From assembly GCA_009823395.1 (NCBI GenBank), contig CM020501.1:11237861-11301860 (forward strand): DNA of 64,000 nt. Reading direction: 5' to 3'. Under the pieces are notes generated by a model. The model ran no database searches and was not told where the DNA came from. It was given only the letters and a program-made list of their open reading frames with translations. The DNA is from Thamnaconus septentrionalis (lineage: Eukaryota; Chordata; Actinopteri; Tetraodontiformes; Monacanthidae). The position numbers and the translations under genes were made by a program. This document shows positions 1 through 64,000 of this stretch, one piece after another (position 1 is the stretch's first letter; each line of letters opens with the position of its first letter).

Positions 1-58
1 AACAACAAGAGGAAGGCGCGCAAGGAGAGGATCTCCTTCTGGTTTGGCCTTGGACCAT
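1..58 (-). CDS. lrba: lrba coding exon 14, cut by window edge
   Basis: The acceptor CGTTTTCAG is followed by codons for [18 protein letters not shown], continuous in phase with exon 13. The exon runs off the left end of the window. Confidence 0.9.
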   Translation of the reverse strand, partial: MVQGQTRRRSSPCAPSSCC

Positions 59-3000
59 CTGAAAACGCAGGCACAAAGCGAGACCTGAGACAACGCCCTA
101 GGCCCTCTGCTGGTGAGAAAAATTGCTTTCATCATGTAAAGCTGAATGAGCCTCACACTGAGACAAGCGTGGAAAAGAAGACATGTGCCAGTCCTGCGAG
201 ACATCATGCATGCAGTGTGTTTCTGTGTGCTCACCGAGGCCTTTGGGCACAACTCCGCTGCGGTCCTGTGGGTTCACAACCCAGTAGTAGTATTTCAGAG
301 TGTGCATGATCTGCAGTACAGTGCCCACCCTGCGGATGGCGTTGTAGATGGTCACTGTGCTGATGAACTCCGTTGCCAGGTAGGTGTACAGGGTCAGCTG
401 GACCTTTGAAAAGACACAGCATCTTTACCACAAAAGCAAATACTGTGCACGCAAATAGCTCTGTTGCACGATTTTAAAGGTTAAGTCAATGTCTGTTTTG
501 GACCTCTACATTATACTTGATTTACAGATGGTACTTTTTCATCACAAAACCTGAAGAGAAGTCTTGCACGATTAATTGTGTACAAAAAAAACCCTCCAAA
601 AATCTGGAGGGTAAAAAAGAATTTTCAACCTTCTCAAGAAGGTGCCTGCAAAAATGCTCTTACCTTGCTGCTATAACACCTGGGAGAGATATCAGTGAGG
701 TATCACTGCCCTTTGTGAGCTCACATAAAACTGATTTACTGAGCTAAGTGTTCATACTCTCAAAAAAACAAACAACAGAGATCAAGGATAAACATAATTT
801 CTAGGAGGTTTACTTTCTGTTCGGAAACACCAGTAAAGTGAATGTCGTTTAACATGACCTTTAATTAACTACCACTGAGTTGAAGGTAAAAGAAAGAGCT
901 AAAAGCCCTATTTGAAATCAACACTAAACTTTAAAAAGAGAGGGAATGATGATGGCTCTGGGTGTGTGACTGTGCCTGGTATCAATGTTTGGAAGTTGCA
1001 CAACATAAGGCAGCAGCAGCAAGAGATTTTGTGATAGCAGGTGTGGTTTATTTTTATGTTTTTTTACATGGATGATACCTTGGCAGGGGCGTGGATCCAG
1101 ATGGCCGGGTTGAACAGAATGTGGTCACACAGCTGCTTGAGAAGCATGATGCCATTTTGCAAATTGCTCAGGTATCTGGAAAAGGCCAGCACGATGTCCA
1201 GGACGGGCCGCGTCACATGCACCTTGGAGGACTGAAGCGCAGGCAGGGAGACAGCGGCGCAACAAAAGAGGGGCATATTATAACAAGGAGAACGCGTCTC
1301 GGCACGGAGGAGCACCTATTGTGTCTAACGAGCCCACGAGCCAACTGTGACTTCTCATCTTAGACAAAATCTGCCTGGGTGAGCTCGGTGGCATTGAGGG
1401 AATCGGACAATTTGTACGCGAAGCCTCACCTTCTCCAGGGTGTAGCCGATGACGAGAAAGCCTTTGCAGGCCAGGACCTGCTCTTGCATGGCCACCGAGT
1501 TCTTCAGGAGCTCCATGACGAAGGACAACAAAGTGCAGCTGCAAAAAAACAAACAAAAAAAAACGGGGGGACGGTGGCAAACGAAAGAGAGAAGAGAGAG
1601 AGAGAGAGAGAGGGGAGTGGGAGAGAGAGATTTAGGTTAGACTGACAATAATCTATGTGAGCTGCTGACAAAGCCCTGGGTGTGAAGGGCACATCCTACA
1701 TGGGATGTGATTGAATGAGGGCTCCGCGTCCCCATTGTGTTGGGAGCGGCGCCGGGATCACCTTGAGGGCGGCACGCGTGAGGGCGTGGCAACATGTATG
1801 CAGGGGAGGGGAGAGGAGGGGGAAGGAGGATGAGGGAGATGCAGCATCGCATCAAGAGTTGAAAACATGAAACAACAAGCTTTTAAATCGGCCTGTCTGA
1901 CAGGGGCAGAGCCCTACGTTGGAGGAAGGTGGATGTTAGAATATCCCACAATGTTGCAATAATTCAGACTAAAATCCAAGTTCAACATGTCCATTTATCT
2001 CATCAGTAGCTCCCAAAATGAAGACGACAATCCAGCCCGTATGGATTTAATCTTAAAGGTCTAGTGCATAAGGAAGCTCTGTATATGAGATAACCCACAC
2101 ATTGAGCATTTCATATTTAGGGCACCGTCAGATGGGCTTCCTTGAAAAATGGCAGCGCAAAACAAGACACTTTCATTTATGTATTTATGGGCTGTATGTT
2201 AAGTTTTTACCAGTATAAAAATCAAAAATCAAGCTAAACTTTACACACTGGACCTTTAAGTTAATTATTTTTACTACTATGTTAAAAGGTAAAAGTGGTG
2301 CAGTGGTGTTCAGTCCAGGTCAAGACTGGTCGTCTCTGCATGACAACAGCCAATGGCCACAACACCTGAGCAGGTGCAAGAACTTTGTCACCTTAGGCTT
2401 CAAAGAGACAGAATAAGGGGGAAAAAAAAGCTGATTAGGTTGAGGTGCCCTGACTTTTAGTCTTCATGGAGCAAATTTTATTCATAAATCAGCATGACAG
2501 CATTTTTTTTCTCCCAGCATAAAAAAAATGACCATGATCCTCACAACCACAGAGTGAAATATTTTCTTTATAAAGGTTTGCAGAGTGGCTTCAATGCAAA
2601 AAGTCGAAACAAACAGCAGACGGCAGAATAATCATCACACACCCACATGAGGATTCTTGCTCCGTGTTGCACTTAAGGAAAAGTCGCTGGGATTTACTGA
2701 AGGACAAACAAAAGCCGCGTGCGTGCGCGTGTGTGTTTACCAGACAGAGGTGTCCAGCTCGTTGCTGGAGGGCTGGCGGTAATCCAGCTGTGCAAACAGG
2801 GGGAAGAGGACCTGCACGCCTCCGATGGAGTGAATGCCACTCTGGACTGAGTGAGTCACCACGGCCTTTACGTCCTGCAGACAACAAAACACAAGCGGCT
2901 GCATTCAGTGCGACAAAAAAAAAAATTGCATGAAGGCTACTGGAGTGAGAGCTGTGTCATGGTCATCAACAATAAAGTGGATTTAATTAAATAAATCAAT

Positions 3001-5837
3001 AAAAAATTAAAATAAACTTTTTGCACTGTGGTGCAATCTGTCTGAGTCAAAGATACAACATGTTCTGTACAGTCAGTTAAACAATAAAGTGACATTACAT
3101 TTCTTCCTGTCTCTAACTTCCTGTCTTGCAGCAACTTTTTATTATTTGTTGCAAGTACAAAGAAATACTACAAGGTGCTCCCAGAAGGGTCGAAGCCTTT
3201 GGGGCAGAAGCTGAAGAAAGGTTGTTGTTGGTAAAAAACATAAATAAATGTGATGTTGTACAATTTAGGGAACCTATTTAAAATGTATCCAAAGTATCGA
3301 TAAGTTTGCATTTTTTAAATATCAACACTGAGCACCCTTATATCTGAAGTAACGGCTGCATCAGGAGTGTAAACATTTTCTGAAGACTCTGGAGTTCAAC
3401 ATCCCAACAACACGGTTTTTATACACGCGAGATGCAGAATATGAAACGAGACTTCTCGCAGCTGGTTTACGTTCTAGTAAATCAGCTGCTTTCAGTGTTG
3501 TTGCTCGTTACCAGGCAACAGAAGTTTGGCATAACTACCCCCCCCCTTTTCCCTATAGTACGGCAGAGAAAATATAGGTCATATGTTCATCCATATTTCA
3601 GGCTGAGCGAGCGTGCGGGGAGAATGTTTGTGTAGGAGCAAGGACCTCCACTCGCAAAGAAAACAAAGGATTCTCTTTGACCGGGGGGGCATGAGAGAAA
3701 ACCCAATTAGCGCTCGAGAAGTTTGTCGACGCGGCAACGTCAACGTGCGCGCGCATGGGAAGCATCGCAACCTCCTCTCAAGGGGGAGAGACGCCTGAGT
3801 GCTTAAAGCACTTCCGAATGGAAACTCAGTCCCCACAAAAGACTGATTCCTGATTCCTTGATTAGAGCAGCAGGATGTCGTTGTTGTTATTTTGTTTTTT
3901 TTTCGAGCAGCTGCAGCAGGTGGGCAAGCTCAGTGGCTGACCTCTCTGACCTAATGACGCTAAGCAAATCAAACCTCACTTATATCACCCCCCAGCTGGG
4001 CCGCAGATGATGGGACGGAGAAGGTAGGAAGGGGGCTCTGCAAACAAAACGTGTGAGAAAAGACGAGGGCGAACGAGTTGTAAATAAATGATGCCAATAT
4101 TACCCCAATCTCAGTGCGGTAAGGCATCTTGAGAAAGAGGTTGACCTGGGAAAAAAAAAATTTTTAAACTTGCGGGAGCTTGCGGCCGACACTGTGCAAG
4201 CAGAGAGTTGCGTTTGGGGGCAAATATTACCTGCAGCATGAGCGCGTGAGGCGAATGGACAAAAATGGAGGCGTTGTCCTTGGGGGAGGACTCGAGGCAG
4301 AGCTGGGCGTCGGTGGCGCGGGGGTTGTACGTGAAGGCGATGCTGGAGGACAGTTTGCCGTCGTACAGTAAGGTCTTGTGGTGCTCCGCGAACAGCAAGT
4401 CGCTCTCCGCCTTGTACTTGAAGGTTCCCTGAGGGAGGGGGTAAGGAAAAAAGGGGAGACTTGAAGAGCAGAGCAAGGAGGAACACACGAGTGTGAATAG
4501 CAAAACAGACATAACATGAAGTGGAAGAAGGAGCAGCTTGGATTGAGACAAGATGCACCTTGGACATGGAAATGCTTGTTGGAGCATCTTCTGCGATGAA
4601 ACTCTCAGCACTGATCTCAGCGTTGATCAGTTCATTATAATAATTGTTCAAATCTTTTTTTTTCTTAAAGGCTAAATAAATAAAAAAATCTTCTTTTTTT
4701 TTTTTTCCTTGCACAGCCAGGCTGTGTCAGGTGCTGGCAGGCTGCAGGAGGGTCAGATAAAGCTGGAAAAACTTGAGTAAGGAACAGATCTAGAGAATAT
4801 ATCTAGTAATTATTTTTCTACATAAAGCTATATTTCTACATAAAGGTATTGACTAAGGTCATATTGTTCCACAGAGGTATTACCATTACCATATTGGGTC
4901 AAGCATGGAGGCACCTCATTTACTATCATTGTATATCTTTGTTTGCTCATTGTTGTGTGTTGTTGAACTTTTGTATATTTCGGACCCTGATGTACAGGGA
5001 TGATAGAAATGTTGTTTGTTGTGTTTTTAATATTATTGATTTCTGTGTTTTGTTACATATTTGTGGCATGAAAAAGCATTTCCAATTACAGGTCATGTGA
5101 CCATCAAGCATTTAAGCACACCTGTGAATGCTCACTTGTCAATGTGAACCTGATGACGCAGTATGCGAAACACGTTGTTCACAGAGAATCAACATTAAGT
5201 AAATGCAGACCTGTCAGTTTGTGGAGGATTCATTTTTTCAAGTCTATGTTTTTTTTTTCTTGTTTGTTTGTTTTTTTTTCTCTCTTCCAACCTGGTATCC
5301 CGGACCCAGCTGATAGATGGCCAGGATCTGAGCAGCGCTGAGAGCCTCTCCGAACAGGTAAACAGCCCCCATCTGGCCGCAGAAGACACGGTTGGCGTCG
5401 GCCGTCTCGGACGATCCCAGGAAACACTTGTCAAATGTCTGCAGACGGGAAGATTGTGATGAAGGTCGGATTTGAGGGGAGGGGAAAGTAAAACAGATAT
5501 AAAAAACAAGTGAGGGGCCAGCACAAGGAGGCAAGACGGAGGCATGGATGGAGGAAAAACAAAACAAAATGAGTTCGACAAAAACAGGGAACGAAGGCAT
5601 AGCGGCGTTCCAAATAGCTTCACACACATTTTGGATAATGTTTAATCTTCCTGTTGTCATGGTTACTAAGGCATAAACACAAGTGCAAGAGGAGATGAGG
5701 CCACGTCTCAATTAATAAACCTCTCAATGATTAATAGAACGCTGTTGAGGCATTTCATTTCAAACATTTGATTCAAGACTCTCATATTGTAGCATTACGG
5801 AGGGCATTTGTCAAGACAGTCACTGACTTCATATGGT

Positions 5838-5886
<49 letters not shown>

Positions 5887-8800
5887 CAATCCATGCTAAA
5901 GCAATTAACTGGATGCTCGCAGCCGCCTTGTTCCCTGAATGCAAAGACTGAGATTAGCAGTATCTCCCAACAAGGAGGTCATGTGAGCTCAGCTCAGTTT
6001 CTGGTTCAAACTCTCACTTCAATACCTGCAGCTCAAACACTTGACCAAATGCCAGCCCAGAGAAGGAAGTATACAGTAAAACAGTGCTGCTGTGATTTTA
6101 TAATATAACTGCGATATACAAATGCACTGCGAATATATAAAGCAAACAGATTTTGATGATAGGTCAGTTAATTTTTCTTGTTTTTATATCAAAAAGGCCA
6201 AAATAGGAACATTGCTGGACCCAAGTGGAGCACAAAAAGGCCTCTGGCACCTTTTAAAGGTTATTCGTGACATCAAACGGCTGATTCACAGAACTTTTTT
6301 AGCACACACACAAACACTTTCTAAAAAAGTGAAGCAAGCAAAAGAAGAGATGGACTTTTTCTTATTTCTGTTAAGTTCAAAAACAAGCTGGTAGAAACTT
6401 GGACCATTATTAGAAGACGTCAGTGAATTGAATTTTGCCTCATATGGGACAGTCGGAATGTCAAGGAACAACATGAAACAGCAAGAGGATTGATTTATAA
6501 TGCAAAAGTGGTGAAACTTGGCTTTGGAACAGTGTTTTTAACCTAGCCTGTCGGCAAACACAAAGCAAAGAGAAGCTGCTTACATCACTGGTGCTGACGA
6601 ACCAGGCGATGTCTCCGAAGGACGCCAGCTCCCCGTTCACAAAGCAGCTAATCTCACTGTTTTTCCAGCGGTTGTAGACGTGAACGAGGGTCACCATGTA
6701 CCACTGAAAGAAGAATATTGCAAGTATACGAATATTTATATTGCCAAGTGAACACATCGCTGAAACTTTTGTGTACACTCTCTTTAGTCGGTGGAAATAT
6801 TCTAGGGTTGGGTTGCTGTTAATAGCAGATTATTGCAGTTCCCTATAAAGCCGATACAAACATCCACTGGCAGTGGGCTTGATGGAGTTTATGGGGACAT
6901 GCTTTCCTGCTGATGAGAGGGGAGGAGGATGTGCTAAAAGTGATGCTGTGATACAGCTGAGGCCTTTTGTGTGGTGCGCTGCGGTGCAGTGCGATGCAGT
7001 GCAGTGCCCGGAAGGGACGGAGTGTATTGGATAATCCTTCTTTCCCATTGCCCTGAATCCTCCTCCATCTAGTTTCCCTCCTCCCCCAGGGACAGGTAAG
7101 TTGTGACAGTTTGGCTTTGTAGAGCGAGCATGTGTGCACGCATGTGATTGATTATGGATGTTGCCGAGATGAGGCTGCTGTGATCTCGCAGAGGAGACTC
7201 ATCCAGGATCTTTTCTTCATGTGCGCGGGAATATTTCCCTTTACCCGGGTTACCGAACCGGCTCACGCTTCCTTTCGTACCTTCTGCGGTTTGAAGTCGT
7301 ACTTCACACAGTGCTGGAAACCTTTTCCCTTGGATTTTAATGAGGTCACTATCAAGCAGCCGCCCACGAAGTGCGCAGAGTAACCGAGGCCCTTGCTGGT
7401 GCGGAAGCTGGGAGGAAACGAGGAGGAAAACACAAACAACACGCTCAGTGTGCATGCAGACTGCTTTCCCAGACAACATTATTATTTTTAGCCTGCCAGG
7501 GAAGTTGATTAAAAGGGGGTACAGTGCATATTTCTAATGGCTCCAAAGTGATTCCGGAACTCCTCTTCTCCTGGCATGGGCCCCATCGTGTGATTTAGTG
7601 ATTTAATCTCTTTTCAGAGGACCACGGTGAAGGAGGCTGAGGGGCTTTATTGCAAATTCTCAGCAGCAGCAGCTTGCAGGGCATCTCGCTAGGCTGTCAT
7701 TTTCAGGGGCTCACAGGAAGATCCCTGCTGTACAATCTAGATTACTTCCAAAAACCAAAGCATCCAAGGAGGTTTTTTCCAATTTTTTAAGATGAAAATC
7801 ATTCACAGTCAAGGAATTCTTTTTTTTTTCTCTGTCTGTTTTTCTCACATTTAATTACACCACAAACTTCCTTACCATTTATTCTCACACTATACATGCA
7901 CATTTCAGCCAAAGTGCTTTTTACCCACCAGTACAGGTAAGGCTTGTCTTTGTCTACGTTGATGTTGTTGAGAGGATCCATGCGGAGCCACGTGTGGAAA
8001 GTAAAGCCATTCTGGTAGGGCCATTTTGCTACTGGAGGCATTGCTATTGCCTGTAGAGGAAGACACGACACAACATGACAGCAACATTAAGGAGGAGTTG
8101 CAAAAGCTCTTCACTTACATATTCCTTGGTGTAAAATCTCACGTGATTATCGGGTTACTACTGCTTATTTGTGTGTTTACTCAGCATAACGGTTCTTGCT
8201 ACTTTCACACTCTCATCATGTTTAAAATGCTAGATAGACACAATAATCTGGTCCTGGATTCTAAAGGCAGTTGTGCAGTTGCACAACATTCTGTTCAGCC
8301 CCTTTTTTATTTTTTGCTTTAATATTTGGTTGCAAAAGTTGCTGCTCATGCGCTGAAGCAGCAGGCCAACAGCATCTTCTATAATAAACAGCAGTCAGCA
8401 CAACATTTATGTGTAAACACACTTTGGTGGTGGTGGTGGTGGTGAGGTACTCACAGCTGCATTTTTCCCTGGGAAGCTGAAAAAGGAGTCTGGGCCCGTC
8501 CGGTGAGCCATGGATTTCAGAACCGACAAAAGCTTCACGGCGTGACAAGGCTTTGGAGAGAACACACACACACACACACACAAACAAACAAGAGAGGATT
8601 TTGGTACGTGAGGGTGATGATGCCCACTGACAGTGACGTATTCAAAAGGGTTCAGGCCACAAATAACTAAAAGCCGGCACAGTTTCTGTTGTTTTTGTTC
8701 TAAATTTAACGCTCAGACTTATCAGACTCTGACATTCGGCGGGTTTAGCTGAGCAGCTGGCTGAGAGCTCTTGCTTCATTCTCTTTGCAAATTTACTGAT

Positions 8801-11800
8801 TGTTGAGTTGAAGTTTTTCAACCTGGGCAGTGCTAAGCCACAATTTTGACCGATCAAGGAAAAGTTTGATTGTAGATTGCTTACAGAGGTTGTTTGCCAT
8901 CAGGCACAGTTTATGCTTCTGCATTCAATCGATTTTCTATTTCCCACTCATTCACAAAAATGTCCTGGAGAGAGAGAGCGGAGCAATGGCAGAGGAGGTG
9001 TTTTTTTAAGAGGAAAAAGCAGGCTGAGGTAAGATTTAGAAGCATAAAAACAACCTGCCCTATTTCCTTGACAACTTGATTAGAGTCGATGATCAATAGG
9101 TATCACCGCCTGCCTTCCACCTAATCTTTCTTCCTTTTGTGCACCGCCGCTTCTGCCCAAATGCAGTAAACTGCATCGCACATCATCTCCGTGCTTGTTC
9201 TCCTCTGCACAGGTGCTGCTCGCGCTGTCCCCAGAATCAATAATGCACGGCGGCCCCTGGATCAGAAACCGCTGCGGAGTCGTAGTCTGGCCTCGCACCA
9301 TTTTTCTTGTCTGTGCGATGTGATCGCAGCCCCGCAGGGCAGCGCCACGCGAAGTGTCGCTAATGCATTCCCCTTCCCAGACGACCGAGACAGATGGACT
9401 GCGCCGTGATTGTGACTCACCCAGTGGCCTTTCTCCCCTTGCAGCTTGCTGAAGAAAAGCTTCAGCTCTTTGACTGTGATGCTGTAGCTGGCGAGCACGC
9501 CCAACATGTCCACCAGCAGGTCTGCAAGTTTGGCACGCACACAGACACAGAAACACACAAGATAAAGAAGCACAGTGAGAATAAATAATGTACAGTTAGA
9601 ATAATGAAAGCAAACAAGAGAGAATGCCGACGTGGTGGAAGAGCTTCTGAAGTTGGCAACAAAAAATGTATAACATTAGAACATTTAGCATTTCCATCCT
9701 TGAGTTTCAGTACCTTCAGACTGATCAAACTGTGGTAATGATTGTCATAATAAATCAGTCAACATTTATTCATGCAGCCAAATGCATGGTGGGACCAAAA
9801 TGGTTTATATCCACGTCAAGGCACAAAACTAAAAAACAAAAATTGAAAGGGAAAACATAGATATGATCTGAGGAAATGGACAGAAAAGCAAGATTTAAAC
9901 GTCACTCTTACTAGGTTTTGAAAGCTAGAGAATCATTGTGTTTAGTTTTTTTTTTTTTTTTTTGCACTGAATGTGAATCAGAGTGCACGACGAGGTCACA
10001 TCGAGCATCTGGCAGAGGCCAAACATCTCAGTCAAGTTCGCAAAACACTTGAAAGTGGGGTGAGCGAGTTTAAGGAGACGGACGGACTTAAAATAGAGAG
10101 GATGCTCTTGCAGCCTCAGCTCACGCGCGGCATCTTTCATTAGCCATCACGGTCTAAAGATATGGGCCAGTCTGACATCTGAGGCGCACGTACATCACCC
10201 TCGGTTTGATTCTGCGGGGAAAAAAAAAAAACCTAAGGATGAGTGGCAGCCACACAGCAGATCTCTTTTTTCTATTTAAGTGCTTAGCTGAGCTCTTCGC
10301 TGCTGACATAATTACTGATTATGCAGGGAGGAAGAGGCAGGCGTCCAGTTAAATCTACAGCTTGACATTTGCAACGGAAATAATGATGGGACTCTTTAAG
10401 CCTCGGGATTCAAATGGGTCTCAAACATGGAGTATTTGAATCTGAAAACGATGTCACAAAAAATAAAAGTGCAACGCCGGTGATCCCGCATGACTTTTAA
10501 AGGGGTAAAAAAAATATAAAGAGTGAACGGGGTATCAGCACGGCCTTTTGCACAGCCAACGCTTTTTGCTGCCTAATAACTACTGGGTGACATCAGCCAC
10601 GCTTGGCTGCACAAACCCTCCAGGCCAGCAGTGTTCCGGCAGGCAAAAGTTCACCGAGTCGAACGGGGCAGAATTAATTCGTACTAATGTGCAGATGAGC
10701 ATCAGACGAGACTGTGTGATGCAAGGGAGACCGTGTTGCATCACATGCCGGCGCCGACCACAGATGGACGAAACCGAGACTTCACGACGCGTGTGGACGG
10801 GAAACTTCAGGGTTTTTCTCTTTAGTTCAAGGGGAAAAAAGCCAAGTGCTAATTAACCTGGAAATGAAACTTGTGAAAACCAAGGTGTCAACTGTCCAAC
10901 ACTGACTGGGGAGACTTTTGGTCATCTCACCTTGCAACGAGATTGATCACATTAAAGTGCAATGAAAAAAAAGCATTGTGTCCCTTTAGACCAGGCATGG
11001 GCAATCTACGGCTCGGGGGCCATATGCGGCCTGTTAAGCTTTTTAATCCGGCCCACCAAACTTGGAGAAATTCTATCAATAGCAAGTAAGTCATAAAAAA
11101 GCTGCATTTCATCCATTTTTCAGAGCCATTTCAATAAAGAGCTAAATACCATCGAGCTTTAAAGACACAGATTTTGTTGTAACTTTGTTGTTCATTTTCA
11201 ATTGACATTAAAGCACATGATTTCTAAATATCCCATGATATATTTTGTCCTCCTATGAGGTGGTTCACCAAACCACTCCATCCATCTGCTCCTGCCCCCA
11301 CATTTTAGAACCCATTGTGGCCCCACCAGTCAAAAAGTTGGCCCACCCCAATGAGATTTGATTTCAGGCGGTTGCAGCCGTCAGTACCTGCGATCATGCT
11401 GTCGGTGGTGGATATGCGCTGCAGCACCAGGTGGATGAGGCCCACGTCGGTGCACGCCTGCAGGTTGCGCACGCTCTTCTTCAGGATGGCCGTGAAGATG
11501 CTCCACACCTCCGCCTGGCAGGTGGCCTCGCACTTGTTCAGCAGCTCCACCATGCACTCGATGCTCTCGGGCTCCTGGATGATGAAGTTCATCTCCAGGT
11601 CGAAATGTCCGCCGACCAGCTGAGAAGCACAGAGGAGACGTTTTTAATACAGAATTGCAGAAAGGTGAAATTGCAACAGATTTCTCTTTTGATGCGACCG
11701 CAGGAGCAACAAAGGCTTCAACGTCATGCATGAGGCCCGCCGCCCAGCAGATGGCTGATAATGCTTCAGGAGGTGCACTGAGGCAAACGGCCTAAAGGTC

Positions 11801-14800
11801 AGAGAACCGTCAGTCTGCCGGTGTGAGCGTAGCTTAGAGACATGCTGATAAACCATGGAGAAAAATAGACGCGCTGCATCAGAGCGATGCACAAAAGAGC
11901 TCCTGACACGCAGGAGCAGAGACAAGAGCGTTTCGAGGTCTTTTGCTGCGGTGAAGGGCGCTGAAGTACTGACACAGCCTGGCAGACCATTAGCTCTCAC
12001 ATGTGGCAAACAAAAGAACGCCTGCTGACACAAAGCTCATCAAAAAAAAGCTATTAATGCTTTTTTGGGAATGAAGAAAATTGATTTTGTTTTTTTATTG
12101 TTTTCTTAATCAAAATATAACTAACAGGATTAGTGGCTGTGTATCAGCCAAAGCATATACTGTAGTCTGGTGTGCTGCACTTCTCTTAAAGCGCAGGAGT
12201 GATGTCTTCTGTGTGAGGGAACAATCTGCTGAAGCCATAAATGTCAAAATTTGTGTTTTCGTAAGAGCTGCGGTGACGTTTTTATTATTGGGCAGTGCCT
12301 AATAAAAAAGATAAGGAAAAAACAACAACGCCGATGTCAAATGAATTTCATGAGGACGGCTGTGATATTTGGAGGAGGGCCTCGCCCCAAAAAAAATTAA
12401 TATATGATTGCTGTGGAGATGATATATGATTTCATGCACTGAGCCAAAACTGTCCCATTAACATGTGTGTGGGTGTGGGTGTGGGTGTGGAGGTAGGTAG
12501 CGGTGACAACAACCTATTGCCCCACCCTTCACCTCCTTGATGTCAGAACCTACTTCACCTTTGTTCACCTCACAATCATACAGTAGGTCTATTTTCTTTC
12601 CTATCCCACACACACACACAGTGTTGTTCAGATAACCAGATGTTCAGATAGGCCAAAAAATAAATGAAAAGAAATCAGCGATTAGATGCACTGAGTCATT
12701 TCATAGCCACATTTGACAATTTTAGTGTCTATTATGAAAGCCCTGCAAAGTGTAACAATACTATCAAATAAAATAAAAAGCAGCAAGTGTGCCAGACTTT
12801 ACTGTGACAGTCAATCATGTCCAAAAAATTTACACTGATGATCTGGTCTTGCTGCTGCTTTGCATTCTTCAAAAAGGAACTGGAGCTGAATTGAAATGTT
12901 GCCTAGTTTGTTCTGGTCTGATCTCTTGAGGAACCCTGCATTTGCAGTAAACTGCTATGTTTTTAAAGACAGATGGAGCAATTTGCACAGCAATTTATTT
13001 GCCTTTCGACTTGATCAGCACCGCATAAGCAAGCCATCTGCAAGACCACACCATCTAAGAAACTTCAGTCACAACTCATCAATAGGTCCCACACCTCTCT
13101 CTCTACATGGAACACATACTGAGTCGGTGGGCAGCTGCTTGTGATTGAACCCAGGGCTCCTGCTAATGGGCGCTAGGTGCCACTGTGGCGGAATAAAGGC
13201 TGATTCATGAGCCTGACACCAAGTGTGAGTCACCAATCCATCAGAGTCAGTTGACGGAAAGGACAGGGGACAAATATGAGGATAAAGAAAGAGTGCCACA
13301 TCACAGTGACACACAGCTCGCTCATGTGCACGAAGACTGGGAATGATTGGAAAGCAAATCTGCCGCTTCAGAATTAGCAAAACTGTTTTATATTATTTGA
13401 CGTTCTCGGGTAGAGTGCAGAAATCAAGCAGCTCCGCTTCACACTTTACTATTTCTGTCATTTGTGGGCCTCCAGATTTTGACTCACGCTGAGATGTTGA
13501 CAGCTGGCTGACAGTCAGAAGCAGCGATGATTTTAAATGCTCCCATGTTTTACACATTTTGAGCTCTCTGTTTTTCATGCTGGGGCACATTAGAAAACCA
13601 ATTAATGATTCTGCAATATATTTTTGATAGTAACTGTTTTTTTGCAATTTTTTTTTTAATTTCCTTCCCTACTTTGATAAAACATTTGTTGTCACATTTA
13701 ATGATGTTCTTTAATACTTCCATCATGGGATTGATACTGGAACTGAAAACTGTAGGATGAATAAAACCCTAACACAACTTTCTCCCTTATTTTTGTCATC
13801 ATGCAGTACCTTATCTTGAGTCCTGTCTATTAATATTTTGGCAGTGGCTATGCGGTACTTTTTATGTTTACAGTGATCGCAACACATTATAATGGGATCT
13901 AAATAACCTCCCCATCATAACCCCTGTTGTATATTAAAAGCTATTATTTCCTGCAGATAAGTGAGTGCGTGCATGGGTGTGCATGTTTAATGACTCCGAC
14001 GACACATGTCAAAGAGGTTCACAACTTTTCCGTTCCTCAAATTGTGTTTGCGTCACTCTATTTTGGTGGCAGGTGTGAGAGGCTGCCAGCTCCGGCCTCG
14101 GCGCCGGTCAGATGGAGCTCCGAGGCCGAGGCTGCCGTGAAGACACCAGATCCCTGGCTGCGTAACCCGGCCTGGCTGCTCTCCCTCGAGGCTTGCCTGA
14201 ATTAATCATGGCTGAGCGCCCCAGCAGCCACTGGGCCATAACACAAAGCACAAACAGGCTCCTATGGTCTCCGTGGACGCCAACCGCCAAGGATGGCGAG
14301 GTTAAAAGGTAACGCCACAGTCAGAATGTATGTGTATGAGTCACGGAAGACTTGGCCTTCAGGCAAATCTGGTGGCTTAAAGTGTGATCTGAAATTCAGT
14401 AACAACAATGACCATGCCTGACAACAGGTGCAGTTTTACAATGAGTATGAGTAAAATGAACTTGGATATAATTTTGATGATACAATTTCACCAGACCAAT
14501 GTCTATGTATATATAATGGTTATGCATTTTTATATTGAATTCCGTAGTCAGAAATAGACATATCCAAATTTCCCAAAATGGATTATTAAAGAGTTGCTAG
14601 ATTATTACATTTTAGACATGTACACACATCCGTCAACCAACAGATGCACCCCTGCAGTCCCTTTACAACACACACACACGCACGAATGCACACACACACA
14701 CACACGTTAAGGGCAAGGTTTCACTCAATTATGCAACCTTGCGAGATTCCAACATAGTGACGCAAAAAGCACAAAATAACACTTTATCGCGGCTGCAAAA

Positions 14801-17800
14801 CAAACAAGGACCACAGAGCAATGGACACAAAGCACAAGAAAAAAAAAAGACTATTCAATTCGTAACACGTAGCATTGTGATACTGTGAATGAGGGGGACG
14901 CGCCAAATGAAGTCCATTTTCTTCCAAAGAATAAGAAATTACCCAGCCAGAAGTAACAGGAGAAGCAGTGACGCTGCTGAGCCACTGCTTCAGGGTGGTG
15001 GGAGCTTTCATCTATTGTGTACACTTTTGTGTGTCCACTTCTCTCGAGCTCCTTTTTAATATAACTGCAGTTTATTTTGTGAGTGAAATCATTTCAACGT
15101 GGAATAATTTGCCTCCAGGGGACAACGGCAGATATGAACAACAAAAAAGTGGGACAGTTGGCTGCTTGTTTTCATGTTCCATTTATCGATGTTATCTAAC
15201 AGTAATAAGCATCGCTAAGCTGTCACAGAAAAGATAAAGGTCCACTCTTCACTCTTTTAACTTGCTCCACTTTACAGAAAATGCAGGCTCAGACACACAT
15301 TTATAGAATTTGGCCCTCTGTGATGTCACAAAGGGTGCCAATTCCTCCTCTGCTGTGCTATTTAGTTTCAGGAAGAGCTATAAAACAAAAATACCAGAAG
15401 CAACACTCCTCTTTGAAGGCATAGTAGTGACACTCTGAAGTTCATTCCATCGGCCAATTACACGTCAGCAGGAAATGGAAGTCTGCCAAGCTCCAAAGTA
15501 AACAAACAGACTCAATGTAGTAGCAGAGTGTGAAGAATATGGGTCAAGCCCACATAATATTGGTCATTATGATGCGACATTGCTGGAGAGCTTCGAATAT
15601 TTTTATTCCTTTTTATGATCGAGCCGATCCAAAAGCATATAAAATTCCAAGGGCGGCATGTAAAGTGAAATGAAGTGCAATGTAGCAGGCCACCTTTAGA
15701 TTTCCAAAGAAAGTCTGCTTTGCATTTATATGGCGACGATTTTTCCATTACTTTCAATGTTATTATTTATTATTTATTTATTTTCAGTGTTTTTTTCCAA
15801 CATCCCAGCGAGCAATTGCACCCTCCCACTCCCGAACGTGAATGACTGAGTGAGCCACTCCACATTTGAAAGGCAGTGCTGGAAGGTGAAGTGGTGAGAA
15901 ATTATGCATGCAGTGACCATGGAACACTGGAGTGCAGTGGCTACATCCAACGTACGCGTTTCACATTCACTCACCTGCCACTTCATTAAGTACCGGCGTG
16001 CACCGTGGTGTTATCAAATCAGCACCGCAGGGTGAATTTGGACTCTCACAAGTTTAGAATTTCAACTACGCACTACTCTTTGACACCGTCAACACACACT
16101 GACTTCAGAATGGCTGTTGTCCTGAGGAATCATCAAGATGCATGAACGATTGGGTTCCTCTCGTATAACCCGCAAACGGTGTCGATTGTGCTGGCCTACT
16201 AACATATTTAAAACAATGTGAAGCAGTCAAGTGTAACCTCACATTTTATATCTCACATCTCTACAAAGCATAATTTATAGCAGAGTTGATGCATAGATAT
16301 ATCACATTCTAAAGAGTGTATAATTATACAGTGTAAACAATTATCTTTTAGGGAGACAATAGCAGAAAAAAAGACTTTTGGTGATAATCAAAATTGTATT
16401 TAATTTAATTAATCATCAGAAAGACTCTGACTTCGGATGTGCTGACGTATTAATGGTGAATTCATTCACATTAATATTCAAAATGTTGCGGTGCTGGGCG
16501 CTTTAAAGTCTTATCAGGGCCACAAAAGTGACAGCGAACCGTCGGAGAAGGATTTTAATAGCTGCATTTCTAAGAATATCTTCAAAGGGGCAACCTGCGA
16601 AGCCTTTCTTCTAAACAAAGACTGGCGGGCATTTTGTTTTGTTTTTTTTTTACACTGCATTAAGTGTGTTAATGCCTTGGCAGTGTTCTGATAATCACAT
16701 CGTTCCCTTTGTTTGCCTGAGAGCACAAGTTTGGCTGCATTATTATGCAGAAACAGCAGATAACATATGGAGATAGTTGGCCTGTGCCACCCCATGCTGA
16801 GTCGGATTAAAACTTTCTTCTACGCAAATGAACATCATTTATCTTGTACTGTGCCATGAGCATGGTGCAGTGGGGGGCTCAATGGGGGGTTGGTATAAAC
16901 AAGAGAAAAGGAAAACTTCATAATTAGGATTTACTGTGATTTTATTTTTTATGCAACGTCAAAGAAGATTATTCGGATTATGTCAAAAATGTCAATTTTC
17001 CCTGCCATTAAACTCCTTTTCTCTAGTCCACTCAGTTGAATGAGGGTCAGTAGATTGACTTGAAAAGCGACCTCGCTCCAAAACCAAACTAACAGTCCAG
17101 TCGTGAGCTTATTTTCTTGTAAAGAGAGGAAAAAGGGGAGCCAAATATAGTCCCTAAAGGTCGGATTTAACGTTTTGTTTTTTTAGTCATTATTATCCAG
17201 TGCCAAAGAAGCTCAGAATGTTTAACAATCCAATCTTCACAGAAAGTCTTTTTTAGTCCTGTTGATTTTTTTTTTCTTATTCCTTAACCAAATACTCAAG
17301 TAAAGTGTTCACTGTCCAACATTAAGCAAATAAAGTGGCCTTGTAGCGTTAAATAAAGGGGTGTCTCTGAAATGTGCAGTGTTTATCTTCCAGCGTTGCA
17401 CAGTGGCTGCTACTGTCAACACAAGGAAAAGGCTGGTCAGGAAATGGTCCTCATTAGGCAGCGGGGCTTTAGGTAAATACTTCAGACTTTCACAGCTCCA
17501 CTGGCAGACTCAGGTCGTCCGCTTCTCAAATGAGATGCTCAAACTTAATTGTTGCGCTGGAATGCGATTGATTGACCTCATGGCTTCCCCTCTGAAAAAT
17601 CTTTATGTGGTCTCTGTCTGGAATAAAATAGGAGCATTAACCAGAGCCGTGTTGAAGAATGAATGTTCTCTGTTAATGCGCAGCGACGGCCAGGATGCAG
17701 ATATCGGAGGGGATGTTTTGTCCACGATTATGTGGGGGAGAGGGTAAACAGACTCGCTGTATGACAAAGCAGAAAGACCCACTATTTTTTCAATGTTTGC

Positions 17801-20800
17801 CTTCAAAGCAGTCATGGCCATGTGTATTAAGAGGACTGCCTTGTGGTAACAGTCACTCTCTCTCTTACGCTTGCCATCGTCATTGCACTTTTCTGAAGAA
17901 AGGGAAGATGTTATTGATGTATGTTCTGGGCATGTGTCATTTTCACATCTACCTTGGAAGCAATGACTTTTCTTACCTGTTGCCCTTCAGAGTTAAACAA
18001 AGAGGCTAAATGAGAAATTTTGCAACATGTACTAAGAATTAATGCAAATCATGAGATTAAAATACAAAAGTCAATGTGACTCGATGACAACTTGGGTCAC
18101 TCTTTGGCCTTTTCCGAAGGAAGGCAAAATCTCGCTCTGCAACCACTCAAACTTTTGTCCATATATTCAATAAATCACATCACTCCATCGCCGATGGAGA
18201 TGAGATGCTCTGTTAGAATGAAGGCAGGTTACAATGTTAACCCTGAATAGGGTCAAGGACGATGCAATACGCGTCTCGCAACACAATTGTTTTCAGTTTC
18301 CTGTGGTTTGAATTTGTCGTTTCCTCTAGACAGAGGAAACTATTGTAAAAGCTACTGGATATTAGCACAAGATGTAAATTAGGCCAAGGAATGAGTCATT
18401 CTGTAAAAAAACAGTGAGACATTATTAAGGTTTATCTGTCTATCAACTGTACAAAAAAACACTATGATGTATTTGGTTTAAATTTGTTTTTTAGGTCATA
18501 TTGGATATACTGGTTGTTGCATAAAAAAAAGAAAACGAACCCTCACCAACGTTTTTCGGCGTTGCCTTTGACATCCCGAAACTTTCTGTGAAACCTTGAT
18601 GACTTTTGCATGATTCAATGGAACATTTGTGATTTCAAATGTCAATCCAATAACCCCGCTGCCACTGCCGTGCGAACGCACACAAGCCTTTAACATTTAC
18701 CTTCAGTGGCTTGCAGCCAGGCGCCGCCTGCCTTCTCTTGCCCAAAATGTACCATGACATTACCTAATGTCTCAACAGCTTACGGGTTACTGCGTCTGCG
18801 TTTTGACATCGAGAACAGCACGAGTCCTGCGTTTATGTTTTCCTGGGAGCACTACAATGGCCCCTCTTTGAATACTGAAGCAAACTGGCTGAAATCCCTC
18901 AAAATGGACTCCTTTGTTACTCCCAATATTCATTTAGACTCTGCACACCTCCTCTTCATTCCACAGTATTTTCTTGTTATCCTACTCCTGAGGAACAACC
19001 TGTTAACCTTGAGACTCAATCAATCAAACTAGATAGTTGAATGTATGTGGAAATAAAAGGTTTTGCTATATTATGTATTAAAACGTGTCCAGATATCAAA
19101 TTTGCAAAAATATATATTATTTTGTATTTTCTCCAACCAGATAAGCCTCCTGAAATAATCAATGTCACAAAACAAGTGGACTGCACACGGAAGCCTCACG
19201 AGTCGGAGGAACGTAACTTTGAATGACATTCAGTGCCAGACAACATTGTTTAGTCCAACCTCTATGGACGGACAGGTCTTTAGGAATAGGAGATTCAAAG
19301 GCCCAGCAGAGAGCACTGTGATGTCAATTAAAAGGTTATATTGTGTTTACCTTTGAGAAGTGTGTCTCGCTAGAGCAGACCAGAGATAAACACCTTCAGG
19401 GTGCTGTTCAGAGGAGCATTATTTGCTTTAGTTTAAATATTCACACCATTGTATTGCATCCAGCAGGAACCTGTCCAGAAGGAGCAGGAGTACTATCAGC
19501 ATTTCATTACACCGACTACAGTGGAGGGAAGATAGCACTCCAGGGGGGCTAATATTCCTTCCTGTTCAGCCAGAGTCTTTGCTCCGCTCTGCCACCACTG
19601 GTTTCACACAGGAAGTTTCTCAGTTGTCTTGGTCAGTATTGCTAGTATTGACATAGAGGCAGAATGTATAGGGCTAAAAAATGTGAAGTTGACAGTTTGG
19701 CAGCACTTTTTCTAAAAAGTAATATTCTTATTCATTTTAACAATTTTAAAGACCTCTGCTATTTGACCAATCCTGCCCCCAGTTTCCTCCAACATACCCA
19801 GACGTCATCTGTTGTGAGCTGTTAGTGTTTATACAAAAAACAAAGTCACGTAGGCCAACTAGGCAGACATGTGAAAGCCCTGAAAGGTCCTGTCACTGCC
19901 CATGGAAAACCAAGTAGAAATCAACCGCATGAAACAAATTGTCTCAGCCACGAGATCCAAAATCAGGTGAACGAAAAAGAATCTTTGACCAGGGACATGA
20001 AAATACCATGCGGGACTATTTTTATACTACTACAAAGCAGCAGAAAGCAGCAGCTTCACAAATACCTGAAGATCTGTGCTGCCTTGCACCCTGCAGTCTC
20101 CTGGGCGCCTCATCTTACTGAAAACCGTTGAAAGCTGGGGGCCATGTTCTTGTTTGTCGGCAGACAGCGGGAGTTAAGAAATGATAGGTACATTATCTGA
20201 TCCGCCTGGGGGCTAAATAATGGTACACGGGTGCTGCTGGGGAGATGCGACGGTTTCCTTGACAGAAAGACAGAAAACAGTCACCCCCCCGTTACAATCG
20301 ATTTGTTGCAACCACTTACAGCAGCATGCGGCCATGATTAGACCTGCTCGGTCACCCTCAATGCAGCCATTGCGTTGACATTTTGAGAATTGTCAATAGG
20401 ATACCACAGCCAAAACCGTGCGGTCTTGGGGAACCTTTGGGGAATGCTTTGTTTAGACAAATAATAAGGTCAACCACAGACACAAGCATTGCTGCTGAAG
20501 TAGAAATTTAAAAAAGAAATCACATGGTCATTAAGAACGGTCCTCAAGGTCTTCAATCTGCTTTGGGCAAGAGTGGCGAGAGATAAAAGAAGTGTGACCG
20601 CAGAATTGGGGCTGATGCGACAGATAACTGGTTGGCGCAGATAGTATTTCAGTCATGTGTCAGATTAGAGGGCTCTTTGTTACTGCCAGAGAGGGCAAAG
20701 CAGGCCTGCAGAGAGGACAAGGATCGCCCTCGCGCCCCAACAGCTTACGGTATTGTGGGCGGTTGAAGGCAAAGATTGTGCGAATGCCGCATTCCTCCCT

Positions 20801-23800
20801 GCATCACATACACGCTGGCGAGGACCGACCATCATGACGGTCTTGGCCGGAACAACATTGTGATTACAGTGTTTATTGATGTGAAAAGAAGCACATCACG
20901 GGGAATTCTTACCTACCTACCCACTGCCTCCACCACGTATCCAGAGAGGCTGTGTAAATATATTTATAATGAAACCATTAAATGGTTTTCCAAATTGCAA
21001 AAAGATACAAATAGCTAAAGCAGCTCACAAGGTTGACAATTAACCTGAGTGGGGCAACTTTAATATGGTCGGAGGTAGAAAAAAAAAGCACCACTGCGGA
21101 TGTATTAAAATTGCATTGGGGATAATAATTAACCTAACTTGTGAAAAAAATGACAGAGGCCACTTCTCGGTTATTACATCATAGGAAACTGTGGCCTACA
21201 TAGGAGACTGCCAAACGTAAACCGATCACGAGATGAGATTTTTATCAGTTGAAATTTTTAATACCTGGTGAATAATGAATAAGGAGAATCTGTGCCCCCT
21301 GCCTGTGCTTCGTGCGGTAAAGGTTGCGAGAGAACTATTTTAAGCGGCACAAAGACGACACAGTTTAGAACAATTAATTCCACCCATGACAGCCAATCTC
21401 AGAGGAGAATCCTCTCCGTCAACATCGGTACGATCAAATGGTACACAGGCAACAAGAAGCCAGAAACCCAGCGTGTTGAGTCAAAGACCGACACCTTCGA
21501 ATAGAGACAAGTTTAAATTAAGAACTAGTAATGTATTCACTCTTTCTGGAGACGCCTTTGAAGGGAACCCAGTACCGCATTTAACGTAAACTTTAGCATT
21601 CCGAAAACATAACACTTTTTATTGCAATGCAAAAGAGAAGTAAACTGACTCACATTCATTTTCTGAGTGTGTTCAACCAAATGATGAACAATGTAAAATA
21701 GTGTAGTGTGATTCATTAGAGTGCAAAGTCAGAGAGTGGATGTTGGTCTGCAAGGATTTATTAATTTGTACTTGCATTAAATATATGCAAGGCAAATGAT
21801 GTAGACGGCCTTGTTACGAACCTAACTCACGTCCACGGCTCGGCTTCCTGGGAACACTTATTACTACCTTCACCATCATACTTCACACCTGTCACAAAGT
21901 AAACTACAAAAACAAAGCTATGTGATGCAGCAACACATTTGACCTTCTGTTGCCCTGCACCACATGACCTTGCATTCAGGTGAAGCCAAAGTTCCATTCC
22001 GCACACCCGTAAATGTAACCTCTTCTAACGAACAGAACTCATGTGCATGGAAGTCAGCTTAGTTCAGAATAGTACAGAGACCTGAGGACTCCATGCTTCA
22101 CTTCCTCAAAGACGCAAACGTGAACATTAGCATCAGTTTAGCCTCACATTAGCATGTAAAGCTTGACTTTTAGTACTTGGAGGATGTCACTGTTGAATGA
22201 CATGACAATGATTTTCATGCCAAATAAGTCTCTTTTAGTGTGGACTTTGACTTGCAAAAAACGTTATAAATCATTCCCAGTAATGTCTGTCACAGACAAA
22301 CCAATCACAACCACGTGGTATTGCTGCTCTCTGCAAATTTCATCATGTCATACCCCGCCCCCCAGCACACACACCACCCCCAAAAAACGCATTGCCACTT
22401 CCTGCTGAACTGTTGTTCACATAGCTTGCTCACAGCGCAGGAGCTCGCTCAAACTAACCGCATACCTCTCAAAGTGAACACGACTGGTAGATGAAGTCAA
22501 ACATTTACTAAGCCCGTTTTTCTCACCAGCTTCTCTCGAGGGTTGGCAGACTGAACTAGGGCAAAAATCCAGGTGACCGTTGGACCTCAGGTTTGCAAGG
22601 CAACCACATATCTACAGTAGCTTATTTGGCTGTGATATATTCAGTTTGGTATAAAAGTAGGTGCAAATTCTACTGCTCTCCACCATTAACTTGGTGTTTT
22701 AGCTCAAAGTTTTGTTATATTTATTGCCAAGTCAAACAACTAAAATAAGCATGGACATTAGTAAAGGACCACAGTTGTCACTGGCATTGCTAATCCTTTA
22801 TGATTATTATCACTGGTGTGTCAATTCAGTCTGGAATGTAAAAATGAAAACTGGCCTTATTTCCAGTACATTTGATATACAATCTTCATTAAAACAACAA
22901 AGGGTGTTTTCTCTTATTCTGGCAAAAACCCTTGAACTTAGAATGAGTTAGTTTTATTGTTCATATACACCCACACAAGCCTGACAAGTGGCCTAAACGA
23001 ACATGACAACACCATTGTGTGTGGACAAAGACACAAAAGACATGTCAGCTCCAAACACGACAAGCTAATAAGTCATTTTTCTGGTTTGTGATAGGTTTGC
23101 TTTGCAAATTGAACAAGTTGGTTGTAGATGGCCCGTCAAGCATGCGGCAATAGCAGGGCCAAGACTGTTAAATTTACACGTTTGTGGTCTGATGGTGAAG
23201 ACTACTGACCAGTGTCATATTGAGATTTTCAAGGATTCTCTTGAGGCAACTGTGCAGGCTTTTAGGAAACACGGTGAGAATGAAGAAATCTGCAAATGAG
23301 ACACCAGTGATTTAGCAGAAGACTCTGGCCTATCCGAGAATAATTAATCATGATATCATCCAAGCAGAGGGAGATCAGAAAATGTGAAGGGCAGAAGAGA
23401 CGGCGTGCGGGGCGGAAGGTGAAAGGAAATAAATGGTGCCATTTCTCAAGTCTGCAAAGTGAACGTGGCAGCAGCTCAAGATCGAGTCAGAAGCCAGGCA
23501 CTACAGTGGAGTCTCTGCATGCCAATTTAGCAGTCAAACAGTCACCTTTTTGTACCACTATTTTTTTGAGATGAGATTAAGAAAAAGGATGATGGAAGAA
23601 GCAGGACTGAAGAATTCTGCTTTGTGATCTTTTTATCCAACACTTGGTTCTATTAATATCAATCACATGCTTAAAATAAATAAAGATGTTAATCAATCAA
23701 GACAAAGGAATCCGCAACCATTAAACAAATATTATAAACTATCAATAATTATAGTTTACCATGTTGAAATTTTCCCTCATAGATGGAAGCTCTGGGTACA

Positions 23801-24936
23801 ATGAAGCACCGCAGCCCCATGAGGACAAGCGGTGTCTCTACTCCAGTGCCGCTTGTCTACGCTGTGGGGGTTGGGGTCCGAGTAGATTTTGACACTACAA
23901 ACATGGAGGATGAGCTTCAATTTTCCCCCAAAAATGCCTCCATTGTGTTGCCACAGTGACAAAGCAGTTCTGCAGGTTTCACCTTCACCTCTCCTCCCTT
24001 CCTTCCTCCCTCCCGCCTGCCCAACCCGTAACGCTACACTTCCTCTTTGGCGGCAGTTTCATTCATTGCTGAGCGTGACCTAAAACGTCATGTCACAACT
24101 GCTGCTACCTGAGGGCTATCAGAGGTGCTGTGCTGGCAGACAAAGTAGCGTAGGACTTTAAGTTTGCCAACAGGTAGTGGACTCATGAGACCCCACAGAC
24201 GCTCTGCCTGTCCTGGATCTGTCACTGAAAAAAGCAGCCAGCAAAATCGTTTGTGACATGACGATTCCTGTCACACCCCTCATCATAGTCACTCCATCCT
24301 GCGAACAGTTATTAATCAGCACTGTGTGAAGAAGACTATGAGGGAAAAATAGTCTGTACTCAGCATTAAAGTAGTTTCAAACTCCAGAGTAAATACCACA
24401 TATGGCCAAGAGAGACAATCTGGGGCCATAATCTTACTGTACTTTTCACACAATTTGTGTACTTTAAACTAACACTAGTAAGCATTTCATTCAACTTGAT
24501 AAAATGCCATGAGTAGCGTAGTTTACATTTACAACAGTTGACAATGGGTGTAAGGACACAGTGAAATCACAGCTGCTTTAACGACTTAAAGAAAAAGAAT
24601 CATCAACGCCTCTGCGTGCAGATGAGGAGTGATGTCAGACTTTAAACAAACGCTGCCACTGTCACTGTGTCAACGTCGGTAACGCGCCGTGACAGTGCTG
24701 CCGTCTGAAAGGCCTATTCTAAGCGGCTGTAATCAGCTTACCAGGTTGAGCACAGTCTCCACAATGTCTCGGTTGGAAACTTCCCCAACTTCCACCAGGC
24801 CGGCGAGCACGGCGAATTTCATCCTTATCCCCCTGATGGGTACTCCGGGGTTGAGCGCCATGGGGCCTGATCTTCCGTCCTTCTCATCACCTGGCTGCGC
24901 GGCGCCCGCTCCCGCTCCGGTCTCCTGGCTAGCCAT
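1..24936 (-). CDS. lrba: lrba, 5' part (LPS-responsive beige-like anchor protein), partial at left edge
   Basis: Coding exons in transcript order are 24742-24936, 11388-11619, 9421-9521, 8455-8550, 7929-8050, 7281-7407, 6584-6703, 5292-5438, 4231-4428, (optional 4107-4148), 2741-2874, 1430-1538, 1079-1231, 235-403 and 1-58. All junctions are GT-AG and the phases chain without a stop, giving about 653 residues. LRBA is a large cytosolic BEACH-family protein that protects membrane cargo such as CTLA4 from lysosomal sorting. Seen here: a short variable N-terminus, the conserved [11 protein letters not shown] segment, a ConA/LamG-like domain at about residues 209-380, and the start of the helical-repeat region. 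The PH, BEACH and WD40 domains must lie left of the window. I prefer lrba over its paralogue nbea because of [22 protein letters not shown] and the VNPQDRSG stretch, and because of the rps3a/sh3d19 neighbours. Start: the only ATG before the conserved block, in CpG-rich sequence. Confidence 0.93.
235..403 (-). CDS. lrba: lrba coding exon 13
   Basis: It encodes [20 protein letters not shown] followed by [20 protein letters not shown] and [16 protein letters not shown], ending in phase 1 at the donor GTGAGC. The acceptor is TTTTCAAAG. Confidence 0.94.
404..1078 (-). other. lrba intron between exons 12 and 13
   Basis: AT-leaning intron with no recognised gene or repeat family. Short open frames here show no family resemblance. 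Confidence 0.6.
1079..1231 (-). CDS. lrba: lrba coding exon 12
   Basis: It encodes [20 protein letters not shown] followed by [20 protein letters not shown] and [11 protein letters not shown]. Fifty-one codons, phase 0. The acceptor is GCTTCAG and the donor GTATCA. Confidence 0.92.
1430..1538 (-). CDS. lrba: lrba coding exon 11
   Basis: It encodes [20 protein letters not shown] followed by [17 protein letters not shown]; the first C codon is shared with exon 10. The acceptor has a long T-rich tract ending in TTTGCAG. The donor is GTGAGG, phase 0. Confidence 0.92.
1539..2740 (-). other. lrba intron between exons 10 and 11
   Basis: It contains a GA-rich tract at about 1584-1632 just upstream of the T-rich acceptor of exon 11. 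Nothing else is recognised. Confidence 0.6.
1584..1632. repeat. (GA)n-rich microsatellite
   Basis: Runs of GA with minor interruptions, read directly. Confidence 0.9.
2741..2874 (-). CDS. lrba: lrba coding exon 10
   Basis: It encodes [20 protein letters not shown] followed by [20 protein letters not shown] and DTSV. The acceptor is GTCTGCAG and the donor GTAAAC, ending in phase 2. This starts the helical-repeat (DUF4704-like) region. Confidence 0.92.
2875..4106 (-). other. lrba intron downstream of the candidate cassette exon
   Basis: AT-rich, with a CpG-bearing block at about 3600-3790 holding paired ACAAAG/CTTTGA TCF/LEF-like words. It has no coding signal. Confidence 0.55.
4107..4148 (-). 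CDS. lrba: candidate 42-nt cassette exon of lrba
   Basis: A 42-nt stretch encodes [14 protein letters not shown] in phase 0-0. It is preceded by a nine-T tract and TCCCAG, and followed by the donor GTAATA. It sits between exon 9 (…HALMLQ) and the DVKAV exon, which also join directly in phase 0, so it would add 14 residues without breaking the frame. I do not recognise the peptide in canonical LRBA or NBEA. It may be a regulated exon or a chance splice-like stretch. Confidence 0.4.
4231..4428 (-). CDS. lrba: lrba coding exon 9
   Basis: It encodes [20 protein letters not shown] and on through [20 protein letters not shown] to [13 protein letters not shown]. Sixty-six codons, phase 0 at both ends, which permits an in-frame cassette exon after it. 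The donor is GTAATA. Confidence 0.94.
4429..5291 (-). other. lrba intron between exons 8 and 9
   Basis: Noncoding and AT-rich. A stretch at about 4850-5180 has repeat-like wording that I could not assign to a family. Confidence 0.5.
5292..5438 (-). CDS. lrba: lrba coding exon 8 (end of ConA/LamG-like domain)
   Basis: It encodes [20 protein letters not shown] followed by [20 protein letters not shown] and IYQLGPGYQ. Forty-nine codons, phase 0. The [14 protein letters not shown] block is near invariant in LRBA/NBEA. Confidence 0.94.
5439..6583 (-). other. lrba intron between exons 7 and 8
   Basis: Holds the (GT)n microsatellite at 5839-5884. Otherwise nothing recognised. Confidence 0.6.
5839..5884. 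repeat. (GT)n microsatellite
   Basis: About 23 uninterrupted GT units in an lrba intron. Confidence 0.97.
6584..6703 (-). CDS. lrba: lrba coding exon 7 (ConA/LamG-like domain)
   Basis: It encodes [20 protein letters not shown] followed by [20 protein letters not shown]. Forty codons, phase 0 at both ends. The acceptor is TTCTTTCAG and the donor GTAAGC. Confidence 0.93.
6704..7280 (-). other. lrba intron between exons 6 and 7
   Basis: It includes a short run of degenerate GCAGT/GTGC-type units around 6970-7010. No other feature. Confidence 0.5.
7281..7407 (-). CDS. lrba: lrba coding exon 6 (ConA/LamG-like domain)
   Basis: It encodes [20 protein letters not shown] followed by [20 protein letters not shown]. 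The leading C codon is split across the junction with exon 5. The donor GTACGA is in phase 0. Confidence 0.92.
7408..7928 (-). other. lrba intron between exons 5 and 6
   Basis: Nothing recognised beyond simple T-rich tracts. Confidence 0.5.
7929..8050 (-). CDS. lrba: lrba coding exon 5 (ConA/LamG-like domain)
   Basis: It encodes [20 protein letters not shown] followed by [20 protein letters not shown]. This opens the concanavalin-A/laminin-G-like jelly-roll domain found N-terminally in LRBA and NBEA. It ends in phase 2 at the donor GTGGGT. Confidence 0.93.
8455..8550 (-). CDS. lrba: lrba coding exon 4
   Basis: It encodes 32 residues, [20 protein letters not shown] followed by [10 protein letters not shown], and leads into the ConA-like domain. 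The acceptor ends CCAAAG and the donor is GTGAGT; phase is 0 at both ends. The only long open frame at this locus is a different, unrelated one. Confidence 0.88.
8551..9420 (-). other. lrba intron between exons 3 and 4
   Basis: It begins with a short CA repeat (about 8563-8582). No coding signal. Confidence 0.5.
9421..9521 (-). CDS. lrba: lrba coding exon 3
   Basis: It encodes [20 protein letters not shown] and continues [14 protein letters not shown]. The acceptor is AACTTGCAG and the donor GTGAGT, ending in phase 0. The FFSKLQG form is LRBA-like rather than NBEA-like. Confidence 0.93.
9522..11387 (-). other. lrba intron between exons 2 and 3
   Basis: It contains a long poly-T run at about 9945-9963 and the hAT-like repeat next to exon 2. 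The rest is unassigned. Confidence 0.55.
10991..11352. mobile_element. hAT-like nonautonomous element (MITE), candidate
   Basis: The left end reads AGGCATGGGCAATCTACGGC then TCGGGGGCC. The right end, read on the other strand, starts GGGGTGGGCCAACTTTTTGA and continues to GGGGCC, so the two are imperfect terminal inverted repeats in the style of vertebrate hAT elements. The ~360-bp interior has no transposase frame. I could not find a clean 8-bp target duplication, so the limits are approximate. It lies about 35 bp inside the intron from the lrba exon 2 donor. Confidence 0.5.
11388..11619 (-). CDS. lrba: lrba coding exon 2
   Basis: It encodes [20 protein letters not shown] and on through [20 protein letters not shown] to TDSMIA, a family hallmark segment. 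The acceptor is CTTCTCAG and the donor GTACTG, ending in phase 1. It is unusually GC-rich for the region. A hAT-like repeat lies about 35 bp past its donor. Confidence 0.93.
11620..24741 (-). other. lrba intron 1 (13.1 kb)
   Basis: A long first intron with no nested gene recognised on either strand; all open frames are short and unlike known families. GC-balanced islands inside AT-rich surroundings, notably 14040-14290 and 20640-20840, are candidates for regulatory elements. Short GTGGGT and CA repeats lie at about 12464-12490 and 14670-14705. A 9-bp inverted repeat lies at 23824-23857. Confidence 0.55.
14040..14290. promoter_or_regulatory. candidate conserved noncoding element in lrba intron 1
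   Basis: A GC-balanced block within AT-rich intron, with an 8-bp dyad GGCCTCGG (14094-14101) / CCGAGGCC (14120-14127) and no coding signal. Position in a long first intron fits an enhancer, but conservation cannot be seen from one sequence. Confidence 0.25.
24742..24936 (-). CDS. lrba: lrba coding exon 1 (start codon)
   Basis: It encodes 65 residues beginning [19 protein letters not shown] and ending in [15 protein letters not shown], followed by the donor GTAAGC. The first ~25 residues are low-complexity and variable; the [13 protein letters not shown] block is strongly conserved in the LRBA/NBEA family. It ends in phase 0. Confidence 0.93.
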
Positions 24937-25688
24937 TGCTAAGGCAGGAAGGACGGGGACAGGTGGCGTTCACAGGTGAGGCACCTGTTCCACGACGGTG
25001 TCAGAGCGGCTGGTGTCGGAGGAGGAGGAGGGAGGGAAGGAGAGGGGGAAAGAAGAGAAAGATAGGGCTCTATCTCCCCCGCAGCGGAGTTGTTGACGGT
25101 CCACAGACGCACACGGCGAGCGTTTTCCTCCCCATTCAAATCATTTTGAAGCGGGCGAGCCCCCAAAGTGGGCAGCGAGGCGGAATTTTGTTAGCCGTTG
25201 ACACCGCGATACGGGAAATGTCACCGCTCCACTTCACGGTGAACTAGTCCCTCTGTCCCTCCGTAACTTGATAGCGGGCGAATGGATTAAAAAAAACAAC
25301 GTGAGCCGTCTGTGCTTGCAGCAAACGAGGGGAGAATTGTGAGACAGCGCTCGCCCTCCGCCTGCTCCTGGTCCGTCCTCCGGGTCGGTCCAACGGCAAC
25401 AGGGGGATACGGCGACTTTTCTATCTCGGCGCAGCACTGGAAGTTGCTGCTATTGAGTCCAGACACTTGACAGGTAGCGCGCTCGGCACAAGCCGAAAAA
25501 CTCACAGACCGGAGGGGGGCAGGTCCGCCAGTCGCGTCGAAGGAGAGAGGTCCACTCAGCCGCAGCCAGCAAACTCAGCGGACTTGCCTAATTGTCAACC
25601 GCGACCCAGCTACGCTGTATTCTCTTCCTGATATACCCCGGTAGCTTCAGCTCGCCAGCGCCATGACAGTGTAGCCCTTGAGTGAGTA

Positions 25689-25698
25689 GCGCATGCGC
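25689..25698. promoter_or_regulatory. NRF1-type site
   Basis: A perfect GCGCATGCGC palindrome, the classic NRF1 core, at the upstream edge of the lrba CpG-rich region. Confidence 0.55.
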
Positions 25699-25799
25699 AG
25701 TGGGGGAGCTGAGTGAAACTCAGCGCGGCGGGCAGGTGAGCGGCTCAGGTGGCTCCCCGGCGCCGGACACCGAGAGCAGGGGAGGCGCTAACAAACCGC

Positions 25800-28440
25800 T
25801 GCGCTTCTTCGCTGGGATTCGGTTGCAGCAACTAACGCTTAATACAAGTGGGGTTTTTTTTCTCTTTTTCACTGATTTGTATGCGTTTTTCAACATACAT
25901 ATTGGCTATGATCAGTCAACATACTGCGATTTTGCCCTCCTCAGTGTATGTTGGATATTGTATGGGACTGTTTTGTTTGTCTGAATAAAACCAGTATGCA
26001 TAAATAAAAGCAAATTACTATTGTGATTTTTTTTTTATAGTTGATTTTAAGTGCATAGTCATTTAAAAACAACTTCACAATTCTGACAAGTATATAACTG
26101 GAATAGTGGACGGTTGCTTTTATTTTTGACTTTGTAGTGCACTGAATTACAGCAGTAATTATATACTGTTGTGCTCAAGAAGAATTCAGCCATCTGCCTA
26201 ATTTGCATATCCTGTCAGCATAATTATTTTCATACGTAATAAAATCAAATCAGCTTTGTTTTTGCCATGTCCTCAACATAGTGATGTCTGTCAACTTTGT
26301 ATGTCAGGTAATTGTTTAAAAGAATATGTTACCCCTAATTCAATAGAATAAGTGTTTGCATAAATCACCCAACAGCAGAGGCTATGCTTATCGAATTTGG
26401 CTAAGAAGGCAAATTGAAACGCAATTTATCTTAATACATTGGTGTTTGATGGCCTAGTTCCTATGTTTGTATAAACTCCAACGGGATAGCTATTTAAAAA
26501 TAAAATTCATACTGAATCTCGTAACTAGAGATGTGTTATTTTGTCCCATGAGGAGAGGCAAATTTAAGGAATACTAAGCCTCAAACAGTGTTTGATGTGT
26601 CCGATCTTGCAGTCGAACATAAGAAATGCACATTAATGCATACAAAGATTTCACCAAGCAGCGTCATACAAGCTCATCTCTGTGATGGGAGGGAACCGAA
26701 AGAGGGTTTGACATGTATGAGGAACTTTGTTTCACTACAGCACAACATCACACTGACAGATGTCTGCATCCTGCGGCACTGGAAACCTAACGCTGAAACA
26801 AAGCGACAGCTCTGCTTTGCTTGCCTTTTCAAATAACGACCAACAACTCAAGTCTTGTGAGGTGTTTACATAGTTGAGGCTCCCTGAAGGGAGGCCTCTG
26901 TGCCCTTTTTAGATCCAAATACAGCCAATCTAAATAGTTTGTATACAGCATGATTTCATCGACATTCAGATTCCCTTAATAAAAAAACAAAAACATTGCC
27001 CTCTGCTTTCTCTGCTCATGCTGGTGACTTTTCATTTTCTCATTGGGACATCTAAGCAACTATGAATGTTGTTGCCACAGAGGCAGCCGGCGTCACCATC
27101 ACCACTGACCTCCCAGTAGAGTGTAGCTGTGCCCTGAGGGACCCTGAGTGTCATGGAAGCCAGCAGCACAACCCTTGAGACAGAGGCCTCATCTCTGGTG
27201 TAATGACCTGAAAAAAAATAGCAAACCTGTTCACTGCAGCTTGAAGGTAGCGCTTCTCAGGGTTAGGCTTTGTAAAAGGTTCAATGATCTTTGGGTTGAA
27301 CTTGAAGATTGTACCATATTCTTATACTCTAAAAACGCTGTGCAGAAATAATGAGAGAATCCATTGCATGTCTATGAGTAACTGCAATCGCATTCCCACC
27401 TTTAAATATCACTCTACTGAATTGTTTTTAATCGAAACAGTTTAACAAAATGACAACACAAATACTACACCAATGAGCTACACATTTATAGGAAATGAAT
27501 GTGCTGGCCTACAGAGGCATTGAGCCGGGCCTCTTTGTGTTACTACCAAACCTGCTTGGATGCATTGCAAACTCATTCATTCATATCCACAAAACATCCT
27601 ATGTTGGTTCAACAGCTCCTGCAGGAGAGCAACATCCCCCAACATCCCTAAAACCTCAAAAGTAGCTTTTCATCTGAACAGTCTCAATGGCTTAACATGC
27701 CTGCACAGTTGTGTGTTGAGATATGATTTCCCTTTTCAATAAGGTTGTAATTGTGGATTAGCTGCAGCAGAGACATACTTGTCTTATGGTCACAGATGAT
27801 TTACAGGTTTGAGTCTGATGTCATAAATATATGAAAGGTCTTTTACATTACTTAATCTTTTTGTACATAACATATAGTACGTCTTCCTTTTTTAAAATTC
27901 AGTGCACACACTGTGTGTAGTGCTGGTAAACACTGGTGTGGCCGGACAACGGTTCACAGACCAACTTAACGTGTTTACACGCCTCAAGACAGGTTCTGCC
28001 TGTTTTGTAATCTAGTGTATTGTTTATAGCTCTTGCACAAATGATACTGTTTCTGTCTAATAAAATAGATAGTAAGATTAAAAGTTAGTAATAGTTTGTA
28101 AATCAAACACACACAGCAGTGGTTGGTCTTACTGATATAAATCTGAATTTATGTAAAAGTTTATTTTTTTTATTTCATTTGCAAAGGCAGTTTGACTACA
28201 TCAAAAAATAGAAATCCTCTGTTTAGATTGTATTTATTTCTATGTTTATTATTTTTTTCTATGATACCACATATTTATTTACTATTGTTTGATCATCGTC
28301 TAGTTTTTACATTTTTCCCAGCGAGTTCATGCAACAAATGAAATACTAGTATTCCACCGAGAGAGGGCGCTAGAGTGAGTTAAAGTGATCGCGAGGTTAT
28401 CCAAATCTCATGGCAACTGTCTGTCTCTTTATTTCTCGCG
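25800..28440. other. lrba-rps3a intergenic region
   Basis: Mostly AT-rich and noncoding between the two divergent promoters. A 38-codon open frame at 27062-27178 has no recognised similarity. No repeat family was identified. Confidence 0.55.
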
Positions 28441-28480
28441 GTATTTCGTGTTTCCTCCTCTTTTACTCCCTGTAGCCAAC
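28441..28480 (+). promoter_or_regulatory. rps3a: rps3a 5' UTR with TOP-like pyrimidine tracts
   Basis: Pyrimidine-rich runs (TTTCCTCCTCTTTTACTCCC) lie 10-30 bp before the start codon, as expected for the 5' terminal oligopyrimidine tract of a ribosomal-protein mRNA under mTOR control. The exact cap site is not visible. Confidence 0.5.
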
Positions 28481-31509
<3,029 letters not shown>

Positions 31510-31526
31510 AACACCCTGACAGATTT

Positions 31527-31532
31527 AATAAA
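31527..31532 (+). terminator. rps3a: rps3a polyadenylation signal
   Basis: AATAAA 18 bp after the stop codon, giving a very short 3' UTR typical of ribosomal-protein genes. Confidence 0.9.
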
Positions 31533-31805
31533 AAATGTAAATGACCAAAGTGCTTCTGTGGTTGTTTTTGTGCAGCAGAGTCTTGAAATCAAGATCCTAA
31601 ACCTACCTTAAACATTTTTTTTTAAATATCCCATTTGAACAACTTTAACTGTACAATATTAAAAACAGGAAACCTAATGACAAATTGAGGCAACTTGACT
31701 TGGTTGAGATTCTGTTAGAATTCATCCACTAGGTGGTGCGATGCAGCTATTGAATCTGAATTTACTTGAAATAATTCCACAAAATGTCAATCCAGATTTA
31801 ATGCA

Positions 31806-31811
31806 TTTATT
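31806..31811 (-). terminator. sh3d19: sh3d19 polyadenylation signal, candidate
   Basis: AATAAA on the minus strand (TTTATT on plus), about 160 bp past the expected sh3d19 stop and facing the rps3a 3' end. Confidence 0.6.
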
Positions 31812-31970
31812 AATCTCAGACAATAGTTCGATTCATAACTTAAGAAAGGTGAAAAGATGTCACACTTGAGGAAAAAACATTGAATTCAGATTTTAAGATT
31901 GATTTGAGCAATCTTGTTGAACTTCTTAATCTCTTCAATCCTGATTGTTCTGTTTGCTCCAGCCACAAAA

Positions 31971-32080
31971 CTACTCCAGTACTTGCAGATAGTTTTTCGG
32001 TACTAAGGCACGTTCCCTCTTAAGTCACCCAGGAACCACTCCTCATCGACAGACTCCAGACCAGTAATAACGTCTCCAAC
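31971..32080 (-). pseudogene. sh3d19: sh3d19 last exon (end of SH3-5) with one-base frameshift
   Basis: The exon reads VGDVITGLESVDEEWFLGDL and RG, then meets a premature TAG at 32003-32005 after three wrong residues. One base more in the GGGAACG run (32012-32017) would restore a typical SH3 ending and a TAG at 31971-31973. Everything upstream is in phase across 20 exons. Either this is a sequencing/assembly indel or a real truncation of about 14 residues that removes the last beta-strands of SH3-5. Confidence 0.85.
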
Positions 32081-35000
32081 CTGAGGGTAAAATGACAGCA
32101 GGCATTTAATATTATAATCTGAAAATAAATTCACAGAAAGTATTTGAAACTGCCAGTGTACCTTGAGGGAGAGCTCTTCCTCGCAGTCTGATGCAAAGTC
32201 GAACAGGGCCCTCGCTCTGCCACCACTAGCACTAGCCGCAGCAGCAGCAATATAAGGGTTACTAGATGACTGCTGGTCTGTTGAAGGAAATCAGTTGCAT
32301 TAATAATTAAATATGATTGCAACAAAACCACATTTTGCAACAAGCTGAAAAAGAACTGATTTAATGGTGGAATTAATTCATCCCTATGTGTGCACTGACC
32401 CGGAGGTCCTGTCATGATTAAGATTAGATCAGTACAGTCTGTCCTATTACAGGACTTGCCAAGCTTGAAAATATTTAAATTTAAAATTCTCACTCAAAAG
32501 ACCCACACTGGCAAACATTTTTTTTTAAAACACGTTACCCCTCAAAATGTGTCTGAATTATCCCTGTATACTACTTATTCTGTTATATTACATCTCCATG
32601 GCCGGTTTTTCGATGTACTGTAATACCTGGGCAGCTCTGAACGAAGGCCCTGGGAAAGATGCCCTCCCTGCCTCTGAGGCGACCGGAGCTCCAGTCAGAG
32701 TCAATGTGCCGAGTGATCAGAATATAATCTCCCTGCTGGAAGGACAGGTCACCGTCGGAGTTGCCGGCAAAGTCATATTGGGCCACCACCCACTCTACAC
32801 CAGACTGAGACACCTGGTACATACGCAAGAGAAGAAATAATTAGGTTGATTATTTAAAAAGAAACTTGGCATCTATTGAGCCTGTCAGTCACAAAACTGT
32901 AGTCAGCCTGGTACTGAAATATTACCTGGACACTTTCATTATCTTCATGCTGTGTACTTGTTGAAGCAACCATCCCTGTTCAGGAAAAGGAAATAAATAA
33001 GTTGGCAAATTCCAATCATATTTTTTTTAAAAGAAAAAAGACCTTTGTAATTAGTTGCTAACTAGTCCTGCAGTGAAAAGAAGTTTCTTTAGACAGATTT
33101 TTAAAAAGATACTTCCTCTTCCTGGAAAACTAACAAAGGCTGAATAATTGCATAAAAGCATCCGCGCAAGATATTTCTTAACTCCCTGCTATTGTCTGTG
33201 TTGCACGAGTCTGTAGGCAGCTCAAGTTCACTGTTTAAATACTCTTTGTAAACAGATGGTTTAAAATAAACAGAAGCACCGACTCCTGCCGCGCGATGAC
33301 AGCCAGTCGACAGGGAAAGGAATCAGTCTCACCAGGCAGAGCGATCCTGCTGGACTGTGTCTGTTGTTCACTCGCAGGTGGAGGCAGATCTTCAACAATC
33401 TCCACGAAGTTGAGTGGGAAGATGCCGGTGAGGGTGCCGACCTGTCCCCGGGCCCACTCCTGTCCAACATACGCTTTCAGCTTGATCACATCCCCCTCAA
33501 AAAAAGACAGCTCGTCGCTGTGCTCGCCCTCAAAGTCGAACCTCGCCACACACATTGGACCACTTTGGGAGGGCAAAAAAACAACATCATCAACATTAGA
33601 ATATCTGTAAAACAAGTGTGAGACCAGTGTGAGACACCTGGGGTGCAGAGACGGTACCTGACTGTAGCGGTGGGTGGCTTTGGTTTTCGTTCAGGCAGCG
33701 GTTTGGGTGAATTGGACTGAAAAAAGTATAAAATGTAACCTGTTAAAATCTATGTATATTAAAATAAAGACTGCTGAATCATCATAATCATCATCGTCGT
33801 CACCATTTCAAAACAGAAACTTACCAGCACTTTGACAAAACTGGCAGGAAAAAAGCCACTGGCTCCCCTACAGGTTCCGCTGTACCATTCACTGTCCACT
33901 TGCTCCACCATGGTCGCGACATCTCCGGCTCTCAGAGCCAGCTCTCCTGGACCCTCTGTGTCAAAGAAGTCAGCTATTCAGCACTGTAATATTGTTGTAA
34001 TTGTTCAAATATATATAAATATATTTAATATATTTCAGGTATTTTAAAGAAAAACTGTATGAGAGTGTTTAGTCCGCAGTATTTGAATATCTTATTTTAA
34101 AAACTAAATCTTACATTTACGCTGAAAACATTTTCAGTTGGTAACTTACCTGGACTGAAGTCAAATATGGCCTGCACCGTCATTCCTGATGCGGCACTCT
34201 ACAAGATGACAAGAGGTTATGAGAGGACTGAATGGCTTTGAGTTCAGGCATTATATAGCAGCAAAATAAGGACGTTGACCTGTTGCGCGGACTTTGGTGA
34301 AGCCGAGTCAAGCGGAGTTATGATCTTCATGTGAGACTTCTGGGCTCTGCCTCTGGTACCTCCTATCTGACACTCAAACGTGTTGAGGTCAACCTCCTCC
34401 AGCAGCAGGAGCACCTCATTTTTCTGTTGAAAAAAGGACGAAAGGTTATGGCAGAGTTGAAACTGATGCAACACTTTGACATAAAGACAGGTGGTGAGTA
34501 AAAGCCGATTGGATACCTGGAAGGACAGCCCTCCTGTACTGCTGCCATTGTGGTCAATGGCAGCGATCCCGTGTGGAAGTGGAAGCTGGTGCAACAACGA
34601 CAAAGAAAAAAACAGGCACAATTAGAAACATTAAGGATGTGATCACAGTACCCAGTGGGAGTCTCTGGCCGTGTCTCACCGTGTACTTGTTGTAGAGACG
34701 GTGTCCCGGGTTGGGTCTTGGAGGTAAGACAGGACACTTCCTGGGAAGCTTCTGTTTCTGTGATGCGTTCCACGACTGGGATCGACCTGCTGACTGAAGG
34801 CTGGGTGGGGGGGGCCTCCCTGGCCCCGTTTTTGCCAGGGGAGGACGTGGCGGAAGGGTCTTGGTTTTAGTCAGCCTCCTAAAGGTAAGCAGGGAAAGGT
34901 CATTTGATCATGTGGTACGAGCATAACTCACAGCTGCAATTGTTTCCTCTTTTACATACCGAGGTGGTAGCGATAAATCTGGGCCAGGATGGAAAGAATC

Positions 35001-38000
35001 CTGCTGGATGAAACAAGTCCAAATAAGCACAAAAATTAAAAACACCCACACAGGTCACAGGAGAAGATCATTTTGGGACCAGACTACAGATGCACAAGGT
35101 TTGCTGAACTACCATCAGCACAATGGCAGGAAACCTGTTTATGGGTCAACAATAGTTTCTTTGTTGGTGGATACATGAGGAAAGAAAGGTGAGTCACACA
35201 GCAGTTGGTTTGCATGAGGCCAATGTCCAACATGAAATTCAGGTTGCATTGTGACAGATAAACTTCCCTGTCCGTATAAATGGCAGGTATTTAGGTATTT
35301 AGAGAACCATTTCCTAAAAGTCTGCAACCCTTCTGAGTTTGAAAAAAAGTCTTAATATTTGAAACGTACATACAATAGTCAGGAAAATCTCACCTGGAAG
35401 GCAGAAACTTGTCTGCCCAAGTCTCCCACTGGCTTTTGAGTCGGGAGAGGAGGGGGTTTGTCCTCGAAGTTATCTGACACTGAGAAGACAAGAGACTTTT
35501 CGGCATAACACAACAACACCACATGTTGCCAAAAGGAAAACTGTGCATCGTGTAACATACCATTGATCTGTTAAAACCGTAGAAGTGTGAAACTCAATGC
35601 AGCTTTAAGAAAGTTGGACTTACAGGAGTTTGTTTTGCTGGGGACCCTGATGGTGGTCGGCCTCCGGGTCGCGGTTGGTCTGGTTGAAGAGACTCCACCG
35701 CTGTCTGTATTCTGCACAGGTTTAATCTGGATGGCATCTGGACAGTTGGGCATTTATGACACATTTATTGGCTGCCCTTGAGCAATACGTTGTCTGATGT
35801 GAAATAACTCTGAATATCATCTGGAAAAACTACGCAGGTTGATTTTGCTACTGTGGAAGTAAAATGATAGAATAGAATTTGCCAATTTTGAAACAAGAAA
35901 TCAATAACATTTTTAACCTTACTTGCAATAAGCATAAATATTTTTATGTCAAACATCTGCATGTTTTCAGTCTTATGTTTTTGCTTGTTATACATTATTA
36001 TAATTCAGATTCTGAAATGTGTTTAATCAGCACTTTTGTACTTTCCCTGGTTATTCCGTTTTTTGTGTGGAAGAGCAAGATTTGATTATCTCAGCGTGGT
36101 AAAAGGATTCCAGTGGGGAGAAATGGCTAACCCAACTTCCAGTGGAATATTATTTATGCTTGCACAGGCAAAATATTCCATCTTATACAACATTTGTTTG
36201 GGTTGCACACAACTTAAAGGGGGGAAAATATAGTTTTACATTACACCGTGTTTTGATCACAAGCAATCTGGATCCAATCTGGATGTGACCACGTCACTGA
36301 CTACCAACAAATAGAGCAAAGATCAGCAGAAAAAAATAGACAAATACAGGAGAACAACTTGAATCGCAACAATCATTAATAATCATCCAGTGTGAAAATA
36401 CTGCTACTCACTTGGGCTGTCTGTATACTCGTTCTGCCTGAATACCGACGTCGAGTTGTGGTTGTTAATGTTGAGGTTGGGTTTTAGAGGCTCCTTGTGA
36501 GGTTTGGGTGGAGGTGTGGGGAGAACTAGCGAGGACTCCTCCTCATAGATGCTGTTTGCTCTGGTCAGGACAGGCGGGTGTGATCTGTTGCTGTGTATAG
36601 CCTCTAGCTCCTCTTTAATGGAGAGTCTGTTGGTGGAGGCTGCAGGCTTCTTGGGTGCATTCGGTTTGCCCTGTGGCATTGCGCTTATGACCAATACGTT
36701 CTGACTGTCATCGTCGGTGGTGTGGTTGAACGTTGGTTTTAGCGCAATGGAAGGTTTGGCGGCGACTGGAGGCTTGTTGGTGGACTTCCTGGGTTGAGGC
36801 TCCGGTTTGGCCAGTTCGGGTCCATTGGCTGATTCAGCCTGGCTCTCGAAGGCCTGGATTCTGGCTCTGATGTTGCGTTGACTTTGGCTAGTTGTCATCT
36901 CGCCGTCAGCATCGCCCCCCTCTAGATCCTCGTCCGATTGTTCAGGAAGGTCGCCGCTCTCCTCCCTCTCGTTATCTTCAGTAAATGCCTCCAATAACTC
37001 CTTCAAATACTCATTCGATTGGACCTCCTTGGGATCACTGCAAGTACTGTCAGAATTTTCACTGATTTTCACCAAAGGCTGAACTTCTGTTTCTTCTGCA
37101 CTGGCTTTCTTTAGACATTTTGTCCGTGGGAGTGGAGTGGGCCGTGGACTGACATGGGAAGTTGTTGGAGTGTCTTCTCGAACAACAGATAGCTGAGGCT
37201 CGGAAGGAAGATCCCAGTACACAGTGACCGATCTGGTGCAGGAACCTGTCTGGTTGGGTAAACCTGACTTGCAGTCACTTTGTTCCTCAACGCCTGACGG
37301 TGAAATGTTTGTCTCAACCTTCTCATCAGCAAGTTCAACACTTTCAGCAGTCTGTGTGACCTCCAATGGTTTGGGTGGAGATGGCCTTGGTGGTTTTTGA
37401 GGCTTTTTACCTGAGACAAAAAGGGTTGGACTAAGATGAAATCGAAATGTATTTTGAAAGAATTAACAGATTTATTGCTGTTACTACACCTTACCAGCTG
37501 TTTTTTTCTTGGCAGGTGAGTCTACCCTCACAGGGTCGGTCTGTGTTGCACTGCTGGTCCAGCTGAAGCGACGTGGGGCAGCTACCGGCCTGACAACGTG
37601 CTCCTCCTGGGTCTTCTCATGAATCACCTGATCATAGGATGGTGGGAGCTAAGTCATGAAAAAGAGATTCATTCATACAAATACACATTATTTTCCAAAT
37701 TCGTGATGCGATTGTGTTGTTGGTACCTGTTGAACATGTTGATATATTTCATTACTTAAGAAACACATTCCTGGTTTGGTCACTTCATGTTTAAAATCCC
37801 CAAATTAAAAATTCACTCCCTTTGTCATTCTAGATCATGATTAATCAAGAAAAGTCATTCACTGCCAGTCAAGCATGGCCTACCTGGGATGCATCCTGAA
37901 TTCCTGCAGACCAGCCAGCCTGAGATGGTGGTGGTGGTGGAGGAGGTAAAATCACAGAAGTTCCTGAGAACCAGCGGTTACTGGCCAGAGGTTCTGCTGA

Positions 38001-41000
38001 GACGATGGTGATCTCTGGCCGTCTGAAAAACATTCCACAAAAAGACAGTCATCAGTGCCTAGTTTTTTCCTTTCTCTTAGTTCAGACTGTGTTCCAAGTA
38101 TCCTCCCACTACCTTCTTTCTCTGCTGGGCTCGCTCTGAGGGGTTTTTGCTGAAGATAAAAGGATATATTGTGTTATTCATTTACTTTTTCACCCACAGT
38201 CTGAAAATGATAGATAGGTACAGTTGTTTTATTTTGATGACTTTGACACACTCAAAAAATACCACCAAAACTTATTTCCCGTGACTTACTTCGTTTGATG
38301 GCGGCTCGTATGGAAAACAGAGGCCCTTGGCTGAAAAAGACAGCAGAGACAACAGGAAGTCATTGAGATGAGGGCATTATACCAGCAATCATGTTCATAG
38401 CTAAGTGCTGACTGTTACTAAAAAAATTTGCCAGGCTCCCAGGACTGAAATATGCTCATTACATGCCATACATGCACCACTAATGCTAAAACTTAAATAG
38501 GATTAATATAATCCGCCGATAAGACAAAAAATAGTAGAGACAGTAGAGAACAAAGAGAATATAATAGAAGGGGGAAATAACTAAGACAGGATCAAGCAGG
38601 AAAAATATTACACTTGAAGTTTTAATCTGTAACATTATGTCATCAATGCTGAATGGTAAAATTAGGTCAGACTGACTATGATCTCGTCACAACAAATATA
38701 AATGGCATCATGGGTAAGAAATCAATAAAACATGTTTGGCTAGATTCATGCACAATGAATATAACCTGATGGATCAATACCCTGATGTGTTTGACATAAA
38801 AAAACCCAAAACTTGTATTTTATGTCTTTAATGTATTTTGACAGGTTTTAGAATAAAAACACACCTCCGGTACATAAAAAAGAAAATAGTGTGCTCTATT
38901 GAGAAAGGACATGCCTGTTAAATCTAATGCCCACAGCTAGAAAACAAACAAACCCTACCTTACATATACACAGGACAAACTATCCAATAGATCAGCCTTT
39001 TCCCCGTATTTTTAAGAATAATATCCACATTGTCCAGAAACTTCAAGAATTTTTAACATGAAGAAAAAACTGCTGTCTCTTCCTGATTCAAAGTGTAGAG
39101 ATCCAAAACCACGGCAATCCACAGTGAATTCTCCTGACAGGAGAGGCGGCTCACGCTTAACACATCCCTTGCTCATTAAGCACCGAGTGCAGGAAGGCTG
39201 ATGTAAACTCTCTCTGGGAAAACCCTGTTGCCTCGCCCTCTACTTCAGAACACGCAGCTCTTATGGTTGATTAGCATCATCATCCGAAGGCCATAAACAT
39301 CCACGGAGACTGACTGTGACACATTTTGTCTGTCCCAGTGAGGATTTACTTTCATTTATAGCGCGGCGTGACATCCTCGTGGCCATGTTGACCTGCTGTC
39401 AAGCTGTCAAACTGTCAATGAGAAAGGATCAGTGTATTGTCTGGTCCATTCACAACGCCCTCATCAGCACATCTGACTGTTAAAGAGACAGCACCAAGTT
39501 TCCCAGCAGCAGACAGAGGGCAGCGCTGCATATCAAACCCCAGCAGTAATTTCAAAGGCTGACGTACCTCGAATTGAAAGGATCCGACTTGGTTCTCTCA
39601 GGACGACCTGTGGAGGAGAGCAGAGTTCAGAATGGGGTGAAGAAGCAATGTTAGCATCCCGAAAACTGAAATCTTACCCATGCGTTGCTTAGCACTAGGT
39701 CTATGGGAGCTCTGTTGATATTTTTTTATATATACAGATTCTGGGGTTTCACATGGAAAGAGTTCCACTCAACAGACACCTACGGTAGCTCCAACATAAA
39801 GAGCAACAGCAGAAAAACATGTGCCCTCACTGCTCGTCCCCAAGATGTGGCAGCGCAATGTTTTTAGCTGAAACAGCCAATTTAGCCACCATGCTACATT
39901 ATATATAAATTCACATATATAACAACTTCACTTCATATATATAACTTCACTGAGTATAAAAAAGTATTTTTAACCTGACAATATGAGCAACTCTAATTTG
40001 AATTACTTTCACTTTACCTTCATGACCCCCATAAAGGTATGATTCTGGTTTACAATAAGCTGCCTGCTGTTGATCATAGAAACAAAGTAATCAGAGGGTA
40101 TAGACTTTAAGAGTGGGGCCTTTCAATGGAAAGATTTGAAAAGATTTAATATCCTTAACTTAATAAACAAAAATTCCTTCCAGGGTTAAATTGACTGTAT
40201 TCCTACACAGAAGACACACTGCAATTAACAGGACAAGGAAAGAATCCTGATAGACCAGTTAGCCTTGTGGATGTTGTTAAAGCAATTTACAGTAAATGAT
40301 GAATATTCAAACAAAGGATATGAATATCTCACTGAATGAACAACTACTCTGTCCATCTATCTTTAAGAGTTATTTGATAAGCGTTTAAAAAAAATCAGTC
40401 AGATTAATGAGGCTCAGTATTTTTGAAACCATGTGATCCACCTGACACACTTTTTTCCCATCACTTATACTGACCAAGATTTTTCCGTATAACATAGCAG
40501 AAGTGTCAACTTTAGTTTCATAATCATACAGAGGAAACAATCAAAAGAATGTTAAAACAAAACAATGCATTCATTTGTTTACATTTCCAATTCATTGGCA
40601 TAAGAATACATTAAAAAGTCAATACTGTTGTTAACCGTCAAACCCGAAACCATGACCTCGTTGCCAGACAGGCCCACCTGTCACACCTGTTCCCTGTTAT
40701 CTTTTACCGCCACACTGCTACTGCTTCAGGTTACTCTTTAACAGGATGAAAGGAAAAAAACACTCTCCTATAGCTTTACCAGGAGTAAAAGGGTGGTTTT
40801 AGTACCTTTCGGACAAAGTACGTATCTTGGGCAGCGCACATAAACACACCATTTCCTTGTTAAGGTCCTACTGTGGTAAAATCTGGAACAGGAGACTCAA
40901 AAACTACTTTTGCCCTCTATACACTGTGCCAACACATGAGTATGTATCCCTACCTGTGAGGAATCAAAGGGGTAAGTCTCAAACCTTCAGCATCCAGAGT

Positions 41001-41309
41001 TTTTCCCAACAGGTGTGTACCTCCCTCCTGATCCAGCGAATGTGATAAATAGACACACACTCCCACAGACAACACAGGAGAGTGGGAGGGACCTATAATG
41101 GCCCAGCTCTCCTGTGTTTACTCAGCCAATCTTATGAACTGGAATGTGGTCATTCAGGAAGTTGTGCCTGTGACACACGACACGCCATATCATTGTCTTC
41201 TTATTTTCTTTTTTTTTGTTACAAATATAAGAGTCATTTACACTCACTGTAGTATATAAAAAATAATTAAACATTTTGTTTCCCAACATGAATCTAAGAG
41301 TGACTAGTT

Positions 41310-41348
<39 letters not shown>

Positions 41349-41876
41349 ATCCCTTTGGGAGCCCATGGTAAGAAAGCCAACATTGAACATTGTTGTCTGA
41401 AAGGGGGTATAATATATGCATGTCTTATCTGGCACTCAGGGTTGGTGGAGGTGATGGAGCAAATCCCAGCTGTCGTGGGTTAACTTATGGTGCGCAATTG
41501 CTCAGTAGTACCTAAGGTCTGTTAGTTATGCGGCTGGCATATTATCTAGACAAACATGCACCTCCCCAATCTCACCGACTGGCAGTTGAGAGACTCCAGT
41601 GAACTATCTCTGACAAAAAAAAAATCTGATTGAACCGAAATGGAGACAGATGGGGAGGGACACTGGTAGAGCGGCTCGATTGAAGAGGCAGGCCTGCAGA
41701 CTCAATCCAAATATTATTCTGTTGCTTAACTAGAGGAATCAAATGTTATCAGAATGTAACTTCACAGGAAGGTTTCACATTTTTAGGAAGGTCTTGAATA
41801 GACCAGTTACGATATTATTAAATTACTTTTGATTTTGGATTCTGCCTTTGCTATTTGTCAGTCACTAACATGGGTG

Positions 41877-41943
<67 letters not shown>

Positions 41944-43536
41944 GGGAAAGCTGTGAAGTCAGCAGGAATGTTTTCCCCTCACAGCCGCACTCTCACTCCG
42001 ACACATGGTGACATTACTCAGCAGTGCAGCAACAGTCAGAGCAGCTGGTGGAGCGCACGGTGACAATGGCACAGGCAGAAAAGCACTCTTTCTCCGAGTG
42101 TTGTAACACATTAGCTTGAATATCTCTTATATCCATATCTTCAACCATCAACAGAGAGGCTCCATACAGCAGAGTGTCATTCCTTATTGTAATGTTTTCC
42201 AAATGGGCTGTTTGAACTTTTACAGAGGGGGATGTTCCACCTCAGCTGTGTCATATTGAACTGGCAGACATAACCATGACTGTACAAGGTTAGATTTGTC
42301 CTCACTTGTTAAAGAGGGCAGGTAGTGGTGCCAGGACTGACTAACGCCCCGTGTGACGCAGACCTTCAGTCGGAGGTGATTAGATGGCGTCAATTCAGAG
42401 GAGTGTTTTGTCGTGGACGCCCCCTCAAACAGGGGGTTGACAACAGGGAGAGATAGAAAACATTGTTGTGGAAACTAGATGAAGCCGAGACAAGCGCGGT
42501 ACATTGGCGAGAGAGCACCGCGTCCCATCCTGACAGCTGGTGGGGGGTCGGGGTGTGGTTTTAGCAGGCTGTTGTTGGTGGTGGTCGGTGGATGAGTTCT
42601 GAGCTGATATACACGGTATACAGACAGCAGTTGATTTGCTAAGAAAAGCAAGGGCCACAGAAAATTGTTGAAGGTAACTTTTTTTTTTTAAATGGCAAAT
42701 ACAAAATAATAGGTGAAACAACATTTAAAAAAAAGAGTTTGTTCAACACACAGATTTTTGTTGACTTTAGATACAAAATCTGTGAATTCTGCAACATCAC
42801 AAACAAAGATGCTCCCTTCACACAACAAGTCACACAATGAGGCACCAACCGGTTTTATCTCCTTAATGCATCTGAATGATGAAAGATGAACATGAGATGA
42901 TATTTGATGCAAAGTTGGGTGCGTTTTCCTAATAGTAAGTGAATGAATTGTAAATATGATTTTTAAACATTCCATTTGAGGTAAAAAAAACCAAAACAAA
43001 ACAAACAACAACAACATTTGAGTATTCTTCTAAAAAAAAAAAATTCTGCCTCCATAAAAAAAGGCTCAAACTGGCTGCTTCAGCGTATCACTAGTCTGTG
43101 GAAGACTTGGCTGCATTATTGCTAAAATAAATAAGTGAGCTAAGCCAAAATGTGTATTGTCTTGTATTTGTTTTGACATTGGTGCGCTTTTCTTAATTTA
43201 ACTCGCATGACACAAAAATTATGTAGTTGAAAGATGTTAACTGAGTTCTGGTGAATTGATGGAGATACACATTTGAAACAGAGAAGTGCACTCCAAAAAC
43301 ATTTTCAGAGGAAACAGATTAAACTAACGGTGGTAAACGGTGGCACACATTTAATTAAAAGTGTATGATTTTTTTTTTTAATGATTTTTTTAAAAAAAAG
43401 AAGTTGTGAGCACACCGGAGGAGAGCTGTCCCGCTGCTCCATGTCGCAGCCTACCTGATGTCTGACTCCCGGTGCGGACATCACGGGGGTCTCTGCGCGT
43501 ACCCTCTCCCTGCCCGTGACGCCGGGCTTCGGCCAT
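31971..43536 (-). CDS. sh3d19: sh3d19, SH3 domain-containing 19 (EEN-binding protein), frameshifted last exon
   Basis: I joined 21 coding exons by splice sites and phase. In transcript order: 43455-43536, 39568-39607, 38290-38330, 38113-38149, 37884-38022, 37495-37648, 36412-37410, 35624-35737, 35394-35479, 34960-35003, 34680-34878, 34517-34585, 34280-34423, 34150-34198, 33825-33955, 33658-33716, 33333-33562, 32926-32975, 32627-32813, 32162-32277 and 31971-32080. The expected length is about 1026 residues. SH3D19 is a cytosolic adaptor that binds endophilin and ADAM proteases and acts in endocytosis and shedding. Residues 1-650 are disordered and rich in PxxP, with one PPSY motif. Five SH3 domains then follow at about residues 645-710, 720-776, 796-850, 893-945 and 965-1026. 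A single base is missing in the last exon (see its entry). The N-terminal start is inferred from phase alone. Confidence 0.9.
32162..32277 (-). CDS. sh3d19: sh3d19 exon 20 (start of SH3-5)
   Basis: It encodes QQSSSNPYIAAAAASASGGR then ARALFDFASDCEEELSLK. The poly-A linker is followed by the ALFDF opening of the last SH3. Confidence 0.92.
32627..32813 (-). CDS. sh3d19: sh3d19 exon 19 (SH3-4)
   Basis: It encodes VEWVVAQYDFAGNSDGDLSF through DWSSGRLRGREGIFPRAFVQ. Acceptor GTACCAG, donor GTATTA. Confidence 0.93.
32926..32975 (-). CDS. sh3d19: sh3d19 exon 18 (linker)
   Basis: Fifty nt coding MVASTSTQHEDNESVQ; too short to appear as an ORF but in phase with both neighbours. Confidence 0.8.
33333..33562 (-). 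CDS. sh3d19: sh3d19 exon 17 (SH3-3)
   Basis: It encodes GPMCVARFDFEGEHSDELSF through EWARGQVGTLTGIFPLNFVE. All core SH3 residues are present. Donor GTGAGA. Confidence 0.94.
33658..33716 (-). CDS. sh3d19: sh3d19 exon 16 (linker)
   Basis: It encodes SNSPKPLPERKPKPPTATV, a proline-rich linker between SH3-2 and SH3-3. Confidence 0.88.
33825..33955 (-). CDS. sh3d19: sh3d19 exon 15 (SH3-2)
   Basis: It encodes GPGELALRAGDVATMVEQVD then SEWYSGTCRGASGFFPASFV, with the canonical W and FFPxxFV of an SH3 fold. Confidence 0.93.
34150..34198 (-). CDS. sh3d19: sh3d19 exon 14 (start of SH3-2)
   Basis: It encodes SAASGMTVQAIFDFSP, where AIFDF is the SH3 ALYDY-like opening. Donor GTAAGT. Confidence 0.9.
34280..34423 (-). 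CDS. sh3d19: sh3d19 exon 13 (SH3-1, second half)
   Basis: It encodes KNEVLLLLEEVDLNTFECQI through KSHMKIITPLDSASPKSAQQ. SH3-1 is atypical, lacking the ALYDY opening. Confidence 0.92.
34517..34585 (-). CDS. sh3d19: sh3d19 exon 12 (SH3-1, first half)
   Basis: It encodes LPLPHGIAAIDHNGSSTGGL followed by SFQ. Phase 0 at both ends. Confidence 0.9.
34680..34878 (-). CDS. sh3d19: sh3d19 exon 11
   Basis: It encodes RLTKTKTLPPRPPLAKTGPG through CPVLPPRPNPGHRLYNKYT; the PRPxPGHxLYxKY stretch is a family hallmark just before SH3-1. Confidence 0.92.
34960..35003 (-). CDS. sh3d19: sh3d19 exon 10
   Basis: Forty-four nt coding QDSFHPGPDLSLPP. The choice of CATCCAG as acceptor is set by phase. Confidence 0.75.
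35394..35479 (-). CDS. sh3d19: sh3d19 exon 9
   Basis: It encodes SDNFEDKPPPLPTQKPVGDL and GRQVSAFQ. Donor GTGAGA, phase 0. Confidence 0.87.
35624..35737 (-). CDS. sh3d19: sh3d19 exon 8
   Basis: It encodes AIQIKPVQNTDSGGVSSTRP and RRPTTIRVPSKTNS, close to the human KPTVIRIPAK segment. Donor GTAAGT. Confidence 0.88.
36412..37410 (-). CDS. sh3d19: sh3d19 exon 7, large proline-rich exon
   Basis: A 999-nt exon, disordered and rich in PxxP (KKPQKPPRPSPPKPLEVTQ at its start, TPPPKPHKEPLKPN near its end), with an acidic patch. It is the longest uninterrupted coding stretch in the window. Confidence 0.93.
37495..37648 (-). CDS. sh3d19: sh3d19 exon 6 (PPSY motif)
   Basis: It encodes LPPSYDQVIHEKTQEEHVVR through DSPAKKKTA. 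PPSY is a WW-domain ligand of the PPxY type. Confidence 0.85.
37884..38022 (-). CDS. sh3d19: sh3d19 exon 5
   Basis: It encodes RPEITIVSAEPLASNRWFSG through a run of seven prolines to GIQDASQ. The proline run is the GGT repeat seen at about 37930-37950 on plus. Confidence 0.85.
38113..38149 (-). CDS. sh3d19: sh3d19 exon 4
   Basis: Thirty-seven-nt exon coding KTPQSEPSRER, with TCTTCAG acceptor and GTAGTG donor. In phase with both sides. Confidence 0.65.
38290..38330 (-). CDS. sh3d19: sh3d19 exon 3
   Basis: Short exon coding QGPLFSIRAAIKR, with TTTTTCAG acceptor and GTAAGT donor. Confidence 0.7.
38331..39567 (-). other. sh3d19 intron 2
   Basis: AT-rich intron; no gene or clear repeat recognised. 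Confidence 0.5.
39568..39607 (-). CDS. sh3d19: sh3d19 exon 2
   Basis: Forty-nt exon coding GRPERTKSDPFNS, with CACAG acceptor and GTACGT donor. Phases fit both neighbours. Confidence 0.7.
41312..41340. repeat. poly-T tract
   Basis: Twenty-nine consecutive T residues; length is likely unreliable in sequencing. Confidence 0.95.
41879..41940. repeat. (CA)n microsatellite
   Basis: About 31 uninterrupted CA units. Confidence 0.98.
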
Positions 43537-43800
43537 CGAAAATAAAGAAAATACAAACGAGGAATTGAAAGACTAATAAAACCAGGAGTCCCTTAGTGGC
43601 TGCGTAACATTTTACAACCGGCACCGCAAATCGCTTCGCCGACCTCTCTGGGCTTGTCTCACTGACTCCCTCTGTCTCCGTGTGGATGGAGGTGGTGCCT
43701 CTGACAGACAGACAGCACCCCGTGAAACAGCCGGCGGCAGGTCCCAAAGCGGCTGTGGGAAAGTGAAGCATACTCATACTCTGATTCAAAGAGTGTGTGT
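43400..43800 (-). promoter_or_regulatory. sh3d19: sh3d19 promoter and 5' UTR, candidate
   Basis: CpG-enriched block around the inferred start codon, flanked by AT-rich sequence. The start site is not determinable by eye. Confidence 0.45.
43455..43536 (-). CDS. sh3d19: sh3d19 coding exon 1, inferred start
   Basis: ATG at 43536 opens MAEARRHGQGEGTRRDPRDV and joins the next exon in phase 1 through the donor GTAGGC. The surrounding region is CpG-rich. A 103-codon ORF overlapping it in another frame is probably chance. Confidence 0.6.
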
Positions 43801-43931
43801 GTGTGTGAGAGAGATAGAAATTAAGTATGTCTTCATTTTTTAGTAGTTGGTATTACTGTGAAGAACATCTCATCAAAGCAAGTGCTGGAAAAACGAGGGG
43901 AAAATATTTTTGGGAAACATTAGCTTAACTT

Positions 43932-44048
43932 AACTGGCGACTTGTCCAGGGTGTACCCTGCCTTCGCCCTAAGACAGCTCGGATAGGCTCCAGCAGACCC
44001 CCGTGACCTTGACCTCGGGAATAAACGGGTATGGAAAATGAATGAATT
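43932..44048 (+). repeat. teleost retroposon 3'-tail repeat
   Basis: It reads like the very common fish repeat with GGCGACTTGTCCAGGGTGTA, then CAGCTCGGATAGGCTCCAGC and a tail of AATGAATG units. The family is known to me as a LINE/SINE 3' end; I do not assign a name. Confidence 0.6.
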
Positions 44049-44461
44049 AGCTTAATTTATCACCTACCCTACACCCATCAGTTCTACCTGTCTGTCTTCG
44101 GTTTCATTTATTTTAACAATTTACACTAACTAACTCACTCATTAACGAGTACTTTCAACAAGGGTGACAAACGCTTTCGCCCTTTTCAACCACTAGATGT
44201 CACTGTAGGTCTGCTTGTAAGTGGACTTTTTTTTATTTTTTTTTTTTTGCCAGACAGACTTTACGAGGAAAGTGACTATTACGTAGGGCTTTGAAAGTTG
44301 GTCAGGGACACAGTTGTTTTTGCAAAAGCCGTATATACTTGTTTGTGTATTTCCGGTGTACAGATAAGAGGTATGCTGTGAGTTCGGAGAGGGAGGAGAA
44401 AGCTTCTTCCTTTATTTCCTTCGCAGTTCATGTACCATGTTTATGCCTCCACCAGATGATG

Positions 44462-44462
<1 letters not shown>

Positions 44463-44517
<55 letters not shown>
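44463..44517. repeat. (CA)n microsatellite
   Basis: About 27 CA units, roughly 300 bp upstream of the fhip1a CpG region. Confidence 0.97.
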
Positions 44518-44520
<3 letters not shown>

Positions 44521-44739
44521 GTTTAATTTCTTACTTTGATTTTGATGTCTAACCGGTGCCACTTTAGTAGCTGTATGCAGAGACTCTCAGTCAAACGTCC
44601 CCTTAGAAAAGGTGGAATTGCCTGAAAATACTGCTAGAATTTTCTGCTAGGCGAGTTCTACAGAATCCTCTAACAATCTAAAGTTTCGACCTGAAAATCT
44701 GTTTTACACTGTATTATTATTGTGGCCATGTCCTGATTC

Positions 44740-45320
44740 CCTTGACGACGGCGGGGTTTGGAGAACATAACAAACCCCGGCCCGGGCTGGGTGTGGGGGA
44801 GGTGGGGTACTGTACTTCAGTGGGAGGAGCTTCCAACCGGGATTAGAGTAGTTTCACCTTACGTGTGCACACCGCCGACCAGGTTAAGCAGCTCGCTCGC
44901 ACCGCACCGTGTGTTTGGGGGTTTCCAGAGGAACCGAAAGCTTGTAGGGTTCTGACCCGGTGTAACTCGGTGGTTGGACGGTTGAAGACGGGCTGAGCGA
45001 AGGTGAACGTCAAACTGCCGCCTCTCGCACTTTCCGTCCGAGCGGAGGATCCTTCCGACGGTAAGACAGAGAACGGAAGGACGGCTGTCGTTCTGCTTTG
45101 CAGCTGGACGTCAAACTCAATGTTCGTGTGAGTTTGTGTGTGTGTGTGTGTGTGTTTCGAAGTGTAACGTGACTTACATGTCTGCTGTTGTCGGCTCGCG
45201 TGCGCGCGTTTTGCCCACCGTGACAGCTGCGCGGTCTGTGAGTGACATCCGCGGGTTGAGGGGGGTCCAGGGGGACCGTTGGTCTGACTGGGGGATTCCT
45301 ATTTACGGGTTTCATGTTTA
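44740..45320 (+). promoter_or_regulatory. fhip1a: CpG-rich region, probable fhip1a promoter
   Basis: The densest CpG stretch between sh3d19 and the first fhip1a coding exon. It ends in a good donor (see the exon 1 entry). It holds a short GT repeat at 45133-45155. Confidence 0.5.
44870..45060 (+). other. fhip1a: fhip1a untranslated exon 1, candidate
   Basis: The 3' limit is set by the donor GACG|GTAAGA at 45061. No ATG is evident in the last 150 bp, consistent with a noncoding leader. The 5' limit is a guess. Confidence 0.35.
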
Positions 45321-46667
45321 TACTCGTGTTCAGTTCTTTGTTTAGTCTGTCTGCAGCTTTTCAGAAAACAGCATTTAGTCATCAGTTTATAGCACAAACC
45401 GCCCAGTTTTAGCGTTGTGTTAACTTTCTTGGCAGGGGAACCAAAACAGAGTGTGACAGGCTGGCTTTAGAAGGGTGGAACTAAGGTCTGGGTGCGGGTG
45501 TTTTCACTAGCTGGGAGACCTACTAGTGATTTATTAATGCTCTGTGTGACATCACCAAGGGCTGATTTCTAGAAGTGTATGTTTAAGCACACACTTCCTG
45601 AAAAGTGGAAGTGCATGATTAACTTTTGTCACATCAGGGGAATTCACTGGCTGACTGGAGACACATTGGTTTTGGAAAACACTGACATTTTGCATCATCT
45701 GTGACCTTTAAACATCAACCAGGAAAAACAAGGTGGGACCTGAGCAACAACGGTACCTTGACATGCTCAACTTTGAGACAAAGTAGACCCACCCTGTTCT
45801 GCGAGTTTGCTATTTTGTAACCAAAGCCAATAAAGAAGCCTCCTTCTAATAACACCGTCGTCGTGTGTTTGCACTTGTGCAATCTTGCAGCGCTGACAGC
45901 AGCGTTCGTCAGTTCCACGTGCAGTTGTCTGCAATTGCTGACTAAGTAATTTTACAGCCTTTACACAGGTGTGTGAGGGGCAGTCTCTCTGCTGCACTCC
46001 TCCCTCACCTCACCCCCCTGTGTTCTCATGAGCTTTGAACTCAGGTGTCTTGTGGGAGGGAGGTGAGGCTGGATGCAGCTGGTGTTTGGTTACCTGCAAA
46101 CAAACATCATCTATGTTTCATGGCTGCCTCTCCTGTGTCGGTGTCATTGCTTTGCAGGCGTTCTCGTCCGCCTGCCAAATCAGAGTTTTTCATTTGGCCT
46201 CACGTATAAATTGGGTCAATGTGAAAGGAATAAATTCTCTGTGCGGAAAATGAAGATCTAAAACAATACCCGCGCCATTCTCTTTAGGCCTATGTATGAA
46301 CCTAAGTGGATTAGACCATTATCGAGTTAGAACTTACTTAAGCACACAGTTGTTATTTGTTGTGTCATGTACTTCTTTATGAGGAGAAGTGTCCTCACCA
46401 CTTGTCTGCATGTCACCATCTATTGTGGTTTGCTGTGGTTAGTGTGATGGCCTTAGAGGAAGTTCTTCAAAGCCACAGAGTCTCTTGTTTGCTCTTTCAT
46501 GGAGCTACTTTGAGGCCAGTGGAGAGATTTTGGAAAAGGTCTTATATTGAAGTCAAAGGTCTTTGTAAAAGTAAACCATGTGAAATAAGTATTTTTAGGA
46601 TTGTAGCAGTAGAAGGTAGGTCAATGTTTGTGTTGTCGATATTTCTCTTAAATAAGGAGCTGTTATC

Positions 46668-46722
46668 TATCTATCTACCTATCTATCTATATATCTGTCT
46701 ATCTGTCTATCTGTCTATCTCT
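46668..46722. repeat. (TCTA/TCTG)n microsatellite
   Basis: Tetranucleotide TCTA and TCTG units, read directly. Confidence 0.93.
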
Positions 46723-48039
46723 AAAAACCAACTTGCATCAGGAAACAGAAAAGCAGGGGCAGCCTCCACTTCAGAGTGTTCATGTTTGTGGCAGGCGACG
46801 GGGAATGCAAGGAATGTGGATCAGTCATGTGAGCGATTACATCTGATTACCTTCAGAGGGGACTCAAGTCATGTTTGGCTCAGTTCGGTTCTCAGACCTT
46901 TTCGTTCATTTTTTCAAGCAGGATCGATGTGGATTTGGGTCGCAGCCCGAATGTGAAGAATGTTTACACTAATGTGATTAAGTGCAGTCCGGGTCATGAG
47001 TTCTATGTTTCACAAGATGACGGATGCATTTGCTTCACCTGGCCTGTTCATAGCTCTACTAAATGTTCAGTATTGTCGCTTAAGCAAAAGAAACTGACGT
47101 CTTGCACATTCTCGCAACAGATGCAGTTGTCACATGCCAGCAGGTGGTTGTGTGTTTGTTTCTGTTTCTTTGCACAGATGGAACTGGCTGACCTTCGTCT
47201 CGTGCTTCAGATTAGCCTCATGTTGACCCTCGGAAGCAACAGGCAACAAGAAGTCTTTGGAGTGGCAAAAACCAGCAGGAGTTCAGAGATTTGTTTGAAA
47301 AAGAGTTTAACTTCCTGCAAAAGCTGCAGGAAGTTTCTTAATGACCAAAAGTAAGAAAACAACATTGTCATCAATATAGCATCTCTTGAAATTTTTGAAA
47401 ACAGAAAGGTTGACTTATTCTAGGAAGTTTGCATGTGGCGGATGTACGTTAGCATCTGTGATTGTGACCCACTTGTCAGCTAGCCAGTATTGTAAGCAGG
47501 ACAGAGTAACTGACTCGGGTTGAACCACCTCTACTCTGTTGTCGAAGAATGGCGTGAACTGACAGCAGATCTTGTTTTTATGAAGTGCGACATTTCTCCT
47601 CCTTCTTGGCAGAGGCAGCCACAGACATGGAGCTGAACATTATTGCGGCAGAAGACAGTGTTCAGAAGCAAACATGCCCTTGTCTAAATTGAATACATTT
47701 GCATCGCATAGCTCTACTGCTGAGATGTCTGAGATGAACTTGTTCTAAAGTCAATTACAGCGCTGTTAAATAGTTGACATAGCAAAGTAAATATTTGAAA
47801 CACAAACAGACCAGACTGGTACGCTGGAATTCAGTACATTCTTTGTACATACAAGTTTGAGCTGTGACATAAATGTCCTATTTTTAAAGGACTTTTAGTG
47901 GTTCCTTCAGTGGTTGGTTACAAATCTGGAGTACTGACGCTTTTTTCTCTGTTTTTTTTCAATAAGCACATCTGAACTTCACAGAGGTTTATCATCTGCC
48001 CCACATGCAAAATTTTTTTTTTTCCTTTTTAATCTCAGC

Positions 48040-48300
48040 ATGTGAGGCAAAGAAGCCAGACAGGAAGTGGCAGGAGCAGAGATAGGATATGCCCACGCTA
48101 AGCGCACTCTTATCACCGACAGAGGCCTTTTGTAAGTGTTGGGATGCGGCCTCATACCCACATCAAAGTAGGAATGATGTCACCCGCCCTCATTGTGCCC
48201 CTACAATGTGGTAATTACTGCGGGCCTGTGAGGTTCGGGAGATAGCGGGCAGAGGAATGCATCGCAGCTGACAGCGTTGGGGCACGGCGGCGGCAACTAT
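48040..48300. promoter_or_regulatory. candidate noncoding regulatory element
   Basis: A GC-balanced island with an AGATAGGATA word, a CTTATCAC (GATA-type) word and a GTAATTAC homeodomain-type palindrome. It has no coding signal. Confidence 0.25.
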
Positions 48301-49555
48301 AGTTTCAGACAACTGCAGTTAATTTTAATTTAATTACAAATTCAGCTTTACTGTAATTGTTGCTTTGTAAGAAGATGTGAAGTTCCTGATAATCACAAGG
48401 GTGTTCCAACACTTTGATGTAAATTAGGTGCCTTCCTATAGGTAGAATATTCCAGTGGTGCCTGATTAAATATGTGGTTTGTCAGAGGTGCTTTTCGCTG
48501 TCAACAACAATTCCAGCAACGATATTTCAATATTTCACTCAGATAATCCAGTACTTGCTTCTTTTGGACCCTCATGTTGGCCGATCCCTCTGGTTTTAGG
48601 ACACGCTGTCGCACATATAAAGAATAAGGAGTTTTTGTAATCAAACTGCAGACTGCAATGCGGCTTTGAGTTATCTCCTGCAGTCCTCTACAGTTTTTTA
48701 TTTGAAACTGTGTCTTGCTCCGTGGGTGTTGAGGAAAAGTCAATAGAGGGATAATGAGGCTGCAGTGACTCCTGCGCACACGGGTTAGCAGCATCAGCAA
48801 GCAGGAGGCCGCTGCATCTGTCCTCGTCCATAATGGAGAGACTTTCTTTGTGTTCTCTCTTGACAACAGGAAGGAGTTGAAGCATATATGAAGTTATCCA
48901 CATGTCTTTGATCCTGACAGCGGAACACACTGAAACACCTCTGAAATAACAGCGTCTGGATCAGTGTGTCATTTCTCTCCGGTGTCTGTCTTCACTATTG
49001 ACTACTATTTGCTGTGTTATCCACACCTGTGTAACTCACCTGTGCTGTGTTTGTGTGTATGTGAACGTTCAAGTGAATCTGATCTCGTGACGTCAGCAAC
49101 ACCTTGAAACCAGTTCCAGACAGAAACGGCATCCAATGCCCAGCCGCCCCTGTGCAGGCGGACGCAGGCTTGCAGTGCAGATCTGCTTACATAATCACAG
49201 CATTATCTCATAAGCCAGACACAGTGGACACCTGTCGTGTCAGCACTGTGTTGTGCTACTTAGAAACAGATGGGATTGTGTACGGATACTTTATATGGAA
49301 ATATCTACTTAATTCGATGGCAAATATGTGGAACTCTTTTTAATCAATCCCCCACAAAAAAGGAAATACTTGCTATTAATTAGGAAGCATACTGAGAACA
49401 ACTTAAATGTTAATTCCGATTCCCTACATGACTTCCCATATTTCTTATGTCAGCTGTGTTGTCGGGATAAATATCGAAAACCCAAACAGATCAATGGTCC
49501 AACTGCCTGTCATGGCTGCCTCTTTAATACTAGGACCTGCTCTTTATGGAAACAC

Positions 49556-49690
49556 CATCCATCCGTCCATCCATCCATCCATCTTTTACTGCTTATCCTG
49601 CATTCAGAGTTGCTTGAGTGTGTCCCAGCTGTCTTGGTGGGAAAGTGGGGTTACTCCCTGAATGAGGTGCCGGTAACCCCACCTCTACTT
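49556..49690 (-). repeat. teleost retroposon 3'-tail repeat (reverse orientation)
   Basis: CCATCCATCCATCCATC followed by TTTTACTGCTTATCCTGCAT and CCCAGCTGTCTTGG. This is the reverse complement of the family seen at 43932-44048, though quite diverged. Confidence 0.55.
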
Positions 49691-49799
49691 CGATAGACTA
49701 TTTGAAAATATAGTAAAAACGGAGGCATTATTAACACCTAAAGTACCCGCCTGTCCATTCCTCTGTAATCTGACTTATAGCAACAATTCACGTGCCATC

Positions 49800-50110
49800 C
49801 TTTAAGAGCGCCCTGGTTTACGTTTAACAGACGTGATGTAACCTGGATCTGTCGCTCCCAGTGATAAATGTTCCATCGCTGTGGTGGCCCTGGCCGCTGA
49901 GCGTGATAATGGGCACGACGATAAGGAAATAGACGGCCTTTTTCTTCTCGAGGGGATTGTTGATTGGACGAGGACATTGCGGGTCATAAACAGTCCCCCG
50001 GCAGCAGCCGCTATCTCACTCTTCAGGGGCTTTACCTGCATTCCTGAACATTTTAGCCGCTGCCGTCACAGTAATGGGCCTTTCTGTCACTGTGCTGCCA
50101 TGGCTGTAAA
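49800..50110. promoter_or_regulatory. candidate noncoding regulatory element
   Basis: A GC-balanced island with TGATTGGACG (CCAAT-type) and several ATAAAC/TAATGG words. No splice-framed coding potential. Confidence 0.25.
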
Positions 50111-53100
50111 TTTCTAGCGAGCTAAAAAAAAAGCATAAAAACACATTGGCATAGAACCTACTCTCGTTCAACAAAATTTTTGTTAAAAGACCCACTTTTT
50201 TGTGTGTGTTGTCCTGGTTAGCGTGAGAGCTGATCCTCAGGCTGAGTAAAGGGTGTGTCCTCCTGTCCTTGGGCTATTTGTCTAAGCCGCACCTGTGTGC
50301 ATGACAACCAATGAGATGGCAGGAAGAAAAAGTACACCTCTTTCCTTTTTAACATTAGGTCTGCGTTCGCTCTCGTTAGCCTGGTGTTCTTTTGTACTTT
50401 TGTGTGTCTGTTGTACCACCGGAAGTGAAACACGGCTGGTGCTCATGTTGTCACTGCCCTGGTGCTTACCTTAGGAGTGAGGAAGAGGAAGAAACTGTCC
50501 CTCCTCCCCTGCTGTGACACCCCTGGAGGCTCTTCCACCTACTTTTCAGCGTTAAGCAACATGGCTATAGAGTTTCAGCACAGAGGTTTCTTCTGTTCTC
50601 GAAATTCTAAACTTTAACAATCTACTTGTTGTTTTGCTCCCTTTATCTAAAAACAATTATTAACAAACGACTATTACATTTACTTTTCATATTATGTAAG
50701 AAGCCTTTGACGTCAAGGTTACTTACAATAGGAAAATTGAATTACGAATTGCTCTCCCAGCAATTCTAGAAGAGTTACTTTTCATGTTTCCTCAGTGGCA
50801 AATTTAATTGATGCATGTCACAATTTGCCGCTCTGTCTAAAGATGATCCAGTTTGTTTTTTTTTTTTTTTAACTATGGCGCGACTTAAACTTTCAACATG
50901 CAACAAATGGATTTAAGAATTAACCAATTAAGTGAAACAAAGAGAGCAGTTGGACGCTGCCAGAAATCCCTCTTCTATGTTGATGGCCACTGACTGCAGA
51001 CAAGTTGAAGCAACAAATACGCGTAATTATCAAATTGCCATAATTGCAGAACTGAAATTTTCCAAATCAGGAAGGTCTGTGTGGCACATGAGACCAGCAG
51101 CAGTTGGGCACAATTTGGATTTTCCAGAAACCGATTCAGATCTAGCGTGCACTAAAGATGTATTTTTAACAACCTATATTTTGGCGTGCGCTCTGCTCAT
51201 CACGTTTCAGACTTCGCCTGCACTTCTGGCTATTTTGAGCAAGCAGAGCTGTGTCATCTGTGGGCTGTCCTTCTGTGTCGGGAGCACAGAGTTTGATGAG
51301 CCCTCTCTGAAAAACACGTTTTCCAGGAATAACAAGCGAAGATCTGTGTTGTCCTGCATCCCTCTCTGCAGATCTGAGTTCTTTTTTCTGGTCCCTAAAG
51401 TCATGCTCACCAAATGTTTCCGCCTTGGCTAGTTTATTAGCATTTGAATCGTTTCCGTGTTGGAAATCATTGCACTCAATTGCCAATGATTGTTAAGGAC
51501 TGTGGGACTGTAGCAGCCTCACTTATTAAACTAGAGAAAACAACAGCAACCTCATTTAAGTTATGTTTTAAAATGTTCCTTCAGCATTCTTCATTCTGCA
51601 GAACTTACCAGAAGAGTAGCAGAGACTCAAAGTGGAAACAGACGTCCTCCACAGTTTTATTAGCAGCAAAAGTGCCGCTGTTTGGAAGTCACTTTTCCTT
51701 TCCTTCCAGCTGCAGTTGTCAGCAATGCAACAGAAAAATAATGACTCTAATTATTTGTGTAGTCTGCTATCGGGGTCTTCAAATCAAATAAAAAAAATGT
51801 CGCAAGGCTTCCAAGTCTGTCTGGATCAGCAGCCAGTCGTCATTAACACAGAACTTTATGTTCTCAGCGGCTGATTAAAATGAGAAACTGTGTGACGAGA
51901 GATTTATATGGAACAGGTCTAAATGCAGATGCTGTCGCTATTTCCTGGTCATGCTCTGCTAATGATCCGTGACAGGTGTGTTACCATAACTACAGCCTGT
52001 CCGCTGTTGCCTCCTCCAGGCTTGTGTTTGTTGTAGTGAGCTTGATTTATTGGAATACTGATGATTTAAATGACTAATTCACTTTTTCTCGGGGGGTTCT
52101 TAAAAATGTATTTTTAAGGGTTTCTATAATTTGTTACATCAGAGACTTTAGCTCAAATGGTGTTTTTAATACTAAAACATATAATTAACATTGTTATAAT
52201 TTACTATTTTACAAAAAAATTAAAAAATGTAAAACTTGATTAAGTGTGTTGAATTACAATTATTTACTAGCATTCCAGAGCGAAAAAATACTCTTATTGG
52301 TTGAATGTTATGCTTGAATAATTTCTGACTTCACCCTGAAGACCAGTGAGCCGGATCACATTTAGATACAGCAATTTAAAGGACAATTAGTTGCTTTTTT
52401 GTTTTCAAAGGAATACCAATAACATATTTAGATACGATTCTAGGTTTATTGATCACTGTGCATTGGCACGTCATAGAAAACGGAGCAGTAATTGACTGAA
52501 TAAAAATGGAATAATTAACATGGTTTATATTTGATTATTAGTCAGCTGTGTTGAGGCCAATACGTCACAAGATAATTCCTTATCTTATGAGCTCATCTGG
52601 TATATACACTTTTATGAAACCAACACTGGACTGAAAAATGCCCCTCAAAAAAGCTTCAGAGCAGCAGAAAGATTCGTCCGGATGACTCGACTGTACGCGC
52701 TCACCCACGCACGTCTCCGTCTGCCTCTTTCGCAGCCGCCGTGTCGATGTGACATCACGCTCGCAGCGCAGATTGCATGTTTGCCGAGGAGCCCACATTT
52801 TAAAAAAAGGCCCTCTGAAAAAGGCCTAAACATCACGGGCAGATTATAGACGGGTAATCTGCTGAGCGATTACAGAGTCGGGAGTGAAGACCGGTCGGTG
52901 TGTTTCCCACGGGTGGAGGTGGTGGCAGGGTTGGTGAGGACGGCACCTCCCACACGTGATGCTGCTGACCACACCACTTCATCGGGACGCTCCTAATGTC
53001 ACTCCTTCAATTAAAGGAGCAGGCTGGGCTGCAATCAGTCAAAATCACAATTTTCTGTTTTTCAGTAAATAAGTCACACAAATTCTCTCTCATGACAGCT

Positions 53101-53376
53101 TGTTTTTTAACTCCCTCCCTCTACTGTTCTTCCCTCCCTTCCTACCTCCCTCCATGTAACCTCCTTCTCCTCCTCCTCCTCCTACCCATGCTTCTCCTCC
53201 TCCTCCTCATCTCCATCCAAGTTACGCTCCGAGCAGCTTACTCATGTCCAGTCACTTCCCACCACGCCTGTCCTCTCACACGGTCGCACACTTCCTGCCG
53301 CTGCTTTGACGTCTTGCCTCCTCAACTCTCTCTCACGCTCACCCTTTTATTTTTTCCCCTCTTTCTTTGACAACAG

Positions 53377-53434
53377 TGAGCAAGAATGAAGTTCTTGTCT
53401 GCGATCTGCGCCTGCTAAAGATGGTCCAGCGAAG
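53377..53434 (+). other. fhip1a: fhip1a untranslated exon 2, candidate
   Basis: A pyrimidine-rich tract ending TTTCTTTGACAACAG precedes it and GTAAGG follows. Its 58 nt hold two ATGs. The first (53386) gives a 10-codon uORF ending at 53418. The second (53421) reads through the splice into the next exon. Splice signals are good, but there is no transcript evidence. Confidence 0.45.
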
Positions 53435-53442
53435 GTAAGGAG

Positions 53443-53443
<1 letters not shown>

Positions 53444-53483
<40 letters not shown>
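53444..53483. repeat. (CA)n microsatellite
   Basis: About 20 CA units starting 9 bp past the candidate exon 2 donor. Confidence 0.96.
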
Positions 53484-53485
<2 letters not shown>

Positions 53486-53790
53486 CACGCACCCGCGCGG
53501 CTCACTGAGTCTTTGACACAGCGTTGCTCTCACATTCCTCCTGGAAATTCCAGGCAGCCGACACTCCTCCTAACTGAAAGCAGATGGTGAAAGTTTTGAA
53601 TGTGTGCCGTGTTGACGCCCGAACGTCCCGCTGGTTGGCCGGCGTGTTTCTGTGCTACTAAAATCGAGAGGAATCAAGGGAGGGGGGTGCGCTCTGATTG
53701 GCTGTGAGGCACTTGAAGGGCGAGGTCTGGAGGTTTTAACTGTGGTTGTTATTGTGGCACGATATTGCCACCTGTTTTACCCCCCGCCCC

Positions 53791-53818
<28 letters not shown>
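53791..53818. repeat. (CA)n microsatellite
   Basis: About 14 CA units after a C-rich run. Confidence 0.96.
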
Positions 53819-53822
<4 letters not shown>

Positions 53823-54438
53823 AACAGCAATAACTGATTGTGTGCTTTATGCAACAGCCAAAGGTTGATTTTGATTTAGTTTTTAGCGATACACAGGCTG
53901 CTGGCGAGGCCCCTCTTTTGTTGGCAGTCGGTTGGCAGGTCAACTTTAAACATCTGTTGGAAGAATTAGCTCATGGAATCTCACTTCATACTGAATTTTT
54001 GCAAGTCTGCATTTTTTTTTGTTTCTGTCGGACTTACTTAAAGGACCCATGTTTTGCCAGATTCACTTTACTAGTTACTGTATATACGATTATAGATATG
54101 TGACTATTTTAGCTGTCATCTTTGAAGATGAATAGTCAAGTGTCTGTTATAAATGAAAATGCAAATAATCGCATATATCTTATGAAGACACAATGAATCT
54201 CATTCAGTCACTTTACTAGCGTTTTCTTTCCTTGTCTCCAAATACATGTGCATGAATGATGGCTTGAATAATGAGCTCATCATTCAAACACATTGGTCCA
54301 AAAACATGTTGATAGTTTTTTGATGACGAATCAAAATAGCTTTGTCTTTAGTTGGAGGTATAAGATCCGTAAACAGTGCAACAACTCCATCTTCTTCTTT
54401 TAGTGAATCACAGGCCTGCTAATTAGCAAGTGCTAGCT

Positions 54439-54443
54439 TGCTC
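54439..54443. repeat. target-site duplication, left
   Basis: TGCTC directly before the left LTR; an identical copy follows the right LTR. Confidence 0.85.
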
Positions 54444-54923
54444 TGAAACGGGGGGTGTCTATTGTGGACCCAAATGCAACACACGGACAAGGTTTGGACG
54501 GTTCAAAAAGAAGGCACAGCTTTATTTCTTGCGGGAAAGCGGCTGGTCAGTCGAACAGAGGGGGAAAAGGGGCCAAGGGCAAAAAGGATCCTCCTCTTGG
54601 GAGAAACAGGTCAAAACACCAAACTCACTCAGGCGTCGAATTTCAGGGGAAGGCTGGAGGCGAAAACCAGAACAGGCAAGGTCAGTAGCCGGTGAGTCAG
54701 TCCGGGGTTCCGTGATGCAGCGTCGTGCATGGCAGAAAACAATCTGGCAGGGAGGCGGGAGCAGGGCGGCTAAATAGTCTGGCAGGGAGAGCAGGTGAAG
54801 AGAGTTAATGCTGATTGACCTGGGTGCAGAGAGTTAATGCTGATTGACCTGGGTGCAGAGAGGTGGTGATGCCTTCAGGGAAGAAACGAAAATTAAACAT
54901 GAACATGACAGAAAACCATGACA
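54444..54923 (-). repeat. 3' LTR of the Ty3/Gypsy element
   Basis: 480 bp running TG…CA on both strands. It carries a tandem ~29-bp duplication (about 54803-54860) and a minus-strand AATAAA at 54521-54526. It appears to be the uncorrupted LTR copy. Confidence 0.88.
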
Positions 54924-54941
54924 GAACCCCCCCCCCAAGGG
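54924..54941 (-). other. polypurine tract of the Ty3/Gypsy element
   Basis: On the minus strand a run of ten or so G with flanking purines lies immediately before the 3' LTR, the second-strand primer site. Confidence 0.85.
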
Positions 54942-55261
54942 GCGGCTCCTGACGTCCCAAAAAAAAGAGAACAGGCGGCAACAGACAGAGGGCTAATACT
55001 CGGGTGACGCAGACACTTCCATGTCGGGGAAGTGGTCGGAGGAGAAGGTAACCTGGGGAGGATCATTCGGCTCCTCCAGAGTACCTTGGATGTCAGTCAG
55101 ATCCATGTCCTCCTGGGCATCCTGGCCGTCCAGTGTGTCCAAGTCCATCCCTCTTCGTCCATTGGAACTGGTGGGAGGGGCGTGACCGTTGGGAAGCGGG
55201 TTGCGCAGAGGACGGAGGGCAGGGCTGATCTGGGTTGTCGTGGTGGAAGTCGGTCACAAGC

Positions 55262-55345
55262 TGGGGGTCGACGATGAAGCTAGCGGGGACCCACTGGCGT
55301 TCTTCCGGACCGTAGCCCTCCCAGTCTACCAGATATTGAACGCCC
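55262..55345 (-). pseudogene. chromodomain of the retroelement integrase
   Basis: The minus strand reads [17 protein letters not shown] and then ASFIVDP, a classic chromodomain core that targets integration to modified chromatin in chromoviruses. Confidence 0.85.
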
Positions 55346-56674
55346 CGCCCTCGGCGGCGAGAAGCGGAGGGACGCTGGACAGAAAAACAGGACCGCCTTC
55401 AACCATGCGGGGGGGAGGGGGCGGAGTTGCATGGGGTACCAGAGGGCTTTCCGGAGCAGGTTTGATCTTGGAGACATGAAATGTGGGATGAACACGCATC
55501 GACCTAGGGAGCTTAAGTCTAACTGCAACCGGGTTGATCATCTTCTGAATGGGGAATGGCCCAATAAACCTGGGAGCCAACTTGTTGCTCTCAACGCGGA
55601 GAGGGAGGTCCTTGGTGGACAGCCAAACCTTCTGTCCCACCTTGTATGCTGGAGCTTGAGAGGCGGACGATTGGCAGACCTGGAATAACGGTCGGTGGAC
55701 CGTTGGAGGGCTTTGCGGGCTTGTCTCCAGGTGCGCTGACAGCGTCGCATGAAGGCTTGCACCGATGGGCAGGAGGCGTCCTTCTCGAGGGCTGGAAACA
55801 GTGGAGGCTGATATCCGTAGGCACACTGGAAGGGGGAGAGGCCTGTGGCTGAGCTGATAAGGGTGTTATGGGCATATTCTACCCAAATCAGTTGTTGGGA
55901 CCAGGATGAAGGATTGGATGATACCAAACAACGTAGAGAGGTCTCCATGTCCTGGTTCTTCCTTTCACTCTGGCCGTTCGACTGAGGGTGGAAACCTGAG
56001 GACAGGCTAACGGAGGCTCCCAATAGCGAGCAGAACTCCCGCCAGAAAGCGGAGGTGAACTGGGGACCCCGGTCTGAGGCGACATCAACTGGGATTCCGT
56101 GAGGCGGACAGCGTGTAGGAGGATCAGCTCAGCAGTCTCCTTTGCCGATGGGAGCTTCGGAAGGGAACAAAGTGTGCCATCTTGCTAAACCTGTCCACTA
56201 AGGTGAGGATAGCAGTATTTCCCTCGAGGGGAAGTCCAGTGACAAAATCCAGGAAATATGGGACCAGGGACGACCAGGAATAGGTAGGGGATGGAGATGA
56301 CCAGCAGGAGCCTGATGAGACGGTTTGTGGCGATTGCAGGTTGGACAGGCTTTGATGAATTGCCGCACGTCTGCTTCCATGGAGGGCCACCAAAATCGTC
56401 GTTGCAGGAACTCCCTGGTTCTGAGTGTGCCTGGATGACAGGTGAGTTTGGAGGAATGAGCCCATTGCAGCACTTCAGACCTGAGTGGAGCAGGCACAAA
56501 CAATCGGTTAGAGGGGCATGCGCTAGGTCCTGGCTGGTCAGCGGAAGCGGCTTTGAGTTTCTCCTCAATGTCCCAAAAGAGGGGAGCCACCAGACACGAG
56601 GGAGGCAAAACAGGAACAGAATCTGAAGGCGAGCTCTCCTTGACAAACTGGCGTGACAGGGCATCAGGTTTCAC
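55346..56674 (-). pseudogene. retroelement integrase, frameshifted
   Basis: The HHCC part has [15 protein letters not shown] (about 56340) with upstream histidines. The catalytic core appears as [13 protein letters not shown] and [15 protein letters not shown], in different frames. The C-terminal part reads [13 protein letters not shown]. At least three frame changes separate the pieces. Confidence 0.85.
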
Positions 56675-56789
56675 ATTACGGGACCCAGGGCGATAGGAAA
56701 GAAAAATTGAGGCGAGTGAAAAACAGAGACCAGCGAGCAGCGTGAGTTCAGGCGTTTAAGCGGTGCGAATGTATTCGAGGTTCTTGTGA

Positions 56790-57011
56790 TCAGTCCAGGC
56801 GAGGCGGAACCTTTGTACCTTCTAGCCAGTGTCGCCACTCCTCCAAGGCCAGCTTCACCGCCAGTAGTTCTCGGTTCCCGATGTCGTAGTTCTGTTCTGC
56901 GGGATTCAGGCGGCGAGAGAAGAACGCACATGGGTGTAGCTTCTGGTCGGACGCAGAACGCTGAGACAGCACAGCTCCTACTCCAATGTCAGGCGTCCAC
57001 CTCCACCACAA
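56790..57011 (-). pseudogene. retroelement RNase H fragment
   Basis: It contains [10 protein letters not shown] and [20 protein letters not shown], typical of Ty3/Gypsy RNase H. It is out of frame with the reverse transcriptase piece. Confidence 0.85.
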
Positions 57012-57850
57012 ACTGTTGGTCGGGATCGGGCAACTGGAGGATTGGGGCTGTGGTAAAACGGGTCTTCAGAGTTTCAAAGGCCCGACTGGCAGACGGGTTC
57101 CAGGAGAACATTACCTTGGGGGAGGTGAGGGCTGTGAGAGGAGCAGCCAGAGTGCTGTAGCCTCGAATAAATCGGCGGTAAAAGTTGGCAAAACCGAGGA
57201 AACGTTGCAGCTGTTTCCTGGTCTCAGGGACGGGCCAGGAGGAGACCGCAGAGACCTTTGCAGGGTCCATTTGAAGGCTCCCCTGAGCGACAATGTAGCC
57301 TAGGAAAGAAACTGATGATACATGGAATTCACATTTCTCAGCCTTGACAAAAAGAGAGTTCTCGAGAAGCCGCTGCAGGACAGCCTTAACGTGAAGGGTG
57401 TGTTCCTCCTTTGACCTGGAGAAGATCAGGATGTCATCCAAGTGAGGCGAAAACATAACGGTTGAGCATGTCTCGGAGGACGTCATTAACCAGAGTCTGA
57501 AATACTGCAGGGCATTGGTTAAACCGAAAGGCATTACCAGGTACTCGTAATGTCCTGTTGGGGTGTTGAATGCCGTCTTCCACTCGTCTCCTTCCCTAAT
57601 GCGAACCAAATGGTAAGCGTTTCGGAGGTCTAAGCTTGGTGAAGACACTGGCCCCTTGGAGAAGTTCAAATGCAGTGGTCATGAGAGGCAGCGGGTATCG
57701 GTTCTTTACCGTTATGTCGTTGAGGCCCTGTAGTCGATGCACGGTCTGAGAGTCTTGTCCTTCTTGTCTCACGAAAAAGAAGCCGGCACCCGCAGGAGAG
57801 GGACGAGGGTCGTATAATGCCTGCCGCCAGGGAGTCGTTGATGTCACGTC
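57012..57850 (-). pseudogene. retroelement reverse transcriptase, frameshifted
   Basis: Pieces include [53 protein letters not shown] and the catalytic [14 protein letters not shown]. The connecting stretches shift frame near 57650 and 57500. Confidence 0.88.
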
Positions 57851-57934
57851 TCCATAGCCTCCCTCTCAGGACCTGAAATAGAGTAGAGGCGCGCCTTGGG
57901 CGGAGAGGTACCAGAAAGGAGGTCGATCGCACAG

Positions 57935-58390
57935 TCATATGGCGGTGAGGAGGCAGAGACTTTGCCTTGGTTTTACAAAAACCTCTCCTAGATCATGGTA
58001 CTCTGGAGGAACTCTGGAAAGGTCAGGCGGGTCTCGGAGAGGGCAGCATGCTGGTGCGGCTGCCTGTTTGAGGCAAACTTGATGGCAAAAAGGGCTCCAA
58101 CCACGGATTGCTCCTGCCGACCAGTCGACGAGTGGGTTGTGGCGACGGAGCCAGGGGTAGCCCAGGATCAGAGGGACACGGTGTGAAGGCAGGACAAAAA
58201 ACTGGATGGCTTCATGATGATTTCCGGACATCAGTAGTTTAACCGGCTCTGTCTGGTGAGTGACCGTTCCCAGCAGATGGCCATCTAGGGCCCGGGCAGG
58301 CACAGGTTTAGGCAGGGGCAGGCAATCAATACCCAGTTGACGGGCTAGTCCTTCATCAATGAGGTTTGCATCCGCACCAGAGTCAATCAA
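57935..58390 (-). pseudogene. retroelement aspartic protease fragment
   Basis: MIDSGADANLIDEGLARQLG carries the DSGA active site of retropepsins, followed by VPLILGYPWLRRHNP. Confidence 0.85.
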
Positions 58391-58439
58391 ACAAGACAGG
58401 AGTTCAGAAGTTTCAGGCAGAAGGAGCTTGACGAGAAAC

Positions 58440-59494
58440 AGTGGGCGGTCAGATACGGAGGAGGCATTAAAGAGGATGGACTCACCAGTAGCTCCTCACC
58501 TGCTGATGAGCTCCCCTTTACTGGACAGTTCCGGATGAAGTGGCCAGGCCGACCACAGTAGAGACAGAGATCTGCCTTGCGGCGCGCTCCCGTTCCTCTG
58601 GGGACAGGCTGGTGCGACCCACTTGCATGGGTTCCACGTTGCTGTGTGAGGATTCGGTACTGGCTGCAAGGGGGGCGGTCGACCCCCGGGCATAGCTTCG
58701 AGGCGATGGAGCCGGAACCCGGGTGGTGAGCATCGGCCGTCTCTCCCTCCGGCGAGTCAGGATGCGGAGGTCGATGGTTGAAGCGAGGGCAATGGCGCCA
58801 TCGAGAGAGGTGGGAAGGACATGGGACACTAGCTCATCCTTAATGTAATCAGCTAACCCGTGCAGGAAGGCGTCACGAAGAGCCCCCTCGTTCCAGTCGC
58901 TTTGGCGGGCCTTCGTACGGAAGTCAATGGCGAAGTCAGAGACTGACCGGTTTCCCTGATGTACCTTCAGAAGGCCGCTGGCAACAGTTGAGTGGGCGCC
59001 CTGGCGAAGACCTTACGCAGTTCAGCTGAGAATTCCCCAAAGAAGCGCAGGCCGTGGTCCTCTTATCCCACTCAGCAGTCCCCCACAGTCTCGCTCTACC
59101 GGTAAGTTGATTCACTGTGAATGCCACCTTCGCTTCCTCCGTGGCAAAGGTGAGGGGTTGTAAGGAAAAAAAAATAGAACAATTGGTCAAAAAGCAGGTT
59201 GCACCCTCAGGCTCCGCTGCATCGTTCAGGGGCTCCTATGCGTGGCTCGAAACTGACCTTGCGGGGAGAAGGAAGTCGTGACCTGTGCGGGCTCTGGGGT
59301 AGCGCTAATAGGGGTTATCTGGGCCACGGTCGCAGCTAGCTGTTGCACCTGGTTGATTAGGGTGGAGAGGCTCTGTTCCTGGGTGGCTGCGGTTTGTCTT
59401 GCCTCAGCTGCAGCGGAGGCCAGAACAGTCTCGTGCTGCTGGAGAATCCTTCAATCTGCTCAAAGCGGTTCTTGGGTGTGTGTGCTGGGTCCAT
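58440..59494 (-). pseudogene. retroelement gag, frameshifted
   Basis: It starts at the ATG at 59494 (MDPAHTPKNRFEQIEGF). A capsid piece lies near 58936-59190. A CCHC zinc knuckle lies at 58525-58566 (CLYCGRPGHFIRNC), readable in only one frame. Several frame changes. Confidence 0.82.
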
Positions 59495-59532
59495 AAACTT
59501 CTGGCCAGATTGTACTCACTTCAAACTGGGCA

Positions 59533-60012
59533 AGTGTCTCTGTCGGTTAAAGGACCCATGTTTTGCCAGATTCACACTTTACAAGTTTGGACGGTTCAAA
59601 AAGAAGGCACAGCTTTATTTCTTGCGGGAAAGCGGCTGGTCATCTCGAACAGAGGGGAATAAGGGCCAAGGGCAAAAAGGATCCTCCTCTTGGGAGAAAC
59701 AGGTCAAAACACCAAACTCACTCAGGCGAAGAATTTCATGAAGGCTCGAAAACCAGAACAGGCAAGGTCAGTACGGTGAGTCAGTCCGTTTTCTTTCCGT
59801 GATGCAGCGTCGTGCATGGCAGAAAACAATCTGGCAGGGAGGAGCTCATCATTCAAACTAAATAGTCTGGCAGGAGAGCAGGTTGAAGAGAGTTAATGCT
59901 CAATTGACCTGGGTGCAGAGAGTTAATGCTGATTGACCTGGGTGCAGAGAGGTGGTGATGCCTTCAGGGAAGAAACGAAAATTAAACATGAACATGACAG
60001 AAAACCATGACA
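59533..60012 (-). repeat. 5' LTR of the Ty3/Gypsy element, chimeric copy
   Basis: Its right third and most of its centre match the 3' LTR, but several blocks are replaced by sequence found at 53979-54290. The first ~45 bp of its left end no longer match the 3' LTR. Confidence 0.8.
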
Positions 60013-60017
60013 TGCTC
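60013..60017. repeat. target-site duplication, right
   Basis: TGCTC directly after the right LTR terminus CATGACA. Confidence 0.85.
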
Positions 60018-61390
60018 TGGTCAAACTTTGAGGCATGTTTGATTTGTTCACGTCTCACTAAACCATTATTGCAGTTATTTATTGTTCATGCAAGCTTCTA
60101 AACTACTTCACTCCACCACACTACAGCTGCTGGTGTGTATTATGTTTATTTAGAAAAAAGAAAGAAAGAAAAAATAAATGACATAGCGCGGAGCAGCAGC
60201 AACAGCTAGTCTGGCAGCAGCCTGGTGAAGTGTTCTGGCAGAGGTTTGAAAAATGATTCTCGTCGAGCACCTTGACTTGTGAATTTGTAAGCAAAGAAGG
60301 AGAAATTCGCCCTGCATGCTCAACCATGAGTCATCAAACTGCACAGCAGATTTATTGTATTTATTGACAATATTGCACATGCGGACCTGCTATGACCCAT
60401 TGTGAGTCTTGATTGTATCCTGTATCACTTGCATTTCCCGTTTGGGGGCTTAATGAACTTATTCTATTCTATTCTACTTATAACCTTGTCCAGGATGGCA
60501 GGATATCCCATCCTCTTTCTGTCCTCCGTGTTGCCAAACAAAAACCTCCCTCCTGTTTGCCTGAATCAGTCTTTCCAGAAGCGTCGTCTCCAAGGAAAAC
60601 AACAAATATCTTCCTTTGTGGGGCAAAAAAAAAAAATTGGCATCTTCCAGATTTCCACTGAGCCAGTGTGAGCTGGAACAGTTTGCAAAGCTGCCCCTGG
60701 GCTATTTTCAGCTAAAGCAGAAACATATTTTACATGGACGACATGCAGTCGTAAGCTAGGCAGACGTCAAATTGTCTCCCACAGCCAACGTCCCGAACTG
60801 AAGTCTCATCCAAGGAGCTTCCACTCGATAATAATAATAATAAAAAAAACGGAGTTACTGTAGTTTCAACAAAAACATGAACAAGAACAGGCCAAATTAA
60901 GGTGAGAAGACGCATGAAGACGAAATTGATCTGATATCAGCCAGTAACTTTTTTCAGTCTTATGGTACTTTAAACTTAAAATATCAATTGCCAAAAGATT
61001 GTTTTGAAATTGGGGACAGAAAAACAAGGATAGGCAGCATGGAAATTATTCACACACTGTTGCTGTTGACCTGTTGGTGTCAGAGGATGGTTCTGTAATG
61101 AGAGTGATACTAAGGAGCCCTGCAAGAATCCACTCCAGTCCTGAGGTATTCAGGAGAGCAGTTTGGCAGCTTGGTCCAAAGTCCAGAGTGCATAGTTGTG
61201 TCTCCTTCTCTCCTCCTCAGAGTCGCCTGACTCTGTTATTGTTCTCTCTCCTGCATGCCTGTCATAGCTGCTGTCCGCTCAGGCAGCGGCAGAGAGCAGC
61301 TTTCTTCGTCCGTGCAGCGCCGCTCCAGTCGATATTCCGTCATATTTACCCCGCCCCTGTGTGATGATGTGTGCCTTTCTGTGTCCTCAG
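60018..61390 (+). other. fhip1a intron 2, part right of the retroelement
   Basis: No gene recognised. A retroposon 3'-tail-like stretch lies at 60400-60477. Confidence 0.5.
60400..60477 (+). repeat. non-LTR retroposon 3'-tail-like sequence
   Basis: CATTTCCCGTTTGGGGGCTT followed by AATGAACTTATTCTATTCTA resembles the common fish tail with 'ATTTCCC…GGGATTAATAAAGT' and a short-period end. Confidence 0.4.
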
Positions 61391-61613
61391 GTCCTCCGTC
61401 ATCATCCCCCATCCTGTGGCTGTGGTCGTACCCACCGAGCGCTCCGAAACGTCCTTCCCCCCCGCGCCTCATGACATGGTCTAACCCACGCACGACCCGT
61501 TCACCGCGATGGCCTCCATGGTTGCCAATGGAAGCAGAGACGGGCAGCCTCTGGTCCTGAAGGGGGTGGATCCAGAGACCTGCATGATTGTTTTCAAGAA
61601 TCACTGGGCGCAG
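61391..61613 (+). CDS. fhip1a: fhip1a (fam160a1) first coding exon; coding part 61509-61613
   Basis: The acceptor GTGTCCTCAG ends at 61390 and the donor GTGAAA begins at 61614. ATG at 61509 opens 35 codons beginning MASMVANGSRDGQPL, followed by VLKGVDPETCMIVFKNHWAQ. The latter segment is, as far as I recall, identical to human FAM160A1/FHIP1A and differs from the paralogue FHIP1B. FHIP1A is a subunit of the FTS-Hook-FHIP complex that links cargo to dynein. The exon ends in phase 0; later exons lie past the right edge or remain unseen. The 5' part of the exon is untranslated and ends the exon-spanning uORF described in the findings. Confidence 0.9.
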
Positions 61614-62072
61614 GTGAAACACCTCAGAGTTCTTTCTCTTTCAATTCTCAGTCTGCTTTAAATCGGCTGCTTTTTACATGAACTGTATTTCTAGTTTGAA
61701 TATTTTACCGATGGTCCATATATCATAAAAAAAAAAAACGGATTCATAATGATGCCATTTGCATCTCTTTTGGGGAAAAAAAGTCCAAACTGAAGAGATC
61801 CCACATGGTCACAACTGCTGTTGGGTTTGTAGTAGCAAACTTCCGCTTCAAAGTGGCACACTTATTGTGTTGTGCAGCAGTGTCACCTCAAAGTGTTTTT
61901 TCTTCAGTATGAAAGGGGGGTTAGATTGGCATTGTATCACACAACAACCAACTCAAGCGACAACATTAACACCTGATATGTGCCACCACCACAGCTTGCA
62001 GTGTGTTAGTCTGCGAGTCGACACTATTAAAAATCAGTGGGCAATACAGAGGAGTGCGATTTGAAACACTAG

Positions 62073-62099
62073 GAATCTTAGAATCTTAGAATCTTAGAA
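62073..62099. repeat. 8-bp tandem repeat, about 3.4 copies
   Basis: GAATCTTA repeated in tandem. Confidence 0.9.
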
Positions 62100-62393
62100 A
62101 ACAAACCATGACATTCGGATCCACTTTGCTGATCGCCTGCCTGGCTGTGAACATCCCATCCAGGCCTCAAGCTAACATGTGAAATTCTCAGGCTCAGACT
62201 CTTGCGACCTGTTAAGAGTCTGAAATATTGTTTTCTCAACTGTCTGATATATTTCTATAAAAAGCGTGCAAACTTGTTGACCAGATGAGAAAGCCTGACC
62301 GCCGTCTTGGCACCACCACTCTAACCACCACATGGACATAAATTCTGTTGAACCTGTCCCGCCCTGAAAGCGTCCAGTCCAGTGTGGAGTCTG

Positions 62394-62394
<1 letters not shown>

Positions 62395-62424
<30 letters not shown>
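62395..62424. repeat. (CAG)n trinucleotide repeat
   Basis: Nine to ten CAG units in an intron, so the encoded poly-Q or poly-A frames are not proteins. Confidence 0.93.
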
Positions 62425-62425
<1 letters not shown>

Positions 62426-64000
62426 CAGGGCTGCGGTGCTCTTCTAGCCTCCGACTCTTGGCTCTCAGCGGCAGTCCGTGTCCCCGTCCAACCCTCGTGG
62501 TTCCTGGAAGCCAGCGAGTCCTTCTCCTCCCACAGAGAGAAGAGAGAACAAACACTCACTCAGACCCGAGAGTGACGTTGGCCAGACGCTGAGGAGATTT
62601 AAGTCGTGTCCGCTGCTGCTTTCATGTCTGCGCTCTCCTTGTGGAGTCTGGTCACCTCTGACAGTGACGGAGGTCACAACGTCTTCCACCCAACCCCACT
62701 GGCCTCTAATGAACTGGCAATTAGTTATTAAGCCTGAGGGGATTAACTCTGTCATTCAGACAGAAGGCCTGGGAATTTCATGCACTCTTGGTATTATTAC
62801 ATTCTTTGATTGATTAACCTTTTAATATGCATTATGTGCATTCAACAACTTGGTACTTAAAGAACCTTCTAATTAATATGAATCCAGTCATCTGAGGTCA
62901 GCAGCACACACTTTGGTTCAGAAATTAAACCACTAAGGTGGAAAAGAAACTTTTTTTTAACCAAACTTTTTTTCCGCCAAAGGGGGAAAGATTGCATGCG
63001 CTGTTTCGAAGTTTGAACAGCTCCACTTGGCTTGTTGTGAAATTAGCATGTTTTACTTAGAAAAGATGCAAGCAGAAACGTGTCTAAGTGCAAAAGCTTA
63101 GTTTTGAAATATGTTTTCAGCATAAATGACAAGTAGATGGTTACTCATCTTTCAGTAGTGTTCAACGGTGCTTGAAGCTCAGCTGTGGAGGAGAACTGAG
63201 CAGTGATCACAATAACAGGGCTAAAGATGTATTAAGGTGAGACCCAGTCAGTGTGGACAGTTTACAGTCAGTGCGACTGAGTCCTGTGTAGCTCAGCGAT
63301 GCCTGCAGCTGATTCGGGTGTTGATTTCACATCAGGTTAGTGTGCTGTGTGTTTTGAATACAAACAAAGCAGTGATAGTAGGTCAGCGGGACCGGACAGA
63401 CTGCTTTAACAGGAGCGACACTTTGTGATCTCCGACTGGAATAAACATGAAGTCAGGTCTCATGTTTGAACTCCTAATCTACATCATCTTTTTTTTCTAA
63501 ACGTCACTCCCACATAATCACAGCAACAAAAAAAAAAAAAAGGAAAAAGCTCAGCTCTGGATTAAAGCTTGTTTAGCTTCAGGCTAACTGGCAGTTTCGC
63601 TCCTGCTGCGACGTCCCATTTCCACGCCGGGTTAATCTCTAGCTTGATATGAACGCGCTTGACTTTAATTTTTCACTTTGAAAGTGGAGGAACGTGTATG
63701 TAAGTACCTCTGTCGGAAGCCGCGCCTCTTTTACTGGCTGGGGAGGCTAATGTCCACATGCTGCATCTTATCTGCAGCTCTGCAGGCGTGACGTCGTGTT
63801 TGCTGTGAGACGCAAAGCGAAACTGTCGACCCACCAGCTGGGAAACATCAGACAGTGGTCACTGGGGCTCTTCATGGTCGCTGACTGGTTCCACTCCGTG
63901 GCTCAGCCAGAAGTCAGACGGTCTGATTCCCAACCTGGGAGTCTGAATGCGAGCGATGCCTCAGTCCTCCGAGCCAAACAGGCCCGTCCGGCTCAGACAG

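What the first reader, a model, noticed from the sequence alone, without database searches (positions are those of the whole stretch)
59513..60012. Right LTR is an ordered mosaic of LTR and left host flank
Seen: blocks absent from the left LTR but present in the host flank left of the element occur in the right LTR in the same order. The matches are 54039-54066 = 59548-59575 (28 bp exact), 54221-54231 = 59788-59798 and 54273-54289 = 59842-59858 (17 bp exact). Offsets are 5509, 5567 and 5569, converging on the 5574 bp of element plus target duplication. Inference: an allele without the insertion was aligned with its gap placed too far left, so its flank was stacked on the right LTR and merged into the consensus. 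The fish is then probably heterozygous for a young insertion, and the PBS and 5' LTR in this sequence are not real. Gene conversion would not predict this offset.
Basis: partly seen in the sequence, partly recalled or inferred. Interest (0 to 1): 0.75.

Follow-up and report, generated by a model that had tools for sequence, protein, structure and literature searches.

The report
Blended retrotransposon end: assembly artefact
The odd right end of this (likely fish) retrotransposon copy is a patchwork of the element's own end and the host DNA on its other side, likely made by assembly software blending reads from a chromosome with the insertion and one predicted to lack it, so it is probably an artefact of a known kind and not biology.

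Summary
Observation confirmed, interpretation largely supported. The element (54444-60012, minus strand, duplication TGCTC) is a Ty3/Gypsy-type, chromodomain-bearing LTR retrotransposon with many relatives in the same assembly. Six full relatives have clean right LTRs; here the right LTR is scrambled from about 59495-59517 to 59902. In order, the left host flank (about 53940-54330) explains its foreign letters better than every shuffled, reversed or other control; a clean relative shows no such signal. The flank occurs once, apart from a short dispersed repeat. The offset fits an allele without the insertion. A toy consensus gives this texture only near 1:1 insertion:empty reads, but not the particular blocks. 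A second mosaic of the family lies on contig C71, where the element's right end is blended with the host repeat it entered. This matches a published error class, 'haplotype switch' at heterozygous SV breakpoints (PMC8590762). Unproven without reads: heterozygosity, and the program responsible.

The parts
53940..54438 (+). left host flank, source of the foreign letters in the right LTR
   Evidence: one full-length match in the assembly, 39 short ones to a dispersed repeat at about 54105-54217; lowest cost as second source
54439..54443 (.). target duplication TGCTC, left copy
54444..54923 (-). left LTR (3' LTR), clean
   Evidence: 5 private positions against six relatives; 12 of 12 relative LTRs shown start at the same place
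54924..59515 (-). internal part with pieces of gag, protease, RT, RNase H, integrase and chromodomain
   Evidence: Pfam matches of separate frame pieces
59498..59515 (-). 18 bases next to the 5' LTR (primer-site side), intact
   Evidence: equal in 6 of 6 relatives
59517..59902 (-). mosaic part of the right LTR (5' LTR); three private bases at 59495-59497 may belong to it
59547..59575 (+). 29-bp block equal to flank 54038-54066
59787..59798 (+). 12-bp block equal to flank 54220-54231
59842..59858 (+). 17-bp block equal to flank 54273-54289
59903..60012 (-). clean end of the right LTR, identical to the left LTR
60013..60017 (.). target duplication TGCTC, right copy

Best explanation
The right LTR in this sequence is a blend of two sequences, the retrotransposon's own LTR and the host DNA left of the element, likely produced by assembly or polishing software from noisy long reads of an insertion-bearing chromosome mixed with reads from one predicted to lack the insertion. 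Shown: the mosaic follows the LTR and the left flank in order, the offset approaches element length plus target duplication, the left LTR and the relatives' LTRs compared are clean, and a second blend exists on contig C71. Inferred: reads of the empty allele were laid over about 59495-60012 with their 5.57-kb gap too far left, and the consensus switched between the two sources, often beside words that both share by chance. Inferred: the sampled animal, or pool, is polymorphic for a young insertion, with both alleles at near-equal read depth. The mosaic 5' LTR probably exists on no chromosome.
For: Cost of explaining the right LTR with a clean relative plus the true left flank: 559 against at least 573 in 60 shuffles (z -4.3) and at least 574 in 60 window segments (z -4.2), with right flank 583, reverse complement 591, reversed 589 and more outward flank 616 and 599; in another weighting 862 against at least 918 in 40 block shuffles (z -7.5) and at least 916 in 40 segments (z -4.1), right flank 964. 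Control: a clean relative's right LTR with the same flank, z +0.3 against 20 shuffles. 83 of 139 private positions fall in the last 570 bases and none after 59943. Flank single-copy apart from a short repeat. Toy consensus of 20 simulated reads: blended only at 11:9, 10:10 and 9:11, with 60-71 source changes against 45 observed. C71: cost 1120 against at least 1294 in 30 shuffles (z -12.8) and at least 1310 in 30 segments (z -8.4) with one element-free host-repeat copy, z -14.2 against 30 shuffles with a second copy, z -0.6 for a clean relative. Published class: PMC8590762.
Against: No reads were seen. No contig with the empty site was found by the left flank; the right-flank search did not complete. 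The last 110 bases (window) and about 117 bases (C71) next to the right junction are clean, where empty-allele reads should be best anchored. The left LTR carries no sign of the right flank. The simulation did not reproduce the particular blocks: in 36 runs two of the three long block words appeared once each and the third never. Blind alignment placed five landmarks well in 1 of 20 settings only. In one search 12 of 550 letters stayed unexplained; none did, but controls too left only 0.7 on average.
Confidence: 0.93

Rival explanations
1. Same blend, but the empty sequence comes from other animals in a pooled sample and not from the second chromosome of one fish.
For: Nothing here separates the two; near 1:1 depth is only suggested by a toy simulation.
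Against: Near-equal depth is what one heterozygous animal gives most simply (inference).
Confidence: 0.1
2. The foreign reads come from another locus that resembles the left flank, not from the empty allele.
For: Part of the flank, about 54105-54217, is a dispersed repeat.
Against: The 29-, 12- and 17-bp blocks lie outside that repeat, and the whole flank matches one place only; offset and order fit the empty site.
Confidence: 0.03
3. A real rearranged LTR: gene conversion, template switching or patch repair copied left-flank pieces into the 5' LTR.
For: Patches often sit beside short words shared by LTR and flank (my reading), as template switching would also give.
Against: It needs tens of switches (45 source changes in one alignment) between unrelated sequences within about 400 bp, in step with an absent allele; a second case with the same look lies on another contig.
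Confidence: 0.02
4. Ordinary decay of an old LTR plus chance matches.
For: Other truncated or diverged copies of the family exist (L032-L035).
Against: The last 110 bases equal the left LTR, the left LTR is clean, and the flank chain beats 20 of 20 nulls.
Confidence: 0.01

Closest known systems
'Haplotype switch' structural assembly error at a heterozygous SV breakpoint (Inspector, PMC8590762; section 5 and passages seen)
   Same: The assembled sequence lies between two haplotypes at the edge of an insertion.
   Different: Here it can be read letter by letter from the assembly because the second source is still present as the left flank; read support was not tested.
Switch errors from polishing with reads of both haplotypes (VGP, PMC8081667; passages seen)
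   Same: Reads of two haplotypes feed one consensus.
   Different: Those passages speak of haplotype markers; here unrelated sequences are blended.
Ty3/Gypsy chromodomain retrotransposon (chromovirus group, Tf2/Sushi-like; group name recalled)
   Same: Domain order, chromodomain, TG...CA ends, 5-bp duplication.
   Different: Only the spoiled 5' LTR and the broken frames of this copy.

Membership tests
Haplotype-switch assembly error (PMC8590762) | sequence between two haplotypes, matching neither | tested here: met
   blend of LTR and left flank, with controls
Haplotype-switch assembly error (PMC8590762) | lies at a heterozygous SV breakpoint | tested here: inconclusive
   it lies at the edge of an LTR element with target duplication; heterozygosity is inferred only
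Haplotype-switch assembly error (PMC8590762) | reads of one haplotype suggest collapse, those of the other expansion | not testable with these tools
   no reads held
Ty3/Gypsy chromodomain LTR retrotransposon | RT and RNase H before integrase, chromodomain last | tested here: met
   RVT_1, RT_RNaseH_2, Integrase_H2C2, rve (below its curated cut-off), SH3_Tf2-1, Chromo in that order on the minus strand
Ty3/Gypsy chromodomain LTR retrotransposon | TG...CA LTRs and 5-bp target duplication | tested here: met
   window, and 6 of 7 other LTR pairs; L010 shows no matching duplication
Gene conversion or template-switch product | tracts copied from a homologous donor | tested here: not met
   donor flank is unrelated to the LTR; patches are at most 29 bases

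The most novel reading that the evidence does not exclude
Blended insertion edges are a readable fossil of heterozygosity: from a finished one-haplotype assembly alone, without reads, one can find young insertions that were polymorphic in the sequenced sample, read part of the lost allele from the blend, and detect insertions that the assembler mostly dropped (C71).
Probability: 0.6. Interest if true: 0.4.

Novelty: not a real feature. Interest (0 to 1): 0.25.

Why it matters
Such blends give false LTR divergence: the two LTRs align at 91% although the clean end is identical, so a young insertion would be dated as old and its 5' LTR misread. They may also mark polymorphic insertions. C71 suggests that this is not a single accident in this assembly.

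Tried and rejected
Looked for an empty-site contig by the left flank: none among the 40 scored candidates. The same question for the right flank did not complete. The word scan looks only 900 bases either side of an LTR, so for the window's right LTR it cannot reach the left host flank; for the left LTR it found nothing. Five odd-looking LTR places were fetched out of the 46 matches; others that looked odd there (on C77, C12, C16:2200976, C15:999718) and six copies of 74-76% identity were not. Of the five, L032-L035 look like truncated copies or a subfamily with about 39 extra bases and L036 (C71) is a mosaic. In one search the L040 copy was used in the wrong orientation (cost 1354); redone. 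Blind alignment of flank to LTR put five landmarks within 12 bases in 1 of 20 settings. The simulation gives texture, not blocks. Paper searches listed none; others listed 2, 3 and 4. I saw passages of four papers (PMC13371464, PMC7466960, PMC8081667, PMC8590762) and section 5 of the last; the others as listings only. None of what I saw describes a letter-level LTR/flank blend, which does not show that none is in print.

Full report
What was checked. The window is G000:C1:11237861-11301860 of an unnamed 474-Mb assembly in 132 contigs. In a search for in-order exact matches across the window, the flank/right-LTR chain is the best after the LTR pair itself: 46 bases against at most 26 in 20 nulls.

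What the element is. The LTR begins TGAAACGGGGGG, as in 12 of 12 LTRs of six other elements shown (one of the 12 has one base changed there). It lies on the minus strand, so the right LTR is its 5' LTR. Separate pieces of its frames match gag, zinc knuckle, aspartic protease, reverse transcriptase, RNase H, integrase, Tf2-type SH3 and chromodomain in Ty3/Gypsy order; gag and rve are below their curated cut-offs. Of the best 120 relatives of its RT piece, 20 carry an organism name and 18 of these are fishes; that the window is from a fish is inferred from this.

Where the mosaic is. Against six relatives, 83 of 139 private positions fall in the last 570 bases, none of them after 59943. Against each relative singly, mismatches are 38-41 and 27-38 in the 250-base bins from 59444 and 59694, then 0 or 1. 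Smaller rises elsewhere, such as 11-17 mismatches in the bin from 59194, up to 14 from 55194 and 17 against L009 from 55694, were not explained. The 18 bases beside the LTR, 59498-59515, equal all six relatives; the three bases before them do not.

Where the foreign letters come from. I aligned three sequences at once (clean relative L009, left flank, mosaic) and let each mosaic letter be explained by either source. With the true flank the cost was below every control: 60 shuffles, 60 window segments and 5 named sequences in one weighting, 40, 40 and 3 in another. The right LTR of a clean relative (L012) with the same flank scores like its 20 shuffles, z +0.3. In the first weighting 12 of 550 letters stay unexplained; in the second none, but its controls leave only 0.7 on average, so the cost carries the weight and not that count. 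The flank matches one place at full length; the other 39 matches lie within about 54105-54217, outside all three blocks (40 of 73 candidates were scored).

Why an empty allele. Flank letters sit in the right LTR at offsets from 5509 rising to 5569, towards 5574. A sequence in which the left flank abuts the right flank would be laid there. Left-junction reads, or a solo-LTR allele, would give an offset near 5089 (inference from geometry; 5089 is the LTR spacing). The last 110 bases of the two LTRs are identical, as expected of a young insertion.

Does the mechanism make such a pattern? A simple partial-order consensus of 20 simulated noisy reads, from a real clean copy and from the flank, was clean or nearly so at 20:0, 16:4 and 13:7 (0-13 source changes), blended at 11:9, 10:10 and 9:11 (60-71 changes, 0-1 unexplained letters; observed 45 and 0), and nearly pure flank at 7:13 (two runs each). 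So the blend points to near-equal depth. In 36 further runs near that ratio, two of the three long block words appeared once each and the third never: texture is reproduced, details are not.

A second case. On contig C71 the family's right 0.94 kb (L036 237-1177) stands without the rest of the element and is patchy, with a nearly clean last stretch of about 117 bases. Its right flank is a dispersed repeat. Two copies of that repeat that run on without the element supply the missing left flank. The C71 patches match them in order: cost 1120 against at least 1294 in 30 shuffles (z -12.8) and at least 1310 in 30 window segments (z -8.4) for L039, and z -14.2 against 30 shuffles for L040; a clean relative gives z -0.6. 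The host side further left matches the two copies at 96 and 95%. The contig thus seems to pass from the empty haplotype into the insertion haplotype through a blend.

Known or new. [quoted passage not shown] The VGP paper reports switch errors when reads from both haplotypes are used (PMC8081667, passages). So the mosaic is an artefact of a known class. What may be useful is that it can be read from the assembly alone.

What remains open. No reads were seen, so heterozygosity and the program are inferred. The clean ends beside the right junction in both cases, and the one-sidedness in the window, are unexplained.

Noticed in passing
L036 237-1177 (G000:C71, about 21736-22676): Second mosaic of the same family: right end of the element blended with the host repeat it entered; the rest of the element is absent from the stretch fetched to its left.
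   Followed up: yes
59903-60012, and L036 about 1061-1177: In both mosaics the last 110-117 bases next to the right host junction are clean (C71 has one extra T); no reason found.
   Followed up: partly
54924-59490: Coding frames of this copy are broken into several pieces; whether by decay or leftover base errors was not tested.
   Followed up: no
54564-59413: Of the 56 private positions left of the mosaic, about 16 are G here and A in the relatives against about 6 the other way (my count on the list).
   Followed up: no
59194-59220: A small cluster of 9 private differences inside the element, left of the mosaic, not explained.
   Followed up: no
54105-54217: Part of a short dispersed repeat inside the left host flank, with at least 39 partial matches elsewhere in the assembly.
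   Followed up: no
L032, L034, L035: A second LTR subfamily with about 39 extra bases.
   Followed up: no
P0002: A 1420-base contig labelled Escherichia coli encodes an RT 72% identical to this element's RT piece: likely animal DNA in a bacterial assembly.
   Followed up: no
L010: The only one of 7 other LTR pairs without a matching 5-bp duplication.
   Followed up: no
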